Assembly: GCF_003610355.1 (NCBI RefSeq)
Contig: NZ_RAPY01000002.1
Coordinates: 1-64,000, forward strand
Length of the DNA stretch: 64,000 bases
Source: Sphingobacterium detergens
GTDB lineage: Bacteria > Bacteroidota > Bacteroidia > Sphingobacteriales > Sphingobacteriaceae
Direction of reading: 5' to 3'
In this document: in pieces, positions 1 to 64,000 of the stretch
Layout: each line of letters begins with the position of its first letter
Position numbering within the stretch: the first letter of the stretch is position 1
The notes under the pieces: model-generated
Database searches by the model: none
Told to the model about the DNA's origin: nothing
What the model saw: the letters and a program-made list of their open reading frames with translations, nothing else
Position numbers and translations under genes: made by a program

Positions 1-23
1 AGGTGGGAGAGTAGGTCGGTGCC
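1..23 (+). rRNA. rrf: 5S rRNA, 3' end only (partial)
   Basis: The first bases match the 3' end of Bacteroidota 5S rRNA: the GGUGGGAGAGUAGG segment that forms part of helices IV/V, followed by the closing strand GUCGGUGCC. The rest of the rRNA operon lies upstream of the window. A T-run and a terminator hairpin follow at once. The assignment rests on recognising this short conserved tail, so the exact mature end is approximate. Confidence 0.8.
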
Positions 24-35
24 TTTTTTTACACG

Positions 36-70
36 GAAGCCCTTGCTGGAAACAGTCAAGGGCTTCTTTC
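36..70 (+). terminator. Rho-independent terminator of the rRNA operon
   Basis: A 10-bp stem GAAGCCCTTG/CAAGGGCTTC extends into an inner CTG/CAG pairing around a GAAA tetraloop and is followed by a T-rich tail. It lies directly behind the 5S 3' end, as expected at the end of an rRNA operon. Confidence 0.75.
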
Positions 71-515
71 GTTTACATACTTCCCAAAAGGTTCCAGAAG
101 GACAATGGCACCGCGATAAAGTCCACCGGGGTGACACTCGGAAAAGCGGCACAGATGTTCCGCAACCCTATTATCTGGTACAAAGCTGTATGGCTCTGGC
201 CCAAAAGCCACACTGGAATCCACTCCCAAAAGCCACACAAAAGACTCAGCTCAGGAATAGTACTATCTAGTACAAACCTATATAACTATGATCTAAGGTG
301 CTGCATTATACTTTCGTTTAGTGACTTTTCAAAAGGTATCCATTTAGATATTTTCCAACGAACAATGGCTCCGCTCCCGAAAGCTACACAGAGATAGGGC
401 TCTTAAAAGCTATACAGATGTTCCGCAACCGTACTATCCGGTAGAAATCTGCATGGCCATGATCGAAGGTGCTGCGTAATACTTTCGTTTATATACTTTC
501 CAGCAATCAATGGTT
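63..515 (+). repeat. Degenerate dispersed repeats downstream of the rRNA operon
   Basis: This stretch holds no convincing gene. It contains three imperfect copies of a module beginning CTTTCGTTTA, followed by an ATACTTTCC-like block and an AATGGC-like block (about 63-113, 309-375 and 480-515). A second module, ACAGATGTTCCGCAACC, occurs exactly at 151-167 and 414-430. A third, close to GATCTAAGGTGCTGC, occurs at about 290 and 461. Spacings differ between modules, so this looks like decayed, rearranged duplication and not a clean tandem array. Short ORFs here are likely non-coding. Confidence 0.6.
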
Positions 516-630
516 TGCAGCGGAAGTTTCGGTAAAAGTTTCATGCGCTACAGACTTTACTGTTTTTCCCTTTATACGATTAGCAATTCTACGAGATATT
601 AGCTAATTTAGTCATTACAGCAATGTATAT

Positions 631-1518
631 ATGATGAAAGTTAAACAGATATCCTTACTCAGTATTTTACTTGTATTTTTCCTTATCGGCAATAGTCTAA
701 AAGCGCAGGCACAGTCATTGGATGACGGTGTTTTGCGTATATTGGCTATTGGGAATAGCTTTTCGGAGGATGCGATTGAGCAGAATCTTTATGAATTAGC
801 CAAAGCGGGTAAGAAAAAGATCGTTGTCGGTAATCTTTATATTGGTGGCGCCCCATTAAGCTTACATGTAAGTAATGCGAAAGGAGATAAACCGGCTTAT
901 CGCTACCGGAAGATCAATCTGGACGGTCGGATGTCAGAACGAGCAAACCAACGACTTTCTGAGGCTTTGGTGGATGAAGCTTGGGATTACATCAGTTTCC
1001 AGCAGGCGAGCCCTCTGTCGGGAGATTACGATTCCTATGCCAAGGATTTACCACTTTTGTATGATTATGTCACAAAGCATGTAAGCTATCCCGAGACAAA
1101 ATATATCTTGCATCAAACATGGGCTTATCAAAATGGTTCGCCCCATGAAGGCTTTGTCCGCTATAACCGTAATCAGAATACGATGTACACGGCTATTGTA
1201 AACACTTCTCAGGAAGTTTTTAATTGGGGTAATTTTGATGTATTGGTGCCCTCGGGTACAGCTATACAAAATGCACGGTCAAGCTATTTAGGCGATCAAT
1301 TCACACGGGATGGTTATCATCTTAATCTGGATTATGGACGTTTTGTCGCAGCCTGTGCCTGGTATGAGGCACTATTTAAAGAAAGTGTTGTCAGTAATGC
1401 ATTTTTGCCACTTAAAGTGACCTATATTGAAGGGCAGATAGCAAGGGAGGCCGCACATCAAGCGGTGGAGTCTCCTTATGAGGTCACTGTATTGAAGGAT
1501 TTTCAATTAATGAAATAA
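631..1518 (+). CDS. DUF4886 family secreted protein (SGNH-hydrolase-like)
   Basis: A 295-residue exported protein of the DUF4886 family, which adopts an SGNH/GDSL-like fold. Residues 1-28 form a signal peptide (basic start, hydrophobic core, AQA cleavage site). The mature part opens with ILAIGNSFSEDA, whose GNS-F-S resembles block I of SGNH hydrolases. The region near the end with RDGYHLN and a tyrosine/glycine-rich segment resembles the block V His. In Bacteroidota such proteins often sit with polysaccharide or sulfatase genes, so an esterase acting on carbohydrate or peptide substrates is possible, but no substrate is known. It is followed after 9 nt by a DinB-fold gene on the same strand, probably co-transcribed. 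Two adjacent ATGs (631 and 634) could serve as start. Confidence 0.8.
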   Translation: MMKVKQISLLSILLVFFLIGNSLKAQAQSLDDGVLRILAIGNSFSEDAIEQNLYELAKAGKKKIVVGNLYIGGAPLSLHVSNAKGDKPAYRYRKINLDGRMSERANQRLSEALVDEAWDYISFQQASPLSGDYDSYAKDLPLLYDYVTKHVSYPETKYILHQTWAYQNGSPHEGFVRYNRNQNTMYTAIVNTSQEVFNWGNFDVLVPSGTAIQNARSSYLGDQFTRDGYHLNLDYGRFVAACAWYEALFKESVVSNAFLPLKVTYIEGQIAREAAHQAVESPYEVTVLKDFQLMK

Positions 1519-1527
1519 TATATTTAT

Positions 1528-2031
1528 ATGAGTATCAAAAAAAGCTATTTGATCGAATTGGATCACGAAACAAAAAACACCAAGCGTATTTTGGATCGGA
1601 TACCAGATGAAAAACTGGATTGGCGCCCGCATGAAAAATCGATGAGTCTAGGAGAGCTCGCGGCCCATGTTGTGGAGTTGCATAGTTGGGTGTCCAAAGC
1701 GATACCAAAGGATGCATTTGATTTTAAGGTAGATTATCATCCACTGAAAGTATCTTCGGTAGAAGAACTGAAATTGATTCTTTCCGAAGGGTTGGAAACC
1801 AACAAGACTACCATAGAAAATATAGCGGAAGAAGACTGGTTTAAGGACTGGGTATTAAAATCTGGAGATTATGAAATAGCACGGCTACCACGCGCTGGCG
1901 CGATACGTTTTATTGTTAACAACCATATTGTCCACCACCGTGGACAACTGACTGTATATTTGCGGTTACTTGGCATTCCGGTACCCGGTTTATATGGGCC
2001 TTCGGCAGATGAACCGATGCCCAGCATGTAA
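1528..2031 (+). CDS. DinB/DfsB-like four-helix-bundle protein
   Basis: A 167-residue protein of the DinB-like superfamily of metal-binding four-helix bundles. The two expected histidine sites are visible: LAAHVVELHSW near residue 45 and NHIVHHRGQL near residue 135. Members include thiol S-transferases such as bacillithiol and mycothiol transferases, and damage-inducible proteins of unknown role, so a GST-like detoxification activity is inferred only. There is no signal peptide, so it is cytosolic although it follows an exported protein by 9 nt. A strong two-way terminator follows. A second DinB-fold gene lies at 8839-9336. Confidence 0.85.
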   Translation: MSIKKSYLIELDHETKNTKRILDRIPDEKLDWRPHEKSMSLGELAAHVVELHSWVSKAIPKDAFDFKVDYHPLKVSSVEELKLILSEGLETNKTTIENIAEEDWFKDWVLKSGDYEIARLPRAGAIRFIVNNHIVHHRGQLTVYLRLLGIPVPGLYGPSADEPMPSM

Positions 2032-2067
2032 TATCATTTTGGATATAATATAGAAAAGCAGATATAA

Positions 2068-2100
2068 AAATAAAGGGGATCAATTTGATCCCCTTTATTT
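2068..2100. terminator. Bidirectional terminator between DinB gene and sucD
   Basis: A near-perfect 14-bp hairpin with core AGGGGATC/GATCCCCT and A/T-rich flanks, giving a U-run on either strand. It lies between the 3' ends of the rightward DinB gene and the leftward sucD. Confidence 0.85.
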
Positions 2101-2120
2101 TTATATGCTTGATTGCCTAG

Positions 2121-2993
2121 TTATTTAGCCAATTCTTCTGCGATTGCTTTTCCGATTTCAGCTGGAGATTCAACTACACGGATACCACACTCACGCATGA
2201 TTTTCATTTTTGCAGCAGCAGTATCATCAGCACCACCAACGATTGCACCAGCATGGCCCATACGACGTCCCGGAGGCGCTGTTTGACCAGCGATAAATCC
2301 TACAACAGGTTTAGTACCGTGTTCTTTGATCCAACGTGCAGCTTCAGCTTCCATTCCACCACCGATCTCACCGATCATGATGATAGCTTCAGTTTCTGGG
2401 TCGTTCATTAATAATTCAACAGCTTCTTTAGTTGTTGTACCGATGATAGGGTCACCACCGATTCCGATAGCTGTTGTGATTCCTAATCCAGCTTTTACAG
2501 TTTGATCTACTGCTTCATAAGTTAAAGTTCCTGATTTAGAAACGACACCTACGTTACCTTTTTTGAAGATAAATCCTGGCATAATACCGATTTTAGCTTC
2601 ACCTGCAGTGATGATACCAGGGCAGTTAGGACCGATCAAACGAGATTTTTTGTCGCTTAGGTAAGATTTTACCTGGATCATGTCTTTTGTAGGGATACCC
2701 TCAGTAATACATACAATCACTTCGATACCAGCAGCGGCAGCTTCCATGATTGCATCTGCAGCAAATGCTGGAGGTACGAAGATAATAGAAACATTAGCTC
2801 CTGTAGCGTCTACTGCATCTTGAACAGTGTTGAATACAGGACGGTCTAAGTGTTGTTGACCACCTTTACCAGGAGTCACACCACCAACTACATTTGTTCC
2901 GTACTCAATCATTTGAGTCGCATGGTAAGTACCTTCGTTTCCAGTGAAACCTTGAACGATTACTTTTGAATCTTTATTAACTAATACACTCAT
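2121..2993 (-). CDS. sucD: Succinate--CoA ligase (ADP-forming), alpha subunit
   Basis: SucD, the alpha subunit of succinyl-CoA synthetase, which makes succinyl phosphate and transfers phosphate through an active-site histidine in the TCA cycle. The CoA-binding Rossmann domain begins with GFTGNEGT. The GPNCPGI loop is near residue 121, and the phosphohistidine motif GHAGAI places the active histidine at about residue 247. I start at the ATG at 2993 (290 residues, the usual length). It is preceded by a purine-rich AAAGAAGA, whereas an upstream in-frame Met at 3017 would overlap a TAnnTTTG -7 box. No sucC is in view, so the beta subunit is encoded elsewhere, as is common in Bacteroidota. Confidence 0.97.
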
Positions 2994-3014
2994 TTCTTCT
3001 TTAAATTTTGCACA

Positions 3015-3022
3015 CAAATCTA
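3015..3022 (-). promoter_or_regulatory. Bacteroidota -7 box for sucD
   Basis: On the minus strand this reads TAGATTTG, an exact TAnnTTTG match, 21 nt before the chosen sucD start. The nearest upstream TTG lies at 24-bp spacing, longer than ideal. Confidence 0.5.
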
Positions 3023-3083
3023 CTATTTTGCTTTCTAAAATGGAAGCAATGTGGATAGGAATATGACCTTTATTGATAAATTT

Positions 3084-3617
3084 TTAGTTCAGATTGCGTT
3101 TTTGGATAAAATCCCAAAGGATAATGCCAATTGCGACAGATACGTTAAGTGAATGCTTGGTGCCATATTGGGGAATTTCGATACAAGTATCGATTTTTTC
3201 CATGACTTCTTCATCAACACCATTGACCTCATTTCCAAAAATTAATGCATACTTTTTATCCGACTTTGGCTCAAATTGATGTAACATGACACTATCATCT
3301 GCTTGTTCAACGGCAATGATGGTATAACCTTCTGCTTTTAGCTGATCTACGACGTCAGTAGTATCTTTATGGTATTCCCAAGAGACGGATTGTGTAGCAC
3401 CTAAAGCTGTTTTTTCGATTTCCCGATGTGGAGGGGTGCCGGTAATGCCACATAAATATATTTTTTCAATAGCAAATCCGTCTGCGGTACGGAAGGCCGA
3501 GCCGACATTGTGCATACTGCGAACATTGTCCAAAACGATTGCGATAGGCGTTTTTTCTTGTTTTTTAAACGATTCAACATCTGTACGTTGAAGTTCATCC
3601 ATCGATAATTTTTGCAT
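3084..3617 (-). CDS. SpoU/TrmH-family RNA 2'-O-methyltransferase
   Basis: A 177-residue single-domain SPOUT methyltransferase. The three SpoU motifs are visible: motif 1 LDNVRSMHNVGSAFRTA (Asn and Arg for catalysis), motif 2 ALIFGNEVNGVDEEV, and motif 3 IEIPQYGTKHSLNVSVA, which forms the AdoMet-binding knot. It lacks the N-terminal substrate-binding domain of longer rRNA enzymes, so it is closest to minimal TrmH/TrmL-like enzymes that modify tRNA. The exact target nucleotide cannot be read from sequence. A -7 box sits only a few bases upstream, so the mRNA is either nearly leaderless or starts at the internal Met at 3602. Confidence 0.92.
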   Translation of the reverse strand: MQKLSMDELQRTDVESFKKQEKTPIAIVLDNVRSMHNVGSAFRTADGFAIEKIYLCGITGTPPHREIEKTALGATQSVSWEYHKDTTDVVDQLKAEGYTIIAVEQADDSVMLHQFEPKSDKKYALIFGNEVNGVDEEVMEKIDTCIEIPQYGTKHSLNVSVAIGIILWDFIQKRNLN

Positions 3618-3621
3618 GTCG

Positions 3622-3629
3622 CAAATATA
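3622..3629 (-). promoter_or_regulatory. Possible -7 box close to the methyltransferase start
   Basis: On the minus strand this reads TATATTTG, matching TAnnTTTG. It lies 5 nt before the annotated ATG, which implies a leaderless transcript or use of the next Met codon. Confidence 0.4.
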
Positions 3630-3653
3630 CTAAACCTAAAAAACAAAATAGAT

Positions 3654-3684
3654 TTTGAATATTGAAAATAAGGTGTTATTTTTG
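3654..3684 (+). promoter_or_regulatory. rpsT promoter, TTTG-N19-TAnnTTTG
   Basis: TTTG at 3654-3657 and TATTTTTG at 3677-3684 are separated by 19 bp, the canonical primary-sigma promoter of Bacteroidota. It lies 47 nt upstream of rpsT. Confidence 0.75.
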
Positions 3685-3730
3685 CAGTCCGAATTACAAG
3701 AAAAAATTGAATAAAAATTAGCTAAAAAAA

Positions 3731-3985
3731 ATGGCAAATCATAAATCAGCGATCAAAAGAATTAGAGCAAACGCTACTAAACGTTTAAGAAACCGTTACC
3801 AAGCAAAAACAACGCGTAACGCAATCAAAAAATTACGTCATACAACTTCTGCAGAAGAAGCAAAAACATTGTTACCACGCGTAATTTCTATGCTTGATCG
3901 TTTGGCAAAGAAAAATGTGATCCACAAGAAAAAAGCTTCTAACAACAAATCTAAGTTAACTAAATTCGTTAACGGTTTAGCGTAA
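3731..3985 (+). CDS. rpsT: 30S ribosomal protein S20
   Basis: An 84-residue, strongly basic protein starting [21 protein letters not shown], the typical S20 N-terminus. S20 binds 16S rRNA early in assembly of the small subunit. The length and the [18 protein letters not shown] tail agree with the family. It is transcribed alone, between a clear promoter (3654-3684) and a terminator (4005-4033). Confidence 0.98.
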
Positions 3986-4004
3986 GCTTTCTGTATAGAT
4001 ATTG

Positions 4005-4033
4005 AGGGGTACAGCTCGCTGTATCCCTTTTCT
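4005..4033 (+). terminator. rpsT terminator
   Basis: A 10-bp stem (AGGGGTACAG/CTGTATCCCT with one G-U pair) followed by a T-rich stretch, 20 nt after the rpsT stop. Confidence 0.7.
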
Positions 4034-4074
4034 TTATGTTATATACTTTGGATTTCTCTTTCCAAGCGAATAGT

Positions 4075-4110
4075 AATAAAAAAAGCATCAATAGTGATGC
4101 TTTTTTTATT
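4075..4110. terminator. Bidirectional terminator
   Basis: Hairpin AGCATCA/TGATGCT with loop ATAG and long A/T-rich arms giving U-runs in both directions. It separates rpsT from the leftward DUF1080 gene. Confidence 0.8.
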
Positions 4111-4127
4111 TTATTAGTGATAGATGA

Positions 4128-4979
4128 TTATTGCTTTAAATTAGGCAATAACTCTGCAATGACTTTTTTCAACTTATTGGGATCTTTCATATAAGGTTCC
4201 AGGTCATATAGCTCCACTTTTTTGAAGTCGATCGGATGACTTTCACTCTGCAGCGAAATACTCCCTTTCTTCAATAGTTGGCCATCTTTTTTTACAGCAG
4301 GATCAAAGGCTGTAACATTGCCGCCACCGATTTGAGGTTTAGTGTATTGCATTACCACTTTGTCCTCAAGGATATGTTGTACAAGTGAATCTCCCAATAC
4401 CAGAAAATCTGCTGTTACCCATTGGTCACCAGCATAGGTTTTGGATGTAGAGCTGATACAATGTGGAGTAAATAATTTGTTATCGATGACAACATTTGTT
4501 CCTGGTGTACAGAGATTGCTCGTTGTACGTTCGTCCTTACCATTGCCACCTAGGAGTTGTCCTTCGATGGATATTGGGAAATCTTGATCTACACCCATTG
4601 TTTTTGGATCCTGTCCATGCAACATGGCACCGCTATTGCGCCAAGCCCAACCTTCACCACCTGGTGCCTGTTCGCCTACAAAACGATAGGTGACACGTAA
4701 TAAATAAGCTGAAAATTCTTTATTAAAGAACAAATGGCCGTATTGAAAATTGAAGTTATCGTAACCATCGTATCTGACTTTCAATAAACCATCTTCGACA
4801 CGGAATGTGTTTTTATAGTTATCTCCAACCTTGTGGTTTCGGATTTTTGGGGTCCAGTTTTTTAAATCTTTCCCATTGAACAATTGAATGGGTTTGGGTT
4901 TTTTGTCTTGAGAATTGCCAAATACGGAAGTGCTGAGTAATAAAATTCCAGCACCATAGATAATATGTTTGAATTTCAT
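4128..4979 (-). CDS. DUF1080 (3-keto-disaccharide hydrolase family) secreted protein
   Basis: A 283-residue exported protein of the DUF1080 family, a concanavalin-like beta-sandwich. Residues 1-22 form a signal peptide. The family signature LFNGKDLKNW is at about residue 34, and GEGWAWRNSGAMLHG lies mid-protein. Characterised relatives hydrolyse 3-keto-glycosides, so a periplasmic role in 3-keto sugar metabolism is plausible here; no dehydrogenase partner lies nearby. It sits 39 nt behind the AraC-type regulator on the same strand, and the gap carries two palindromes, suggesting local control by that regulator. Confidence 0.85.
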   Translation of the reverse strand: MKFKHIIYGAGILLLSTSVFGNSQDKKPKPIQLFNGKDLKNWTPKIRNHKVGDNYKNTFRVEDGLLKVRYDGYDNFNFQYGHLFFNKEFSAYLLRVTYRFVGEQAPGGEGWAWRNSGAMLHGQDPKTMGVDQDFPISIEGQLLGGNGKDERTTSNLCTPGTNVVIDNKLFTPHCISSTSKTYAGDQWVTADFLVLGDSLVQHILEDKVVMQYTKPQIGGGNVTAFDPAVKKDGQLLKKGSISLQSESHPIDFKKVELYDLEPYMKDPNKLKKVIAELLPNLKQ

Positions 4980-5009
4980 CCTGAATTAGGTTTATTGACC
5001 TAAATTAGG
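4980..5009. promoter_or_regulatory. Two palindromic operator-like boxes before the DUF1080 gene
   Basis: CCTGAATTAGG (4980-4990) and CCTAAATTAGG (4999-5009) are 11-bp near-palindromes with 19-bp period. They fill the short gap between the AraC-type regulator and the DUF1080 start. They could bind a dimeric regulator or act in the mRNA leader. Confidence 0.4.
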
Positions 5010-5018
5010 GAAACATTT

Positions 5019-5852
5019 TTAAATAAGCAATTCTTTTTGTTTGACATACTCACTGGGGCGAATACCTACGACTTTATTAAATGTATTACTAAATGTGGGC
5101 AAGCTGTTATATCCAACTTTCAAAGCCACTTCATTGACACTTAGTTTTTCATCCAATAACAACTTGAGTGCAGTCAACATTCTCAGGATGGTATAGTATT
5201 GGATAAATGACATATTCAATTCCTTCTGAAAGAGTCTCGCCAATGTACGTTCGCTGATATTAAAGAGGCTTGCAAGTTTTTTGAAGCTTACATTTTCTTC
5301 GATATTCTCTTCCAGATAAGTAACGATATCTTTTAATTTTGGATGGCTTGGATAAGGCAATGCCAAGGGAAGTTCGTGTAGCGATAATTCAGGGAGAATA
5401 AGTTTAAATGCCGTAGCTAAGCTATATTTAGGTTCTTCAACAGGGAATATATTACCATTCCAACGATTGGTAAACATGATCAATTCAATCAGTAGATCGT
5501 TTACTGGGTAGATGCCCATTTTGCTGTAGAATGCGGTATCATTATTCGTTTTTGGAAAATAGAGATTACGCATCACTACCTCAGGAGTACTTGGATGAAT
5601 ACTATGCTTTACACCAGCGGGAATCCATAGATAATGTCGGGCCGGCAGAAAATATGATTTTTCATCTGTTTTTATAAAGACGACTCCACCCTCTGTATAT
5701 AAAAATTGATCCTTTTCATGACAATGCTCAGTGATATGATTTTCAGCTATGATGGCGTGATGGCAATAGATGCTATCTTGAAATGAATCAACCTCCGTCA
5801 TATAGTAGCGGTTGACATATTTTGAATCGCTCGTTGTATCTTTTATGTTCAT
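5019..5852 (-). CDS. AraC-family transcriptional regulator with cupin sensor domain
   Basis: A 277-residue regulator. Residues about 25-110 form a cupin-like effector domain (HHAIIAENHITEHCHEKDQF, then PAGVKHSIHP). Residues about 170-275 form the double helix-turn-helix AraC domain (KLASLFNISERTLARLFQKE and VNEVALKVGYNSLPTFSNTF, ending GIRPSEY). The ligand is unknown. It is the first gene of a leftward pair with the DUF1080 gene, and a TAnnTTTG box lies just upstream. It is also divergent from the CoA-transferase, so either could be its target. Confidence 0.92.
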   Translation of the reverse strand: MNIKDTTSDSKYVNRYYMTEVDSFQDSIYCHHAIIAENHITEHCHEKDQFLYTEGGVVFIKTDEKSYFLPARHYLWIPAGVKHSIHPSTPEVVMRNLYFPKTNNDTAFYSKMGIYPVNDLLIELIMFTNRWNGNIFPVEEPKYSLATAFKLILPELSLHELPLALPYPSHPKLKDIVTYLEENIEENVSFKKLASLFNISERTLARLFQKELNMSFIQYYTILRMLTALKLLLDEKLSVNEVALKVGYNSLPTFSNTFNKVVGIRPSEYVKQKELLI

Positions 5853-5874
5853 TTTTTCCTATAAAACTACGCTG

Positions 5875-5882
5875 CAAAGGTA
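5875..5882 (-). promoter_or_regulatory. -7 box for the AraC-type regulator
   Basis: On the minus strand this reads TACCTTTG (TAnnTTTG), 22 nt before the start codon. No clear -33 TTG was found. Confidence 0.45.
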
Positions 5883-6286
5883 AGACTTTTTTACTAGACC
5901 TGACCTTCTTACTGTTAAAGTGAGTGTATGCTTACAATAAAATTGCAATTAAATAGCTAGAGAGTTAGTATTTACTTACTTGGTTTTAAATTGATTTTTT
6001 TTAATTCGTTGAAAGCTAGGTTGATATGAATTATATTTCTGTTTTTATAAAAATAACTGGAAATATATTTTTATTTATTTCACTGAACAGCAGTGTATTA
6101 CGGTTGTTTCGTCTCCATTGAATAATTTTGTGTCGAATGGTAATAAATTCACTGTATAAAAAAACGTTAAAATTGTTTGTTTAAGAAATGTTCACTGACG
6201 TTTAATATCTTTTAAAATAGCGGATATAAATAGGTTTCAATTTCTTAAGTTTACATGAATAGCATACAAAATAAAATTATAAGGAT
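5883..6286. other. AT-rich intergenic region between regulator and CoA-transferase
   Basis: About 400 bp without a plausible gene on either strand. A TAATTTTG box at 6123-6130 could be a -7 element for the CoA-transferase, but the nearest TTG is only 16 bp upstream. I see no strong hairpin. Confidence 0.5.
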
Positions 6287-7780
6287 ATGGCTTACGAAAG
6301 GATAAAAATTCAGAGCTTACACGATAAGGTTATTACAGCTGTCGAAGCTGCGAAATTATTTCAGGATGGTATGGTCGTCGGGTCGAGTGGTTTTACAAAG
6401 GCAGGCGATAGTAAAGTCGTATTACCAGCATTGGCAGATCGGGCCAAAGAAGATCCTTTGAAAATAACGTTGATTACAGGGGCTTCTTTAGGTCATGGTA
6501 CAGACGGAAAACTGGCAGAAGCCGGAGCGCTATCCAAACGCATGCCTTTTCAAGTGGATCGTACCCTTCGCAATAAGATCAATGCTGGAGATGTTCTTTT
6601 TATAGATCAGCATTTAAGTGAGACTGCAGAGCTGTTACACAATAAAAATCTGCCACAGGTCGATATTGCCGTTTTGGAAGTTGCCGCGATCGAATCCGAT
6701 GGTAGTATCGTTCCAACGACTTCGGTCGGTAACTCCGCTACTTTTGCCGCATTGGCTAAACAGGTTATTTTGGAAGTCAATACCGCTATACCGACCACGA
6801 TTAAAGGGATACATGATATTTATCAGGCAGAAGATTATCCACGTCGTAATGTAATTCCTATTGTAGCGCCCGAAAATAAAATCGGTCGAAAAACAATTCC
6901 ATTGGATCCCAGCAAGATCGTGGGTATCGTATTTACCAATGAGCTTGACAGTCCAGCAGATATTGCTGAGCCAGACGCCAAAACAACAGCAATAGCGAAA
7001 CATATATTGGCGTTTTTTGAAAATGAAGTTGAATTGGGACATCTATCCGAAAGCTTGATGCCATTGCAGGCTGGGATCGGAAAAGTAGCCAATGCAGTAC
7101 TTACAGGCTTTATACATAGTAAATTCCATAATTTAACAATGTTTTCTGAGGTATTGCAAGATAGTACATTTGATTTAATCGATGCTGGTAAGCTGGATTT
7201 TGCGTCAGCTTCTTCCATTACCGTATCAGAGGAATGTTACTCACGCGTATTTGATCATTTGGACAAATACCGTGACAAGATTGTACTCCGTCCTCAGAAT
7301 ATTTCAAATACACCGGGCTTAATCAAGCGCTTGGGTATTATTGCGATCAATACAGCAATTGAATTTGATATTTATGGGAATGTAAATTCGACACATACTT
7401 CGGGTACCAATATTATGAATGGTATTGGTGGATCAGGAGATTTCGCGCGAAATGCTTACTTAAGCATCTTCGTCACGCAAGCGGCTTCTAAGGGCGATGT
7501 CATTTCCCATATCGTTCCAATGGTGTCCCATGTGGATCATACAGAGCATGATGTTGATATTTTAGTGACAGATTATGGTTTGGCCGATTTACGTGGTTTG
7601 GCGCCGAGGGAACGCGCAAAAGTTATTATTGAAAATTGTGTACACCCTGACTTCAAAGCGCAACTATTGGATTATTACAATCGTGCCTGTGAAAGGGGAG
7701 GGCATACGCCACATTTATTGGAGGAAGCATTCAGTTGGCATATCAACTTAAGAGAAAAAGGAACCATGAAGAAAGACTAG
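6287..7780 (+). CDS. Succinate CoA-transferase (acetyl-CoA hydrolase/transferase family)
   Basis: A 497-residue class I CoA-transferase of the succinate:acetate type (AarC/ScpC/Cat1 group). It exchanges CoA between short-chain acids such as succinate and acetate or propionate. The catalytic glutamate is expected in MFSEVLQDS at residue 288, the equivalent of the AarC active-site Glu. The glycine-rich oxyanion segments GIGKVANAVLTGF and GIGGSGDFARNAY are present, and the length is typical. Together with SucD at 2.1-3.0 kb it fits succinyl-CoA use in the TCA or succinate-propionate branch, though no operon link exists. An ATAAGGAT purine tract precedes the start. A 19-bp terminator hairpin follows. 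Confidence 0.93.
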   Translation: MAYERIKIQSLHDKVITAVEAAKLFQDGMVVGSSGFTKAGDSKVVLPALADRAKEDPLKITLITGASLGHGTDGKLAEAGALSKRMPFQVDRTLRNKINAGDVLFIDQHLSETAELLHNKNLPQVDIAVLEVAAIESDGSIVPTTSVGNSATFAALAKQVILEVNTAIPTTIKGIHDIYQAEDYPRRNVIPIVAPENKIGRKTIPLDPSKIVGIVFTNELDSPADIAEPDAKTTAIAKHILAFFENEVELGHLSESLMPLQAGIGKVANAVLTGFIHSKFHNLTMFSEVLQDSTFDLIDAGKLDFASASSITVSEECYSRVFDHLDKYRDKIVLRPQNISNTPGLIKRLGIIAINTAIEFDIYGNVNSTHTSGTNIMNGIGGSGDFARNAYLSIFVTQAASKGDVISHIVPMVSHVDHTEHDVDILVTDYGLADLRGLAPRERAKVIIENCVHPDFKAQLLDYYNRACERGGHTPHLLEEAFSWHINLREKGTMKKD

Positions 7781-7799
7781 CCGCACATATTGCTGCAGG

Positions 7800-7850
7800 T
7801 TATAAAAGAATAGGGCTAGCTGAATCCTCAGTAGCCCTATTCTTTTATAA
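7800..7850. terminator. Strong bidirectional terminator
   Basis: A perfect 19-bp inverted repeat (arms 7800-7818 and 7832-7850, core GAATAGGGCTA) around a 13-nt loop, with A/T-rich outer arms. It begins 20 nt after the CoA-transferase stop. Confidence 0.88.
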
Positions 7851-7886
7851 TTTGGTACATATCCTCCCGAGGGCATTTCAAATATT

Positions 7887-8045
7887 CTACTCCTTAGGAT
7901 GCTGTTTTAGTTTTCCAACAGTATTACTAATAAAATCATTATTCCGCTTACTGTCTCGTTCTAAACCTTCGATTCCCAATAGCGAGGCAGTTTCGAGGGA
8001 GACCCATCTTACCTTTTGCGAGCTTTTTTCAAAAATAAGCGTAGT
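7887..8045 (-). pseudogene. Possible decayed coding remnant
   Basis: On the minus strand an open stretch of about 50 codons without a usable start reads like protein (charged and hydrophobic mix ending KLKQHPKE, TAG stop at 7887-7889). A one-base shift in a T-run near 8040 would join it to another open frame containing TIKSYYAYF. This suggests a small frameshifted gene downstream of the AlkD-like gene. I recognise no family. The rightward ORF across 7735-8133 runs through the terminator and is unlikely. Confidence 0.25.
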
Positions 8046-8101
8046 AGCTCTTTATGGTATCTGTATGTGTTTGCCTATCTGTGAGACTTTCTCGGCGTTA
8101 T

Positions 8102-8821
8102 CTATAGTGATGTTGCTACTTTGTTCCGATTGAGACCGATGGTAATTTTCGTCCTGAACCATTGCCTGATCTCCGGCAATTCAATCTGTTTTCGGTAGCG
8201 TTCTATAATTGTCGGATGGAATTTTGCGATCGTTTTAGCTCCCCAACCGATTCCCTTTTTGATGTGGAAATCTGTAGCATCGGATAGCGAAAGCAAAAGC
8301 CTGAACATTATTTCCGTAAATTTTGGTGAAAGGCCTTTCTTTACCGCATAATGTGTCGCTACACCGATCGTACGGACAATCCACTTGTCGGAATATTGGG
8401 CCAGGTGTTTCAACAAAGGGATTGTTTTTTCTGGATAGGTAAGGAGGGCATGACCAAGTACACGCTCACCTACGATATCGCAGACATACCATTGGTCTCC
8501 GCCTACAATATAAGCGCATGCTCTTTGGATCGACTCTTCAAGATATAAAGGTAGGCGCAGTTGTAGCATCATACCCGCCAATACATAACTTCCCATTTCT
8601 TTGGTTGCGACCAGTATATCCATAACGTATAGTTGTTCATCCTCGGGTATCCATAATGCCATTTCCTTTGCTGCGAATTCCAAAAGAGGAAAGCTAACCT
8701 TCTTTTTCAATAAACCTTCATATATGACTACAAGGAGCGCATCCTGTCCCTGCTGTTCCCAACTTTGTTTAGCCTGCTCCAGGATTTCCCTTACACGAAC
8801 CTTACTGGTCATTTTTTCCAT
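8102..8821 (-). CDS. DNA alkylation repair protein (AlkD-like, HEAT-like fold)
   Basis: A roughly 239-residue all-helical protein of the DNA alkylation repair family. AlkD-type glycosylases excise cationic N3- and N7-alkylpurines without base flipping. The active-site pattern WYVCD (Trp and Asp four apart, like AlkD W109/D113) is in GDQWYVCDIVG. The following DKWIVRTIGVA carries the conserved Arg, and FHIKKGIGWGAKTIAK carries the later Trp. I prefer the ATG at 8821; an in-frame GTG lies at 8827 and another ATG at 8812. The start is 17 nt behind a DinB-fold gene on the same strand, so the two may form a small detoxification or repair operon. Confidence 0.88.
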   Translation of the reverse strand: MEKMTSKVRVREILEQAKQSWEQQGQDALLVVIYEGLLKKKVSFPLLEFAAKEMALWIPEDEQLYVMDILVATKEMGSYVLAGMMLQLRLPLYLEESIQRACAYIVGGDQWYVCDIVGERVLGHALLTYPEKTIPLLKHLAQYSDKWIVRTIGVATHYAVKKGLSPKFTEIMFRLLLSLSDATDFHIKKGIGWGAKTIAKFHPTIIERYRKQIELPEIRQWFRTKITIGLNRNKVATSL

Positions 8822-8838
8822 TTGCACGATCTGATTTA

Positions 8839-9336
8839 TTATTTTTGATCTTTATAGATATTCCAAAAATTATAATCCGTCATTGGAGCATCTGTTATAC
8901 CGATATTCCGACCGATTGTGACGATCTGCCCACGATGGTAGGTACCATGGATGATTAGATGCTGAATATATTCATATTTTGAAAAATCGCACTGGAACCA
9001 AGGCGATTCGACTTTCACATTTTTTTCTAGATCCTGCTCCGATAGGCCTTCTACATAATCCTGGAGTTTCTGTGAACTGTCTTTGATGGCCTTGAAAATA
9101 TCCTCTTTTGTACTGAATGTTTTTTCGAAATCAAAGTCATTACATTCTGAGATATGACTCCACCAATACTCCTGCGTCTGCCATATATGGTTCAATGTTT
9201 TTAAGATCGTCGGAAAGCTCGATGGGACTTCTTGATTGAGTTGCTCATCTGACTTGGTACCTAACCAATCTAGATACTTGTTGACTACCCAGTTGTTGTA
9301 CTGTACGCTTTTGGTGATTAATGTTTTTAAGCTCAT
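8839..9336 (-). CDS. DinB/DfsB-like four-helix-bundle protein
   Basis: A 165-residue DinB-superfamily protein with metal-site histidines in TLNHIWQTQEYW (about residue 50) and IIHGTYHRGQIVTIGR (about residue 135). It ends with the common NFW motif (DYNFWNIYK). It is the upstream gene of a pair with the AlkD-like gene. Many DinB-fold proteins are thiol transferases, so a stress or detoxification role is inferred from family and neighbour only. Confidence 0.88.
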   Translation of the reverse strand: MSLKTLITKSVQYNNWVVNKYLDWLGTKSDEQLNQEVPSSFPTILKTLNHIWQTQEYWWSHISECNDFDFEKTFSTKEDIFKAIKDSSQKLQDYVEGLSEQDLEKNVKVESPWFQCDFSKYEYIQHLIIHGTYHRGQIVTIGRNIGITDAPMTDYNFWNIYKDQK

Positions 9337-9550
9337 AATTATTGGTTTATAGTTTTGTAAATCTTTTAAAACTTTTTACGTAAATATAAATCTTTCCAAA
9401 CAGATTTGCGATATTTAGATAAAGTATGGAATACTTCATGCTGATTATTATTCGTGAATTGATCAGGTATTTTCTTTGGTTAAAAAGGGAAACCCGCTAG
9501 CCTTATATTTGCTTTGACAATTCGTGTAACCAATTATAAATTACGAAATA

Positions 9551-10612
9551 ATGAAAAAATTAACAGGTCTTGCACTCGCTCTTATTGCCTTGCTGTTTAA
9601 TAGTAAGGTACAAGCTCAAATCAATTATTTAAACCAATCCAAAGCAGACTTTGACAAACATATGCAATGGTTTAGAGAAGCCAAATATGGAATGTTTATC
9701 CATTTTGGACTCTATAGCCAATTGGGTGGAGACTATAGGGGAAAGCCAATTGAAGGCTATGCCGAATGGATTCAGGCAGGGGCAGATATTCCTAAGGAAG
9801 AATATGCCCAGTTGATCCATAGCTGGAACCCGTCGCATTTTAATGCGGATCAAATCGTCCAGTTAGCCAAAGATGCAGGTATGAAATATCTGGTAGTTAC
9901 GACCAAACACCATGAAGGGTTTTGCTTATGGGATTCAAAATATACAGATTATGATATTGCTTCAACACCAATGAAGGGGCGGGATCTCATACAGGAATTG
10001 GCTACTGCCTGTAAGAAAAAAGGAATCCGATTTGGTACTTATTATAGTATTATAGACTGGCACCACGATTCACAGTATCGTAATAGCGATGGAAAAAACG
10101 GTTGGGACAAATGGGGACAGGTCGCGATGAAACCAGATCAGAGGGCTGTTTATATACAGTATATGAAAAATCAGTTGAAAGAATTGATTGTCAAGTACGA
10201 TACTGATATGCTCTGGTTTGATGGTGATTGGGTTAATTGGTGGGATATGGCTGCTGGACAGGAACTCTACCAATATTTACGTGAGTTAAAGCCATCTCTT
10301 ATTATCAATAATCGCGTAGCCAAACGTGAGCAATTCAAACGTGACTTTGGTACACCAGAGCAAGAGCACCTCAGTGCGAAAGTAGATTATGATTGGGAGG
10401 CTTGTTATACCTTGAATAACTCATGGGGATTCAAACGATCGGACAGTGCCTGGAAGAGCCCGGAGGAAGTAAACAAAAAGTTGGTGGAGATTAATACACA
10501 GGGCGGAAATTTATTGTTGAATATAGGCCCAGACGGAAATGGTGAGGTTCCTGCGATAAGTAAAGAGATATTGCTGAAAGCGGCGGCGGAGCGAAAAGGT
10601 CAAGCAAAATAA
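9551..10612 (+). CDS. Alpha-L-fucosidase, GH29
   Basis: A 353-residue exported GH29 enzyme that releases alpha-linked fucose by a retaining mechanism. Residues 1-22 are a signal peptide (AQA cleavage). The catalytic domain starts at WFREAKYGMFIHFGLYS. TKHHEGFCLWDSKYTDYD carries the conserved substrate-binding His-His-Glu/Trp residues, and MLWFDGDW places the nucleophile at D224. It ends after the TIM barrel without a C-terminal beta-sandwich, a shorter form. A TATATTTG -7-like box lies at 9504-9511 with a poorly spaced -33 TTTG. A terminator follows. The next gene is a second GH29 enzyme on the opposite strand. Confidence 0.95.
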   Translation: MKKLTGLALALIALLFNSKVQAQINYLNQSKADFDKHMQWFREAKYGMFIHFGLYSQLGGDYRGKPIEGYAEWIQAGADIPKEEYAQLIHSWNPSHFNADQIVQLAKDAGMKYLVVTTKHHEGFCLWDSKYTDYDIASTPMKGRDLIQELATACKKKGIRFGTYYSIIDWHHDSQYRNSDGKNGWDKWGQVAMKPDQRAVYIQYMKNQLKELIVKYDTDMLWFDGDWVNWWDMAAGQELYQYLRELKPSLIINNRVAKREQFKRDFGTPEQEHLSAKVDYDWEACYTLNNSWGFKRSDSAWKSPEEVNKKLVEINTQGGNLLLNIGPDGNGEVPAISKEILLKAAAERKGQAK

Positions 10613-10633
10613 ACGATTAACAAACTGTATTAG

Positions 10634-10670
10634 AAAGAACCAGACTCATCGTGAATCTGGTTCTTTTTTA
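10634..10670 (+). terminator. Terminator after GH29 gene
   Basis: An 11-bp stem AAAGAACCAGA/TCTGGTTCTTT followed by a T-run, 22 nt after the fucosidase stop. Confidence 0.85.
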
Positions 10671-10753
10671 TTACGCCCTCCCAATCTTAATTATCGAAAA
10701 TAGCGTCATTTTCCTTATTTGAATACATCACAATAAGTTAGTTGACTATTCCG

Positions 10754-12238
10754 TTATTTGTCAATAACATTAATCTCATAAATGGACGGTAAGCCGCTTG
10801 CTTTTGTGATATTCAATCGTAGCTTTTCTGTTTGATAAGCTCTCGGTAACCGAATGACCTTACAATCGCCCATAGATTCAGCACCCAAATAAATTGTCTC
10901 CCAGTTGCCCTTATTAAAAACTTGTATTTTATACTCCTGAATTCTATTGATTCTGATATTGGAAAACCCATCCCCTAGATTTTTGGTATCCTGATATTCA
11001 AAGATGCTGATTTTGTTAAATTTTTTCTTAGGATCCAATTGAATGTCAACTGTTGCTATTGTATCGCTGGCCATCCAGCGGCTTTCTAGGCTTCCATCAG
11101 TAATATTTGAAGCGGCGTAGTTCACTTTTGTATCCTGTGCGGTTGAGCTTGCGGTCACGGGTGCTTTTGCCGAAACAAACTGACCGTTTTTAGGCAAGGG
11201 TTGTCCTTTTTTTAGCCCCAGTCGTTTTCCTAATTCAATAACGGCATTCGCTTCATATTCGCGGATACGACCCGTTTGATCAGGAGGGACATTGACGACT
11301 AGGCAGTTGTCATTATCTGTACTCCAGTAGAACAGTTCTTCCAGTTCGTCGACCGACCGGATCGGCAATTCTGTCGATTTTTGAAACCAGTTCCAGCGAC
11401 TGCTCAAACAGATCGTATGCTCATAAGGGAGATAATAGGACTGGCCCTTATGCAGATATTGTTTTTTGTCATAACGGGTGATCAACTTAGGATCCCAAAG
11501 ACGGAAATCGGAGGGAAAATATTGAAAATAATATTTATTATCCTCGGTCATAGTTGATGGTAAGGCGGCATTTCGTTCACCTTCTTTATAAACGATCGTA
11601 TGGTTAACGCTGATGGCGCAGTTCGGACTATAGGATTTTACCAGCTTGTACAGTTGGTCTAGCCCCCAATTATCAGGTTGACGATCCCAACCACCATCCA
11701 ACCATAGTTCACTAATGTTGCCATATTTGGTAAAGAGTTCTGTCAGCTGGTTTTTCATATAATCAATATACTTTTGGGGATCTTTGTCTTTGTAAGATGG
11801 TTCTTTGCGATCCCACAGGGAATAATAGATTGCGAAATCCAGACCATATTTTTTACAGGCATCGGATACAGCCTTGACCACATCTGTTTTCACCGGTGAG
11901 GCGGCGACATCATAATCAGTGTATTTACTATCCCATAAACAGAAACCGTCATGATGTTTTGTAATTAATAGGACATAACGGAATCCCGCATCCCGAGCTG
12001 TACGTACCCATTGATCCGGATCGAGCTGTGTTGGGTTATATTTTTCTACGGGAATGCTTCCATCTGACCATTCCATATCAGTAAAGGTGTTGACGCCAAA
12101 ATGCATAAACATGCCATAGCCACGTTTGATCATTTCTTTCTGGGCTTGATTCGGCTTGTTCCCGGGTTGTTGTACCTGTGCCTGACCTAGGGTGGCTAGA
12201 CCAAGACATAGCGCGATGAAAAATAGTGTTTTGTTCAT
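10754..12238 (-). CDS. Alpha-L-fucosidase, GH29, with C-terminal discoidin-type domain
   Basis: A 494-residue exported GH29 enzyme. Residues 1-20 are a signal peptide. The barrel covers about residues 30-350 (GYGMFMHFGVNTF, TKHHDGFCLWDSKYTDYD, and ELWLDGGWD with nucleophile D181). A C-terminal F5/8 type C (discoidin, CBM32-like) domain spans about residues 360-494 (ITDGSLESRWMASD, SIFEYQDTKNLG). GH29 members with this domain often act on host or plant fucosylated oligosaccharides. It converges with the first fucosidase, which is not a close duplicate. Confidence 0.94.
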   Translation of the reverse strand: MNKTLFFIALCLGLATLGQAQVQQPGNKPNQAQKEMIKRGYGMFMHFGVNTFTDMEWSDGSIPVEKYNPTQLDPDQWVRTARDAGFRYVLLITKHHDGFCLWDSKYTDYDVAASPVKTDVVKAVSDACKKYGLDFAIYYSLWDRKEPSYKDKDPQKYIDYMKNQLTELFTKYGNISELWLDGGWDRQPDNWGLDQLYKLVKSYSPNCAISVNHTIVYKEGERNAALPSTMTEDNKYYFQYFPSDFRLWDPKLITRYDKKQYLHKGQSYYLPYEHTICLSSRWNWFQKSTELPIRSVDELEELFYWSTDNDNCLVVNVPPDQTGRIREYEANAVIELGKRLGLKKGQPLPKNGQFVSAKAPVTASSTAQDTKVNYAASNITDGSLESRWMASDTIATVDIQLDPKKKFNKISIFEYQDTKNLGDGFSNIRINRIQEYKIQVFNKGNWETIYLGAESMGDCKVIRLPRAYQTEKLRLNITKASGLPSIYEINVIDK

Positions 12239-12266
12239 AATTTATTTGGTATACATTTAATTTCTT

Positions 12267-12274
12267 CAAACTTA
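12267..12274 (-). promoter_or_regulatory. -7 box for the second GH29 gene
   Basis: On the minus strand this reads TAAGTTTG (TAnnTTTG), about 29 nt before the start codon. No good -33 box was seen. Confidence 0.4.
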
Positions 12275-12413
12275 GGTCTATTCTTTTTCAGATCACCGTA
12301 TTCGACTGGATACCGGATTTCTATATAGAAAGACGATTGGAAGTCGAGATTGTCCCTGAAAAAGTGAAAATAACTTAAAAAATGAATAACAATATCTTTT
12401 TATCACTTTTTAC

Positions 12414-12438
12414 GGGACATTTTGAACATTCAACCGTC
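12414..12438 (+). promoter_or_regulatory. ECF-sigma-like promoter, GGGACA-N15-CGTC (site 1)
   Basis: GGGACA at 12414-12419 and CGTC at 12435-12438 are exactly 15 bp apart. This is one of six such sites in the window. The -10 part ends 25 nt before a 36-codon ORF that is closed by a terminator, so it probably drives a short independent transcript. Confidence 0.6.
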
Positions 12439-12463
12439 AATAAGAGAGTAAGATACTAAAAAT

Positions 12464-12574
12464 ATGGAATCATTATCAAAGCTTCGGATGTATGCAAATT
12501 CCAGAAATGGAGTTAGGGAGAAATTTGTTCCTGATCTATTGTTTTCTCTTAATTATTTTAAAATTAAGACCTGA
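12464..12574 (+). CDS. Small ORF, 36 residues, own promoter and terminator
   Basis: A 36-codon ORF (starts MESLSKLRMYANSRNG) that lies between the GGGACA-N15-CGTC site and a terminator hairpin starting 3 nt after its TGA. The peptide is basic with a hydrophobic C-terminal part (DLLFSLNYF). I recognise no family. The compact promoter-ORF-terminator unit is the only evidence that it is real. The transcript could instead be a small RNA with an incidental ORF. Confidence 0.4.
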   Translation: MESLSKLRMYANSRNGVREKFVPDLLFSLNYFKIKT

Positions 12575-12576
12575 AG

Positions 12577-12612
12577 AAAGTCGTTTGTAAAAAGCAAACG
12601 ACTTTTATTTTT
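12577..12612 (+). terminator. Terminator of the small transcript
   Basis: An 11-bp stem AAAGTCGTTTG/CAAACGACTTT followed by TTATTTTT. No annotated larger gene precedes it on this strand, so it supports a short transcript from the 12414 promoter. Confidence 0.8.
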
Positions 12613-12673
12613 ATCTTTATTTTCAGCATGATTTTATTTGCCTCTCTTAAAATAATAAGCAATTTATCTACAG

Positions 12674-13192
12674 ATGGAAATAGAAGAGATTTTTCAAGAC
12701 AAATCGATAAAATTAAAAAGTAAGGTGGCAATTCTTGGAGCAGGTTTGCTCGATGGTGGTCTATCCCTCCAATTGCTATTGGAATATGCAGATCAACAAA
12801 ATGCTGTTGACAAAGCGACTTGTCTAGAAGCTATTGAATATGCGACGAAAAATAACCCGGGAATCGGTAACAGCGCACTATTGAAATACTTGACAAATGT
12901 ATTAGGGGGCAGTGAACCGAGAATAAAATGGGAAAGTGCTAAAATCATCGGTAATATCATTCGGCTTTTCCCAGATCAATTGGATAATACTGTCGCTAGT
13001 TTATTGAAAAATACGCGTAATAGTGGAACGGTTGTTCGTTGGGCTACGGCCTATGCCCTAGCCGAAATAATCAAGTTAAAAACTGTTCAAAATGATTTTT
13101 TAATCCCCGAAGTGGAACTCCTTTGTGAGTTGGAGGAAGATAATGGTGTAAAGAAAAAATACTTGGATGTTTTAAAAAAGATAAAAAAGTAG
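12674..13192 (+). CDS. HEAT-repeat protein
   Basis: A 172-residue cytosolic alpha-helical protein with HEAT-like repeats (NSALLKYLTNVLGGSEPRIKWESAKIIGN and GTVVRWATAYALAEIIKL). HEAT repeats serve as protein-binding scaffolds. No catalytic motif is visible. It is 69 nt upstream of the ECF sigma gene on the same strand and might be co-transcribed, but the gap may hold a separate sigma-gene promoter. Confidence 0.7.
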   Translation: MEIEEIFQDKSIKLKSKVAILGAGLLDGGLSLQLLLEYADQQNAVDKATCLEAIEYATKNNPGIGNSALLKYLTNVLGGSEPRIKWESAKIIGNIIRLFPDQLDNTVASLLKNTRNSGTVVRWATAYALAEIIKLKTVQNDFLIPEVELLCELEEDNGVKKKYLDVLKKIKK

Positions 13193-13261
13193 CATTTTTA
13201 ACAGGAAAATACCTTATTTCAATCGTCTTACTATGATAAATTGCTTTATTGATTAGCTCAA

Positions 13262-13840
13262 ATGGATTACAATTATTTTGAAGACTTTAAGGCTGGAAAC
13301 CAGCGGGTGCTAGAATTTTGCATTCAGCAAAATAGGTCATCCCTATTGTTTTTCGCCTACAAATTTATTCGAGATGAAACCGTATGTGAAGAAATTGTTG
13401 CTGATAGTTTCTTTAAACTTTGGCAGCATCGTGCACGGATGACTGATCTGAGCCATATTCAATATTTCCTGTTTAAAACCACGAAGAATGCCTGTCTGAA
13501 CCATATTGAAAAGGAAAAATCATCGCCCTTTGTCTACCATGGGCTTGAGGGGATAGACCAACAAGACGATCGAAATATACAATTCGATATGATTTATGCT
13601 GAGTTTATTCAATTATTATGTGCCGAGTTGGATAAACTGCCAACACAGCAAGCACAAATCTTTAGATTGAGTTATTTGGAAGGTTACAGTACGGAGGAAA
13701 TCTGTACATTATTAAACACCACCGCTAATAATGTGTTTTACGCCAAATCTAAGGTGCTAAGTCATCTTAGACAGCGATTTGGACGGAATGATATGTTATT
13801 GGCATTGTTCCTAGCCCCCTATCTTTTTCAGCATCTTTAA
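13262..13840 (+). CDS. ECF-type RNA polymerase sigma factor (FecI-like)
   Basis: A 192-residue sigma-70 family factor of the ECF class. Region 2 lies at residues about 20-85 (FAYKFIRDETVCEEIVADSFFKLW) and region 4 at about 120-175 (LDKLPTQQAQIFRLSYLEGYSTEEI, with the helix-turn-helix ICTLLNTTANNVFYAKSKVL). It is followed by a FecR-type anti-sigma gene and an STN-domain SusC, the standard trans-envelope cascade: glycan binding at the receptor releases the sigma factor. Upstream at 13203-13227 a weak AGGAAA-N15-CGTC resembles the repeated ECF-like motif of this window and could mean autoregulation. Confidence 0.93.
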   Translation: MDYNYFEDFKAGNQRVLEFCIQQNRSSLLFFAYKFIRDETVCEEIVADSFFKLWQHRARMTDLSHIQYFLFKTTKNACLNHIEKEKSSPFVYHGLEGIDQQDDRNIQFDMIYAEFIQLLCAELDKLPTQQAQIFRLSYLEGYSTEEICTLLNTTANNVFYAKSKVLSHLRQRFGRNDMLLALFLAPYLFQHL

Positions 13841-13902
13841 AAAAAGTAAAATATTCACTAAGGTTTTGCTCAGTTTCCGGTTTATCTATAAAAACCACGA
13901 TT

Positions 13903-15150
13903 ATGACTGTGCCTAGAGATATTGCATACCTTATTTTTCATCACTTTCAGGGCGACCTTACGGATTTGGAGCAGCATGAGCTGCAGACTTGGCTCAATTC
14001 GGATCCACAACATCGTGTGTTCTTTGAGCAACTCGCAGAAAATAGCGGATGGAAGCAAGATCTAGCGATTTGGCATCGTCTGAACAATAACACGAAAAAA
14101 AGCCAAGATGATCAGATGCTCCTGACAAAAGTGATGGAGAAAGTCCAAGCAATGGAAGAGCCTGTGCAAACTATGAAAGTCTCCGCTTTGTGGTGGTATA
14201 CGGCTGCGGCGATTTTGCTTTGCTGTTTCTCCATTTACTTCATCGTACAAAAGGGACAATCGGATAAACAGGACCAAACATTGACCTATAAAAATACCGA
14301 AGATATAAAACCGGGAAAAAGCGGTGCTCGCTTGACCTTACCAGATGGTACTGTTATCGCACTAAAGTCAGACGATCAAGGCATCCAAATGGGGGAGGAA
14401 ATTCAGTATGTAAATGGTGATAGACTTGCCACGACAGATTTGACTAATACAAAGATCGCAGCTAATACGCCACTAACATTGGAGGTTCCTGTAAAGAATT
14501 TTTATAAAATAATCCTTTCCGATGGTACTCAAGTCTGGGTTAACTCAGGTTCTAAGTTGCATTACCCGCTACGATTTGATAAAAATAATCGCGTGGTTGA
14601 ACTTGAAGGGGAAGCTTATTTTGAAGTCGCCAAACTCACATCAAACAATGCTGTTCGTGGAGCTAAACCTACCCGTATCCCTTTTTTAGTAAAAACCAAG
14701 GGGCAGTTGTTGGAGGTTTTAGGGACGAAGTTTAATGTAACGGCTTATCCTAATATTAAGACCACGAAGACAACTTTATTGGAAGGTAAAGTAGCCGTAT
14801 CCGCAGCAGGATATCCTTCGAAATCAGTCTTATTGATACCAGGGAAACAAAGTTCATTTGATGGTAATGCCTTTCAAATCAAAGAAGTTGATGTGGATCA
14901 GGCCATCGCTTGGAAAGATGGGTTATTCTATTTTGATGGCGAAGATGCAAAGGAAGCTTTTGAGCAATTGGGTAAATGGTATGATATCGATATACAATAC
15001 ATAGGCAAAGAACCGCGTGTTGCTTTTTTCGGAACAATTGAGCGAAATAAGAGTTTAAAAACAGTAGTTGAAATATTGCAAAAAAGCGGGGTCAAATTAC
15101 GCTTGGAGGGGAAAGCCGACCGTACACGCCTGATGATTGAAGGGGAATAA
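13903..15150 (+). CDS. FecR-family anti-sigma factor
   Basis: A 415-residue single-pass inner-membrane regulator. The cytosolic N-terminal part (residues 1-95, DUF4880-like) should bind the neighbouring sigma factor. The transmembrane helix is at about 98-118 (WYTAAAILLCCFSIYF). The periplasmic FecR domain follows (ADGTVIALKS-like repeats, ILSDGTQVWVNSGSKLHYP, VEGEAYFEV-type motif as LEGEAYFEV, GTKFNVTAY). The C-terminal STN-interacting part with DUF4974-like sequence (AFEQLGKWYDIDI) ends the protein. It transmits a signal from the STN-SusC encoded next. Confidence 0.95.
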   Translation: MTVPRDIAYLIFHHFQGDLTDLEQHELQTWLNSDPQHRVFFEQLAENSGWKQDLAIWHRLNNNTKKSQDDQMLLTKVMEKVQAMEEPVQTMKVSALWWYTAAAILLCCFSIYFIVQKGQSDKQDQTLTYKNTEDIKPGKSGARLTLPDGTVIALKSDDQGIQMGEEIQYVNGDRLATTDLTNTKIAANTPLTLEVPVKNFYKIILSDGTQVWVNSGSKLHYPLRFDKNNRVVELEGEAYFEVAKLTSNNAVRGAKPTRIPFLVKTKGQLLEVLGTKFNVTAYPNIKTTKTTLLEGKVAVSAAGYPSKSVLLIPGKQSSFDGNAFQIKEVDVDQAIAWKDGLFYFDGEDAKEAFEQLGKWYDIDIQYIGKEPRVAFFGTIERNKSLKTVVEILQKSGVKLRLEGKADRTRLMIEGE

Positions 15151-15339
15151 CAATAAAATAAGGGGAAATTCTATAGAAAGGAGGTCATTTCGGAAATACA
15201 ATAACCAATCGAATAGGCCAAGAAAACAACTGAGCGATGCTGGACACATCACTCAGCTAAATTGTTTGACGGGCTTGCACCAGTGTATAACACTGGACTT
15301 ATTAACGTGAATTAAATAACCAATCAAACACACAAAGAT
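15151..15339 (+). other. Leader region of the STN-SusC gene with two hairpins
   Basis: The gap between FecR and SusC has no gene. It contains a hairpin CCAGTGT/ACACTGG (15280-15296) and a longer imperfect one CTGAGCGATG/CATCACTCAG around 15230-15257. No GGGACA-N15-CGTC or TAnnTTTG box is visible, so SusC may be read through from FecR or use another promoter type. Confidence 0.4.
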
Positions 15340-18300
15340 ATGTTTTTTAAACCATATACTGGACGGGCTATGTATCGTCCAGCGATCCGATTATTACTCT
15401 ATATGAAATTAACGGTTATGCTATGTATTGCTGCTGTCCTACAGACCTTCGCAAGTGTCAAAGCACAGAAGATTACCGTAAACGCGCAACATGAAACTTT
15501 AAAAAAAGTGATGAAATCCATTCAGAAGCAACAGGGGTATCGCTTCTTCTTTCGCGGGGCACAAATTGCCAATATTCCGATTACTGCGCGTATTGAGGAG
15601 GCCAGTTTACAACAAGCTATGGATATGATTGTCGCGGGAAAGAATTTGCAGTGGACGCTCGTCGATAAGATGATTGTGATCCGCGAAGCAGAAAAGACGG
15701 TTCCAGTCTATACCTATGTACAGCATGAAATCACAGGAGTCGTACAGGACAACAACGGTAAGCCGATTGCGGGGGTTACTGTGCAGATTAAAGGAACAAG
15801 CAATCGTACCCAGACGGATGCTAGTGGCCGATTTAAACTGAGTGGAGCGGCGCAGGCTATCTTGCAAATCTCTTCTGTGGGTTACATGACGCAGGAACTG
15901 TCGACAAACGGTAAGAATACAATACAAGTTGTGCTGCAAAATTCCAATATGGACATCGGTGAAGTTGTCGTCATAGGTTACGGGGCTGTCAAAAAGTCTG
16001 ATTTGACAGGATCCGTATCGAGCATAGGATCCAGTCAAATTACACAGGTCAATACCGTTTCCAATGTGGCGCAGGCATTACAGGGGCAAGCCGCTGGTGT
16101 TCGGGTCAATCAGGCCTCAGGACAACCCGGTGAAGCAATGAAAATTCAGATCCGAGGTATCAATTCACTTTCCGCCAGCAATGATCCCTTATACGTAGTG
16201 GATGGTATGCCCTTGGATGGCCTATCGGCACAGTTGAACCCAGAGGATATCGAAAATATTTCTGTACTGAAAGATGCCTCTTCAACCGCGATCTATGGTT
16301 CCCGAGGAGCCAATGGGGTTATTATGATTACCACAAAAAAGGGAAAAAGTGGCAAGACACAAATTGGATATAGCAACTATTTCGGTGTACAAAACTTGCG
16401 GAAACGTATTGATGTGCTCAATGCACAGGATTTTGCCAATCTGCAAAACGAAGTAACCCAAAATAATAATATCACCAAAAATGAAAACAAACCTTTGCCA
16501 TGGACTGACGAACAGATCCGCAACCTAGGTAAAGGGACCGATTGGCAAGATTTGGTGTATCGTTCGGCAATGGTCCAAAATCATGACCTTAACCTTAGTG
16601 GAGGTAATGATGCGACAAAGTATTACACTTCTTTTGGTTATCTTAACCAAGATGGTATTATCCGAAATTCTGGATTTCAACGTTTATCCTTTCGGGGTAA
16701 TATCGAGCACCGACTTTGGGACCGGGTGACCTTTGCGACATCAATGTCTTTGCAGAATTCGAAATATAATAAAGCACAATATCAAAGTGCCGATGGAGGT
16801 GGTGGGATCCCTTGGTCCAGTATGGTGCTGCCTCCGACAATGCAGGTTTATGACCAAAATGGAAATTATACCAAGTTTACGGGGGTATCCTGGGGCGAGA
16901 CAAACCCTGTTGGATTATCCGAGAATTGGAATAATACCTCCAATAATCTTCGCATTATTGGAAATGCAAGTTTGGCGGTGGATATTATGGATGGTTTAAA
17001 ATTGAAAAGTAGTATTGGAATAGATCAGGGAACAACCAAAAATGATATTTATTATCCAGGTAATATTAGTTTAGGACAACGGACAGATGAAAATAAAAAC
17101 CCAATATTTGGTGTCGCTCGGAAAGAATATGGAAGCTCTGTTACCATAATTAATGAGAACATATTGGAGTATCAAAAGAATGTTGGGCAGCACAGCATCA
17201 ATGCCGTTGCCGGATTTACCTATCAGAAGAGCAAGAGTGACAATCTCAACAGTAGAGAGGCGAGTGGGTTTGTCAATGATCTCTTTGAAAATAATGCTAT
17301 TGGCTCCGCTATTGTCAAAGCACAACCCACAAGCGACTATCTAGACAACAAACTGATATCTTATCTTGGGCGGATCAATTATGGTTTCGCAGACCGTTAT
17401 TTTCTGACATTGACGGGTCGATATGATGGCTCTTCACGTTTTGGCTTTAATCAAAAGTTCGCCTTTTTCCCTTCTGCAGCCTTGGCTTGGAATGTTCATA
17501 AGGAAGAATTCTTAAAGGACCAGGAGCTGATTTCTCAATTTAAAATCCGCGGATCTTATGGGAAATCCGGGAATCAGGGTATAGGTAATTACCAGACATT
17601 GGCCAATGTGCGTGCAAGGGATGTAATATTTGATAGTAAGATCGGAACAGGCTTTTTCCTGTCTTCGATGGCTAATCCAAATCTCAAATGGGAATCAACC
17701 AAGCAGATGGACTTGGGCTTGGAGTTGGGATTCTTGGACAACAGGATTCAGGTTGTGGCAGACTACTATAACAAACGAACAGAAGACCTATTGCTCAATG
17801 TGACCTTGCCAGGATCAAGTGGCTTTAGCTCCGTATTGCAAAATATAGGTGTTGTTCAAAATCGTGGATTTGAATTTCAGGTTTCTGCCCGACCCAATAT
17901 AGGGGAGGGATTTACTTGGAATACCTCACTCAATCTATCCGCCAATCGTACCAAAGTATTAGACATCGGACTCGACGCGTATGGACAGCCGATTACCTAC
18001 AAGGAAATCGGGACTGGTGGCAACTGGTTTCCAACCATTGTAGGCCAATCCATGATGCAGTTGTATGGTTTTACCGTGGAAGGTACCTACAAGACCGATC
18101 AGGAGGCGAAAGATAATGGAGAGCCAGATAAGCGCGCAGGAGATTACCGTTTTAAAAACTGGGACGGTCAGGGCCTTGTTTCGGCAAGTGAGGATCGGAC
18201 GGTAATTAGTCATTTGGAACCCAAATTTACTTTTGGATTTAATAACCACTTTACCTACAAAAATATTGATTTTTCCTTTTTGATCGTCGGAAGTTATGGC

Positions 18301-18717
18301 AATGATATTGTCAATGAGTTTCGTAAGTACAACATCTCACTCAATGGCAATTGGAATCCTACCTATGAAGCCTACAATAACCGATGGAGGGGTACAGGAG
18401 ATGCACAGTTTGATCGTCCAAGTGAAAAAAGTGGCAGTGCAATCCGTGACTATGCCAACTCGCTGTGGGTAGAAAATGGCTCTTATTTGCGTCTGCGTGA
18501 TGTGACCATAGGTTATACTTTTCCCAAGAGCCTATTGCAATCTTGGCATTTGTCCAACCTTCGGGTGTATCTCAGTGCACAGAATTATTTGACCATAACC
18601 AAGTATAGTGGTTATGATCCGGAGGTATCCTGGGGAGAGGCTTCAGTTAACGGATGGGACCGTGGCAACTATCCTGCCTTTAAGTCCATTACCGCAGGTT
18701 TAAGAGTTAATTTTTAA
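15340..18717 (+). CDS. SusC/RagA TonB-linked outer membrane protein with STN domain
   Basis: A 1125-residue TonB-dependent glycan importer. After a signal peptide ending VKAQ (about residue 43) comes an STN domain (about 45-120) that signals to FecR. A CarboxypepD-regulatory-like domain follows (ITGVVQDNNGKPIAGVTV, about 130-205). The plug has the SusC signature (GSRGANGVIMITTKKGKSG), and a 22-strand barrel ends in an aromatic C-terminus (GLRVNF). With the SusD 12 nt downstream it forms the lidded pedal-bin importer. The start may be one of the Met codons at residues 11 or 22, since the first residues are not needed for the signal peptide. Confidence 0.96.
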   Translation: MFFKPYTGRAMYRPAIRLLLYMKLTVMLCIAAVLQTFASVKAQKITVNAQHETLKKVMKSIQKQQGYRFFFRGAQIANIPITARIEEASLQQAMDMIVAGKNLQWTLVDKMIVIREAEKTVPVYTYVQHEITGVVQDNNGKPIAGVTVQIKGTSNRTQTDASGRFKLSGAAQAILQISSVGYMTQELSTNGKNTIQVVLQNSNMDIGEVVVIGYGAVKKSDLTGSVSSIGSSQITQVNTVSNVAQALQGQAAGVRVNQASGQPGEAMKIQIRGINSLSASNDPLYVVDGMPLDGLSAQLNPEDIENISVLKDASSTAIYGSRGANGVIMITTKKGKSGKTQIGYSNYFGVQNLRKRIDVLNAQDFANLQNEVTQNNNITKNENKPLPWTDEQIRNLGKGTDWQDLVYRSAMVQNHDLNLSGGNDATKYYTSFGYLNQDGIIRNSGFQRLSFRGNIEHRLWDRVTFATSMSLQNSKYNKAQYQSADGGGGIPWSSMVLPPTMQVYDQNGNYTKFTGVSWGETNPVGLSENWNNTSNNLRIIGNASLAVDIMDGLKLKSSIGIDQGTTKNDIYYPGNISLGQRTDENKNPIFGVARKEYGSSVTIINENILEYQKNVGQHSINAVAGFTYQKSKSDNLNSREASGFVNDLFENNAIGSAIVKAQPTSDYLDNKLISYLGRINYGFADRYFLTLTGRYDGSSRFGFNQKFAFFPSAALAWNVHKEEFLKDQELISQFKIRGSYGKSGNQGIGNYQTLANVRARDVIFDSKIGTGFFLSSMANPNLKWESTKQMDLGLELGFLDNRIQVVADYYNKRTEDLLLNVTLPGSSGFSSVLQNIGVVQNRGFEFQVSARPNIGEGFTWNTSLNLSANRTKVLDIGLDAYGQPITYKEIGTGGNWFPTIVGQSMMQLYGFTVEGTYKTDQEAKDNGEPDKRAGDYRFKNWDGQGLVSASEDRTVISHLEPKFTFGFNNHFTYKNIDFSFLIVGSYGNDIVNEFRKYNISLNGNWNPTYEAYNNRWRGTGDAQFDRPSEKSGSAIRDYANSLWVENGSYLRLRDVTIGYTFPKSLLQSWHLSNLRVYLSAQNYLTITKYSGYDPEVSWGEASVNGWDRGNYPAFKSITAGLRVNF

Positions 18718-18729
18718 ATACGAGCAATT

Positions 18730-20163
18730 ATGAAATCAAATTATATCCTTTGCGTTCTGTTGGCAGCCGGTCTGTTACAGAGCTGTGAAAAATCCTTGCA
18801 AGAGACGCCAAAGACGGTGATTTCACCGGATGAATTTTTTAAGAACCCGAGCAGCTATGAATCAGCAGTAACAGGTATCTACGCTGATTTTCCACTGTAT
18901 GTAGTATATACGCATGAGATGATTACCGATCTCTATGCAACACCTTCTGCATCAGCCGAACAAGCCTTGCCAATTTATAATAATCAACCTACACCTGATT
19001 ATTACAATGCAGGTGGTGCATGGAATACACCCTATGCAGTGATTAAGAATGCTAATTTTATTTTGCAATATCTTCCCAATGCGCCATTGGATGATAGTAA
19101 AAAGGCACAATTAATTGCCGAGGCCAGCTTCTTGCGGGGGTATGCTTTCTTTAATCTGGTACAATTGTTTGGTGATGTTCCGTTACCATTGAAGATTCCT
19201 CAAGATTACAACAGTCTTAGATTGCCCCGAACTGGACAGGCTCAGGTTTACGAGCAGGTGTTAAAAGATTTACTGTACGCTGAGCAGAATCTGCCTGACA
19301 AAGCCGCACAGCAGGGACGGGTGGATAAAAACGTGGCTACTGCACTTCTGGCACGCGTATACCTGACTATGGCCGGCAATCCGCTCAAGCAGACCCAATA
19401 TTATAAAGATGCGCTACAAAAGTCTACAGCAGTGATCAACTCCGGAAAATACAAACTTATGGATGATTATGCGCAGGTATTTCACAATACGAAGTATACC
19501 AGCGAATCCATTTGGGAGAAGTTATATGAACCAGGTCGTGGTTCCAATTTCTTGAACGGTTCATCCAATACTTCTCCTGGTTATAATCCGACCCTTGTTC
19601 CATCAAACAATTTTATGGCGAGTTTTTCAAAAGGTGATCGCCGTTTTTCCTGGGGGATCATCAGCAACTACATCAAGCCTGATAAAAAGGTTCTGGATCG
19701 CCCATTTTTTCAGAAATTTGTGGATACCGTCTCTATCAATCGAGGAGATTTACCCTCACAGGCAAGTATTCCATATACTGTTCCCATTATACGTCTAGCG
19801 GAGATGTACCTCATTGCCGCTGAAGCCGAAAATGCAATCAATGGTCCTGCAAATGCCTATAGGTATATTAATGCTATTCGTAAAAGAGCACGTATGGATA
19901 AAAATGATCCCACACAAGTACCTGATTTGAGTGGATTATCCAAGGAACAATTCCAACAGGCAGTTTGGAGAGAGTTTGATTGGGAATTGCATGAGGAGGG
20001 ACAGTCTTGGACGATTATGAAGCGAACCAATACATTTGACCGTATTCAGAAACAACGGGGAGCCTCGCTGAACGTTCCGGTCGGACCATACAACCAGACC
20101 TGGCTGATTCCGACCACCGAAGTGACTAACAATAATATACCACAGAATCCCTTATATAAATAA
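18730..20163 (+). CDS. SusD/RagB-family glycan-binding lipoprotein
   Basis: A 477-residue outer-membrane lipoprotein that forms the lid over the preceding SusC. The lipobox is LLQSC (Cys at about 19). TPR-like helical scaffold segments are visible (AEASFLRGYAFFNLVQLFGDVPL and VATALLARVYLTMAG). The C-terminal SusD block reads PIIRLAEMYLIAAEAENAIN, then YINAIRKRARM and WREFDWELHEEGQSW. It is translationally close to SusC (12-nt gap). The bound glycan cannot be read from sequence; neighbouring fucosidases and the beta-helix protein suggest fucosylated material. Confidence 0.96.
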   Translation: MKSNYILCVLLAAGLLQSCEKSLQETPKTVISPDEFFKNPSSYESAVTGIYADFPLYVVYTHEMITDLYATPSASAEQALPIYNNQPTPDYYNAGGAWNTPYAVIKNANFILQYLPNAPLDDSKKAQLIAEASFLRGYAFFNLVQLFGDVPLPLKIPQDYNSLRLPRTGQAQVYEQVLKDLLYAEQNLPDKAAQQGRVDKNVATALLARVYLTMAGNPLKQTQYYKDALQKSTAVINSGKYKLMDDYAQVFHNTKYTSESIWEKLYEPGRGSNFLNGSSNTSPGYNPTLVPSNNFMASFSKGDRRFSWGIISNYIKPDKKVLDRPFFQKFVDTVSINRGDLPSQASIPYTVPIIRLAEMYLIAAEAENAINGPANAYRYINAIRKRARMDKNDPTQVPDLSGLSKEQFQQAVWREFDWELHEEGQSWTIMKRTNTFDRIQKQRGASLNVPVGPYNQTWLIPTTEVTNNNIPQNPLYK

Positions 20164-20353
20164 CAATATTTGACTAGGGGCAGAAAAAGTGCAAATTAAT
20201 TGGACAACTAGAAAGAGTATGAAACAACAAACTGTCCCAAAAGAAAAGCGAGCCCCTGAAAAATGAATAGTTAAAAAGAGATCAAGGGAGATTAGAGCAA
20301 ATTAAATAAAAGGGGCCGCAGTTTTATGGGCCTCTGAAAAATAAAACAACTAA

Positions 20354-20387
20354 AATAAACGGATTTGTAGGGACAAATTCGTTTATT
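20354..20387. repeat. 15-bp inverted repeat overlapping the 20370 promoter
   Basis: Arms AATAAACGGATTTGT and ACAAATTCGTTTATT (one G-U pair) surround a 4-nt loop AGGG. The -35-like GGGACA of the downstream motif begins in the loop. There is no T-run, so an operator or leader hairpin is more likely than a terminator. Confidence 0.5.
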
Positions 20388-20394
20388 AGTCGTC
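20370..20394 (+). promoter_or_regulatory. ECF-sigma-like promoter, GGGACA-N15-CGTC (site 2)
   Basis: GGGACA at 20370-20375 and CGTC at 20391-20394, spacing 15, lie 97 nt upstream of the beta-helix/PDZ gene. The rest of the 20164-20490 gap has no gene; a weak GC stem (AGGGGCC/GGCCTCT, about 20309-20336) lies before the promoter. Confidence 0.65.
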
Positions 20395-20490
20395 GTGTAG
20401 AATAAGAGGTTAATATAGTAAGAGGTTGAAATTGAATTATAATAAGAAGCTAAAATTGACCGAACGATAACCAAATGAAATATTGAAATT

Positions 20491-22881
20491 ATGAAGATAA
20501 AACCAAGTCTAGTACCCAAATTATTGTTTATTGGTATGAGCTGTGTACCTGTTTTTGCTGCACAAGGGCAACAGTCTGGTGCGATCAAGCGAGTTTACGT
20601 AAGTACAAAGGGCAATGACCAAAATCCGGGAACGGTAGCGCGGCCGTTTGCTACCGCCGAGGCAGCCTTGCGTGCCGTTGAAAAATCCAAACAGGGAAAA
20701 GCGACAACTGGAATTGAAATTATTTTTACTGGTGGCACTTATTATCTTGACAAACCGATTCAATTATCAGCGGCACTTTCAGGTACAAAGAAACTACCAT
20801 TGCGGATCAAAGCCGCAGACGGAAATCAAGTTATCTTCAGTGGAGCTAAACCGCTTGATCTGAAATGGGAGCAGGGAGATAAAGGGATCTGGAAAGCCAA
20901 AGTTCCAGCGGGAACGAGTTTCCAAAGTTTATATGCCAATGATGCACACTTGATCCGTGCACGGTATCCAAATTATGACGCCTCCGTACTACCCTTTCAG
21001 GGCTACGCTGCCGACGCACTGAGTCCAGAACGCGTTGCCACCTGGAAAAATCCGACAGGAGGTATTGTACATGCTTTACATTCAGGTCGCTGGGGTGGAT
21101 TCCATTACCGTATTACCGGAAAAGATGGAGCATCAAAGGTAACATTGGAAGGCGGAGAGCAAAATAACCGGCCAAGCCCAATGCATGAAACCTACCGCTA
21201 TGTCGAGAATATAGTTGAAGAACTTGACAGTGCACAAGAATGGTATTTGGATGAGGGGACAGCGACGCTGTATTACATGCCATCTAAAGGTAAAGACCCC
21301 AATCAATTGAAATTTGTAGCACCACAGCTGGAAAATTTGATTACAATTGCTGGATCTGCCAACAATCCAGTGCACGATATCGAAGTCAGCGGTATCCGCT
21401 TTATGCATACTGCACCTACGTTTATGAAAACAGCCGAACCTTTGTTGCGTAGCGACTGGACCATCTATCGTCAAGGAGCAGTGAAGATCGAAGGTGCTGA
21501 AAACTGTATCCTTCGTGCCAATGATTTTATCGAATTGGGTGGAAATGCGATCTTCGTTAACAATTACAACCGTGGAGTTAAAGTTAGTGGTAATCGTATC
21601 GAACAGATCGGTGCCGGTGCCATCAACTTTGTAGGTGATCCCGAGGCTGTACGTTCACCAGCGTTTCGCTATGAAAAATTTGTTCCACTCGATCAGATGG
21701 ACACCCTCAAAGGTCCTAAAAGTAATAATTACCCCATGGATTGTGAAGCCAGTGACAATTTGATCCACAGCATCGGTCTGATCGAAAAACAAGTGGCAGG
21801 TGTACAAGTGTCTATGGCAGAGTCTTTGCGTATTTTGCACAATACAATTTACAATGTACCCCGCGCAGGGATCAATGTAGGTGACGGTACCTGGGGCGGT
21901 CATGAGATCGCTTACAATGATGTTTTTAGCACCGTGCTGGAAACCAGCGACCATGGCGCGTTTAATTCCTGGGGACGTGATCGTTTTTGGCATCCCGATA
22001 GAAACAAGATGGATCAGCTGACAGCAGCTCACCCAAGCTTGATCTTACTGGATGCGGTCAAAACAACCAAAATTCACGACAACCGTTTTCGCTGTGATCA
22101 CGGATGGGACATTGATCTGGATGATGGATCCTCCAACTATGAAATATACAATAACTTGTGTTTAAGTGGCGGGTTGAAATTGAGGGAGGGCTTTTACCGC
22201 AAAGTATATAACAATGTGATGCTCAACAATGGTTTTCATCCCCATGTCTGGTTCCAAAATAGCCATGATGTCTTTCGCAATAATATTGTGATGCATGCTC
22301 ATCAAGATATTCAGGTGAAGTATTGGGGCGATGAGGTGGATTACAATATTTACGCACGACAAGAAGATCTTCAAAAAGATCAGGCCAAAGGCATAGAAAA
22401 ACATGGGCGTGTTGTTGCAATGAGTTTTGTCGCACCTGCTCTAGGCGATTTTCGGTTGAAGAACTGGAAAGACCAAGGTTTCAAAAATTTTGATATGTTG
22501 CATTTTGGTGTGACCAGCAAAAGATTGAAAAGCCTCGCTGCCAGCCCTGAGATACCGGAGCTGATTCAAAAAGACACAAAAGAGCAGGGCGTGAAGTGGG
22601 CTTGGAAAGGCGGACAATTTAAGACTGTTGAAACATTGGGCGAACAATCAGCGGCAGGTCTGCCATCGATCGCTGGTGTATTGGTCCTTCAATTGGATGA
22701 AAAGAGTACACTCTATAAAAGCGGTTTGCGGACAGGCGATGTGGTGCTAAACTATCAAGGTGAGAAGACAGATAAATTAACAGATCTTCAGCAAGCGATT
22801 AAAAAACATGTCCACGCCGATCAACCAAAAGTTAATGTCTTTAGAAATCAGCAACAGCAGGAATTGAATTTGCAACTTTAG
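20491..22881 (+). CDS. Right-handed beta-helix protein with C-terminal PDZ domain (GH141-like)
   Basis: A 796-residue exported protein (signal peptide to AAQG, about residue 26). It begins with the sequence VYVSTKGNDQNPGTVARPFA typical of carbohydrate-active beta-helix enzymes, then YYLDKPIQL, LIRARYPNY and parallel beta-helix rungs of ENCILRANDF, NRGVKVSGNRI and HEIAYNDVF type. This arrangement resembles GH141 (fucosidase/xylanase family), but I cannot verify the family or the catalytic residues. Residues about 710-796 form a PDZ domain (LDEKSTLYKSGLRTGDVVLNY). The two GH29 fucosidases nearby make a fucose-related substrate plausible. It ends the sigma/FecR/SusC/SusD locus, but its own ECF-like promoter suggests separate control. 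Confidence 0.82.
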   Translation: MKIKPSLVPKLLFIGMSCVPVFAAQGQQSGAIKRVYVSTKGNDQNPGTVARPFATAEAALRAVEKSKQGKATTGIEIIFTGGTYYLDKPIQLSAALSGTKKLPLRIKAADGNQVIFSGAKPLDLKWEQGDKGIWKAKVPAGTSFQSLYANDAHLIRARYPNYDASVLPFQGYAADALSPERVATWKNPTGGIVHALHSGRWGGFHYRITGKDGASKVTLEGGEQNNRPSPMHETYRYVENIVEELDSAQEWYLDEGTATLYYMPSKGKDPNQLKFVAPQLENLITIAGSANNPVHDIEVSGIRFMHTAPTFMKTAEPLLRSDWTIYRQGAVKIEGAENCILRANDFIELGGNAIFVNNYNRGVKVSGNRIEQIGAGAINFVGDPEAVRSPAFRYEKFVPLDQMDTLKGPKSNNYPMDCEASDNLIHSIGLIEKQVAGVQVSMAESLRILHNTIYNVPRAGINVGDGTWGGHEIAYNDVFSTVLETSDHGAFNSWGRDRFWHPDRNKMDQLTAAHPSLILLDAVKTTKIHDNRFRCDHGWDIDLDDGSSNYEIYNNLCLSGGLKLREGFYRKVYNNVMLNNGFHPHVWFQNSHDVFRNNIVMHAHQDIQVKYWGDEVDYNIYARQEDLQKDQAKGIEKHGRVVAMSFVAPALGDFRLKNWKDQGFKNFDMLHFGVTSKRLKSLAASPEIPELIQKDTKEQGVKWAWKGGQFKTVETLGEQSAAGLPSIAGVLVLQLDEKSTLYKSGLRTGDVVLNYQGEKTDKLTDLQQAIKKHVHADQPKVNVFRNQQQQELNLQL

Positions 22882-22921
22882 TAAGTCATCTACTGTATGA
22901 TTAATAGCCTGGTACAATAAT

Positions 22922-22968
22922 AAAATGAGGTTGTCTAAAGTGTGAAGTGACAACCTCATTTTTATTTC
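22922..22968 (+). terminator. Terminator after the beta-helix/PDZ gene
   Basis: A 14-bp stem (core ATGAGGTTGTC/GACAACCTCAT) followed by TTTATTT. Its A-rich left arm would also serve the opposite strand. Confidence 0.85.
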
Positions 22969-23101
22969 ATATTCGTCTTCCGAAAATAGTATTGTTGAAG
23001 AAAATTATTGCTTGGCTAATAAGTTATAGATAGGAAAGAATAACGTTAGTACCTCACTTCTAAAATCAATAGCCTCGCCAAAGTCAGGAGGGGTAAAAGA
23101 C

Positions 23102-23734
23102 TTAGAATTTAAACTCGTCGATTGTCGGATCATTAAATAACAGCTTTGCACAATTTTCATGATTCTGGGTCGTGCCCTGTACATACCAGATGACGGTATA
23201 TTTCCCACCACGTCGGATCTGTTTGCCACGTTTTGCTTTTAGGGAATGTTGCCTAAAGATCCCTTCATATTTGGTCAGAACAGCCTCATCATATGGAAGT
23301 GTAATTTCATAGGTATAGCGCATACTGATCCGGTCGATAATGTTCTGAATGTATTTAAAGACAATAAGCATTAGGAACACGGCAATGGAGCCAATTGTTG
23401 CTTCTTTGTAGTAACCCGCACCAATGGTCATGCCCAGTGATGCACAGATCCAGATCGTGACCGCTGTGGTAAGACCCGATACACGGTTTTCCTCTTTAAA
23501 GATGACACCTGCGCCTACAAAACCTATTCCCGTAATTATATTGGCAGCGATACGGTCGGGACTTCCCGGTCCACCCAGACTCAAGGAGAGCATCGTAAAC
23601 ATACAGGATCCCAAGGTAACCAATATCATGGTCCGCAACCCCGCTGATTTCAGCTGGTACTCCCGTTCAAGCCCAATAATGCCACCCACAATAATGGAAA
23701 ATAGGATGGGATGGATGTCGTCAATAAAATTCAT
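23102..23734 (-). CDS. MgtC/SapB-family membrane protein
   Basis: A 210-residue inner-membrane protein with about five transmembrane helices in its first 125 residues. The MgtC signature is clear: GGIIGLEREYQLKSAGLRTM and ITGIGFVGAGVIFKE followed by GLTTAVTIWICASLGM. Residues about 135-210 form a soluble C-terminal domain. MgtC proteins modulate Mg/phosphate and ATP homeostasis; in free-living Bacteroidota the exact role is open. It is a single gene inserted between two carbohydrate loci on the opposite strand. Confidence 0.93.
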   Translation of the reverse strand: MNFIDDIHPILFSIIVGGIIGLEREYQLKSAGLRTMILVTLGSCMFTMLSLSLGGPGSPDRIAANIITGIGFVGAGVIFKEENRVSGLTTAVTIWICASLGMTIGAGYYKEATIGSIAVFLMLIVFKYIQNIIDRISMRYTYEITLPYDEAVLTKYEGIFRQHSLKAKRGKQIRRGGKYTVIWYVQGTTQNHENCAKLLFNDPTIDEFKF

Positions 23735-24006
23735 ATTCTCGCTTTTACCTACCGTAAAAGTAGCGTGTTTCGGCTTTATTTACAAAGCGCTTTTGTCTGT
23801 CCGCTAAAATTATTTTCACTTATGGACTGAAAATAAAGTATTGGCGGCAATAGGGGCCTCAATCATGGGATGAATGACAGTAAAGCTGAGGGTTCAGTAA
23901 AGAAAATATATAATTTTTGAAAATAGTTCAGGACAATTTTTGATTTTATATGTTATGTACTAAGTGTTAATGAATAACCTTTACGATAAAAGTTTAAACC
24001 AAAATT

Positions 24007-26061
24007 ATGAAACAAATTATTATCCTGATTTCAATTGCCTTGCTGGGCTTGTTGAGCTGCAAGGAATCCGACAAACTCGTTGCAAATGATGTACTTAAAG
24101 CAAAGGCGTTCGCCAATGGCACGGCATCGGGCACAACCTACTATGTCGACCCATCCGGGAGCGATGACAGTGTCGGCACAAGTGCCGGATCCGCATGGAA
24201 GACCCTCGCGAAAATTAATGCCTCAGTGTTCAGTCCGGGGGACAGGATCCTTTTCAAGAGTGGCGGCGTATGGAATGACACCCTGCATATCAAAAGTTCT
24301 GGAGCCAGCGGGGCTGCGATTGTGCTTGACAAATATGATGGTGAGGTGCGACCGGTCATCCACGGTGGTGGGAAAAGAAATGGTTCCAATACCCTATTTT
24401 TAAATAAGGTATCTTATATTGAAGTGAATAACCTGGAACTGACCAATACCGTGCCCAGTGGAACCAGTTATGCGGCAACAGGAATCCGGGTCAATGGTGG
24501 TACCGATATTGCTATCAAGAATTGTTATATCCACGATGTCAATGCCGCATTTGATGGCAAGCCAAATTTTGTGAAAGCGACCGGTGGTATTATTATTGAT
24601 GGCACGGTGAGTAATGTTTTAGTACAAAGCTGCCATATAGCCAACTCTTCTGTCACGGGTATACGCACCACCGGCACAGCGACAAATGTACTTTTTGACG
24701 ATAATCTGCTGGAATATATCTACGGCGATGGTATTATTATGGCCGGGGCGACAGGCGGCTGTAAGATTACCCATAATACGGTCTATAAAGCCTGTATGAA
24801 TACAACCAATTATAATTATGCTGGTATCTGGACCGTAAAGAGCAAAAACACAGTCGTTGCGTATAATGAGGTATATGGATTGACCGGTGGTGGAGCCAAT
24901 GACGGTATGGCCTTTGATGCCGATGGCTACGATGCCAATTCCCCGACCAATGGGGATATTTTTGAATACAACTATTCCCATGACAACAACGGCGGCTTTA
25001 TGCTGTTTATGTACAATTCGCAGAATATTACTGTACGCTATAATGTCAGTGTCAATGATATCGGGACGACCGGTAAGAAAAAACTATTTCTTTTCAACGG
25101 TAGCACAAACCGCAATCACCAGATTTATAACAATGTATTCTACATTAAGAATCCGGGAGGTACCATCTTCCATAGTGCGCCATACGGAACCTATTCAAAT
25201 AATATTTTTTATGTGGCACCTTCGGCCACGGGTTTGGTTTTGGCCCGCAATGATGCTGGCGCATCTATTCCCTTAACAACCCAGACAAGATTTAATAACA
25301 ATAACCTTTACCCCGGCAATGTCTTTACGGCATTCAACTGGGGAACCGCACCATTGAGCAATAATTTTTATACAGATCCTGCTTTCTTAAATCCGGCTAC
25401 CGGAACGGGTTTTGATGTTGCGAAGGGCTATGATGTTGATCCCAATTCCCCAGTGCGCAATGCGGGGATATTGATTGCGGGCAATGGCGGAAAAGATTTT
25501 GTCGGCAATGTTTTACCAGCGGGCAATCCAGATGTCGGTGCTTTTCAACACACAGTAATTTCACAGGCCGGCAGTAGTCTTGCCGATGCCTATGTGCGCA
25601 ATGGTACCTATGCTGGTACCAATTATGGTACATTGCCGGATCTGATCGTAAAATCTGATGCGGTATCTTATGCGCGCAAATCGTATGTCAAATTTGATAT
25701 CGCCGCAGTTACGCGGCCAAAAGTAAGTTCGGCGGTTTTAAAAATGTATGTCAGTGGCGTCAATACAGCACCGCAGCGTACAATTAATATCTATACGACA
25801 AGTACCAGCTCCTGGCTGGAAAATACCATTAACTGGAATAATGCACCGATGGACACCGTATCGGCCGGGAAGATCGTTGTTTCGGGCGTGGGTCTTCAAA
25901 GCATTGATGTTACCAATGCCATCAACAGACAGCTGACGGGTACAGATCGTAAAGTATCGTTTCTATTTCTGAACACCGGAGCTGTTTCGTCAACCAATGA
26001 TATGGCATTTAGTAGCAAGGAAGCTGCGGCAAACAGACCAGTACTGGAACTGCAATATTAG
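24007..26061 (+). CDS. Beta-helix lipoprotein with DNRLRE (CBM96-like) domain
   Basis: A 684-residue lipoprotein (lipobox LLSC, Cys at about 18). Residues about 45-510 start with TTYYVDPSGSDDSVGTSAGSAW and continue as right-handed parallel beta-helix rungs (VLVQSCHIANSSVTGIRT, CKITHNTVYKA, NTVVAYNEVYG), a fold used by polysaccharide lyases and some hydrolases. Residues about 525-684 match DNRLRE/CBM96 (SLADAYVRNGTYAGTNYG, SYVKFDI, ENTINWNNAP, VDVTNAIN), a carbohydrate-binding domain known from alginate and other lyases. The catalytic class is not certain. It is a surface or periplasmic glycan-active candidate. Upstream, AGGACA-N15-TGTT (23930-23954) is a weak relative of the ECF-like motif. 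Confidence 0.82.
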   Translation: MKQIIILISIALLGLLSCKESDKLVANDVLKAKAFANGTASGTTYYVDPSGSDDSVGTSAGSAWKTLAKINASVFSPGDRILFKSGGVWNDTLHIKSSGASGAAIVLDKYDGEVRPVIHGGGKRNGSNTLFLNKVSYIEVNNLELTNTVPSGTSYAATGIRVNGGTDIAIKNCYIHDVNAAFDGKPNFVKATGGIIIDGTVSNVLVQSCHIANSSVTGIRTTGTATNVLFDDNLLEYIYGDGIIMAGATGGCKITHNTVYKACMNTTNYNYAGIWTVKSKNTVVAYNEVYGLTGGGANDGMAFDADGYDANSPTNGDIFEYNYSHDNNGGFMLFMYNSQNITVRYNVSVNDIGTTGKKKLFLFNGSTNRNHQIYNNVFYIKNPGGTIFHSAPYGTYSNNIFYVAPSATGLVLARNDAGASIPLTTQTRFNNNNLYPGNVFTAFNWGTAPLSNNFYTDPAFLNPATGTGFDVAKGYDVDPNSPVRNAGILIAGNGGKDFVGNVLPAGNPDVGAFQHTVISQAGSSLADAYVRNGTYAGTNYGTLPDLIVKSDAVSYARKSYVKFDIAAVTRPKVSSAVLKMYVSGVNTAPQRTINIYTTSTSSWLENTINWNNAPMDTVSAGKIVVSGVGLQSIDVTNAINRQLTGTDRKVSFLFLNTGAVSSTNDMAFSSKEAAANRPVLELQY

Positions 26062-26089
26062 TATATTTTAAAGAAATTTCATTTTCTTC

Positions 26090-26114
26090 GGGACAATTCG
26101 ACGTTTCGACCGTC
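26090..26114 (+). promoter_or_regulatory. ECF-sigma-like promoter, GGGACA-N15-CGTC (site 3)
   Basis: GGGACA 26090-26095, CGTC 26111-26114, spacing 15, with the extended context TTCGGGACAATTCG. It lies just after the beta-helix gene and about 125 nt before a terminator, with no proper ORF between. Confidence 0.62.
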
Positions 26115-26120
26115 ATATTA

Positions 26121-26271
26121 TAGAGGCGTGTTTGCGAAGGGAACGGAAGGGAAAAACTTGTTTAATAGTAATCGCCAGCGTATCATATCCTTTAGGGTAT
26201 GAAATAGAAGAGTAAATGGAATAAATTAGCATTGAGAAGGATGTCAACTTATAATTGACATCCTTTTTTTT
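26121..26271 (+). ncRNA. Candidate small RNA between ECF-like promoter and terminator
   Basis: The about 150-nt interval from the predicted start point to the terminator has no ATG ORF longer than a few codons; only a GTG-initiated 24-codon frame exists. A leftward 70-codon ORF across it also overlaps two promoters and the terminator, so it is unlikely. The simplest reading is a short, separately controlled RNA upstream of the second SusC/SusD pair. There is no homology evidence. Confidence 0.35.
26237..26271 (+). terminator. Terminator of the candidate small RNA
   Basis: An 11-bp stem AAGGATGTCAA/TTGACATCCTT followed by nine Ts. Confidence 0.85.
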
Positions 26272-26318
26272 GTTTCGGTCCGACGAAAACAATATGGCTA
26301 AATATTTGTAAAATTCTT

Positions 26319-26343
26319 GGGACAAATCACTAAACCAACCGTC
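26319..26343 (+). promoter_or_regulatory. ECF-sigma-like promoter, GGGACA-N15-CGTC (site 4)
   Basis: GGGACA 26319-26324, CGTC 26340-26343, spacing 15. It lies about 270 nt before the SusC start and is the best promoter candidate for the second SusC/SusD operon. The leader contains two copies of ATTAATGAT (about 26371 and 26405) and a 40-codon ORF. Confidence 0.65.
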
Positions 26344-26446
26344 TCTACTAATTTAAGAGGGCGTTAAGATTAATGATAGCCAACTCGCATTGCGGAGGGT
26401 GAGCATTAATGATGAGGAACTCAAATTTTTTATAAATCTAAAAGAT

Positions 26447-26569
26447 ATGACAATGAGAAAAATCTATGTTACAAGGAGGCAATCCCATGCCTTCAATTTT
26501 TGGTATCAGCCCATAGCGAAAGACCCTCCGTCTATGTACTACCTTCATCTAAGGGCAGTATTTGCTTAA
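26447..26569 (+). CDS. Leader ORF, 40 residues, before SusC
   Basis: A 40-codon ORF (starts MTMRKIYVTRRQSHAFNFW) in the 260-nt leader of the SusC gene, ending 40 nt before the SusC ATG. The peptide is basic and aromatic; no family is recognised. It could be a leader peptide or an accidental frame. Its position in the transcript from site 4 is the only support. Confidence 0.3.
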   Translation: MTMRKIYVTRRQSHAFNFWYQPIAKDPPSMYYLHLRAVFA

Positions 26570-26609
26570 GATCTTGTACAAATTAAAACACATTTATAAA
26601 ACAAAAATT

Positions 26610-29600
26610 ATGATCAAAACTATTCGAAAAATAGTGGGATGCATGTTATTGCTTTTCTCGCTATGCTTCCAAGCCTTTGCGCAGACGCATACGGTTTCAG
26701 GAGCGGTTTCAAATGAGCAGGGAGCACCCATTCCTGGTGCATCAGTCAGCATTAAAAATAGTGCTAACCCTGCAGGGACAAAAACGGATGAAAAGGGCAC
26801 ATTTACGTTGAAGACAGCCCCCACAGATACATTATTGGTATCTTTTGTTGGATACGACATGGCAACCGTAGCTATTGCAGGGAAAAGCAACATACGTATT
26901 GTATTGAAACAATCCAATAATGTGATCGAAGATGTTGTTGTGATTGGCTACGGAAGTAGACGGAAAACCGATTTGACGGGTGCGGTAGGTAGTGTGAAGG
27001 GCGATGTTTTGCAGGAACGGCCTTCATCTTCCCTTAACCAGGCATTATCAGGCCGTATTTCCGGGGTCAATGTATCCTCCAATTCAGGACGACCCGGTGG
27101 GCGGGCCAATATCCGGATTCGTGGTATCAGCTCCATCAGTGTCTCCAATAACCCACTGTATGTGGTAGATGGGGTGATCTTAAATACAACAGGAATGGCG
27201 AATGGTAGTTCACCGATTGATTACATCAATCCAAACGAAATTGAGTCCATTGATGTACTGAAAGATGCTTCTTCAACGGCTATCTATGGTGCTAGGGGAG
27301 CCAATGGTGTCATTCTTGTGACCACCAAACGGGGAACGGCTGGCGGCGGTAAGGTGAACTACGAACCTTATTTCAGTGTTGGTGTGGCACCAAAGAAGCT
27401 ACCTGTACTTAATTCAGCGGAATTTTTACGTGTTGAAGAGGAAATTTATAAAAATGCGCAGAAGTACGATCCCGTAGGCTGGGCCAATGGGGACAAATAT
27501 ACCGATCCGCGGACCAAAAGAACCGATCCGCGCTTATTTGACAAAAATGGTAATCCCTTGTACGATACCGACTGGCAGGATGTGATGTTTAAAAAAGCAT
27601 TTACACAAAATCATCAATTAGGCTTTACTAACGGCAATGAACAGGGCAACTACGGGATTTTTCTGAATTATCGCAATGAAAATGGAATTATTTATGGTTC
27701 GTCCCAAAAACGGTATTCGGGTCGTTTTACAGCCGAGTCCAATATCAAAAGCTGGCTAAAGGTAGGTGGAAATCTAAGTTATACAGACCAGACCGAAAAA
27801 CAAGTGGATGAGTTAAACGGTGGCGGTATTGTAACCATGCGGCAGGTATTGGAAGCGATTCCGATTATTCCGGTTCGTTATCCCGATGGCACCTGGGCTG
27901 CGAATAAGGATTATCCGGGCATGGAAGGTGGCGATAATCCGGTTCGGGTAGCAGATGATAGACTTTATTACCTACGCACCCAAACGATGCTGGGCAATGT
28001 GTTTGCGACATTTAAATTGGCTGAGGGATTGGAGCTACGCTCGGTGCTTGGAACCAATATTATTAACCAGCGCACGGATTATTTTGCGGCCAAGGGGATG
28101 AAATATATCTCCGATAATGGTAATGCCTCAGTGACCAATGATCGGTATAACTCCTGGCAGTTTGAAAACTACCTGACCTATAATAAGACTTTCGCCGACA
28201 TACATGCGATCAACGTCATGGCTGGTCTTTCCTGGCAGCATGTTGATTATTTTGGGAGTGTTGCCAATTCGGAAGGTTATGTCGATGATTTTTTCAAATA
28301 TAACAACCTCGGTGCTGCAGCAACAGCCTTACAACCCGGTTCTTCGGCCAATGCTTATGGTCTGAATTCCTATTTTGCACGTATTAATTATACCCTTAAA
28401 GATCGATATCTATTGACCCTGACTGGGCGTACAGATGGTTCGTCCAAATTCGGTAAAAATAATCGCTATGCCTTTTTCCCTTCGGCAGCATTGGCATGGA
28501 AAGTCAATGAAGAGGAGTTTTTGAAAGATCATGCTTTCATATCCAATCTAAAAGTAAGGACCAGCATCGGCTATACCGGCAATTCTGAAATCCCGGCTTA
28601 TCGCGCCGAGCCGGGAATGAATAACTATGGTGTTATTTTTAGTGGTGCTCGAGTGAATGGTGTAGGCGTTGGCACCATTGCTAATCCTGACCTCAAATGG
28701 GAAAAAACTCAGCAGATTGATTTTGGATTGGAACTTGGGTTATTTCAAAACCGGATTGCTGTAGAATTAGATCTTTATCGCCGGAAAGTAGATAATATGC
28801 TGCTCAATGCAACAATACCCTATACTTCCGGTTACCGCAGTGTCTTCACCAACATAGGGAGTATGGAAAATAAAGGAATAGAATTCTCTTTGAATACAGT
28901 CAATGTGAAGAACGAAAATTTTACATGGAGTACCAATTTTAATATTTCGGTCAACAAAAACAAAGTGCTGGCTTTGGCGGGAGGAAGTGATCTCTATGCC
29001 GGTAATACGGTGATTCGTGTTGGCGAACCAATCGGCGCATTCTTTGGCCGTATTGCTGAAGGGACCTATGGAACTGGGGAAGCTGAATTGGCCAAAAAAT
29101 ATGGTCGATTGCCGGGAGATATTAAATATCGCGATCTCAATGGCGATGATGTCATCAATGATAATGACCGCACGATTATCGGTTACGGTACACCAAAAGG
29201 TTATGGTAGTTTTATCAATACATTCACCTATAAAGACTGGTCTCTTTCAGTAGATCTACAATATATGTACGGTAATGATGTATTGGACCGGAGTCTTCAT
29301 TCTTTAGAAGACAGACAGGGCATGGCGAATAGTTATAAAACCGTGTTAAATGCCTGGACTGAAACCAATCAAAATACAGCAATTGCACAGGTAAGACCAA
29401 ACAATGCCTATTATGACACATTCAATGACAGTCACAAGATTACTGACGCATCATTTATACGTGGACGCAATTTGCTTTTATCTTATAATTTACCCAAAGA
29501 TCTTGTTAACCGATGGAAACTTGAACGTGTTCGTTTTTATGGCTCAGTACAGAATTTCTTTGTTGCGACCAAGTACAAAGGCTATGATCCCGAGGTGTCC

Positions 29601-29690
29601 AATTCGAGTTCTCCTTTGGAGCAAGGATTTGCTTTGTATGACTATCCTAGACCACGGACATTTATGCTGGGCTTGAATGTGACTTTTTAG
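26610..29690 (+). CDS. SusC/RagA TonB-linked outer membrane protein
   Basis: A 1026-residue TonB-dependent glycan importer without an STN domain. I place the start at the ATG at 26610 because it yields a normal signal peptide (MIKTIRKIVGCMLLLFSLC to AQT); an upstream TTG would add a basic extension. A carboxypeptidase-regulatory-like domain spans about 25-100 (VSGAVSNEQGAPIPGASVSI). The SusC plug signature includes DVVVIGYGSRRKTDLTGAV, IRIRGISSISVSNNPLYVVDG and YGARGANGVILVTTKRG, and the barrel ends GLNVTF. The SusD gene follows after 49 nt. Without STN, regulation should differ from the first locus; site 4 fits that. Confidence 0.96.
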   Translation: MIKTIRKIVGCMLLLFSLCFQAFAQTHTVSGAVSNEQGAPIPGASVSIKNSANPAGTKTDEKGTFTLKTAPTDTLLVSFVGYDMATVAIAGKSNIRIVLKQSNNVIEDVVVIGYGSRRKTDLTGAVGSVKGDVLQERPSSSLNQALSGRISGVNVSSNSGRPGGRANIRIRGISSISVSNNPLYVVDGVILNTTGMANGSSPIDYINPNEIESIDVLKDASSTAIYGARGANGVILVTTKRGTAGGGKVNYEPYFSVGVAPKKLPVLNSAEFLRVEEEIYKNAQKYDPVGWANGDKYTDPRTKRTDPRLFDKNGNPLYDTDWQDVMFKKAFTQNHQLGFTNGNEQGNYGIFLNYRNENGIIYGSSQKRYSGRFTAESNIKSWLKVGGNLSYTDQTEKQVDELNGGGIVTMRQVLEAIPIIPVRYPDGTWAANKDYPGMEGGDNPVRVADDRLYYLRTQTMLGNVFATFKLAEGLELRSVLGTNIINQRTDYFAAKGMKYISDNGNASVTNDRYNSWQFENYLTYNKTFADIHAINVMAGLSWQHVDYFGSVANSEGYVDDFFKYNNLGAAATALQPGSSANAYGLNSYFARINYTLKDRYLLTLTGRTDGSSKFGKNNRYAFFPSAALAWKVNEEEFLKDHAFISNLKVRTSIGYTGNSEIPAYRAEPGMNNYGVIFSGARVNGVGVGTIANPDLKWEKTQQIDFGLELGLFQNRIAVELDLYRRKVDNMLLNATIPYTSGYRSVFTNIGSMENKGIEFSLNTVNVKNENFTWSTNFNISVNKNKVLALAGGSDLYAGNTVIRVGEPIGAFFGRIAEGTYGTGEAELAKKYGRLPGDIKYRDLNGDDVINDNDRTIIGYGTPKGYGSFINTFTYKDWSLSVDLQYMYGNDVLDRSLHSLEDRQGMANSYKTVLNAWTETNQNTAIAQVRPNNAYYDTFNDSHKITDASFIRGRNLLLSYNLPKDLVNRWKLERVRFYGSVQNFFVATKYKGYDPEVSNSSSPLEQGFALYDYPRPRTFMLGLNVTF

Positions 29691-29739
29691 GGGGAGTGAA
29701 TTACATGAATAAACGTTAAGAAAATTAAAATTTAGACAG

Positions 29740-31251
29740 ATGAAACCAATATATATAAAATACCTGTATTTGGTCGTCGGAGCGATGACCTGCTTTTCTT
29801 TATTTTCAGGTTGTAACAAATTTTTGGATGAATCCAACCCTTCCAATTATACGATTGACACCTATTATACCAAACCGGAACATGCCCAAGCCGCAGTAGA
29901 TGCGACCTATCCCTCACTTCGTGAAATTACTGGAAGTGGGTTTGGTGGTGGTGCCTGGACCATGACGGAGTTTGCGACGGGATTAGCCAATACCGATCTT
30001 GGACAGGCCGTAGATAGCTATTATGTGAAGGATCTTCGTAATACCTCCGAAAATGGCTATGGAACCAATTATTGGGGCAACTATTATACAGGCATAGCAA
30101 ATGCCAATCTCGCAATTGCCAAGATCCCGGGGATCACCATGGATGCGGTGACAAAGAAACGTCTTTTGGGTGAAGCGCGTTTTATGCGTGCTTGGTATTA
30201 CTTTACATTGGTTCGATTATTTGGGAATATTCCATTGTTAACCGAGCCGGTACTTTCCACCACAGATCCCAATTTTAAACCAAAACAAGCCAAGACGGAG
30301 GAAGTGTATACCCAAATTGTCGAAGATTTAAAGCAAGCCGAAGCTGCGGGGCTTTCGTGGACTAGTCCCGAAGGTCGGGCCAGTTTGGGAGCCGCAAAGT
30401 CGTTGTTGGCCAATGTTTATTTGACGATGGCGGGCTTTCCGCTGCAAAAGGGAAAAGAGTACTACACGCTTGCAGCCCAGAAAGCTGCCGAGGTGATCGA
30501 TTCCAAGCAATTTAAACTGTTTGCCAGCTACGAAGATTTGCACACGCCAGCAAAGAAAAATACGGAGGAACATATCTTTATGATCCAATTCAAGACAGGT
30601 GTAATTCCAGGCAATTGGCAGGAACTGATTATTCCTTATAACAAAGGGATTTCGGCCTATTCTGCTGAGACTGGAGGGATATACGCCAACCCTGATTTTG
30701 TAAAGACCTTCGAAGCCAATGATCTACGTACAAAAGAAAAGCAGTTCTTTTTTACCAAATTTACAGATGAGAAAGACCGGACGAAAACTGTCGATTTAGG
30801 TGGTTATTTTATCTATAAGCTTTTCGATGTGGCAGCACAGACCACCGGTGCCAATAGCGATCTTAACTATGGATTGATCCGATATGCCGACGTCCTTCTT
30901 ACCTATGCCGAAGCCATCAATGAAGTTGGAGGACCAAGTGAAAAAGCCTATGAGGCAGTCAATGCAATTCGGAAGCGTGCTACGCTGACTCCGCTTAGCG
31001 GATTGTCTGCAAATGATTTTAGGGAAGCAGTTTGGCGCGAACGCTGGTATGAACTCTGTTATGAGAATAAAACTTGGTTTGATATGGTAAGATTGCGTAA
31101 AGCCTTTAATCTAAGCACAAAGAAGTTTGACGATTATGTTGGTCATAAATTCTCCTATGGTCCGGTGTTACGGGAACGAGAACTGTTGTTTCCGATTCCT
31201 TCTACTGATATCTTAAACAATACCAATCTGGTACAGAATCCAGGGTATTGA
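29740..31251 (+). CDS. SusD/RagB-family glycan-binding lipoprotein
   Basis: A 503-residue lipoprotein partner of the preceding SusC. The lipobox is LFSGC (Cys at about 24). Typical features are KFLDESNPSNY at the N-terminus, GEARFMRAWYYFTLVRLFGNIPL, and the C-terminal block RYADVLLTYAEAINEVG, AVNAIRKRA and WRERWYELCYENKTWFDMVR. It ends with the characteristic LFPIPSTDILNNTNLVQNPGY. Convergent with the PNGase F-like gene downstream, which could supply glycans for this pair. Confidence 0.96.
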   Translation: MKPIYIKYLYLVVGAMTCFSLFSGCNKFLDESNPSNYTIDTYYTKPEHAQAAVDATYPSLREITGSGFGGGAWTMTEFATGLANTDLGQAVDSYYVKDLRNTSENGYGTNYWGNYYTGIANANLAIAKIPGITMDAVTKKRLLGEARFMRAWYYFTLVRLFGNIPLLTEPVLSTTDPNFKPKQAKTEEVYTQIVEDLKQAEAAGLSWTSPEGRASLGAAKSLLANVYLTMAGFPLQKGKEYYTLAAQKAAEVIDSKQFKLFASYEDLHTPAKKNTEEHIFMIQFKTGVIPGNWQELIIPYNKGISAYSAETGGIYANPDFVKTFEANDLRTKEKQFFFTKFTDEKDRTKTVDLGGYFIYKLFDVAAQTTGANSDLNYGLIRYADVLLTYAEAINEVGGPSEKAYEAVNAIRKRATLTPLSGLSANDFREAVWRERWYELCYENKTWFDMVRLRKAFNLSTKKFDDYVGHKFSYGPVLRERELLFPIPSTDILNNTNLVQNPGY

Positions 31252-31282
31252 TCAAAGAATTATGATTAAGGTTAGTTCAGGA

Positions 31283-31318
31283 GGCCGCCTTATAAGTAAT
31301 TATGGGGCGGTTTTTTTG
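31283..31318 (+). terminator. Terminator of the second SusC/SusD operon
   Basis: A GC-rich stem GGCCGCC/GGCGGTT (two G-U pairs) followed by seven Ts, about 30 nt after the SusD stop. Confidence 0.65.
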
Positions 31319-31467
31319 CTAAGATGGATGTTTCGGTACCTAGCATTTAATTCTGACGAACAGAAGAGGTATAAGTACTATCGAGAGATGATCCAGACAT
31401 TAAATCCCGCAAACACGAATTGGTCTAATGAATAGGAAACCAAGTAAACGATGTAAATAGTAAAGGT

Positions 31468-31502
31468 AAAATGGAGTGTAATTTTCTTTACACTCCATTT
31501 TT
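31468..31502. terminator. Bidirectional terminator before the PNGase F-like gene end
   Basis: A 13-bp stem (core ATGGAGTGTA/TACACTCCAT) with A- and T-runs on either side, 26 nt beyond the 3' end of the leftward PNGase F-like gene. Confidence 0.8.
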
Positions 31503-31527
31503 AGTATCTACAGTTTTTATCGAACGA

Positions 31528-32670
31528 TTAAGGTCTATTGCTCACGACAGGTGACCCGCTTATCGGAGAATTACTTTCGATGATCATATAGGTAGAGAGG
31601 GCATAATAAGCACCACCAGTGTCAACGCCGTTATCCCGCCATTTTTCGGTTAGATTATTTGGATTCCACTGATCTTCCTGGAGTACATAATTGAAGTTGA
31701 AAGAGCCACCAGCTTTTGGTGATGCCAATACATTTGTGCGCACAGGTACTTCTAGACCAGGACACCAGCCCGCTCTGTCAGGTGTCCAGTTCCCAGCTTG
31801 GTTTTTGACAACTTTAGGATTCACAGCACATCCAAGCCCATTCATATCATGTACAAAAGTTGGGCTGTCATCGATACTGATTCCATGTTTGCGAAACGCC
31901 CATTCAGCGAATCTTCGGCCACCTGGAGCGGCAGGATAGGCTTGACCCCATCCCGAAATAATGCTTCTGAATGAAGTACGCTCAACATTTGAAGGCATGC
32001 CACTGATGTTAAAGCCCGTTTGTTTTCCGTTGTAGTTATTTGCTGTCACTGTACCTTTGCCAAAGTTAATTCCAGTCCAGGACCAGTCGTTGTATTGCAT
32101 GATCGGGACGACAGCACTATATTTATAGGTTGGCGTTCCCCTCTGAAACTCGAAATCTATGGAAACTTCCCATGTACCGCTCCATACTTCCGCTCGTGTT
32201 TCTAAGGTAACATCTCCGATAAGTAGTGACCGAAAATCTGTTACATCGATGACCCAGCCACCAGGGATACTTGTATTATCTTTCCCGTAAGGCGTAATCC
32301 ATCGTCCCAATTCATAACCGTAGGTCTTGTTGTCGTCACCATTGCTTTTCATCAATCGGACATTGGCATAGACATCCCAGGGAGGGCAGCCCCCCGACGG
32401 ACAGGTCAAGTAAACATGCATGAGAATTTTTTTGACATCGGTACTCGAGCTCGGAAATTTAAATTTCTTTGCCACTACAGCAGCATTTGCTACAGGTTCT
32501 TTTGAAAATGTTTTAACGGTTGTGTCAGTCGCATTTACGATCGCTTTTTTTGCCAATTTTTCTCCTGCGAGATCCGTAGGTGCAAGTTCTCCAGTCGGTT
32601 TCTGACAACCGGAAATACTCCAAAAAATTGCCATAACCATTGGAATGATAATAAGGAATTTTGTTTTCAT
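31528..32670 (-). CDS. Peptide:N-glycosidase F-like lipoprotein (PNGase F family)
   Basis: A 380-residue protein closely resembling flavobacterial PNGase F, which cleaves Asn-linked glycans from glycoproteins by hydrolysing the side-chain amide. Both jelly-roll domains are recognisable: TCPSGGCPPWDVYANVRL, ELGRWITPYGK, YKYSAVVPIMQYN, ISGWGQAYP, and NWTPDRAGWCPGLEVP. The catalytic residues align as D99 (PNGase F D60), E161 (E118) and E256 (E206). Cys pairs C90/C95 and C281/C303 are kept, but the pair around the second catalytic Glu is absent (RFAEWAFR). I start at the ATG at 32670, giving a lipobox SISGC (Cys22). Unlike secreted PNGase F it is therefore probably membrane-anchored. Confidence 0.93.
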   Translation of the reverse strand: MKTKFLIIIPMVMAIFWSISGCQKPTGELAPTDLAGEKLAKKAIVNATDTTVKTFSKEPVANAAVVAKKFKFPSSSTDVKKILMHVYLTCPSGGCPPWDVYANVRLMKSNGDDNKTYGYELGRWITPYGKDNTSIPGGWVIDVTDFRSLLIGDVTLETRAEVWSGTWEVSIDFEFQRGTPTYKYSAVVPIMQYNDWSWTGINFGKGTVTANNYNGKQTGFNISGMPSNVERTSFRSIISGWGQAYPAAPGGRRFAEWAFRKHGISIDDSPTFVHDMNGLGCAVNPKVVKNQAGNWTPDRAGWCPGLEVPVRTNVLASPKAGGSFNFNYVLQEDQWNPNNLTEKWRDNGVDTGGAYYALSTYMIIESNSPISGSPVVSNRP

Positions 32671-32905
32671 GCTAATTAAGTTTATAAGTTCTATATATAG
32701 ACAATCGAAATTGAAAATTGTCTTAAAAAAGACGAAATAAAATTTCTGTTCTTCAGATAGATCCAAAAACTTTAATTGTTTCGCTTTTGATGCTATTGAG
32801 CTGCTGCTGCAGTCTTTAAAAGATCTATCTGAATAGGTGAGGGTAGATGCCTAGTTTCATGTTGGTCAGTGTATTAGTCAGTCTTCAAAAGACCAGATGA
32901 TTTGT

Positions 32906-33133
32906 CTAGGTTAAATTACTATTGTTCTTGACCTTAGTTGTAAAAAGGAAAATCAGGCTACCGAATAGCGGTACAAGGACAATCATTAAAAAAGACGGAA
33001 GCAGAAAAGGCCGGTTCCGTTCGCGGTGTTTGAAAAGCATATATAGCGAATAGATTTTTAGCATAAATTCCAGAACAGCGAGCAACTGCCACAGCACAAT
33101 ATCGGCTACAAATAAAAAGGTGAAAGCCCACAT
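32906..33133 (-). CDS. Small two-helix membrane protein (PLDc_N-like)
   Basis: A 75-residue protein with two or three hydrophobic helices. The end FLMIVLVPLFGSLIFLFTTK resembles the PLD nuclease N-terminal (PLDc_N) family, whose small stand-alone members are of unknown function. A GGGACA-N15-CGTC promoter lies about 30 nt upstream on the same strand, which supports this as a real gene. Confidence 0.6.
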   Translation of the reverse strand: MWAFTFLFVADIVLWQLLAVLEFMLKIYSLYMLFKHRERNRPFLLPSFLMIVLVPLFGSLIFLFTTKVKNNSNLT

Positions 33134-33162
33134 AAATAAAAAATTAAGTCTATATACTATAT

Positions 33163-33187
33163 GACGGCTGAGCGAGCGAATTGTCCC
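33163..33187 (-). promoter_or_regulatory. ECF-sigma-like promoter, GGGACA-N15-CGTC (site 5, minus strand)
   Basis: On the minus strand GGGACA (33187-33182) and CGTC (33166-33163) are 15 bp apart, within the extended context TTTGGGACAATTCG seen at other copies. The -10 part lies 30 nt before the small membrane protein start. Confidence 0.65.
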
Positions 33188-33319
33188 AAAGAAAATGAAA
33201 AAGTAGTTCTTAGGAGAGAGGAATCGGGTTATCCGTCACATTTTAAGGGTTGTATCCTTGAAACTTTTGGTTTGTTTGGTGTAAAATGCTTAACTTAAAG
33301 GGATTAAAAGCCATTAGTT

Positions 33320-34927
33320 ATGAAATATCCACTCATAGTCTTTTTTATTTTTTTGAATTTTTCGTTTGCAGTGGCGCAAACATCTTCGAAAAAAACAGCA
33401 ACCATTGATCCCGATGGTTGGATGAAGCAGGAACTCGCTAAGGCGAAGATCAAAACAGTACTAAAAAACTATGATAAAAATTTTTTTAGACCAGATACTG
33501 TGCGTATTATTGGTTATATTGAAGGTTATAGTTCTAAGCTTGGTTTTGCAAGTGGTATTATCTACAGTGGTAATCAATTGACCACGGAGCAGTATCCAGC
33601 GGCAATCCGTATTTATCCCGATGGCCGTTTTGAGACCAGTTATCTGGCTACTAATCCGGAAATGTCTTATGTGTATTTTAATGATGAGATTTATAAGTAT
33701 TATATTGAACCCGGTCAAACCTTAGCCCTGATTTTTAAGACTTCCCAAGACAAAAAGATGGAATTAATCCGGTACGGTGGGCCACTTGCATTGGACAACC
33801 AACAGCTAAAAGATTTTAAATGGGAGGACAACCAACAGAAATTTTATCGAAATTTCGATAAGCTATTAACGGAAAAGCCAATACAACAGATCAAAGACCA
33901 GATCGTAGCCACTTGGGATTCCGTACAAGGGGATGTAAATAGCCGTCTGGCGAAATCAAAATATACGGCGAAAGTAAAACATCTGATCCAGAGTGAGGTG
34001 GCAATCAATTATGCTTCACAGCTTTTTAACTCCGAAATGTATAGAGGGTATTTTGCAAAGCAGGATACAGCCAGTCCGAACCTTAAAGGAAAGATTCCAG
34101 CAGATTATTTTGATTTTATAAAACGCTTGGATCTGAATGATCCTTCACTTTTTGTTACTAGGCAATTTTCGACATTTATCAATCGTTTTGAGTACTCTCC
34201 GCTGTTTCGTCTAGATGGATTTAATAAGGTAATAATGAATCAGCGAAAAGGGGATATGTATCAGGCATTGGATTCATCTAATCGACAGGCCAATGCAGCG
34301 ATAGCCGGAACATTGGTTACTGAAGTCGCAAAACTACGGACCTTGAAAAACAGATTGTCAGTTGCTGGGGATACCGCTCGGATGACGACGATTTCTAACA
34401 GCCTATTGGCGGTTCTGACCAATAGTGAACTAAAAAGGGAAGTGCTGGCTTTAAAGACCAGAATAAAGAAAACCATGGATGGTTATGCGTTGCCGCAGAC
34501 TGCATCTGCTACCGTATTTAAAAAGCTGACGGATAAGTACCGTGGTAAAGTTGTTCTTGTAGACTTTTGGGCGGAATCCTGTGGCCCCTGCCGTGCTGGA
34601 ATCGAAAGGATGAAAGAGGAACGATTAAAACTCAAGGATAATCCCAATCTTGTATTTGTTTTTGTGACGGACAGCAGTGGTACCCCAGATATGAATTTTT
34701 ACAAGGATTATGTCGTTAAAAACCATATGTTCGAAAGTTATATTGTTTCGTCAGACGAATACCTGGCACTACGGGAGCTATTTAAATTCAATGGAATACC
34801 GCGGTATATCCTGATGGATCCCGATGGCAAGATCCGGAATGATGATTTTCCGATGCATAACTGGCGTTTTGAACTGCCCAAGAACTACCCACAGTTATTT
34901 AATAATATGTTTATGCCGGGAAGTTAG
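33320..34927 (+). CDS. TlpA-like thioredoxin-domain protein with long N-terminal domain
   Basis: A 535-residue exported protein (signal peptide to VAQ, about residue 20). The first about 390 residues are an uncharacterised region found in Bacteroidota TlpA/AhpC-TSA-like proteins. Residues about 395-530 are a thioredoxin fold: GKVVLVDFWAESCGPCRAGIERM carries the redox pair C421/C424, and the cis-proline region is GIPRYILMD. A periplasmic thiol-disulfide reductase role is likely. It stands alone between the small membrane gene and the convergent iron-uptake pair. Confidence 0.88.
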   Translation: MKYPLIVFFIFLNFSFAVAQTSSKKTATIDPDGWMKQELAKAKIKTVLKNYDKNFFRPDTVRIIGYIEGYSSKLGFASGIIYSGNQLTTEQYPAAIRIYPDGRFETSYLATNPEMSYVYFNDEIYKYYIEPGQTLALIFKTSQDKKMELIRYGGPLALDNQQLKDFKWEDNQQKFYRNFDKLLTEKPIQQIKDQIVATWDSVQGDVNSRLAKSKYTAKVKHLIQSEVAINYASQLFNSEMYRGYFAKQDTASPNLKGKIPADYFDFIKRLDLNDPSLFVTRQFSTFINRFEYSPLFRLDGFNKVIMNQRKGDMYQALDSSNRQANAAIAGTLVTEVAKLRTLKNRLSVAGDTARMTTISNSLLAVLTNSELKREVLALKTRIKKTMDGYALPQTASATVFKKLTDKYRGKVVLVDFWAESCGPCRAGIERMKEERLKLKDNPNLVFVFVTDSSGTPDMNFYKDYVVKNHMFESYIVSSDEYLALRELFKFNGIPRYILMDPDGKIRNDDFPMHNWRFELPKNYPQLFNNMFMPGS

Positions 34928-35006
34928 TGGTCGGTTATTTTCTGTTAAGGAAGCAGTGAAAACGAGAAGAAGAAAATATGACTAAAGGCCTCAATTTAAA
35001 TTACAT

Positions 35007-35038
35007 AAAAATCCGCTCCCTACAAGGAGCGGATTTTT
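35007..35038. terminator. Bidirectional terminator
   Basis: A 13-bp stem AAAAATCCGCTCC/GGAGCGGATTTTT with loop CTACAA, between converging genes at 34927 and 35060. Confidence 0.9.
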
Positions 35039-35059
35039 ACACCGACAGTGTGATCTATC

Positions 35060-36259
35060 TTATTTTAATTTATTGATGTGATAAACCTGGGTTACACCCG
35101 GATCAATCTCAGCACCTTTTTTTACACTGTTATTCTTGATATTATACTCGTAAATAAACCATTTTGATGCCGTAGTTTTTACAGCAGTATACAGGTTACC
35201 ATTTTCGATCAGGTTGATTGTTGTCGTCGGATCTCCGCCTGTCATTTCAGCTAGGTTGGCAACGATTCTTTTATTAGCAACATCGATCACATAAGGTCTG
35301 ATGTATGCTTTTCCATCACCCAACCAAGCAAGGTCACCACCTTTTACTGCGTAGTCTTTTAGGTCAAATAGATAGTTTTTATCAAATTGAGTCTGACCAT
35401 TATTGACACGCATCAATGCATAGGTACCATCCGTTTTACCACGGGTCAATATATATAGATTATTGTTATCATCCAGGAACGAATAGTTCTCTCTTTGCCA
35501 GTGACCCGCTACATAACTCGCTCTGTCGTCGCTCATCACATGACCGTTTTGCATGCTTGGGTAATCACAGATATAGACGTAAGCTTTCTTGTCTACTGGT
35601 TTGTAATCGTAGTTATAGTAGAAGAAACCAAAATACGCTTTTCCACCGCCAATGCGCATACTGGTGACGTTGAGTATCGTCGGATCAACACTGCCATCGG
35701 GTTTGTAAACGGTATAGTCTAACGTTGGAATCTGCGCTTTTAAGGTTTTTGAGATCGTCATATCCTTGGTATTCATAAAGTAGATGTCCTTTTCAAATAC
35801 TTTTTTCTCCAGGTTTGCGTCACTCGCTCCTGTTCCCGTAAAAACAATTTCGTCCGTGCTGCTAAACTGGGCTGCAACTTTCCCCAGATAGAAATCGGTT
35901 GGGAAAGCATAATTATCGACTTCTTTGAATTGCCCGTTGTCTGTCAGTTGGTGTTTACTAAAACGGGTTCCGTCATTGGATAAGTAATAGTAGCCATTAA
36001 AAATATAGGCATAACCTGCATATCGGGCTTGCGGCAGGTTGCCCGTGATGTCAACCCCTTTGTTATTCGCAGGCGACAATAAGGTATCCTTCATGATTTT
36101 ATCGGTCGTCAACAGGTACGATCCATTGGCGGTAGCCACCCAGACAGAATACGCCGATGGTATGGTTTCTGTCACTTCAGGGATGCTCGGGCTATCTTTG
36201 CAGGAAGATAATAACAGTCCTGCTAATGCACAATAGCCAAATAGTCTATTTGTTTTCAT
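35060..36259 (-). CDS. DUF4374 lipoprotein (XusB-like siderophore-binding candidate)
   Basis: A 399-residue lipoprotein (lipobox LLSSC, Cys about 20) with the DUF4374 layout of repeating beta strands, likely a propeller (YAYIFNGYYYLSNDGTRFSK, VWVATANGSYLLTTD, GDLAWLGDGKAYI). In Bacteroides the DUF4374 protein XusB is a surface lipoprotein that captures ferric enterobactin for the receptor XusA. Here it follows a TonB-dependent receptor by 23 nt, the same pairing. No PepSY-type XusC lies in the window, so the inner-membrane partner is elsewhere or absent. The ligand is inferred. Confidence 0.85.
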   Translation of the reverse strand: MKTNRLFGYCALAGLLLSSCKDSPSIPEVTETIPSAYSVWVATANGSYLLTTDKIMKDTLLSPANNKGVDITGNLPQARYAGYAYIFNGYYYLSNDGTRFSKHQLTDNGQFKEVDNYAFPTDFYLGKVAAQFSSTDEIVFTGTGASDANLEKKVFEKDIYFMNTKDMTISKTLKAQIPTLDYTVYKPDGSVDPTILNVTSMRIGGGKAYFGFFYYNYDYKPVDKKAYVYICDYPSMQNGHVMSDDRASYVAGHWQRENYSFLDDNNNLYILTRGKTDGTYALMRVNNGQTQFDKNYLFDLKDYAVKGGDLAWLGDGKAYIRPYVIDVANKRIVANLAEMTGGDPTTTINLIENGNLYTAVKTTASKWFIYEYNIKNNSVKKGAEIDPGVTQVYHINKLK

Positions 36260-36282
36260 GATTATTGATGGTATTTGATGAA

Positions 36283-38691
36283 TTATAGTAATGATATTCT
36301 AAATTTTACGTAAAATGCTCTTCCGGGCTTTTGGAGACGAAAGTTGTCATAGGCGCGTTCATCAAAGATGTTGCGGGCCTCAGCAGAGATATTGTATCTG
36401 TTGCGGTTCCAGGAATAGCTCACCAGCAAGGAGTGAACAAGCTGTGTGGGGATGTAATTTTTTGAAGCCAGCGAACCAAGATGGCTATCGCTCAGATAAA
36501 ACCATTTGGTATACTGCGTTGTCCAGTTAAATTGTGTGCGGCTGCCTTTGCTGAACCAGTCATTTTGAGCAAAACCAAGATCTAGATTGCCGTATGTCCA
36601 AGGTCGGTTGGGTATTTGATAGCCATAGGACAAGCTAACCTCCTGACTGGTTTCGTTGGTATATTTTTGGTTGTCGATGGCTTTATCATAACTTCCATTT
36701 AACGCGGCGGTGATGATATCTTTATAGCCATAGCGAAATTCGAAACTTCCACCATATATTTTTACGCCCGGAATATTATAGTACTGAAATTTGTCGCGTT
36801 CATCGTTTGTGACGATACGTACATTTTGATAATCTTTTGCCAGGCGGTAGAATCCCGAAACGTCAAGATTTATAAAATGGTTTTCATTAAAAAATGTATT
36901 ATAATAGAAACCCGTGTTGAGGTTGTCGCTACGCTCAGGCTTGAGATCCCAATTGGCAAGATAGTTTTGATCATCACCATACATGGCAATCATTTCGGGC
37001 ATATTATAAGCCCGCTCGGCAGAGAATTTAACTCCGCCATCTTTGAAAATCCGGTAACGGGAAGCAAAGCTATAGCCTTTGTAGCCTAGATATTTTGATT
37101 GTGTGATAATAGCACCACTCAAGATTTCATTATTATCTCCGAATTTGCGCTGATCAACCTGCTGATCGGTATCTATGCCGTAGTATTTGATCGCAATATT
37201 GGTGACCAAACGCTTGTCAAACCATTGACTCTGCCAGGCCAGCCCTGCAATATGCTTAACCATGTTTTTGGGCAAACCTGAGGTATTATTGTTTGCTATT
37301 TTATCAAAGGTTTTGCGGTAATTGCTGCTGATATTATAGTTGAGGTTCAAACTATGGTTGCGACTTTCGTCGAAGTCATAGTTCAGATTTATCCTTCCGA
37401 GTACACTATTGGTGTTTTGTTTGTTGTAGACCTCCTTTCGCCTGTTCTGACCATTGGGGTTGCTGATCGGATTACCAGTCCATTCATAGTTATATTGTGC
37501 TGTATCCCTGTTGCGGGTGATATCAAAGCCATAGTTTGCGTAGATATCCGCATATAGCCGGTCAACAATGAAATTTTGCTTTTTATAGCTCAGGGTAGGC
37601 ATGATATAAGCCGATTCTCGCCAGCTGCCACCATAAGGCTTGTTGATCGTGGCGCCGAGCTGATTTTGTTTATTATTTCCGGAATAGGTCAGACCAACGA
37701 AAAACTGATCGGCCCAGCTTTTATCGCGGAGGCCAATCTCAACTTGGGCCATAGACGAATAATAGCGGTCATTGAAGCGCCTCACCACATCAATGGGGAC
37801 GAATTTATTATTTACTACTTTTTCAAAGACAATACCGTATTTTTCCTCGGTATACATTTTGTAGTCATTGTCCGAATAGTTGTAAAAAGCATTTGTTCGG
37901 ACAGATAGTTTATTTTTGGGATTGGTATACATCCCGACTAAAGATGCCTGGTGGGTATTGAAGGAACCATAGCTATAGCTAAGATCCAAGAAATGTCTAT
38001 TCCGTTGTTTGGTAATGATGTTGACAGCTCCCCCGAGGGCATCCGATCCTAAAAATGCAGGAACAACCCCTTTATAGATTTCTATTCGGTCGACCAAATT
38101 AACCGGGATATTATTTAAAGACATAGCAGATCCGAAATCATCCATCGGGACACCGTCGATATAGATCTTGGCGGCAAGACCATTGATACGGAAGACAAAA
38201 TTGGAACCCAGTCCACCGTCTTCCCGAAAGGTCACGCCGGGAGCTGTACGGAGAATCTGGCTCACATTGGCGGTCTGGTTGGCATATCGGTTCATGTCAA
38301 CAACACTCACATTGAATCCTGATCTTTTTATTTCGTTGACTTTTTTTTGGTTTTCCGTTTGCCCTTTTACATGGACAATTTCCAGCATGTGGTCATCCTT
38401 TTTGAGCTGAAAGTCTTTGTAAGTTTCATTACTTTTCAATGAGACGCTTTGCGTGATATAACCGACAGAGGTTACCTCAATTTTAAGGTTCTGTTTGGAA
38501 TCAATTTTTAATTTATAAAACCCATCGATATCAGTTGATGTGCTGAGGTTGGTGCCGACAACGGTAACGGTGGCGCTTTCGATTGCTTTTCCGAAGGCAT
38601 CTTTCACATACCCTGAAAAGGACGTTTGAGCTTGTGCTATGGAGGTAAGGAAAAATACCGAGATGAAAAAAATGTAGGTTGACTTGAACAT
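36283..38691 (-). CDS. TonB-dependent receptor (XusA/siderophore type)
   Basis: An 802-residue outer-membrane receptor. After a signal peptide (to AQAQ, about residue 22) there is a carboxypeptidase-regulatory-like domain (FSGYVKDAFGKAIESATVTV, about 25-105). The plug follows (QTANVSQILRTAPGVTFRED, RINGLAAKIYIDGVPMDD, IEIYKGVVPAFLGSDALGGAVNI), and the barrel ends YVKFRISLL. The length and plug differ from SusC and match siderophore- or heme-type receptors. It is first in an operon with the DUF4374 lipoprotein. A canonical promoter lies about 105 nt upstream, with an 8-bp inverted repeat in the leader. Confidence 0.93.
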   Translation of the reverse strand: MFKSTYIFFISVFFLTSIAQAQTSFSGYVKDAFGKAIESATVTVVGTNLSTSTDIDGFYKLKIDSKQNLKIEVTSVGYITQSVSLKSNETYKDFQLKKDDHMLEIVHVKGQTENQKKVNEIKRSGFNVSVVDMNRYANQTANVSQILRTAPGVTFREDGGLGSNFVFRINGLAAKIYIDGVPMDDFGSAMSLNNIPVNLVDRIEIYKGVVPAFLGSDALGGAVNIITKQRNRHFLDLSYSYGSFNTHQASLVGMYTNPKNKLSVRTNAFYNYSDNDYKMYTEEKYGIVFEKVVNNKFVPIDVVRRFNDRYYSSMAQVEIGLRDKSWADQFFVGLTYSGNNKQNQLGATINKPYGGSWRESAYIMPTLSYKKQNFIVDRLYADIYANYGFDITRNRDTAQYNYEWTGNPISNPNGQNRRKEVYNKQNTNSVLGRINLNYDFDESRNHSLNLNYNISSNYRKTFDKIANNNTSGLPKNMVKHIAGLAWQSQWFDKRLVTNIAIKYYGIDTDQQVDQRKFGDNNEILSGAIITQSKYLGYKGYSFASRYRIFKDGGVKFSAERAYNMPEMIAMYGDDQNYLANWDLKPERSDNLNTGFYYNTFFNENHFINLDVSGFYRLAKDYQNVRIVTNDERDKFQYYNIPGVKIYGGSFEFRYGYKDIITAALNGSYDKAIDNQKYTNETSQEVSLSYGYQIPNRPWTYGNLDLGFAQNDWFSKGSRTQFNWTTQYTKWFYLSDSHLGSLASKNYIPTQLVHSLLVSYSWNRNRYNISAEARNIFDERAYDNFRLQKPGRAFYVKFRISLL

Positions 38692-38744
38692 GCTATTAAC
38701 GTTATGTATGTTTTTTATAGTGACATATGATTAGATCGTTTAAC

Positions 38745-38778
38745 TATACTCCTGCCAATCAGCTTTATAAGGAGTATA
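38745..38778. repeat. Inverted repeat in the leader of the TonB receptor operon
   Basis: TATACTCC (38745-38752) and GGAGTATA (38771-38778) form an 8-bp stem around 18 nt. It lies in the predicted 5' leader of the receptor mRNA, 54 nt before the start codon. It could be an operator or an RNA element controlling iron-uptake expression. Confidence 0.45.
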
Positions 38779-38795
38779 AGTTTTTCAAAGCGGGA

Positions 38796-38826
38796 CAAAT
38801 ATAAGTTTATTTAGATTAAATACAAA
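38796..38826 (-). promoter_or_regulatory. Promoter of the receptor/DUF4374 operon, TTTG-N19-TAnnTTTG
   Basis: On the minus strand TTTG (38826-38823) and TATATTTG (38803-38796) are separated by exactly 19 bp, as at rpsT. The predicted start point is near 38789, leaving a leader of about 100 nt. The rest of the 38692-39087 gap has no gene. Confidence 0.68.
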
Positions 38827-39087
38827 TAATAGTTTTTACATTTTTTAACAATATCATGTTAAGGGGACTACTGTAGGCTGAGTTATTGCCAGGCAGTGAA
38901 GGGAAAAACAGAGGGATTTAGGACGGAATGACTAGATCGGAAAGGCAAAAGTTTTTTGTGTCATTTTTTTTCTCGTATAAGGGTGTTTTTTTTCATTACA
39001 TGGATAGTTTTTTTTGTATCTTTAATTTAAAGAAAATAATTATATTGAAATAATGCTTTTTACAATTTATCAATTCTAACCAGCCCT

Positions 39088-40857
39088 ATGAACGGAATTT
39101 CAAAAATTCTAATTGCCTTTACATCATTATGCTTGTCTAGCATTGTTGGCTTTGCACAGAAAAGTCAGAACTTGAGCTTTGAACTCAAAAACTATAACAC
39201 GTCATTGCCCAAATATTGGATTGTCGGTGGGAAAGGTTTCAGCTATTTGTTGGACAGCGTAGAAAACCACGCTGGAAAATATAGTCTAAAAATGGAAAAG
39301 ACTGGTGACCTGAATGGAGATTTTGGAGTTTATACAGGCACACTTCCCATCGAAACTTATGCAGGTAAAAGCGTGGAATATCGAGGTTGGGTAAAAACGA
39401 AAGGTGTCAAGAACGGCTATGCCGGACTATGGCTTAGGGTTGATGGCGAGAATGGTGCTACATTGGGATTCGATAATATGGAAGACCGGGGACTGAAAGG
39501 GGATAACAATTGGACACAGGTTTCCATCAAGATGGATGTTAACAAGGACGCAAAAAACATAATTTTTGGTGGATTATTTCCAGGAGAAGGAACTGTATGG
39601 TTCGACGACCTCGAATTGTATATTAACGGTGAGAAATTTGTTGACATTGTAGAGGCTGCTCCCAAAACGTCGCTCTCGCCAAGTGAGCTAGCTGCGCTTA
39701 AAAAATATAGCTATCCATTACGAACATACGAGCCCGATAGTGGCGATACAAAAGATCTTAAACCGCTAGATAAATTAATTGGTAGCAGTAAAGTAGTTGC
39801 TTTGGGTGAAGTGACCCATGGTTCGAGCGAGATCTTCAAGATGAAGAACCGTATCATCCAATATTTAGCCGTAAATAAGGGATTCGATCTGTTTTCCATG
39901 GAGGCGAATATGCCCGAATCATATAAGCTGAATGATTATACAGTCAGGGGAGAGGGCGACCCCAAAAAGCTGATTGCAGGTATGTATTTTTGGACCTGGC
40001 AGACCGACGAAGTATTGAATATGGTCGAATGGATGCGAAGGTTTAACCAGCCAAAACAACGCATAACATTCACAGGTTTCGATATGCAATTTTACGCAGG
40101 AGCTGTAAATGAAATTCTAAATGCATTCAAAGAAAATAAGGAAATAAAAGATAAAATAGACAGTCTGAAAAACCAGCTAGACGTTGTAAGAAGTAATGCC
40201 CAAAAAAACAGCGGTATGATCGTCGTCGATGCTAGCGCGAAGAAGGAAATCAATGACATGATCTCATTCTTAAAGAACAGCGTCGAAATATCTTCGTTTA
40301 AAACTGCCGAAAAAGCATGGTTACAGCAGAATATCGTTATTATTGAGCAATATCTGGCTATGAATAACTATTCGTGGCGCGACGAGTGTATGGCAGACAA
40401 CTTTATGTGGATAAAAGAGCAAAATCCGCAATCAAAATTTGTCATTTGGGCGCATAATGCACACATCATGGAAACAAACCAAATGCAAGGGGATCGCCTT
40501 GCACAGAAACTCAAGGATGATTATGTAACTTTTGGATTTTCTTTTTATGATGGAAGTTATACTGCCGTTGGCAAAAAAGGCCTTACTAGTTATGACGCGG
40601 TAAAAGCTTACCCCGGAACCTTGGAATATTTGCTTGAGCAAGTACAGGAACCGATGTTTATTCTTGATCTAAAAAAAGCCAAATCTGATAAGCATAAAGA
40701 TATCGAATGGTTATTGGGCAAATTAGAATATAGAAGAACTGGCGCAGGAGGAGGTAACCCGATAGAGTTCTCAGAAGGCAAGATTTCTGAAGATTTTGAC
40801 TATTTGATTTTCATAAAAACATCATCACCTTCCACCCTTTTGCCAGCGAATAGATGA
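39088..40857 (+). CDS. Erythromycin-esterase-family protein with N-terminal carbohydrate-binding-like domain
   Basis: A 589-residue exported protein. Residues 1-23 are a signal peptide. Residues about 25-185 form a jelly-roll like those in carbohydrate-active enzymes (YRGWVKTKGVKNGYAGLWLR, GTVWFDDLELY). Residues about 215-585 match the erythromycin esterase (Ere-like) fold: ALGEVTHGSSEIF has the conserved E241 and H244, GFDMQFY follows, and FVIWAHNAHIM holds the later histidines. Many family members do not act on macrolides; the export signal and the carbohydrate-type domain argue for another substrate. Resistance should not be assumed. The next gene, a lipoprotein, starts 74 nt downstream. 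Confidence 0.85.
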   Translation: MNGISKILIAFTSLCLSSIVGFAQKSQNLSFELKNYNTSLPKYWIVGGKGFSYLLDSVENHAGKYSLKMEKTGDLNGDFGVYTGTLPIETYAGKSVEYRGWVKTKGVKNGYAGLWLRVDGENGATLGFDNMEDRGLKGDNNWTQVSIKMDVNKDAKNIIFGGLFPGEGTVWFDDLELYINGEKFVDIVEAAPKTSLSPSELAALKKYSYPLRTYEPDSGDTKDLKPLDKLIGSSKVVALGEVTHGSSEIFKMKNRIIQYLAVNKGFDLFSMEANMPESYKLNDYTVRGEGDPKKLIAGMYFWTWQTDEVLNMVEWMRRFNQPKQRITFTGFDMQFYAGAVNEILNAFKENKEIKDKIDSLKNQLDVVRSNAQKNSGMIVVDASAKKEINDMISFLKNSVEISSFKTAEKAWLQQNIVIIEQYLAMNNYSWRDECMADNFMWIKEQNPQSKFVIWAHNAHIMETNQMQGDRLAQKLKDDYVTFGFSFYDGSYTAVGKKGLTSYDAVKAYPGTLEYLLEQVQEPMFILDLKKAKSDKHKDIEWLLGKLEYRRTGAGGGNPIEFSEGKISEDFDYLIFIKTSSPSTLLPANR

Positions 40858-40931
40858 AGTGTTTTAAGAACGGAGAAAAATGAAAATACTTCGGGACAGT
40901 CCCAGGTAATCGACTTTAAAAAAGAGAATGT

Positions 40932-42119
40932 ATGAAATATCTTGTATTCAGAATTATTGTTTTTATTTTTTCGTTTACAGTATTATGTCAGTCCTGCAAA
41001 AAAGATAAAGTAACAACACCCGAACCGACGTCCAAGGAAACAAAAAAAAATGGCGTTAGTAAAGCTTGGCGGGTAGACTCCCTACAACAGGTTCTAGAAA
41101 AAAAAGGGGTTGTCGTTCGGTCCTTAAAGATAAATACAGACAGTACGCAGGTATCGTTTGACATCTCCAGAGTTTTGAAGGGGGCTGAAGAATATGGTGT
41201 ATATCAGCCAGGTGTTACCAATGATATGAGTACCTATCCAGATCATTATATCGGCAAATACCTTGATGGAAGATCCTTTTTGGAAGATGGAAAATTTATT
41301 ACACCAGGTTGGACCAATGGGAAGTCTATCGCGCAAGATGTACAGATTGTTGGTGGTAATGGAACCGTGCTACAACGGGGAACCTTGCCCGAATTAAGAA
41401 ATTCAGACGTGAAAGTTTGGAAATCGCAAGTGACGAATGCGCTGGGAGAAGCAAGGATCAATGAAAATAGGGGCACTACTGTTGTCAAGATCGGCAAGTT
41501 TGCGAAATATAAAGACATCAAGGATCAATTCCTCTTCAATCATTCCGATATCGGAGCGGCTTTTGAACCCGGCTATCCCAAATTTGACTATAAGACAGAT
41601 GATGAACCAATTGAAAGCCGAAATGGTGTCTTCGTCTTCTTTAGACAAGATTATTATTCGATGTCTATTGATTCAAGCAAGATAAATTGGAATGTATATA
41701 AAGATGTTTTCCACGATTCAGTTTATGTAAAAACAGATCCAGTCATGATGAATTCGATTACTTATGGAAGATATGGAATATTGGCTATTGATAGTTGGGC
41801 CACAACAGAACTGATGGAACTTTTACAAAAAGCGATGTCCGATTTTACACAGTTGACAGATGCCGAAAAGAAAGTTCTGAGTCGAGTAGATGCGGCACGT
41901 TGTTTCTTCTTCGGATTACCCGAAGACTGGCGTTATAAGGCCTTTGTCCACAAATCTCCATTGGAAAAGATTCAATTATTTGCTGAAATCGTTAAGGATA
42001 ATCGCTATAGATTTCGGCCCTGGGGTGATGCACCAACCTTTTATCGCTTATCTACAGTTCGGGGTAATAGCCCATATAATAGTAGAATAAAAAATGAAAT
42101 ATTGGCCTTCGATTTATAA
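40932..42119 (+). CDS. Uncharacterised lipoprotein
   Basis: A 395-residue lipoprotein (lipobox LCQSC, Cys at about 22, then KKDKVTTPEPTSKE spacer). The rest is mixed alpha/beta with no motif I recognise. Notable segments are LKINTDSTQVSFDISRVLKG and ENRGTTVVKIGKFAKYKD. It is probably co-transcribed with the Ere-family gene. Between them lies GGGACAG (40893-40899), which lacks a CGTC at the right distance. A terminator follows. Confidence 0.6.
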   Translation: MKYLVFRIIVFIFSFTVLCQSCKKDKVTTPEPTSKETKKNGVSKAWRVDSLQQVLEKKGVVVRSLKINTDSTQVSFDISRVLKGAEEYGVYQPGVTNDMSTYPDHYIGKYLDGRSFLEDGKFITPGWTNGKSIAQDVQIVGGNGTVLQRGTLPELRNSDVKVWKSQVTNALGEARINENRGTTVVKIGKFAKYKDIKDQFLFNHSDIGAAFEPGYPKFDYKTDDEPIESRNGVFVFFRQDYYSMSIDSSKINWNVYKDVFHDSVYVKTDPVMMNSITYGRYGILAIDSWATTELMELLQKAMSDFTQLTDAEKKVLSRVDAARCFFFGLPEDWRYKAFVHKSPLEKIQLFAEIVKDNRYRFRPWGDAPTFYRLSTVRGNSPYNSRIKNEILAFDL

Positions 42120-42160
42120 GTTCGGGTAATATAACCAGATTCCATTTTTACAATAGCATA

Positions 42161-42190
42161 GATCCGCTTCCGGTGGGGAGCGGATTTTTT
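42161..42190 (+). terminator. Terminator after the lipoprotein gene
   Basis: Stem GATCCGCTTCC/GGAGCGGATT (one bulge) followed by TTTTTT, 42 nt after the stop. It also sits just beyond the 3' end of the leftward XRE gene. Confidence 0.75.
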
Positions 42191-42195
42191 ATGTA

Positions 42196-42801
42196 TTAGC
42201 TCTTTTTCTTGTATAGGAATATCTTTTTCGTTGAGACACTATTATCATTGTTGACCCGAGGGGTTGGGATCTTTTCAATAGTCCCGTTATCCACATGTTT
42301 TTTGAGCAGTTCGTATAATCGCCCAGATTCGAGTTCAAGGTCATATTCATTAGCGAAATCAACAAGCATCATAGCGACGGTTTTTGCGGCGTCGAAATAA
42401 TCTGTATATTTTACGATATAGGCAATGTATTCCCTTTCGCGTTTGAGGCCTGTACTGGTTGGAAGTTGAACAAATTCCGTTTCTTCCTCTTGCGAATAAT
42501 TCATGCTCTCTTGTAAGAGTTTTGTTTTAAAGTTTTCCAATTCAGGTAATGCTGCTGTCCCTATACTAAGCGTTTTATCAAAATCAAAGAAGTCTTTTAG
42601 CACAATAGAAAGTGATTCACATATTTTACTTACAGTTTCGACAGAAATTGGGATAGTCCTACTGTAATAACTCCGTATGGCACTTTCGCCGATTCCGGCA
42701 AATTTTGCCAGTCCAGTAATTGTTAATCCACTTAATGTAAGAATCTCTTTAATACGGGCTGAAATAAGTGTTGCTAGTCCTTTATTGGTTACTTTTCCCA
42801 T
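42196..42801 (-). CDS. XRE-type helix-turn-helix regulator
   Basis: A 201-residue cytosolic protein. Residues about 10-75 form a Cro/CI-type helix-turn-helix (ISARIKEILTLSGLTITGLAKFAGIGESAIRSYY, VSKICESLSIVLKDFFDF). The C-terminal half is helical and unassigned. It is divergent from a rightward promoter at 42839-42870, so it may control the small-ORF/RNA region next to it. Confidence 0.85.
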   Translation of the reverse strand: MGKVTNKGLATLISARIKEILTLSGLTITGLAKFAGIGESAIRSYYSRTIPISVETVSKICESLSIVLKDFFDFDKTLSIGTAALPELENFKTKLLQESMNYSQEEETEFVQLPTSTGLKREREYIAYIVKYTDYFDAAKTVAMMLVDFANEYDLELESGRLYELLKKHVDNGTIEKIPTPRVNNDNSVSTKKIFLYKKKS

Positions 42802-42838
42802 TTAGTGATCTGTATGAATATATTTTTTAAAAACTTTA

Positions 42839-42870
42839 TTTGTTTGTTTTATTACAGTTTTGTATATTTG
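42839..42870 (+). promoter_or_regulatory. Promoter into the 42.9-44.2 kb region, TTTG-N20-TAnnTTTG
   Basis: TTTG at 42839-42842 and TATATTTG at 42863-42870 with 20-bp spacing point rightward. No large gene follows, so the transcript should be a leader, a small RNA or small-ORF mRNA. A CTGTC/GACAG hairpin lies near its 5' end (about 42893-42908). Confidence 0.6.
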
Positions 42871-43008
42871 TATTAGCCTTTCATGCTGCTGTCCGACGAG
42901 ACAGTCAATGGAAAACTTACTTTAAAAAAAGCAAGTTGTTTACCACAGGTTATCAATTGACATCGGTTAGCGGAAGACTTGTTATAACCAATACATAAAA
43001 TTTAAATA

Positions 43009-43062
43009 ATGAAAACAATAACATCTGAAACCGCTAGAAAGAAGCGCTCGCCGCCAGCGTAA
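43009..43062 (+). CDS. Very small ORF, 17 residues
   Basis: A 17-codon ORF (MKTITSETARKKRSPPA) about 130 nt downstream of the 42839 promoter, preceded by an AT-rich segment typical for this genome. A second, 15-codon ORF starts about 20 nt later. They may be leader peptides or chance frames. No family is recognised. Confidence 0.2.
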   Translation: MKTITSETARKKRSPPA

Positions 43063-43202
43063 CACCCAACAATACTAAAACCATGAATGGCCGATGCTCT
43101 TGGTATCGGAATGCCAATAAGAAAAGCTGATAATAAGCTCACTTAAAGCATATCATGATTGGTTTTGCCGATCTGATTTTTTTCAAAATCAATGTCCAGC
43201 AA

Positions 43203-43230
43203 TTGTTTGGTTCTACTTCTTTTAGATTTG
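43203..43230 (+). promoter_or_regulatory. Possible promoter, TTG-N17-TAnnTTTG
   Basis: TTG at 43203-43205 and TAGATTTG at 43223-43230 with 17-bp spacing, upstream of the candidate RNA at 43410. Confidence 0.4.
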
Positions 43231-43409
43231 CACCTTAAAAGTAGGGGATTTATAATTAATAAACAACGATTTTGAATTAAATCGCATAGATTTTCTATAT
43301 GCTAAGGGTCGGTTTTTTTACTTCCCAACTGAATGCGGTAGTTTTTATATCTATTCCCGTGTAACTGTCTTGAACCGCATCTAAGATCTATAAGTTCTAT
43401 TTAACAATG

Positions 43410-43486
43410 GAGTGACCTAACGAAGTTTAGGAACCTGGAATCGCTGATTTCGATCGGACCGGGCAAGCTATGCACTTGGGTCACTC
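43410..43486 (+). ncRNA. Candidate structured RNA with cloverleaf-like folding
   Basis: A closing stem GAGTGACC/GGTCACTC (8 bp, 43410-43417 with 43479-43486) encloses three arms. These are CCTAA/TTAGG around CGAAGT (sharing two bases with the closing stem), CCTGG/CCGGG with an inner ATCG/CGAT (43434-43463), and CAAG/CTTG (43464-43478). It lacks tRNA consensus bases such as TTCGA. It stands 19 nt before a 49-codon ORF, so it could be a cis-acting leader element. The fold is derived by hand and not compared with homologues. Confidence 0.4.
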
Positions 43487-43505
43487 TTTAAAAGACAGAA
43501 AAACA

Positions 43506-43655
43506 ATGCTTAATTATCTCAGCTTTGTTCGGTTGGATGCGGCATGCTATGAGCTACATGAACATGGGTATGCCCCCCTTAAAAACATCGTGGATTTTTG
43601 GAAGACTTATTCCCTTACGACTGTTCGGAAGTATATTTTGGGCTTATATATTTGA
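43506..43655 (+). CDS. Small ORF, 49 residues, downstream of the structured element
   Basis: A 49-codon ORF (starts MLNYLSFVRLDAACYELHEH) with protein-like composition and aromatic/charged periodicity to the end. An upstream in-frame Met at 43470 would begin inside the structured element, so the later start is preferred. No family is recognised. Confidence 0.35.
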   Translation: MLNYLSFVRLDAACYELHEHGYAPLKNIVDFWKTYSLTTVRKYILGLYI

Positions 43656-43775
43656 TATTGATCACAGATGGGATGATTTCGATAATACATTTAATATAAC
43701 TTTAATTATAATTACACCTTTAAACTTTAGAGAATTATGAGAGCAGTAGTTTATTACAATTCGACATAAAAAGAC

Positions 43776-43783
43776 TAAATTTG
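43776..43783 (+). promoter_or_regulatory. -7 box TAAATTTG before the second candidate RNA
   Basis: An exact TAnnTTTG match. A good -33 TTG is not visible. The predicted start near 43790 lies just before the stem of the 43825-43959 element. Confidence 0.35.
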
Positions 43784-43824
43784 TAGCCTATTTAGTAGCG
43801 GCTATCATCAAGACGTATCTGTAT

Positions 43825-43959
43825 CCCATAACTCGCAAAGCAAAGGAAACACAGATGCAACGGGTGAAGCCCCATACCGTGTATTTATTCTCTTCAAGAT
43901 AGATAAAAGCATAAGGTGTGGGCAGCTCACCCGCCTTTTCCGAACATGCGAGTTATGGG
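43825..43959 (+). ncRNA. Candidate structured RNA, long interrupted hairpin
   Basis: The 13-bp outer stem is perfect (43825-43837 with 43947-43959, core CCCATAACTCGCA). An asymmetric internal bubble of 23 and 13 nt follows. The inner arm has CGGGTGA/TCACCCG (43861-43867 with 43927-43933) and then nine further pairs (43869-43878 with 43915-43923). The terminal loop is about 36 nt. A T-run (43981-43991) lies downstream. A long hairpin with a central bubble is reminiscent of 6S RNA but shorter than usual, so I give no family. No ORF explains these pairings. Confidence 0.45.
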
Positions 43960-44128
43960 GGGCGGGCAGAGAACCACATCTTTATTTTTTTACTGATTTC
44001 CTCTACCGCCTATAATCTAATTTATTAACCGATTATATTATAGACGATTAGGATTTCCTCGCAAAGGTATATCGCCATTATATTTCTACAATTTTTTTGG
44101 TACATACTGTACAAACCATTACTTCGTT

Positions 44129-44266
44129 ATGGACAAAATTGAGGTACACCAGTTTGTAAATAACATGGGCGAAATGGATATTGCGATCTATTCGATCGTC
44201 TGTAATAATCACAATTTAACCGATTATGCAGACCTTAAAAGTGTTGGCGGTAAAAGAAAGTTTTAA
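44129..44266 (+). CDS. Small ORF, 45 residues, overlapping the TlpA start
   Basis: A 45-codon ORF (starts MDKIEVHQFVNNMGEMD) that overlaps the first 41 nt of the next gene in another frame. The composition is protein-like and acidic. It may be a coupled upstream ORF or an accidental frame. Confidence 0.3.
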   Translation: MDKIEVHQFVNNMGEMDIAIYSIVCNNHNLTDYADLKSVGGKRKF

Positions 44267-45089
44267 CAATAAATGTCATATATCCCCCCAAAAAATAGTA
44301 ACCGTAAAATCCACAGTTTCAAAGAATACAATATTATTGAACAAGAGTACGACGTTGCTTTCGCTAACCATACTGTTTCAAATGTTTAGTTTATCCTTCG
44401 CGCAGTCCGTGGAAACACGGACTGATAGCGGAGTTATGCCGAAGATTACTAGGGAGAATGTACCCTATTTTGTAGAAATTAAGGATGATTCAAGGAAAAA
44501 TGAATCAGTATTGTTTTATGATCCAAAAGCCAATATAAAAAAGTATCCACTATATGAATACAAGGCAAATGTAGATCGTATAGCACCGATCAAACTAAAT
44601 AAAACTGTTCCTGATGAAATATGGGATCTTCCAGTAAGAATTGTAAATGACATTCATAAAAGGGATAGTATTACACTACGAGAATTAGCGAAAGATAAAA
44701 TATTGGTACTTGACTTTTGGGCAAGGTGGTGTTCACCCTGTTTAGAATCTATGCATAAATGGCAAGAACTACAACCTAAATATGCAGACCAAGTGCAGGT
44801 CGTTGGCCTCATGATGGATTACGAGTATAAAGCCGAAATGATTATAGCCCAAAAAGCCTGGACAATGCCCCAACTGGTTGGTCCTGAGGTTTATTTGATT
44901 AATGCCTGCTTTCTTGATAGCCCTGTTTTAGGGCCATCGGCTTGGATTCGTGACGGAAAATTTATAGGTACAACAGAAACTAGAGCAAATAAAGAAGAAT
45001 TACTTGAAGAGTTAATAGTCAACAATATTCCCACTATTCCTGAAAAATTTAGATGGAAAATGAATGATAAGAAGGTGAAAGGAAACTAG
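44226..45089 (+). CDS. TlpA-family thioredoxin-like protein
   Basis: A 287-residue protein with an internal signal-type helix at about 44-58 (TTLLSLTILFQMFSLSFAQ), so the true start may be nearer to it than 44226. Residues about 145-280 are a thioredoxin fold: ILVLDFWARWCSPCLESM has the redox pair C169/C172, and SAWIRDGKFIG is near the end. It is the first gene of a TlpA-SusC-SusD operon (12-nt gap to SusC). A DUF6520-like/MauE pair faces it from the other side. This set recurs in Bacteroidota and suggests a periplasmic redox function linked to import of a thiol- or disulfide-containing substrate. Confidence 0.85.
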   Translation: MQTLKVLAVKESFNNKCHISPQKIVTVKSTVSKNTILLNKSTTLLSLTILFQMFSLSFAQSVETRTDSGVMPKITRENVPYFVEIKDDSRKNESVLFYDPKANIKKYPLYEYKANVDRIAPIKLNKTVPDEIWDLPVRIVNDIHKRDSITLRELAKDKILVLDFWARWCSPCLESMHKWQELQPKYADQVQVVGLMMDYEYKAEMIIAQKAWTMPQLVGPEVYLINACFLDSPVLGPSAWIRDGKFIGTTETRANKEELLEELIVNNIPTIPEKFRWKMNDKKVKGN

Positions 45090-45101
45090 AAAGGGGGATA
45101 C

Positions 45102-48100
45102 ATGAAGAATTATATATTGTTAGTATTTCTGCTAGCTTGCTGTTCCGTAAATGCTCAAATTACTGGATATGTGTTTGATGAAGACGGTAACCCACTGGGC
45201 GGAGCAACCGTGAAATTTTTAAAAAGCAGGAGTTCTGTTCAGACCAGACAGGACGGCTACTTTTCCTCTGTAAATGCAACAACACCGGACAGCCTATTGA
45301 TTCAATTTATTGGTTATCATGACAGAAAAACCTTGATCATGTCGAATAGCGGTAATTTACGTATTCAGTTGGAAAAGAATCCATATGCACTTGAAGAGGT
45401 GCAGGTCGTAAATACAGGATTTTATAAGATACCGAAGGAACGGGCGACAGGATCTTTCACAACAATAGACAATAAATTGCTCAATCGTTCAGTGGGAGGG
45501 GACATCTTGCAACGGCTGGATGGTGTCGCTTCCGGGGTGCAATTTGTCACACCCAATGGAACCAAGACATCAGATATTCGGGTGCGTGGGTTAGCAACGA
45601 TCCAGTCTGATGCAAGCCCGCTGATCGTAGTCGACAACTTTCCATATGATGGCGATATTACCTCTATTAACCCTAATGATATTGAGAATATTACTGTACT
45701 TAAAGACGGTGCTTCTGCCTCGATTTGGGGTGCAAGAGCAGGCAATGGTGTCATCGTTATCACCACAAAAAAGGGTCAGTATAATCAGTCAGGAAGGTTG
45801 TCATTAAATAGCAACGTGACTTTAGGGCAAAAGCCGGATCTGCTCTATAATCGGAAACGCCTACTGAGCGAAGCAGTTATGGAGATTGAAAAGGAGAAGT
45901 ACGAAAATGGAGGGTATTATATAGAGGATGGTTCCCAAACCTCATTTCCTGAATACGTGGAGATGTTGATCGCATTAAACAATGGTAGTATAACCCAACA
46001 GGAGTTTGACCGTAAAGAAGCTATATTAAAAAGCACGGAAGTTCGCAAGGAAGCTATGAAATATTTGTACCAATCTTCCATTTACCAACAGTACGCGTTG
46101 AATGCTAGGGGCGGTGGTGAGCGTTTCACTTATTATGTTTCAGGGGGATACGATCATAATCGAGCCAATGTTATCGGAGATAAAAATAACCGTATAAACC
46201 TGAACTCACAAAATACATTCAAACCTTTCAAGCAAATCGAAATATCCTCCTCATTCTGGTTTACACAGCAGGGTAGTTATGGCAATGGAATATCGTTAAG
46301 TGAGTTAGCGGGGGCAGCAAAACATGTAGGCATGTCACCGTATAACCGGCTGATGGACGAAAATGGTATTGCTTTACCGATTATCTATGAATACCGAAAG
46401 CCATATATCGAAGATGCGACTAAAAACGGATTACTGGATTGGGAATATAGACCCTTGGATGAACGTGGTCTTACTGAGCGAAAGGTATCTGATCAGGAAA
46501 TTCGTGCAAATATGAGTGTCAAGTATAGTTTTATGAAATTATTCGATTTTACCGGTACTTATCAATATCTCAAAGGAAGTCGCGATAATGCAATAGAATA
46601 CGATGAGAAGAGTTACTATGTCCGTAATTTGGTAAATAGCTTTACCCAAATGGATGGTAGCAAGGTTATCCCGGAAGGTGGAATATTCAGATACTTAAGT
46701 CCTGAAAATACGGTAAGCCACTCTGGCCGTATGCAGTTAAACTATAATCAGGATTTTGGAGCAGAACATCAGGTAAACGCACTAATAGGAAGTGAGATAA
46801 GAGAAACAGTAGTTAAAACTTCTCCAGGTTCTACACTTTATGGTTACGATCCTGAGCTGTTAATGGGTAGTTCAAATTTTGATTATACCAAAAGCTATCC
46901 GGTACGGCCTGATAGTTATTCTGGAATCCCTTCATTGTCCGTTGAAAACGCACAGTTTACGGATCGTTATCTCTCTTATTTCGGTAATGCAAGTTATACT
47001 TATAGGATGAGATATATTTTGTCCGGTTCATTGCGTTGGGACGGTTCAAACCTTTTCGGTGTTAAAACTAACCAAAAAGGAACGCCTTTATGGTCAATCG
47101 GGGCAAGCTGGGAAGTATCGAAGGAGTCTTGGTTTGAACCAACCTACATAAATTATCTGCGTTTAAGAACCACGTTTGGAAGTGCAGGGAATGTTAATAA
47201 AACTGTCAGTGCATATCCAACAATTAGACATTCTGTGAATGATAGGATTACAGGTTATAACTGGGCAAATCTAACAACAATAGGCAATCCTTCCCTTCGG
47301 TGGGAACGCGTGAATACCCTTAATATCGGGCTGGATTTCAGAGCACTCCGAGAAAGAATATCTGGTAGTTTAGAATATTATGTTAAAGACGCAAATGATC
47401 TGATCGGGGCTGATGTTCTCTTGCCGAATACCGGGGTAAGTAGAGGAGGAACGGCAATAAACTCAAACTTGATAAATTACGCTAACCTTAGAACAAGGGG
47501 TTTTGATTTGCAGATCAATTCGCTTAACCTTAACGGTGTTTTTCAATGGAATACGAATTTTTTGTTCAGTTATACCAAAAACAAAATCCGTGATTACAAG
47601 GCCAATAAGAGTACAATGCTCTTTAGCTATTTCGAGAACTCGCCTGTTCCTGTAGAAGGCAAAAGCAGAGATATTTTATATGCTTTACCTGAATATCGTC
47701 TTGATCCCGATGATGGTACAGTGCTGATGTATCTTAACGGCGAGCGAGAGAGGAATGCGATCGAGTACTACAATAGTTTTACTGTGGACCAATTGGTTAA
47801 TATGGGAGTCTCGGTACCTCCTCTTTTCGGATCTTTACGAAATGATTTCAGTTGGAAAGGCTTGGCTTTGTCTGTTCTTGTATCATGGAAATCAGGCTAT
47901 GTGTTTCGGCGGAGTACACACTCCCCGGGACTGGAACATACTATAGTTTATAGTTATCATATGGACTATCTCGATAGGTGGCGAAAGAAGGGAGATGAAG
48001 CACATACATATATCCCTGCAACATCATCTATTTCTACGGAAAATTTCGGACCAGACATAAATAAATTTGCAAATTTTGTTTCCAAGGGAGACCATATCCG

Positions 48101-48302
48101 CTTACAGGATATTAGGCTCTCCTATGTTTTTCCTAAGCATGCACGCTTATTTTCTGGCATCAGAAATATGAGCATAAATGCGTATGCCCGAAATCTTGGA
48201 ATATTATGGAAATCCAATAAGCAGGGCATAGATCCAGATTATGTGGAAAGTGATTATATCGCTCCGCGCACATTTGCCCTTGGACTGCAGGTTGATTTTT
48301 AA
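45102..48302 (+). CDS. SusC/RagA TonB-linked outer membrane protein
   Basis: A 1066-residue importer with a signal peptide (to VNAQ, about residue 19), a carboxypeptidase-regulatory-like domain (ITGYVFDEDGNPLGGATVKF), a plug (SDIRVRGLATIQSDASPLIVVD, WGARAGNGVIVITTKKG) and a barrel ending LGLQVDF. No STN domain. The plug segment after the regulatory domain is more divergent than in the other two SusC proteins (QVVNTGFYKIPKERATGSF), a subtype often seen with TlpA and peptide or cofactor-type loci. The SusD starts 4 nt after its stop. Confidence 0.95.
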   Translation: MKNYILLVFLLACCSVNAQITGYVFDEDGNPLGGATVKFLKSRSSVQTRQDGYFSSVNATTPDSLLIQFIGYHDRKTLIMSNSGNLRIQLEKNPYALEEVQVVNTGFYKIPKERATGSFTTIDNKLLNRSVGGDILQRLDGVASGVQFVTPNGTKTSDIRVRGLATIQSDASPLIVVDNFPYDGDITSINPNDIENITVLKDGASASIWGARAGNGVIVITTKKGQYNQSGRLSLNSNVTLGQKPDLLYNRKRLLSEAVMEIEKEKYENGGYYIEDGSQTSFPEYVEMLIALNNGSITQQEFDRKEAILKSTEVRKEAMKYLYQSSIYQQYALNARGGGERFTYYVSGGYDHNRANVIGDKNNRINLNSQNTFKPFKQIEISSSFWFTQQGSYGNGISLSELAGAAKHVGMSPYNRLMDENGIALPIIYEYRKPYIEDATKNGLLDWEYRPLDERGLTERKVSDQEIRANMSVKYSFMKLFDFTGTYQYLKGSRDNAIEYDEKSYYVRNLVNSFTQMDGSKVIPEGGIFRYLSPENTVSHSGRMQLNYNQDFGAEHQVNALIGSEIRETVVKTSPGSTLYGYDPELLMGSSNFDYTKSYPVRPDSYSGIPSLSVENAQFTDRYLSYFGNASYTYRMRYILSGSLRWDGSNLFGVKTNQKGTPLWSIGASWEVSKESWFEPTYINYLRLRTTFGSAGNVNKTVSAYPTIRHSVNDRITGYNWANLTTIGNPSLRWERVNTLNIGLDFRALRERISGSLEYYVKDANDLIGADVLLPNTGVSRGGTAINSNLINYANLRTRGFDLQINSLNLNGVFQWNTNFLFSYTKNKIRDYKANKSTMLFSYFENSPVPVEGKSRDILYALPEYRLDPDDGTVLMYLNGERERNAIEYYNSFTVDQLVNMGVSVPPLFGSLRNDFSWKGLALSVLVSWKSGYVFRRSTHSPGLEHTIVYSYHMDYLDRWRKKGDEAHTYIPATSSISTENFGPDINKFANFVSKGDHIRLQDIRLSYVFPKHARLFSGIRNMSINAYARNLGILWKSNKQGIDPDYVESDYIAPRTFALGLQVDF

Positions 48303-48306
48303 TACA

Positions 48307-49659
48307 ATGATTATGGAAAAGAAATTATTACTTAAAATCGTCTTATTGTTGTCACTTATTTTGAATGGCTGTGGCAAAGAGTTTTTGGAGAAGAAGAGAA
48401 ATGCTAATCAGGTTGTTCCATCCAAAGTTGCCGATTATCAGGCTATCTTGGATAATCGTACCAACATAAATAACAATTATTCTGCGCAACTTATGATAAT
48501 CGGCACAGACGAATATATCCTTACCGATGAGGCATGGAATGCTATAGGATCTACATATTCCTATTTGAAAAATGGATATATATGGGCCGATAATGTATAT
48601 GAAGCGAATGATGTTAATGACTGGAACAAAGGTTACCAGCTGATATTATATGCAAACATGGCATTGGATGTTGAGAAGGTCAAGCCAACTAATACTGAAG
48701 AAATAAAGGAATGGAATAATGTGAAGGGACAGGCGCTTTTTCATCGCGCATTTGCATTTTACCAATTGGCCCAAACCTTTTGTGCGCCTTATGATCTAAT
48801 GACAGCAGACAAGAAACAGGGCATACCATTGCGTACAAACTATGACGTATCGGTAAAACCTGAAAGAGGAACATTAAAACAGGTATATGACATGATCCTT
48901 CAAGACCTTAATAAGAGTGTCGACCTCCTCCCAGATTTGCAGCCCAACAATTATAGACCATCAAAGATAGCTGCATATGCCTTATTGGCGAGGATATATC
49001 GGGAAATAGACCAATGGAACGAGGCGTTAGCCTGCGCTGAAAAAGTTCTGCAAGTCAAAAATCAACTTCTGGATTATAACGATTTTAGAAATGTTAATCG
49101 GTATACTTTTGGAGGATTAAAAAATGGACTGGACAATAAGGAAATTATCTTTTATTGCTTTAGTAGTTCTGGATACTTGAGGCTTATCGCAAAATTACCT
49201 GAAAATTGGCACGATGAGGTATTTGGAGAAGATGGCGATTTAAGGCCGAGCCTGTTTTTCAAAGATAATGGTCTGTATTTTGGTTCCTATGCAGGAGGTG
49301 AATATTTTACAGGGTTAGCTATAGATGAGGTCCTATTGATTCGGGCAGAATGTTATGTGAGAATGAACGAAATACCCAAAGCAGTCCAAGATCTCAATAA
49401 TCTCAGGAAGAACAGGTTTACAAAAGAATCCTATCGCAGTATTTCTGACCAGACAAAAGAAAGCCTGTTGGCTAGTGTTTTACTCGAACGAAAAAGAGAA
49501 CTATATATGCGAGGAAACAGGTGGAGCGATCTGCGCCAGCTAAATCTAGATGACCCAAAAAATAGAGTAACATTGGAACGAAAGATCAATGGTACTGAAT
49601 ATCGGCTTGAACCTAATGGTCCAAAATGGATATGGCCTTTTCCCGATGTTGAACAATAA
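48307..49659 (+). CDS. SusD/RagB-family lipoprotein
   Basis: A 450-residue lipoprotein with lipobox LILNGC (Cys about 20) and an N-terminal FLEKKRNANQVVP segment. Helical scaffold segments GQALFHRAFAFYQLAQTFCAPYD and KIAAYALLARIYREI are visible, as is the C-terminal DEVLLIRAECYVRMNE, DLNNLRKNRF and LLERKRELYMRGNRWSDLRQL block. The start is ATG 48307 or 48313 (both give the same lipobox), just 4 or 10 nt after SusC; a longer frame inside SusC is unlikely. Confidence 0.94.
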   Translation: MIMEKKLLLKIVLLLSLILNGCGKEFLEKKRNANQVVPSKVADYQAILDNRTNINNNYSAQLMIIGTDEYILTDEAWNAIGSTYSYLKNGYIWADNVYEANDVNDWNKGYQLILYANMALDVEKVKPTNTEEIKEWNNVKGQALFHRAFAFYQLAQTFCAPYDLMTADKKQGIPLRTNYDVSVKPERGTLKQVYDMILQDLNKSVDLLPDLQPNNYRPSKIAAYALLARIYREIDQWNEALACAEKVLQVKNQLLDYNDFRNVNRYTFGGLKNGLDNKEIIFYCFSSSGYLRLIAKLPENWHDEVFGEDGDLRPSLFFKDNGLYFGSYAGGEYFTGLAIDEVLLIRAECYVRMNEIPKAVQDLNNLRKNRFTKESYRSISDQTKESLLASVLLERKRELYMRGNRWSDLRQLNLDDPKNRVTLERKINGTEYRLEPNGPKWIWPFPDVEQ

Positions 49660-49666
49660 TAAAAAA

Positions 49667-49701
49667 GGGAGGAAAACTTATTTGATTTAGTTTATCCTCC
49701 C
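49667..49701. terminator. Hairpin between converging SusD and DUF6520-like genes
   Basis: A 7-bp GC-rich stem GGGAGGA/TCCTCCC with further A-T pairs inside, preceded by an A-run that becomes a T-run on the minus strand. It most likely terminates the leftward transcript. Confidence 0.5.
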
Positions 49702-49749
49702 CTCATATATTGACCCAATGCAACATTCAGTTAATTAACGTGAATCCCC

Positions 49750-50097
49750 TCAGGGATTGGTTTTGTATAGGCTTTCCACAATTTCAATCTGCCCACTCGC
49801 TTCAAGCGCATTAGCTTGAGCTAGGTTAGTTGGTCTTGGGCCTGTATAGCTTTTGAAATCAATCTGCACAGCACACATTCTGTCTGTCGTTTGATCACAT
49901 TCGCCACCAGGGGTACCTCCAGGATAATTTCCAACAATCTGTTGATTGCTTGGAGTTCCTGGGGTTCCTGTATCATTTACCTCAAGCCATACTGGAGCAA
50001 GTTTGCTTTCATGGTTCTTCCATGAAACAGTCAAGCCGACAATTCCAACAAGGGCTGCGATAGCGCCTAAGTTCAATTTTTTTAATAATGAGTTCAT
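49750..50097 (-). CDS. DUF6520-like small exported protein
   Basis: A 115-residue protein. I start at ATG 50097 (MNSLLKKLNLGAIAALVGIVG), which gives a lysine-containing N-terminus and one hydrophobic helix; a longer frame upstream lacks this logic. The mature part is Gly/Pro/Thr-rich with two cysteines in GGECDQTTDRMCAVQ, the pattern of the DUF6520 family as I know it. It is downstream of a MauE-type gene on the same strand and faces the TlpA/SusC/SusD operon. Function is unknown; a secreted redox-processed protein is one possibility. Confidence 0.65.
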   Translation of the reverse strand: MNSLLKKLNLGAIAALVGIVGLTVSWKNHESKLAPVWLEVNDTGTPGTPSNQQIVGNYPGGTPGGECDQTTDRMCAVQIDFKSYTGPRPTNLAQANALEASGQIEIVESLYKTNP

Positions 50098-50206
50098 AAC
50101 AAAAAAAATTAAATAGTTAACGTGTTCTGATTTCATCAGGTCCATTACATGACCTGTCCTCTGCACCATCCCGAGGTCTTGGGAGAGGGTATATCCTTTG
50201 ATCTTT

Positions 50207-50235
50207 GGCGGAGCAGACCTATACTCCGCCTTTTC
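50207..50235. terminator. Hairpin between MauE and DUF6520-like genes
   Basis: GGCGGAG/CTCCGCC (7 bp, 10-nt loop) followed by TTTT on the plus strand. On the coding (minus) strand it has no T-run, so it may act as an attenuator or mRNA-processing element between the two genes. A related 8-bp stem GGCGGAGC/GCTCCGCC occurs at 51715-51737. Confidence 0.4.
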
Positions 50236-50242
50236 AGTTCAT

Positions 50243-50713
50243 TCACGATGAGACCATATCCTCCTTTCTGCCAAGATCAGGTTTGACGTCCCTACCTGCT
50301 CGACTTCTATGGGCCAATATCAAATATATAATACCAATAATTATAAATATGCTGTTCAATGCTATATGCAGCCAGTGATTGTTCGTAGGCCATAGTCCTG
50401 CACAAGCGCACGGCGTATATCCGAATACTTTTGCGATGCCAGCGATCAAATAAAGTGTGAATACTGTAATTAAAGCTGTCGAAAGCCGGATACCCAGATT
50501 TACGGTCGGTCTATAGATCAGTAAACCAATCAATAGGACGAAAACCAAAGGTAAACCCCAGAGCACTGTTTCGGTCAGCCAGAGCGGAAAACCCTGCATC
50601 TGTATTTCGCTGGTCGTTTCCTGCCAGCTCCGTAATTTTAGCGCTATGGTACCTCCCCATAACAGAATAAAGGTATACTGTGCAACGTAGCTGATGTATT
50701 TTTTCGTTTTCAT
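50243..50713 (-). CDS. MauE/DoxX-type redox-associated membrane protein
   Basis: A 156-residue inner-membrane protein with four hydrophobic helices. GYTPCACAGLW carries a C-x-C pair at the membrane surface, as in MauE-like proteins that help form disulfides or deliver reducing power to thioredoxin-like partners. It precedes the DUF6520-like gene and lies opposite a TlpA operon, which agrees with a thiol-redox module. Crp-type and AraC-type regulators follow upstream on the same strand. Confidence 0.85.
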   Translation of the reverse strand: MKTKKYISYVAQYTFILLWGGTIALKLRSWQETTSEIQMQGFPLWLTETVLWGLPLVFVLLIGLLIYRPTVNLGIRLSTALITVFTLYLIAGIAKVFGYTPCACAGLWPTNNHWLHIALNSIFIIIGIIYLILAHRSRAGRDVKPDLGRKEDMVSS

Positions 50714-50861
50714 ATCTTCATTAATTTTATAATACCAAATTAGAAAACGAAATACCCCAAAAATGACGCAGTATTATTGCGCTATTTTTGGGGTAAAACT
50801 ATCTTTTGAAGGGAAATATCTTTAATAAACCGGAAAGATGCTCTAAAATGAATATGAAATG

Positions 50862-51485
50862 CTATTGATCCGGATGTCTGGCCAGATAAGAAGAGACAGC
50901 TTGTACTGTTCTTTTAGAGATACTGAGGATATCCGCAATCTCCTGATGGGAGAGTAGCTGAAAAAATAGGGGAAATTCTTTGGTGAATAGTAGACACTTG
51001 TCAAATGCGCTCTCTTCGAGGGCTATCCTCCTGAACGCATTTAACTGTTCCTTTTTTTTATTGGTAAATACGCCAATCAATATGTCGGTATTTCTTTCGA
51101 TTATTCTAAATTCTAAAATCGAACGGTATTTAAAAGAAACTATTTCTGTGCCAGAACGCAGAACAATGAGACTTCCTATACTGGGGGTTGATGAATAAAG
51201 ATGCTTTGTCGTCATCAGCGCCATACCCGGTATTCCTACACTGATAATTTTCCTTTTACCTGTTTTCTCGCTTTCGGTAACCCGTCCCACCAACCCTTTG
51301 GTCACAATGAATACGATTTTCTGTGGATCCCCGTCAAAATGTAACACCTGACCTCTCTTTAAATTGGAGCGTATATCGGCATGCTTTTTTAACCATTGAA
51401 GATGGATGTCTTCCAAGTCACAGTATTTTGACCAGAAACGGACCATATATTGGTAACTGGGGTTATTTTTTCGTGGAAAAGGCAT
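50862..51485 (-). CDS. Crp/Fnr-family transcriptional regulator
   Basis: A 208-residue regulator with a cyclic-nucleotide-binding-like domain (LKRGQVLHFDGDPQKIVFIVTKGLVGR, about residues 40-140) and a C-terminal helix-turn-helix (LSHQEIADILSISKRTVQAV). No Cys cluster of the Fnr type is present. I start at ATG 51485; a longer version would need a TTG start at 51584. It lies upstream of MauE/DUF6520-like on the same strand and is the likely local regulator. Confidence 0.85.
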   Translation of the reverse strand: MPFPRKNNPSYQYMVRFWSKYCDLEDIHLQWLKKHADIRSNLKRGQVLHFDGDPQKIVFIVTKGLVGRVTESEKTGKRKIISVGIPGMALMTTKHLYSSTPSIGSLIVLRSGTEIVSFKYRSILEFRIIERNTDILIGVFTNKKKEQLNAFRRIALEESAFDKCLLFTKEFPLFFQLLSHQEIADILSISKRTVQAVSSYLARHPDQ

Positions 51486-51714
51486 TGTTAGTGGACTGTT
51501 AGATTCATGGATATTTTGCAAATGAATAACTTGTAGGCTATCGCTGTGCCCTCGTCTCTGTGTCCGGATATCCTTATTTGCCAATACTGATAAGCGTAAA
51601 GTATGGAGTCTTCGGGCAATTTTAATAAATAGGATCTGTCAATACTTTTTCTCATAAAAAACGATCATGGTTCTGTTAAATCTGATTTATCAGTCTATCA
51701 TTTGATAATTTGGT

Positions 51715-51840
51715 GGCGGAGCTGTTTCTGCTCCGCCGATCCAAATAATATAATTGTACTATAACGCAGTACCAGCGTTCCCTGTCCCTGATTTTTCCCA
51801 GAATACCAGCCCATGATTACAGGGACTCTAGCCCAGGGAA
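51715..51840. other. Structured intergenic segment between the Crp- and AraC-type regulators
   Basis: The gap 51486-51988 has no gene. It holds a perfect 8-bp stem GGCGGAGC/GCTCCGCC (51715-51737). It also holds nested repeats TTCCCTG + TCCCTG (51778-51790) pairing with CAGGGA + CAGGGAA (51820-51840). This is enough pairing for a leader RNA or regulator-binding site, but no family is recognised. Confidence 0.35.
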
Positions 51841-51988
51841 TGGTGGCTGTAAGGCCGGTATGACCCCGCAAAGGATATGAACTGTCAGTTAGTTAAGCGA
51901 ATTTAACGTTGGTTTTTCAGTAAATTATCATGATTTTCTGAGTAGAAACCATCGATTTTCGTCCATGTTCCTCCAAAAAGATACTATG

Positions 51989-52996
51989 CTAATCGGGGTC
52001 AGTTTCTCTGCTTGATTCGCGGTATCGCTGTGGTGATATACCAAAGCAGGAGCGGAAAGCACGGTAGAAATAGGTCGGGGTTGTATAACCTACACTTTCG
52101 GCAATGCTGCGGACTGGCATATTTGTTTTTTTCAATAGACTGACCACGACGCGCATGCGTAAATCTCTTACCTGTTTATGAAGAGATTTTCCGAACAGCA
52201 GCTGCGCGTATTCCTTCATCTTCCACTCGGATATGCCCATGGTGCGGGCTATAGCAGTAATCGATAGACGGCCATCATTGTTGAAGTTTTCTTGTACGTA
52301 GACGAAGATCTTATTTGCCAATTCGGGAGATAATTGGGATTTGATAAAACTATCGTTTTCCAATTTGGCTGAATAGCCTTTTAAGAGGTCAGCTAATAAT
52401 ATAGCAAGTTCTGCCTCCCGTACGAATGAATCTACTTTCAACATACGAAGTGTGTTTAAAAATGTGGTTATCTGTCGGTCGTTTCTACACATGGGGACTG
52501 TGGAAAGTTTTTGACTGTAATCGAACAGACTATTGATAAGTGATGTCAATTTCGTATCTGGCTTACCAACGTCTTGCAATAACTGTTTTCCGATGTCGAT
52601 GACCAACAGACTGTGCTTTCCCTTGTTTACACGGAGTTCAAGTGTGATCTCCGGACAATAGAGCATATACGTGGCTCCGCCCACAGCATAGAAATTCAGC
52701 CGATCCTCCCTGTAATACCGATAAAATCCCTCGAGCATGATGACCATAAATATGCTGGGCTTTTGTATGTTCAGATCCAATGCTACTTCATGGTAAACTG
52801 ACATTTCCACCAGTTGGAGATGATTATCCAAAAAAGTAAATTCCTGTGTGGATAACAGACAATCTTCGTATTCGTTGATCTCCCATTTTGCGCCCCTTAA
52901 TAGAAAATCACAATGAGCCGGTCTTTGATCGGTCATATAGATAGTAGGGGGCTTGTCTGCTTTTATAGTTACGTTTATTGGATTCGCTCTTTCCAT
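51989..52996 (-). CDS. AraC-family transcriptional regulator
   Basis: A 335-residue regulator. The C-terminal about 100 residues are a double helix-turn-helix (LSITAIARTMGISEWKMKEYAQLLFG and VRSIAESVGYTTPTYFYRAFRSCFGISPQRYRE). The N-terminal 220 residues resemble the ligand domain of AraC proteins of the PchR or arabinose type only loosely. It is the last gene before the cassette that starts with the 53086-53142 inverted repeat, and may control the TlpA/MauE region or itself. Confidence 0.9.
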   Translation of the reverse strand: MERANPINVTIKADKPPTIYMTDQRPAHCDFLLRGAKWEINEYEDCLLSTQEFTFLDNHLQLVEMSVYHEVALDLNIQKPSIFMVIMLEGFYRYYREDRLNFYAVGGATYMLYCPEITLELRVNKGKHSLLVIDIGKQLLQDVGKPDTKLTSLINSLFDYSQKLSTVPMCRNDRQITTFLNTLRMLKVDSFVREAELAILLADLLKGYSAKLENDSFIKSQLSPELANKIFVYVQENFNNDGRLSITAIARTMGISEWKMKEYAQLLFGKSLHKQVRDLRMRVVVSLLKKTNMPVRSIAESVGYTTPTYFYRAFRSCFGISPQRYRESSRETDPD

Positions 52997-53085
52997 TGAT
53001 TATTCCTTGGTTATCCTTTTTTTTGATGATTTATTCGTCTTGGTTTTTTTTACTACAAAAATCGGGAGACGAGATAAGATAGAAA

Positions 53086-53142
53086 AGTGCCGAAACCGCC
53101 AAAATTTCTCCAAAAAGACCAATATTTGGCGGTTTCGGCACT
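53086..53142. repeat. 18-bp perfect inverted repeat (hairpin)
   Basis: Arms 53086-53103 (core GTGCCGAAACCGCC) and 53125-53142 are perfect reverse complements around 21 nt. It lies upstream of the AraC gene and is not behind any gene, so it is not an obvious terminator. It could be an element boundary, a MITE-like remnant or a regulator site. The rest of 52997-53692 shows no gene; two GTCCT-containing repeats occur near 53560-53595. Confidence 0.7.
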
Positions 53143-53692
53143 ATTTTGTTTGATTTCTGGTATTAACCCTCTTTTTCCGCTAAAAAATTTTCTGAACCCT
53201 GTTTCCAATGCCATGTATAAGCTCGGCTTCTTACCCCAAAGGTTGGTTCGGAAAAACGAGTGGGGGTTCGATTAAATAATTCTGGGTAGGACTGTTGCTA
53301 CCCAGAATCGATGCTTGGGTTTTACCTGGTTAATTAGTTATTGACGATGAAAATCTGCTGTTATTTTTAAGTTTTTATTAACTGGATTTTCATAATCGAA
53401 ATTAAGTTGAAGTAGAGGGGAATCCTAGGCACAACAAAACTCCTGCACTGAAATGTTTTTATCTAGCACTGAAATGCTGCGGTAGGATCTCGGGAATTTT
53501 CCGAGTTTTTTACGGTTTTTCTGTTTTTGGGCGAAATATTTTCATTTTTCGTTGAATTGTCCTATTGATTCTACGAACTGTCCTGCAATAATTCGCAGTA
53601 ATACAGTTATTTTTATCCAGCCGATTAATAGTGGTTTGTATTAAGCCGAAATTAACTTTTAAACTGATGGTATTAACTTTTACACCGAAAAT

Positions 53693-54622
53693 TTGAACGC
53701 TGCACCGAAATTGTTAAAAAAGTATTGGTCTTCCAGTTCGGGACACCGCAAATACTACGGGATTGTTGCCTTACAGCTCTCTTTTATGGCCGGAGTTGGC
53801 ACCTATGACCTGGTCAGACAACATGATGAAATCTATTATGTCGCTGATGAGCTTTTCGATAAACATTTTCGCTGGATAGTAGCCGGTATCTTCGCTTATC
53901 TAATGGGGATACAGTTGTTGTGTATTAAGCTATTCCTATGGGTATGCGATCTGTTAAGGAAGCGGCAGCCGATTTTGCCTGTATTTCTGATGCAAATTGT
54001 ACTTTTTACATGCTTGTTTTCTTTTATTCTCCCTTTCCTGAACCAGAAATTGATGGAATTGATCATGTTAAAGGTTTTGGATATGGCGCAACCGGATATC
54101 GCCTTTCTCCATGATAAGTATAATAGGAGCCGTCTGTGGCTCACGCTATATCCTCTTACCTGGATTCTGTTGATTTATTGGCGATCCAATAAAAGGAAGC
54201 GGCAACAGATCCATTATCTTGAAAAGAGCAATGCGCAACTGCGATTGGATATCGAACAGTTACTATTTGCGGAATATCTGAGTACAGCATTTCTGGTGAT
54301 CCGCAAGCAGGGTGGTATTGCTTACGAACTCACTTCAAAGGGAGAATTGTTACTTATTGCGCGTGGGAACTATGCAATGCATCGTTTTATAGCTATGTAC
54401 TGTACACAGATTTCAAAAGCCGTATTTATCTATACACCGGATATTATCGGAGTCAATAGAGAGGAATCCTATATTGAGATTCCCAACCATCTATTTCAAG
54501 TGATGAAAGCCGCGATTAAAAAATATGCGAAGCTTGCGGAAATTGTTCAGGACATTAAAAGCCGTCATGGCCTGTTGCATTTGTCTAAAATATATATGGA
54601 TCATATTGATCCAAAAAAATAG
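53693..54622 (+). CDS. Uncharacterised four-helix membrane protein
   Basis: A 309-residue protein with about four transmembrane helices (residues 23-40, 62-88, 98-122, 152-166). A short coiled segment (QIHYLEKSNAQLRLDIEQL) and a cytosolic C-terminal domain of about 110 residues follow. The layout resembles sensor proteins of the LytS/LytTR kind, but I see no kinase or clear LytTR motif. The only in-frame start that keeps the first helix is TTG 53693; the next ATG is at 53786. It is the first gene of the cassette that also holds the HTH-like gene and the 21-bp array. Confidence 0.5.
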   Translation: MNAAPKLLKKYWSSSSGHRKYYGIVALQLSFMAGVGTYDLVRQHDEIYYVADELFDKHFRWIVAGIFAYLMGIQLLCIKLFLWVCDLLRKRQPILPVFLMQIVLFTCLFSFILPFLNQKLMELIMLKVLDMAQPDIAFLHDKYNRSRLWLTLYPLTWILLIYWRSNKRKRQQIHYLEKSNAQLRLDIEQLLFAEYLSTAFLVIRKQGGIAYELTSKGELLLIARGNYAMHRFIAMYCTQISKAVFIYTPDIIGVNREESYIEIPNHLFQVMKAAIKKYAKLAEIVQDIKSRHGLLHLSKIYMDHIDPKK

Positions 54623-54746
54623 TGTAAAAAATTGACGATCCCGAAAGGGAAAATAGTTTGGGTTTACCTGTAGGATTTACCCGCAGGTCATCAGGACTAC
54701 CAAAATGTAGTCTGGCTGTTTGTTGCCTTGCCTCAACTAAAAAACT

Positions 54747-55193
54747 ATGTCAAGAGTTGTGCTTATCACGCAATTGCAACAGACATTGATGCAATTATGG
54801 GATCTGGAGATCCAAGCCACATTATCCGAGATTCCGACCCAACAATTATTGGAGACCCTAAAGGAACGGCTGACCGCCAGTCCTGCCACAGCCGAGGAGC
54901 AGGCTACACTAAAAACACTTTTTCAGCCCATTGGACATGTACCTGACGAAGAGCCCTTGTTGACGGATATTCCCGAACATGTCAGTGTCGGCTGGATCGT
55001 CACCAAACTGGGCATCGCACATTCTTCCTTCTACCGATCGGTGCATAATATCCTGTTATTTCCTATCCTGAGGATCGGTAATAGGCCTTATTATTTGAAA
55101 GCTGATGTATTGGTTTTATTTGATAAAGTGAGGGGAAAAGGATCCTATTTTTTGGGAAGAATGGCCAGTAAATTAAAGTCCGGAGGAGGCTAA
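54747..55193 (+). CDS. Small DNA-binding (winged-helix/excisionase-like) protein
   Basis: A 148-residue protein. The C-terminal half (SVGWIVTKLGIAHSSFYRSV, then FPILRIGNRPYYLKADVLVLFDKV) has the layout of excisionase/MerR-like winged helices used as site-specific DNA binders, as in helix-turn-helix domains of mobile elements. The N-terminal half is helical. Its stop codon (55191-55193) is followed at once, in the same reading frame, by the 21-bp repeat array. That suggests it either binds the array or was once longer. Confidence 0.6.
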   Translation: MSRVVLITQLQQTLMQLWDLEIQATLSEIPTQQLLETLKERLTASPATAEEQATLKTLFQPIGHVPDEEPLLTDIPEHVSVGWIVTKLGIAHSSFYRSVHNILLFPILRIGNRPYYLKADVLVLFDKVRGKGSYFLGRMASKLKSGGG

Positions 55194-55760
55194 ACTGAAA
55201 AAAGTCCGGCAAAAGCTGATCGGTTTTTGCCTTTTGCTAGTCACTCTTCCAAAAAAACTGAACAGTTTTTACCTCAGACCGTCCGGTTTTGGCTAAGGAC
55301 TGGTCAGTTTTTACCAGGGACTGAACAGACTTTGGAAGAAACCGTTTGGTATTGCCAAAATAGTTACCGGTCTGTGGAGACGACTGTTCAGACTTTGGGT
55401 GTAACTGTACACTTTGTTTGAAATCCCGATCAGTTTCTTGCAGCTAGTGATCAGGTTTTCCTCCAGACTGATCAGTTTTCAGTAGAAAGCGAACAGCTTT
55501 TTCTGGAAACCGTTCACCTTTTCGAACGGACTGTGCAGTTGTTACTGATAACTGATCAGTTTGTGCCTGGTACTGTTTGGTTTTTAACAAATGCTGGACA
55601 CTTCTTGCTAAATACTGAACAGTATAGGCCAACTACTGAATACCTTTTATTAGAAACTGGACAGTATTTACTAAAAACTGATCACTTTTTTGAAAGAACT
55701 GATCACTTGTTGTGAAATACCAATCACTTTTTTCGAATAAGTGGTTGGCAAAAGCGAAGA
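55194..55760. repeat. 27 in-phase 21-bp degenerate repeats with palindromic core
   Basis: Units start at 55194 + 21n without a single insertion or deletion through 55740. The consensus begins ACTGATCAGT (self-complementary) and continues with TTTT. Exact ACTGATCAG occurs at 55467 and 55551; most units keep CTG and CAG/CAC around a variable centre. The period equals two DNA turns and seven codons. In the frame of the upstream gene it reads as heptads like TDQFLxx, broken by TGA at 55419 and 55713; the opposite strand also reads as TDQ-type heptads because of the palindrome. Short ORFs here are by-products of the period. The array is too degenerate for CRISPR, and units differ from each other, so it is not recent amplification. 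Confidence 0.88.
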
Positions 55761-55807
55761 AGTAGTCCCAGATTGGGGCAAATGTTGAAAATATTCACCC
55801 AAATGTT

Positions 55808-55837
55808 GTCCCAGTTCGTCCCAGTTTGTCCCACATT
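55808..55837 (+). repeat. Three 10-bp direct repeats GTCCCAGTTy
   Basis: GTCCCA recurs at 55808, 55818 and 55828 with exactly one-turn spacing, between the 21-bp array and the FN3 gene. A related AGTCCCAG occurs at 55764. On the minus strand each contains GGGAC, like the -35 of the ECF-like motif, but no CGTC lies at the right distance. It may be an operator for the downstream genes. Confidence 0.6.
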
Positions 55838-55943
55838 TCGTTAGGCCTCTTTCCCTGCAGCTATGTTTGTGTCAAGATGTTCGTCCGGAAGCGCATCGAA
55901 ACAGAATTTTAAACTGGGAGCAATCCCACAAAAAACAATTAAC

Positions 55944-56576
55944 ATGAGAAAGAAAAAACTAATATTAGATTACAAAGGCGTAAATGATGATGAATTCAAT
56001 ACGCTAATCGGGAAGGTGATCGACTGTCTGACGGGGCACCCTGTGCTCAGCACACCTCCTGTCGCGTTGGTGGATCTTAAAACACAGGCTGATGATTTTG
56101 CAACGAAATGGCAACGTGCCAGTCGTGGTGGCAGTATATTGGAAATCGCAGAAAAAAATGCCGCGAAGGAGACACTTGCCCTAAGTCTCAAGGATCTTGC
56201 CTTTTATGTCAACAAAGTGGCTGATGGCTCACGTGCCATCTTGCTGAGCTCGGGATTAATCCTCGAAGCAGATCCCAAAAGTACAGATACGCCAGAGGTC
56301 GTTACTGAGGTGAGTCTGGTGGATGGTAGACAACGAAATCAATTGTTGGTCAAGTTTAAAGCTCAGAAATCTGCGATCATGTACGAGTATCAGGTGGCAA
56401 ATGCGATGGACGCTGACGGTGAACCGCTCTGGGGTGACAGCTTTGATACCAGTAAAAGTTATGGAAATGTGTTTTCACCGGTTTTTCCAGGGCAGATCTA
56501 TTATTTGCGCGTCCGTGGCCGTAATAAAAAAGGGGTAGGGGACTGGAGTGCTGTAGCTAGCTTACGTACAAGATGA
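55944..56576 (+). CDS. Fibronectin type III domain protein
   Basis: A 210-residue protein. The N-terminal about 110 residues are helical and uncharacterised (NTLIGKVIDCLTGHPVL, VDLKTQADDFATKWQRA). Residues about 120-210 form an FN3-type beta-sandwich ending QIYYLRVRGRNKKGVGDWSAVASLRT. There is no signal peptide. I start at ATG 55944, because the longer frame starts in the repeat-rich leader. Its stop overlaps the next start (ATGA at 56573-56576), so the two are translationally coupled. Such FN3 proteins occur with phage-like or surface genes in Bacteroidota. Confidence 0.75.
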   Translation: MRKKKLILDYKGVNDDEFNTLIGKVIDCLTGHPVLSTPPVALVDLKTQADDFATKWQRASRGGSILEIAEKNAAKETLALSLKDLAFYVNKVADGSRAILLSSGLILEADPKSTDTPEVVTEVSLVDGRQRNQLLVKFKAQKSAIMYEYQVANAMDADGEPLWGDSFDTSKSYGNVFSPVFPGQIYYLRVRGRNKKGVGDWSAVASLRTR

Positions 56577-57031
56577 CACAGCTGATCGTCAAACGAATCA
56601 GACAGGGGAATAATAGTACCCTGTCTGAACTCTCTATCGCGGGGCAGTTTGTCTGCTTTGGATTGGAGGATCGGATCCGCAAAGAGAAAATCCCTGGGCA
56701 GACAGCCATTCCCGCAGGAACCTATCCGCTCAAGCTACGAAAGGCAGGTGGTATGCATGATCGGTATACGAGACTGGTCCCCAAGATACATCAGGGCATG
56801 ATCGAGATCTGTGCGATCCCCAATTTCACTTATGTCTACATCCATATGGGCAACAATCATCACCACACCGCTGGTTGCCTGCTTGTGGGCAATATATGGA
56901 TCCGGGATCTAGGAGATTATATGGTACATGAATCCAGACTCGCTTATCTGGCCCTATATCAACGCATTTTGCAGCTGATGGAGGAGGGGGAACTATGGAT
57001 CAGTATTCATGATCCAGAACAATTGTTTTAA
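56573..57031 (+). CDS. DUF5675 family protein
   Basis: A 152-residue protein of the DUF5675 family, known from phages and Bacteroidota chromosomes. Conserved features include CFGLEDRIRKEKIPGQTAIPAGTYPL, YTYIHMGN-type YVYIHMGNNHHHTAGCLLVG and a terminal WISIHDPE. The His-x-Gly and Cys residues resemble an L,D-transpeptidase-like catalytic arrangement, so a role in peptidoglycan is possible but unproven. It is coupled to the FN3 gene upstream and followed by two small membrane proteins, similar to a lysis or cell-wall module. Confidence 0.8.
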   Translation: MTQLIVKRIRQGNNSTLSELSIAGQFVCFGLEDRIRKEKIPGQTAIPAGTYPLKLRKAGGMHDRYTRLVPKIHQGMIEICAIPNFTYVYIHMGNNHHHTAGCLLVGNIWIRDLGDYMVHESRLAYLALYQRILQLMEEGELWISIHDPEQLF

Positions 57032-57059
57032 TCATAAATAATCGTAAAAGGAAATTAAC

Positions 57060-57434
57060 ATGAAATCAATAGTAAAAAAAATAAGTAGTGCCTTGCAAGT
57101 CATCCTTATGGCCCCGGTAAAATTGCCTGCGAAAATAGTGGGAATTGTCAAATATCTGGCTCTCGGGCTGGGGATTGTCGAATCTGTGCTCGATGGAGAC
57201 GAAAAGCCTGACAGCGAGGTAACGAAGGAAAGTCCGAAGCTGGTGGAGGACCGTACTGATAAAGACCAACAGCCAGATCAAGCAGCACTGGAAGAGGAAT
57301 CAACTATGCCGGAGAATAATACTTATAGAGACCCGCAGATAAAAAAAGCGAAACTGAGTGAGGAGTCGGCTCTGCTCGAGGAAACATCGGAACTGCATGA
57401 TCCGGGAAAGGAGGTCAGGCATGCGGATCAATGA
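57060..57434 (+). CDS. Small protein with N-terminal hydrophobic helix and acidic tail
   Basis: A 124-residue protein. Residues about 10-45 form a hydrophobic/basic helical segment (VILMAPVKLPAKIVGIVKYLALGLGIV), and the rest is a charged low-complexity region rich in Glu, Asp and Lys. No family is recognised. It overlaps the next small gene by 14 nt, so the two are probably translated together. Confidence 0.6.
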   Translation: MKSIVKKISSALQVILMAPVKLPAKIVGIVKYLALGLGIVESVLDGDEKPDSEVTKESPKLVEDRTDKDQQPDQAALEEESTMPENNTYRDPQIKKAKLSEESALLEETSELHDPGKEVRHADQ

Positions 57435-57588
57435 TATTCGGCTGGGGACGATCGGTGGTACAGTATGCTCGGTCTGGGCCAGTGTCTCGCTAGGTGATCT
57501 TGGCCAGACTGTCCTGACTGCCGCTATCGGAACCTTGGTGAGCTTTGGCCTAGGTCGGCTACTGGCACAATGGCGCCGGCGAAAATAG
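57421..57588 (+). CDS. Small transmembrane protein (holin-like)
   Basis: A 55-residue protein with one or two hydrophobic helices (GTIGGTVCSVWASVSLGDL, TVLTAAIGTLVSFGLGRLL) and a basic tail QWRRRK. I start at ATG 57421, inside the end of the previous gene. Size and layout resemble small phage holins, and the neighbour is a DUF5675 protein; no direct homology is recognised. Confidence 0.55.
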   Translation: MRINDIRLGTIGGTVCSVWASVSLGDLGQTVLTAAIGTLVSFGLGRLLAQWRRRK

Positions 57589-57598
57589 CTGAATTACC

Positions 57599-57640
57599 GA
57601 CAACAGAAGGTCCGTGTGATCTCCTGTTGTCAATTTTTGA
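57599..57640 (+). terminator. Terminator of the FN3/DUF5675 cassette
   Basis: An 8-bp stem GACAACAG/CTGTTGTC with a partly paired 17-nt loop, followed by AATTTTTG and another T-run. It closes the operon starting at 55944. Confidence 0.7.
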
Positions 57641-57958
57641 TTTTTTCTTAGGCCTTTTGCTGGGTATAGTCGTCCTATAGAATAGAGGTTATAAATACAC
57701 CTTTAAAAATTGCCGATATGTTTAATAAAATTGTTAACTTTTGCTATCCACTATTCCATTTACATTTTTTTATTGCGGGATATGATAATATAATAAATAG
57801 AGTGCGGTATTTTCCACTGTCTTTTCTATCTTTGATAGGAAGCCGCCTTGGAGACGAAAATGCCATTCGAATTCATTGGATAAGTATATATTTTTTCGTA
57901 ATAGGACAAACCAAACAGACGATTTGAATGTCATAGAAATAAAAAGAAGAATAGCCAG
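57641..57958 (+). other. Gap before the PqqD gene with a -7 box
   Basis: AT-rich. A TATCTTTG (TAnnTTTG) box at 57827-57834, inside a CTATC/GATAG hairpin, could start the PqqD transcript. A 69-codon frame (57718-57927) overlaps this box, is strongly hydrophobic/aromatic and has no support as a gene. Confidence 0.4.
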
Positions 57959-58225
57959 ATGAAACTTAGAGGAGATTTACAACTACGCAAATTGGGCGAT
58001 GAGCATATTCTAGTCTATCCAGGGCAAGATCAACAGGATGCATCGAAGGTATATACGTTTAATGAGACAGCTGTACAGATCTGGTTGGAACTGCAGGGAA
58101 AGGAATTTAATGTCGAAAGTGTAACAGCCGTTTTGTTGGATAATTATGAGGTGGAGGAGAACGAGGCTGAAAAAGATGCTGCAAAATTGGTCAAGCAATT
58201 TGAAAAACAAGGATTTTTGATTTAA
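57959..58225 (+). CDS. PqqD-family protein
   Basis: An 88-residue PqqD-like protein, the RiPP recognition element fold that binds leader peptides. The family pattern is visible: VYTFNETAVQIWLELQGKEFNVESV, and DAAKLVKQFEKQGFLI at the end. No radical SAM enzyme or obvious precursor lies in the window, so it may be an orphan carrier, or its partners are elsewhere. A purine-rich AAAAAGAAGA lies upstream of the start. The bestrophin gene follows after 35 nt on the same strand. Confidence 0.8.
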   Translation: MKLRGDLQLRKLGDEHILVYPGQDQQDASKVYTFNETAVQIWLELQGKEFNVESVTAVLLDNYEVEENEAEKDAAKLVKQFEKQGFLI

Positions 58226-58260
58226 CTGATATTGGAAGGGCTTAATGACATATATCTTTT

Positions 58261-59283
58261 ATGATTACAACAAAGTATTTTAATTACAAACAGATTTTCA
58301 ACCTTGCTGGTGTCCACTTGATCTGGCTGACAGCTTGGTGTTCCCTCGTTGCTGTGGTCTATTATTTCTTTCAATGGGAATGGATGATCATTCCCTGGGT
58401 TCCTTTAGCACTGATTGGTACAGCAGAAGCTTTTTATGTGGGCTTTAAAAATAACCAAGCTTATGATAGGTTATGGGAGGCACGCAAGATCTGGGGTGGG
58501 ATCGTCAACTCCAGCCGCTCCTTTGTATCTATGCTTTATGCTTTTAATACAGAACAGGGGGACCAGCAAAATCTGGAAGAAATTAGAAAGAAAATAACCT
58601 ACCGGCATATTGCCTGGTTGTATCAATTTCGTGAGCAGCTGCTTGTTCCGACCGAATGGGAGCACATCAGCTTGAAAAGGCATATTGGCGCGTTGAATGT
58701 CAAACGGCATAGATTGATCAAGGCGGGTTTTCCGGATTATAGCCGAACGCCTATTTTTTTACATAAATATCTTTCAACAGAGGAGTTTACGTTGCAATCA
58801 AGTTATCGGAACTTTGCAACTTATCTAAATGCCCAACAGGCAAAAGATATCAATGCCTTGAAAAATGATGGGGTCATATCGGATTTTAATCAAACACAAT
58901 TGCAGGCTTGTCTCAATCAATTTTATGATTTTCAGGGACAGGCCGAACGGATCAAAAAGTTTCCTTCGCCAAGGCAGTTTGCGAGTACAGCATTTGTTTT
59001 TAATGTTATTTTGATCATGTTATTGCCCTTGGGGCTGGTCAATGAATTTGCCAAGTTGGGGCATTGGGGAATCTGGACAAGTATTCCCTTTTGTGTGGTG
59101 ATCGGATGGATTTATATTGTGATGGAACTGGTGGGGGATTATACCGAAAATCCATTTGGGGGACTGATGTTTGATATCCCGATGCTGTCGATCTGTCGGA
59201 CGATCGAAATCGACTTGTTACAGATGATGGGCGAAGAAAATCTTCCGGAGCCAATTGCCTCAAAAAATGGCGTATTGGTTTAA
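58261..59283 (+). CDS. Bestrophin-family anion channel
   Basis: A 340-residue bestrophin-like (UPF0187) protein. Helices 1-2 (HLIWLTAWCSLVAVVYYFF, PWVPLALIGTAEAFYVGFKNN) and the cytosolic segment AYDRLWEARKIWGGIVNSSRSF are typical. Later helices (FVFNVILIMLLPLGLVNEF, IPFCVVIGWIYIVMELVGDYTENPFGG) complete the pentameric channel fold. Bacterial bestrophins conduct ions with varying selectivity. It forms a pair with the PqqD gene. Confidence 0.92.
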   Translation: MITTKYFNYKQIFNLAGVHLIWLTAWCSLVAVVYYFFQWEWMIIPWVPLALIGTAEAFYVGFKNNQAYDRLWEARKIWGGIVNSSRSFVSMLYAFNTEQGDQQNLEEIRKKITYRHIAWLYQFREQLLVPTEWEHISLKRHIGALNVKRHRLIKAGFPDYSRTPIFLHKYLSTEEFTLQSSYRNFATYLNAQQAKDINALKNDGVISDFNQTQLQACLNQFYDFQGQAERIKKFPSPRQFASTAFVFNVILIMLLPLGLVNEFAKLGHWGIWTSIPFCVVIGWIYIVMELVGDYTENPFGGLMFDIPMLSICRTIEIDLLQMMGEENLPEPIASKNGVLV

Positions 59284-59367
59284 CAATACATATTGGTATT
59301 AACGATATCCGAATTAAGCACAGCATTGTCGATTAATTGGCAATACATTCTCGTTTAAACAGCTTGT

Positions 59368-59826
59368 TTAAACGAGAATGGTCAATGTGTTTTTTACCTC
59401 GGCGATCATAAACGAACTGTGTGTACTGGCAATATGCTGTAACGAGGTCAGCTTGCTCAACATAAAATGGCGATAGTCTTCCATATCGCGTACACAGATT
59501 TTTAAGATATAGTCATAATCTCCACTGACATGAAAGCATTCGGTGACTTCCTGTAAATCCATGACCTCCCGTTCGAACTGTTGAATATACTCTTTCTTAT
59601 GCTGTGTGAGCTTGACATGGCAGAGTACCATAAAATCTTTCGCGATCTTCTGCTTATTGAGCAGTGCGACATATCTGGAGATCACCCCGCTGTTTTCAAG
59701 TTTACGTACACGCTCATAGACCGCTGTAACAGATAGAGCAAGCTTGTGTGAGAGCTCTTTGCTGGTCTGCTTGGCATCTTCCTGTAGCAATCGCAGTAGT
59801 TTTTTGTCGATTTCGTCCAGTTGCAT
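59368..59826 (-). CDS. Lrp/AsnC-family transcriptional regulator
   Basis: A 152-residue Lrp-type regulator with an N-terminal winged helix (DKKLLRLLQEDAKQTSKELSHKLALSVTAVYERVR) and a C-terminal RAM ligand domain (DYDYILKICVRDMEDYRHFM). Divergent from the Met/Cys PLP enzyme with two palindromes in between, so it probably controls this enzyme in response to an amino acid such as methionine. Confidence 0.94.
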   Translation of the reverse strand: MQLDEIDKKLLRLLQEDAKQTSKELSHKLALSVTAVYERVRKLENSGVISRYVALLNKQKIAKDFMVLCHVKLTQHKKEYIQQFEREVMDLQEVTECFHVSGDYDYILKICVRDMEDYRHFMLSKLTSLQHIASTHSSFMIAEVKNTLTILV

Positions 59827-59863
59827 AGATTATTTTTTGGTGAAAAGATGTTGTATTTAATTG

Positions 59864-59912
59864 TTTTAGATTTATTATCTAAAATAGTTTTAAATACTAG
59901 ATTTATAATCTA
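59864..59912. promoter_or_regulatory. Two palindromic Lrp-type operators
   Basis: TTTTAGAT/ATCTAAAA arms around 5 nt (59864-59884) and TAGATT/AATCTA arms around 3 nt (59898-59912) share the half-site TAGAT. Their centres are 31 bp apart, about three helical turns, suiting a multimeric Lrp. They lie between the divergent regulator and PLP enzyme genes. Confidence 0.65.
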
Positions 59913-60000
59913 ATATACTGATAAAGTGTTGTAATAAAACTTAAAATATCTCAATTTTATAGATAAAAATAGAATTGTCAATAAACCAAATTATATTCAG

Positions 60001-61209
60001 ATGGAAGATTTTAATGCAGCAAACGAAATACAGGACTTGCAATATTTTGGAGAATTCGGTGGTGTAAATCCGTCGATATCGGATAGTTCAACCTATACTT
60101 TTCTGTCGGCTAAAACCATGTTTGACACTTTTGAGGGCAATGCGGATGGTTGCTACCTCTATTCGCGGCATTCATCACCGATGAATCTATATTTGGCGCA
60201 GGCGCTGGCCAAGCTGGAAAATACGGCTGCAGCGAATGTCACGGCTTCAGGAATGGGGGCGATAACGACGGTGCTTTTGCAGCTCTGCAAAAGTGGCGAC
60301 CATATTATCTCAAGCCGTACGATCTATGGGGGGACTTATGCTTTCCTTAAAAATTTTCTACCGCCTTTTCAAATCGAGACAAGTTTTGTTGATATCAGTA
60401 ATTTCGAAGCGATTGAGCGTGCAATAGGTCCGACCACGAAAATAATCTATTGCGAAAGTGTCAGCAACCCGTTGTTGGAGGTCGCGGATTTAAGAAAACT
60501 GTCAGCGCTCTGCAAGAAACATAATCTCAAACTGGTGGTGGATAATACCTTCTCGCCATTATCTGTTTCACCGGGACTTCTGGGAGCTGATGTTGTGATC
60601 CATAGCCTGACCAAATTTATCAATGGTAGCAGTGATACGGTCGGCGGTGTCTACTGTGGGACACAGGAGTTTATCAATGACACCAAAAATGTAAACTCCG
60701 GGGCCTGTATGTTGCTGGGACCAACGATGGACAGCCTGCGCTCATCCAGTATTCTGAAAAACCTACGGACCCTCCATATCCGCATGAAGCAGCATAGTTG
60801 CAATGCCTTGTACTTGGCTGAGCGTTTTGAGCGGGATGGACTGAAAGTTTCCTATCCCGGATTGTCCTCTCATAAGCAGCATGAACTGCTAAAAAGCATG
60901 ATGCATGCGGAATATGGCTTTGGTGGTATATTGACTTTGGATGCCGGAACGACAGCGAAAGCCAATGAACTCATGGAACTCATGCAAAAGGAGAATCTGG
61001 GCTATTTGGCGGTAAGTCTCGGGTTTTATAAAACGCTATTTTCCTGCTCGGGTAGTTCGACTTCATCCGAAATCCCTGAAGAGGAACGGGTGAGTATGGG
61101 GATCTCCGATGGACTGATTCGCTTTTCGATCGGTTTGGATCATGATATTGAACGTACCTATCAACGGATGAAAGCCTGTATGCTGAAAACGGGAGTACTA
61201 GCACCTTAA
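60001..61209 (+). CDS. Cys/Met-metabolism PLP-dependent enzyme (methionine gamma-lyase-like)
   Basis: A 402-residue enzyme of the Cys/Met metabolism PLP family. The PLP lysine is K205 in HSLTKFINGSSD, with the upstream cofactor-binding GMGAITTVLLQL and CESVSNPLLEV segments and VVDNTFSP carrying the Asp that pairs with the pyridine nitrogen. Family members are cystathionine gamma-synthase, beta-lyase or methionine gamma-lyase. The divergent Lrp gene favours a catabolic methionine/amino-acid gamma-lyase; exact specificity is not readable. Confidence 0.9.
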   Translation: MEDFNAANEIQDLQYFGEFGGVNPSISDSSTYTFLSAKTMFDTFEGNADGCYLYSRHSSPMNLYLAQALAKLENTAAANVTASGMGAITTVLLQLCKSGDHIISSRTIYGGTYAFLKNFLPPFQIETSFVDISNFEAIERAIGPTTKIIYCESVSNPLLEVADLRKLSALCKKHNLKLVVDNTFSPLSVSPGLLGADVVIHSLTKFINGSSDTVGGVYCGTQEFINDTKNVNSGACMLLGPTMDSLRSSSILKNLRTLHIRMKQHSCNALYLAERFERDGLKVSYPGLSSHKQHELLKSMMHAEYGFGGILTLDAGTTAKANELMELMQKENLGYLAVSLGFYKTLFSCSGSSTSSEIPEEERVSMGISDGLIRFSIGLDHDIERTYQRMKACMLKTGVLAP

Positions 61210-61265
61210 AATAGCTGATTACAGGATTTCTTCCTGATTTTTAATTGTCTTACTTACTGTTTGTG

Positions 61266-61302
61266 AAGCCTTGTATTTATTTGAAATACAAGGCTTTGTT
61301 GT
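61266..61302 (+). terminator. Terminator after the PLP enzyme
   Basis: A 13-bp stem AAGCCTTGTATTT/AAATACAAGGCTT with a 5-nt loop, followed by a T-rich tail. Confidence 0.85.
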
Positions 61303-61352
61303 TTTTGTGTGTTGGACCTCCCTTAGGTCTGTAATTTTTTTTCATTTTCCTC

Positions 61353-61377
61353 GGGACAATTGAGATTCCTAACCGTC
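61353..61377 (+). promoter_or_regulatory. ECF-sigma-like promoter, GGGACA-N15-CGTC (site 6)
   Basis: GGGACA 61353-61358, CGTC 61374-61377, spacing 15, in the context CTCGGGACAATTG. It lies 69 nt before the 58-residue ORF and is the likely promoter of the fimbrillin-like locus. Confidence 0.68.
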
Positions 61378-61445
61378 ATGTTATTGTATGCAGTGTAATC
61401 TTTACACGATGTACCTATGAATTAAACAAAATAAAAACTCACAAA

Positions 61446-61622
61446 ATGAAAAAGAAAGAAATCTATCTAAGCCCCGTGCTAGGGGTCTATCATGTTGAAA
61501 TGGAACATGGAATTGCCGCAGGATCTACCAATTCACTAAGCCCTGGCGGCGCAAGCAACAATCCTCAAATCGAAGACTGGCAGGACAACGGAAGCGTTGG
61601 TGAAAACAGTGTAGAACTGTAA
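61446..61622 (+). CDS. Small protein with VEMEHGIAAGS motif, 58 residues
   Basis: A 58-residue protein, below common length cut-offs. It begins MKKKEIYLSPVLGVYHVEME and has the motif VEMEHGIAAGS followed by a Ser/Gly/Asn-rich acidic tail. Bacteroidota carry many such small proteins with E-x-E-x-x-IA-x-GS next to fimbrillin-like lipoproteins; their role is unknown. It has its own upstream ECF-like promoter and is followed after 37 nt by the fimbrillin-like gene, so the two form an operon. Confidence 0.75.
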   Translation: MKKKEIYLSPVLGVYHVEMEHGIAAGSTNSLSPGGASNNPQIEDWQDNGSVGENSVEL

Positions 61623-61659
61623 GAATCAATCATCTTAACAAATTTTAGAAAAAACAGAC

Positions 61660-63318
61660 ATGAAGATAACATTAAAAAATGTAGTTAATCGCATGGTCGT
61701 GATGACAATGCTTTTTATGGGCACGGCAGTAATGTTCAGTTGCTCGAAAAAAGATGACCAGCCTATTGTACCAAATGAAACAGCAGTAATGAAAGTATCT
61801 GTTGCCGGTATTTTTGGTGACGATATCCTGGTGAACCAGTCAGAGGGAATTAAAATTGGCAGCACAAAAGCTAGATCTGTGAATGCTGTTACGAAAACAA
61901 CAGATGCTGAAACTGTTAAATTACCGGCATTTGATATAGTGACTTCCTTTACACAGGACAGCTATGGTGATGCTCCGATCGCCAAATCGGCAAGTATAGC
62001 AAAAGGAACCCGTGCCAATGTACCGATGGGTATTGGTAAGAAGTACCGCTTGTTACTCTATAAGGACAACGGACAATTCAATAAATCCGTAGAGCTTACG
62101 GCAGGCACCCTGGCGAGCATACCTGTAGTTGCTGGCGCAAAATATACCTGGATTGCTTATTCCTACAATACAGATGAATCGCTTGCCGATGTGACGAACA
62201 CAAGTAATCCGACGATCCCGACTTCGGTATCGAAAGAGCTTTTGTATGCGACTGGACAGATTACAATTTCATCCGTTATCGGTGCCAATGACCTGTTGCC
62301 TATTACCTTTAAACGTAAGCTTGGACGGGTAGCGGTAGAGATCGATGCGGCTGGTATGTTTGCGACCGATATCACACAAGCGAAAATCTCATTTGAAGAA
62401 AACTATTTTAAAGAAGGGACTTTTAACCTGAAAACTGGAATCACGTCCAATTTCACTGCACCAGTAATAACTACTACATTGACCGGTACTGCTCCGGCAG
62501 CAAATGTCAGAACGGTTTATTATTACACAGCAGATACAGCGACATTGATTGCTAATCTGAAAGTAAGATTACAGTCTATCAAACTGAAAAATGACCGTGC
62601 TGTAGAAACAGATTATCCAGTAAATGCAGTTTTCTCTTATACAAATAATAACGCTGGTTTTACACCTGCTGCAGGCGTATCTCACAAGGCTGTTCTTGAT
62701 ATCGTACAGGGTGGTGTCCCAATGGGCTCAACTATTTGGGCGACCGCAAATTTATATTATGATGCTACAGCTCCTGCCGGTTACAGATACAAATTCAGAA
62801 GTGAACCGTCAAATATCTATAACACGACGACAAATGTGGCCGAAATGAACAAGGAATATTGGCAATGGATGCCGGATGGATTGGTTCCTTATTCGGCGTC
62901 GTATCAGCCTACAAATTCAGGCCCGCATAAAGATCCATGTCGTGAGGTATATCCGGCTGGAAGATGGAGAATGCCTACAAGACAGGAGTTCGACAACCTA
63001 GTGGCTGTTTCATCCGAAGTTGGGGGGCTGAACAGTGCGGCCAGGAACCGTTATGTAACTTTTACAGCTGCGGGAAAATCAGTCACATTCCCTTCGCTAG
63101 GTTACCGTTCGCACGGCAATAGCAGTATCATCGACTGGGATCTTCATTCTCCTTATAAAGCAAAAGGTTACTATTGGAGCTCTACACCGGAGACTTCAAA
63201 TGATGCTTATTATTTGCAAATGGAGCAACATCTTAGCAGTGCTTCGGATATCAATGTTCAAGTAACCGAAAATATTGATGTCAATCATGGGGTAACAGTA
63301 CGTTGTGTAAGAAATTAA
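61660..63318 (+). CDS. Fimbrillin-like surface lipoprotein with FISUMP-type C-terminal domain
   Basis: A 552-residue lipoprotein (lipobox MFSC, Cys about 28). The N-terminal about 350 residues resemble fimbrillin-type beta-sandwiches (AKSASIAKGTRANVPMG, LGRVAVEIDAAGMFATDIT). The C-terminal about 180 residues match the FISUMP-type domain of Bacteroidota surface proteins (CREVYPAGRWRMPTRQEFDNLV, FPSLGYRSHGN, KGYYWSSTPETSNDAYYLQM, GVTVRCVRN). It is likely surface-exposed and may take part in adhesion or a pilus-like structure. A TGTC-type variant of the ECF-like motif lies 11 nt after the stop. Confidence 0.75.
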   Translation: MKITLKNVVNRMVVMTMLFMGTAVMFSCSKKDDQPIVPNETAVMKVSVAGIFGDDILVNQSEGIKIGSTKARSVNAVTKTTDAETVKLPAFDIVTSFTQDSYGDAPIAKSASIAKGTRANVPMGIGKKYRLLLYKDNGQFNKSVELTAGTLASIPVVAGAKYTWIAYSYNTDESLADVTNTSNPTIPTSVSKELLYATGQITISSVIGANDLLPITFKRKLGRVAVEIDAAGMFATDITQAKISFEENYFKEGTFNLKTGITSNFTAPVITTTLTGTAPAANVRTVYYYTADTATLIANLKVRLQSIKLKNDRAVETDYPVNAVFSYTNNNAGFTPAAGVSHKAVLDIVQGGVPMGSTIWATANLYYDATAPAGYRYKFRSEPSNIYNTTTNVAEMNKEYWQWMPDGLVPYSASYQPTNSGPHKDPCREVYPAGRWRMPTRQEFDNLVAVSSEVGGLNSAARNRYVTFTAAGKSVTFPSLGYRSHGNSSIIDWDLHSPYKAKGYYWSSTPETSNDAYYLQMEQHLSSASDINVQVTENIDVNHGVTVRCVRN

Positions 63319-63328
63319 AAAATTTATT

Positions 63329-63353
63329 GGGACTATTCGGCAATTCGGTTGTC
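63329..63353 (+). promoter_or_regulatory. Variant ECF-like promoter, GGGACT-N15-TGTC (site 7)
   Basis: GGGACT 63329-63334 and TGTC 63350-63353 at 15-bp spacing keep the context TTGGGACTATTCG. The transcript to the next terminator would be about 100 nt and contains only a 12-codon ORF (63377-63415), so a small RNA is possible. Confidence 0.4.
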
Positions 63354-63424
63354 ACTTAGATAGTGTATCACTTTTAATGGAGGGGATACACCATATAAAT
63401 TCTTATTCGTATTAATTGATGTTT

Positions 63425-63460
63425 AAGGCCGCTCAGTACCCGATGTACTGGCGGCCTTAT
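63425..63460 (+). terminator. Terminator downstream of the fimbrillin-like gene
   Basis: A 14-bp stem AAGGCCGC-CAGTAC/GTACTG-GCGGCCTT with one bulged T, followed by a short T/A-rich tail. Confidence 0.75.
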
Positions 63461-63496
63461 TGTTGTTAGTCAATTGATTTCTTAAACTGGTTTAAG

Positions 63497-63525
63497 TTGA
63501 CACGATTATTGTTGTTTTATATTTG
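63497..63525 (+). promoter_or_regulatory. DoxX gene promoter, TTG-N18-TAnnTTTG
   Basis: TTG at 63497-63499 and TATATTTG at 63518-63525 with 18-bp spacing, 17 nt before the DoxX start. Confidence 0.55.
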
Positions 63526-63542
63526 ATCAAAAAATAAAGCAT

Positions 63543-63977
63543 ATGTATAGTCAACTTTTTGTTCGTCTGGCTGTGGCAACAGCCTTTTTATCTGCAGTGG
63601 CGGATCGTCTGGGTTTTTGGGGAGCACCGGGCACTGCGAATGCTTCCTGGGGAAACTGGGCCAATTTTGTCGCTTATTCCAATCAGCTCAATTTTTTTGC
63701 ACCTGCTGCCATGGGCAATGTGCTCGCCATAGGGGCTACGATACTGGAAGTCATTTTTGCGCTATTGCTGCTAATCGGTTATCGGACACGTTTGGCGGCG
63801 CTACTATCGGGTAGCTTGCTGACTATTTTTGCATTGATGATGACCTTGTCTTTTGGCATCAAAGTGACATTTAACTATTCCGTTTGGGTGGGGGCCAGTG
63901 CTTGTTTTCTATTGGGCAGCTACCGGAATTTCGCCTTGAGTGTGGATACTTATTTGGAGCGACTCAAAAAGAAATAG
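63543..63977 (+). CDS. DoxX-family membrane protein
   Basis: A 144-residue four-helix DoxX-type membrane protein. Family features are LFVRLAVATAFLSAVADRLG at the start, ATILEVIFALLLLIGYRTRLAALLSG in the middle and a terminal helical segment SVWVGASACFLLGS. DoxX relatives take part in thiosulfate:quinone oxidoreduction or redox homeostasis, but most are uncharacterised. Single gene with its own promoter; the window ends 23 nt after its stop. Confidence 0.85.
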   Translation: MYSQLFVRLAVATAFLSAVADRLGFWGAPGTANASWGNWANFVAYSNQLNFFAPAAMGNVLAIGATILEVIFALLLLIGYRTRLAALLSGSLLTIFALMMTLSFGIKVTFNYSVWVGASACFLLGSYRNFALSVDTYLERLKKK

Positions 63978-64000
63978 CGGTAATTTATTTTTTTATTTTT

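Follow-up and report, generated by a model that had tools for sequence, protein, structure and literature searches.

What keeps a row of loosely similar DNA units at an exact spacing of 21 bp, and what might such a row do? The question arises at positions 55194..55760 of a 64,000-nucleotide stretch of the Sphingobacterium detergens genome (the window), for which an earlier note had described 27 units starting at 55194 + 21n without an indel, a self-complementary core followed by a T-tract, and a reading frame that continues from the upstream gene and is broken by two stops. All three descriptions held. Each of the 26 steps is 21 bp, with unit starts at 55194 + 21n and the array ending at 55760, and every unit is a dyad-symmetric site without an assigned strand. 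The full consensus is (A)ACTGWWCAGTTTTTnsn(A), that is, ACTGWWCAGT with the core ACTG(A/T)(A/T)CAGT followed by a T-rich stretch. Per-position counts among the 27 units were A23 C23 T21 G24 (A15/T7) (T15/A9) C22 A21 G18 T19 over the core and T18 T23 T20 T20 in the T-tract. Frame 0, which continues the upstream gene, contains 2 stops, and the other five contain 10, 16, 11, 13, and 3.

Individual units resemble one another only loosely. Their mean pairwise identity is 0.51, the exact word ACTGATCAGT occurs in only 2 of the 27, the first and last units match the consensus poorly, and Tandem Repeats Finder reported only a 3-unit stretch of the array. Autocorrelation over the 530 bp past the stop codon of the upstream helix-turn-helix (HTH) gene nevertheless gave z scores of 12.7, 13.6, and 14.3 at lags of 21, 42, and 63, compared to at most 2.6 at all remaining lags from 5 to 62, indicating that the periodicity is not due to chance. 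The reading that we favor, to which we assign a probability of roughly 0.56, is that the array is a row of operators for dimers of the adjacent MerR/RacA-like HTH protein, placed 5′ of the promoter that would drive a lysis-like cassette.

Genes around the array and a promoter-like box

The first base of the array lies directly 3′ of the TAA of a gene at 54747..55193 (+ strand), which encodes a 148-aa winged-HTH protein with a helical N-terminus, our candidate array binder. This protein had no Pfam match up to E 0.1. Farther 5′ on the + strand, at 53693..54622, is the gene for a 309-aa protein with hydrophobic segments, as judged by eye, and with relatives in the same place at loci L053, L056, and L067; it had no family match. 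On its other side the array ends ~180 bp upstream of the next gene (55944..56576, +), whose 210-aa product has a helical N-terminus and a fibronectin type III (fn3) domain that scored below the Pfam cut-off (16.8 vs. 25 bits). The fn3 gene is followed on the same strand by a DUF5675 gene at 56573..57031 (PF18925, E 3.7e-25; also represented among phage proteins as phrog_1501, a family without assigned function), a gene for a small 124-aa protein at 57060..57434 (cluster c10, with relatives 3′ of DUF5675 at L052 and L069), and a 55-aa open reading frame at 57421..57588, possibly holin-like on a weak reading by eye.

Between the array and the fn3 gene are a spacer (55761..55861, +) and the promoter-like sequence TATGTTTG (55862..55869, +), located 75-82 bp 5′ of the fn3 start. 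We take the TAnnTTTG / TATGTTTG box to be the Bacteroidetes -7 promoter motif. When TAnnTTTG was counted between array and fn3 gene in 55 relatives, the window itself excluded, it was present on the gene strand in 27 and on the opposite strand in 5, with 6.6 expected from shuffling. Given this enrichment on the gene strand, about half of the tested loci have a promoter-like box downstream of the array. We also observed GTCCC(A/G) repeats, partly 10 bp apart, in the spacer (55763-55836 in the window) and at L051, L058, and L067.

The fn3 gene keeps recurrent company. Among 21 gene contexts, DUF5675 was its partner in 10, and a CHAP-type hydrolase together with a small lipoprotein or membrane protein in 8; at L059 the hydrolase lies upstream of fn3, and the L057 hydrolase matches phage endolysin families as well as Pfam CHAP. 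These partners suggest that the fn3 genes may belong to a regulated, phage-derived lysis-type cassette. The fn3 protein itself had no match in plasmid or phage collections and one weak relative in viral contigs, and for lack of matches we rejected the idea that phages or plasmids carry it.

A class of arrays with a fixed 21-bp pitch

The earlier note had proposed a search for 21-bp arrays near homologues of the HTH and fn3 genes. Of 93 genomes from the genus, 40 encode relatives of the fn3 protein; at the family level such relatives turned up in 83 of 301 genomes and 12 of 25 genera, many of these matches being weak. We fetched 79 loci, which with the window gave 80 entries and, since L069 and L096 are the same locus, 79 distinct ones. 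All 80 entries contain the fn3 gene, and in 63 an iterated profile detected an HTH gene of the window type upstream of it, within 1.6 kb in 62 and 3.8 kb away at L073. A 21-bp period 5′ of the fn3 gene, usually 3′ of the small winged-HTH gene, was present at 64 of the 79 distinct Sphingobacterium loci. Arrays were called at z ≥ 4 at lag 21 or 42; 66 entries passed, or 64 after leaving out L119 (low complexity, with an undefined score) and the duplicate L096. Most arrays start near the HTH-gene stop codon. In the 63 entries with an HTH gene, mean autocorrelation z was 6.83, 6.56, and 5.97 at lags 21, 42, and 63, and no further lag from 5 to 62 exceeded 0.34.

The period is specific. Scanning 858 kb, we found 560 scan windows with a 21-bp period vs. 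60 at 28 bp and 12 at 23 bp; the remaining periods from 15 to 30 gave 6 or 7 each, and nearly all of the periodic scan windows at periods other than 21 bp fell within one low-complexity locus. The 21-bp signal came from 79 places, 71 of them upstream of fn3 or its operon; the other eight were four solo arrays fetched as such and places at L062, L100, L152, and L153. Control stretches (20 rRNA leaders and 20 contig ends) had a 21-bp z of at most 3.0 in 40 of 40 cases. In other genera, 12 of 20 loci had an array upstream of fn3 or its operon, of which eight were dyad symmetric and four were not. The window's HTH type is often missing there, with arrays standing before lone fn3 genes, and none was recognized at L154-L159.

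While the pitch is constant, the unit consensus varies by locus, as in ACTGwwCAsT, AAAGkGwTCrCTTT, AAGGGAwysCTT, TTTGTACA, ATGTA...TACAT, TACTG...CAGTA, and TTGATTmATCA. The consensus was nonetheless dyad symmetric (p ≤ 0.05) in 59 of the 64 distinct arrays (61 entries before removal of L119 and L096). Spacing was likewise retained under strong divergence. In 57 distinct arrays with a mean unit identity of 0.44, 1268 of 1306 steps were 21 bp when other spacings were penalized and 1167 of 1312 when they were not, compared to 19% in shuffled arrays. The exact share depends on the penalty, being 97.1%, 94.0%, and 88.9% at penalties of 5, 2, and 0. The doubled locus L069/L096 was kept in the motif-distance, base-pairing, and unit-identity sets and removed from the penalty-graded spacing count. 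Spacings other than 21 bp at homologous loci, which would speak against the earlier note's suggestion of selection for spacing, were sought, and steps of 20 or 22 bp do occur, rarely. A same-genome copy of the window array (L045) provided a second line of evidence: the two arrays differ by 77 substitutions and no indel, and their flanks by 38 substitutions and two indels. The suggested selection for spacing is thus supported.

Because a 21-bp unit corresponds to seven codons and only two stops interrupt frame 0 at the window locus, the array might be a degenerate heptad-coding extension of the upstream protein, as the earlier note had also considered. The 77 substitutions fall 21/30/26 across the codon phases without bias, the window array is stopped in all six frames, and an open frame of any kind exists in only 7 of 63 arrays; we therefore ruled this reading out and regard it as the least probable of all, close to nil. 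The self-complementary unit consensus could alternatively point to a transcribed array that works as RNA or to a cruciform extruded from the palindromes. Facing positions within units were paired in 3276 of 8147 cases (40.2%) vs. 41.6% expected across the 57 arrays (z -3.5), and any stems would be short, about 3 to 7 bp. Pairing exceeded expectation (z above 1.64) in 4 of the 57 (L090 at 3.1 and L122 at 2.5 being examples), while 7 of the 57 were below -1.64. Rfam returned no relevant family and two weak miRNA-model matches, both outside the array. Because facing positions do not covary and pair below expectation, we rejected hairpins and cruciforms, a reading that we consider very improbable. 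Symmetry at the level of the consensus, with half-sites that vary independently, would instead fit a protein dimer on double-stranded DNA.

The loci also contain repeats of other kinds. At L106, L113, L118, L127, and L128, autocorrelation was higher at 42 bp than at 21 bp, and adjacent units seem to alternate. At L152 (553-1180) and L153 (5215-5723), which belong to one other genus, the array is placed at the operon end and overlaps the 3′ end of a lipoprotein-like gene. A real heptad-coding 21-bp repeat, unrelated to the array, lies inside a small downstream gene at L062 (3815-4137), and L100 (998-1222) and L052 (4009-4228) have short arrays of ACTGGTCAC/GTTACT-type words in units of 21 and 23 bp, which are repeats of another kind. 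GC-rich arrays with a period of 11 bp, or about one helical turn, lie 3′ of HTH paralogues at L004 (1838-2092), L005 (1166-1426), and L006 (1861-2122), with 23 units and dyad p values of 0.003-0.02; one such paralogue with an 11-bp array is in the window's own genome (contig C1, about 218 kb), and at L006/L130 the 11-bp array precedes another DUF5675-like cassette.

Scattered arrays and their mostly species-matched motifs

The window's genome (G000) has four further arrays of 26-27 units away from HTH and fn3 genes (L045-L048; L045 has fragments of both). Counting the window array, the five positions are C1 1.563 Mb, C1 2.697 Mb, C2 55 kb, C3 571 kb, and C8 97 kb. L045 (5086-6011; C1, about 1.563 Mb) is a detached copy of window positions 55096-56002 between unrelated genes, and it contains the 5′ end of the fn3 gene and the 3′ end of the HTH gene, the latter with a gap of one base. 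L048 carries about 55196-55891, and L046 and L047 carry little beyond the array. The differing extents of the copies rule out a transposon with fixed ends.

Although they are detached, these arrays keep the window motif. Motif scores per unit for L045-L048 were 15.4, 13.0, 10.5, and 11.8, whereas neutral copies simulated to equal ungapped identity had means of 9.2, -4.8, -4.9, and -4.6 and maxima over 100 runs of 11.1, -1.0, -1.0, and -1.6. Together with the dyad symmetry of 59 of 64 arrays, this retention away from the genes argues for the multi-site binding platform that the earlier note had suggested, and we consider a platform of some kind well supported, as judged from the DNA itself. Of that note's interpretation as a whole, spacing selection and the platform stand, while heptad coding falls.

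Solo arrays were also found in three further genomes, G009 (L166-L168), G091 (L172-L176), and G056 (L177), and a profile search of the sequence fetched around each of these nine arrays detected neither an HTH nor an fn3 gene. They were found using each genome's own motif, which favors a match, and the hit lists were read by eye for rows. Among 17 arrays of four species (L169/L170 left out), motif similarity was 0.90 within species (32 pairs) vs. 0.74 between species (104 pairs). It was 0.88 vs. 0.74 when the misfit L169 was added and 0.86 vs. 0.73 when close copies were removed with L169 kept, and in all variants the difference was reached by none of 5000 label permutations. The own-species array at an HTH locus was the best match, among seven HTH-locus arrays, for 11 of 15 solo entries; L175 and L176 match another species as well or better. 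The misfit, a G009 array on two near-identical contigs (L169/L170), has the motif of another clade, and no matching HTH gene was found in G009.

Because discovery by own motif favors a match, we searched crosswise between G000 and G009. The G000 motif gave 96 hits in G009, two of them inside G009's own arrays, and no row. The G009 motif had 145 hits in G000; among the 100 listed were the known arrays and no clear new one, and paired hits were seen at two places on C1 (606.5 kb and 1134.8 kb), their cores lying 17 and 22 bp apart. Arrays at different fn3 loci of one genome differ: their mean motif similarity over 56 within-genome pairs was 0.32 vs. a null of 0.30, with two pairs above 0.7.

In G091, arrays L173 and L174 terminate about 523 bp 5′ of 16S, and L172 and L176 share the rRNA leader on contigs that end before the 16S gene. 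All four lie just upstream of promoter-like TATCTTTG boxes. Since piecewise similarity among these copies is about 84-97% and such arrays are not general, they probably spread with the rRNA operons. We rejected a general rRNA-operon array after finding a 21-bp array in none of 20 rRNA upstream regions from G075, G044, G104, and G108. In G104, which has no fn3 gene, L191 and L193 showed a 22-bp period upstream of 16S (z 4.6 and 4.1).

The existence of solo copies and the likeness of the G091 leader arrays could also mean that recombination has spread the arrays as satellite-like DNA, with register and motif kept by exchange of units (concerted evolution) and without a binding function. Consistent with unit exchange, the substitutions that separate L045 from the window array occur in clusters (19 adjacent pairs vs. 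10.5 expected; per-unit variance p 0.0065), and L154, L156, and L157, from other genera, are nearly uniform. This account leaves unexplained why unrelated motifs should be dyad symmetric, why 21 bp is constant across genera and the arrays sit at the HTH/fn3 junction, and why the motif is retained at about 55% identity; we judge it rather unlikely.

The candidate binder and comparison with known systems

To return to operators for the adjacent HTH protein, its AlphaFold2 model has a winged-HTH fold (mean pLDDT 66) preceded by about 75 residues that are partly helical in this low-confidence model. Its neighbors in the PDB include RacA, BldC, pSK1 Par, MerR-type regulators, and Xis. The best Foldseek E-value was 0.015, for RacA, and the structural Z was at most 5.8, a middling and common level, with CbpM, which is not a DNA-array binder, on top. 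BldC (6ama/6amk) gave Foldseek E-values of 0.17 and above (probability 0.82-0.97) and a Z of 4.8. The window protein had no match to HTH_17 (PF12728) up to E 0.1, and two relatives scored 24.5 and 20.1 bits vs. a cut-off of 27.

Motif distance between loci was correlated with HTH-protein distance (Mantel r 0.59, p 0.001), but almost as strongly with the distance between fn3 proteins (r 0.55), and controlling for the latter left a partial correlation of only 0.27 with the HTH protein. The recognition-helix stretch added no significant signal (partial 0.05, p 0.13). L090 and L100 have both the helix stretch and TGTACA in common, and L112 differs in both; L121 and L100, in contrast, have 83% of the stretch in common and a motif similarity of 0.32. 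Recognition-helix residues as the sole determinant of the motif are therefore unsupported. From the model and its position, we infer that the adjacent HTH protein is the likely array binder.

A different dimeric protein might bind instead, such as a nearby LytTR-type response regulator or an unlinked nucleoid protein. Histidine-kinase-like and REC-LytTR genes lie 5′ of the HTH gene at some loci (checked against Pfam at L057 and L062), the REC-LytTR family (cluster c7) doing so in 5 of the 21 contexts (L052, L057, L062, L063, and L065), and LytTR regulators recognize repeats about 21-22 bp apart. Arrays also persist where no HTH gene is nearby, and 13 such arrays equal the others in information and symmetry. 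At L145-L147 we noticed by eye a different small HTH-like protein directly 5′ of the array, with its gene ending ~1 kb before fn3, as if it had replaced the MerR-like one. Known LytTR sites, however, are direct repeats, whereas the units here are palindromic; the window's upstream gene has no Pfam LytTR match; and a conserved nucleoid protein does not predict a motif that changes between genomes. We consider another binder unlikely, if the most plausible of the alternatives.

The multiple arrays of single genomes (G000 has 5, G009 has 4 of this clade, and G091 has 6) and the presence of RacA and pSK1 Par among the fold neighbors might instead suggest a centromere-like or anchoring platform, in which the HTH protein and scattered arrays position or organize either an ancestral element or the chromosome. 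The fold resemblance, weak in itself, extends to ordinary MerR regulators, no anchor gene and no ParABS, ParMRC, or TubRZC motor NTPase gene was noticed by eye in the 21 contexts, and most arrays lie upstream of one operon type, though the search was built that way. Such a role seems to us quite unlikely.

If the operator reading is right, the array would be a long operator row for a homodimeric DNA-binding protein, most likely the product of the abutting gene 54747-55193. One palindrome per 21-bp unit would place one dimer every two helical turns, and up to 27 dimers could occupy one DNA face over about 570 bp, just 5′ of the promoter of the fn3/DUF5675 cassette (elsewhere fn3, holin-like, CHAP endolysin, and lipoprotein genes). 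The array may thereby act as an all-or-none switch or silencer of the cassette, and the same HTH protein may act on solo arrays across the genome. Recognition sequence and protein would drift jointly in each lineage, with the 21-bp pitch presumably fixed by cooperative packing of neighboring dimers.

More tentatively, and with the odds against it, the arrays might represent a family-wide kind of DNA platform in which pitch rather than sequence is the conserved signal. A small HTH protein and the several arrays of each genome would form a regular protein-DNA rod, and protein and motif would be re-invented in step in each species and, as private codes, among the paralogous systems of one genome. 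Lysis-type cassettes, and in one species also rRNA operons, would be among the loci controlled by such a chromatin-like switch. Should the adjacent HTH protein be the binder, the loci would supply tens of natural protein/array pairs from which to read the evolution of a winged-HTH code, in a setting of fixed spacing where each array is a motif with some 12 to 37 examples. They would likewise reveal the assembly of extended, regular protein-DNA stretches in bacteria and a possible means of restraining a dangerous lysis-type cassette or triggering it all-or-none. The match of scattered arrays within species makes co-evolution of a regulator with its many sites directly testable.

Several known systems invite comparison. 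The units have no repeat/spacer division and no cas gene was noticed by eye among the neighboring ORFs, so we set aside a CRISPR-like array. The Fis upstream activating sites of rRNA operons are helically phased and lie upstream of the promoter, and the G091 arrays resemble them in lying upstream of 16S, although arrays in that place were seen only in G091 and in 0 of 20 regions elsewhere. Plasmid iterons and centromere repeats, with units of about 20-22 bp or 11 bp in helical phase, lie beside the gene of their binder; unlike them, the arrays had no replication or motor protein noticed nearby, and their motif is renewed in each species. The single-protein plasmid partition system pSK1 Par (PDB 8csh) has a DNA-binding domain of similar fold and repeats that adjoin its gene, while the arrays here are chromosomal, several per genome, and tens of units long. 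For RacA, the MerR-like winged-HTH fold match is weak and the sites found here are palindromic, but RacA sites are dispersed rather than in tandem arrays, and the likeness does not extend beyond the DNA-binding domain. In the open-access literature, we found no description of tens of scattered, 21-bp-spaced palindromes with a locus- and species-specific motif.

That MerR-type proteins line up on repeats is already known. In the BldC report (PMC5859096), RacA of Bacillus subtilis is described as binding as a symmetric dimer, and the MerR-like winged-HTH protein BldC of Streptomyces as binding direct repeats head to tail in a protein-DNA filament. The arrays described here would resemble that system in a MerR-like winged HTH (a weak fold match in our case), several subunits on a row of repeats, a protein-DNA filament, and contacts on one DNA face (PMC5859096). 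The dyad symmetry of 59 of 64 arrays, judged on the sites alone, speaks against asymmetric head-to-tail binding of the BldC type. BldC, as described there, has 68 residues and consists only of the winged HTH, compared to the extra N-terminal part of the window protein, and its sites are short direct repeats, whereas the arrays described here are rows of about 12 to 37 palindromes placed 21 bp apart (PMC5859096).
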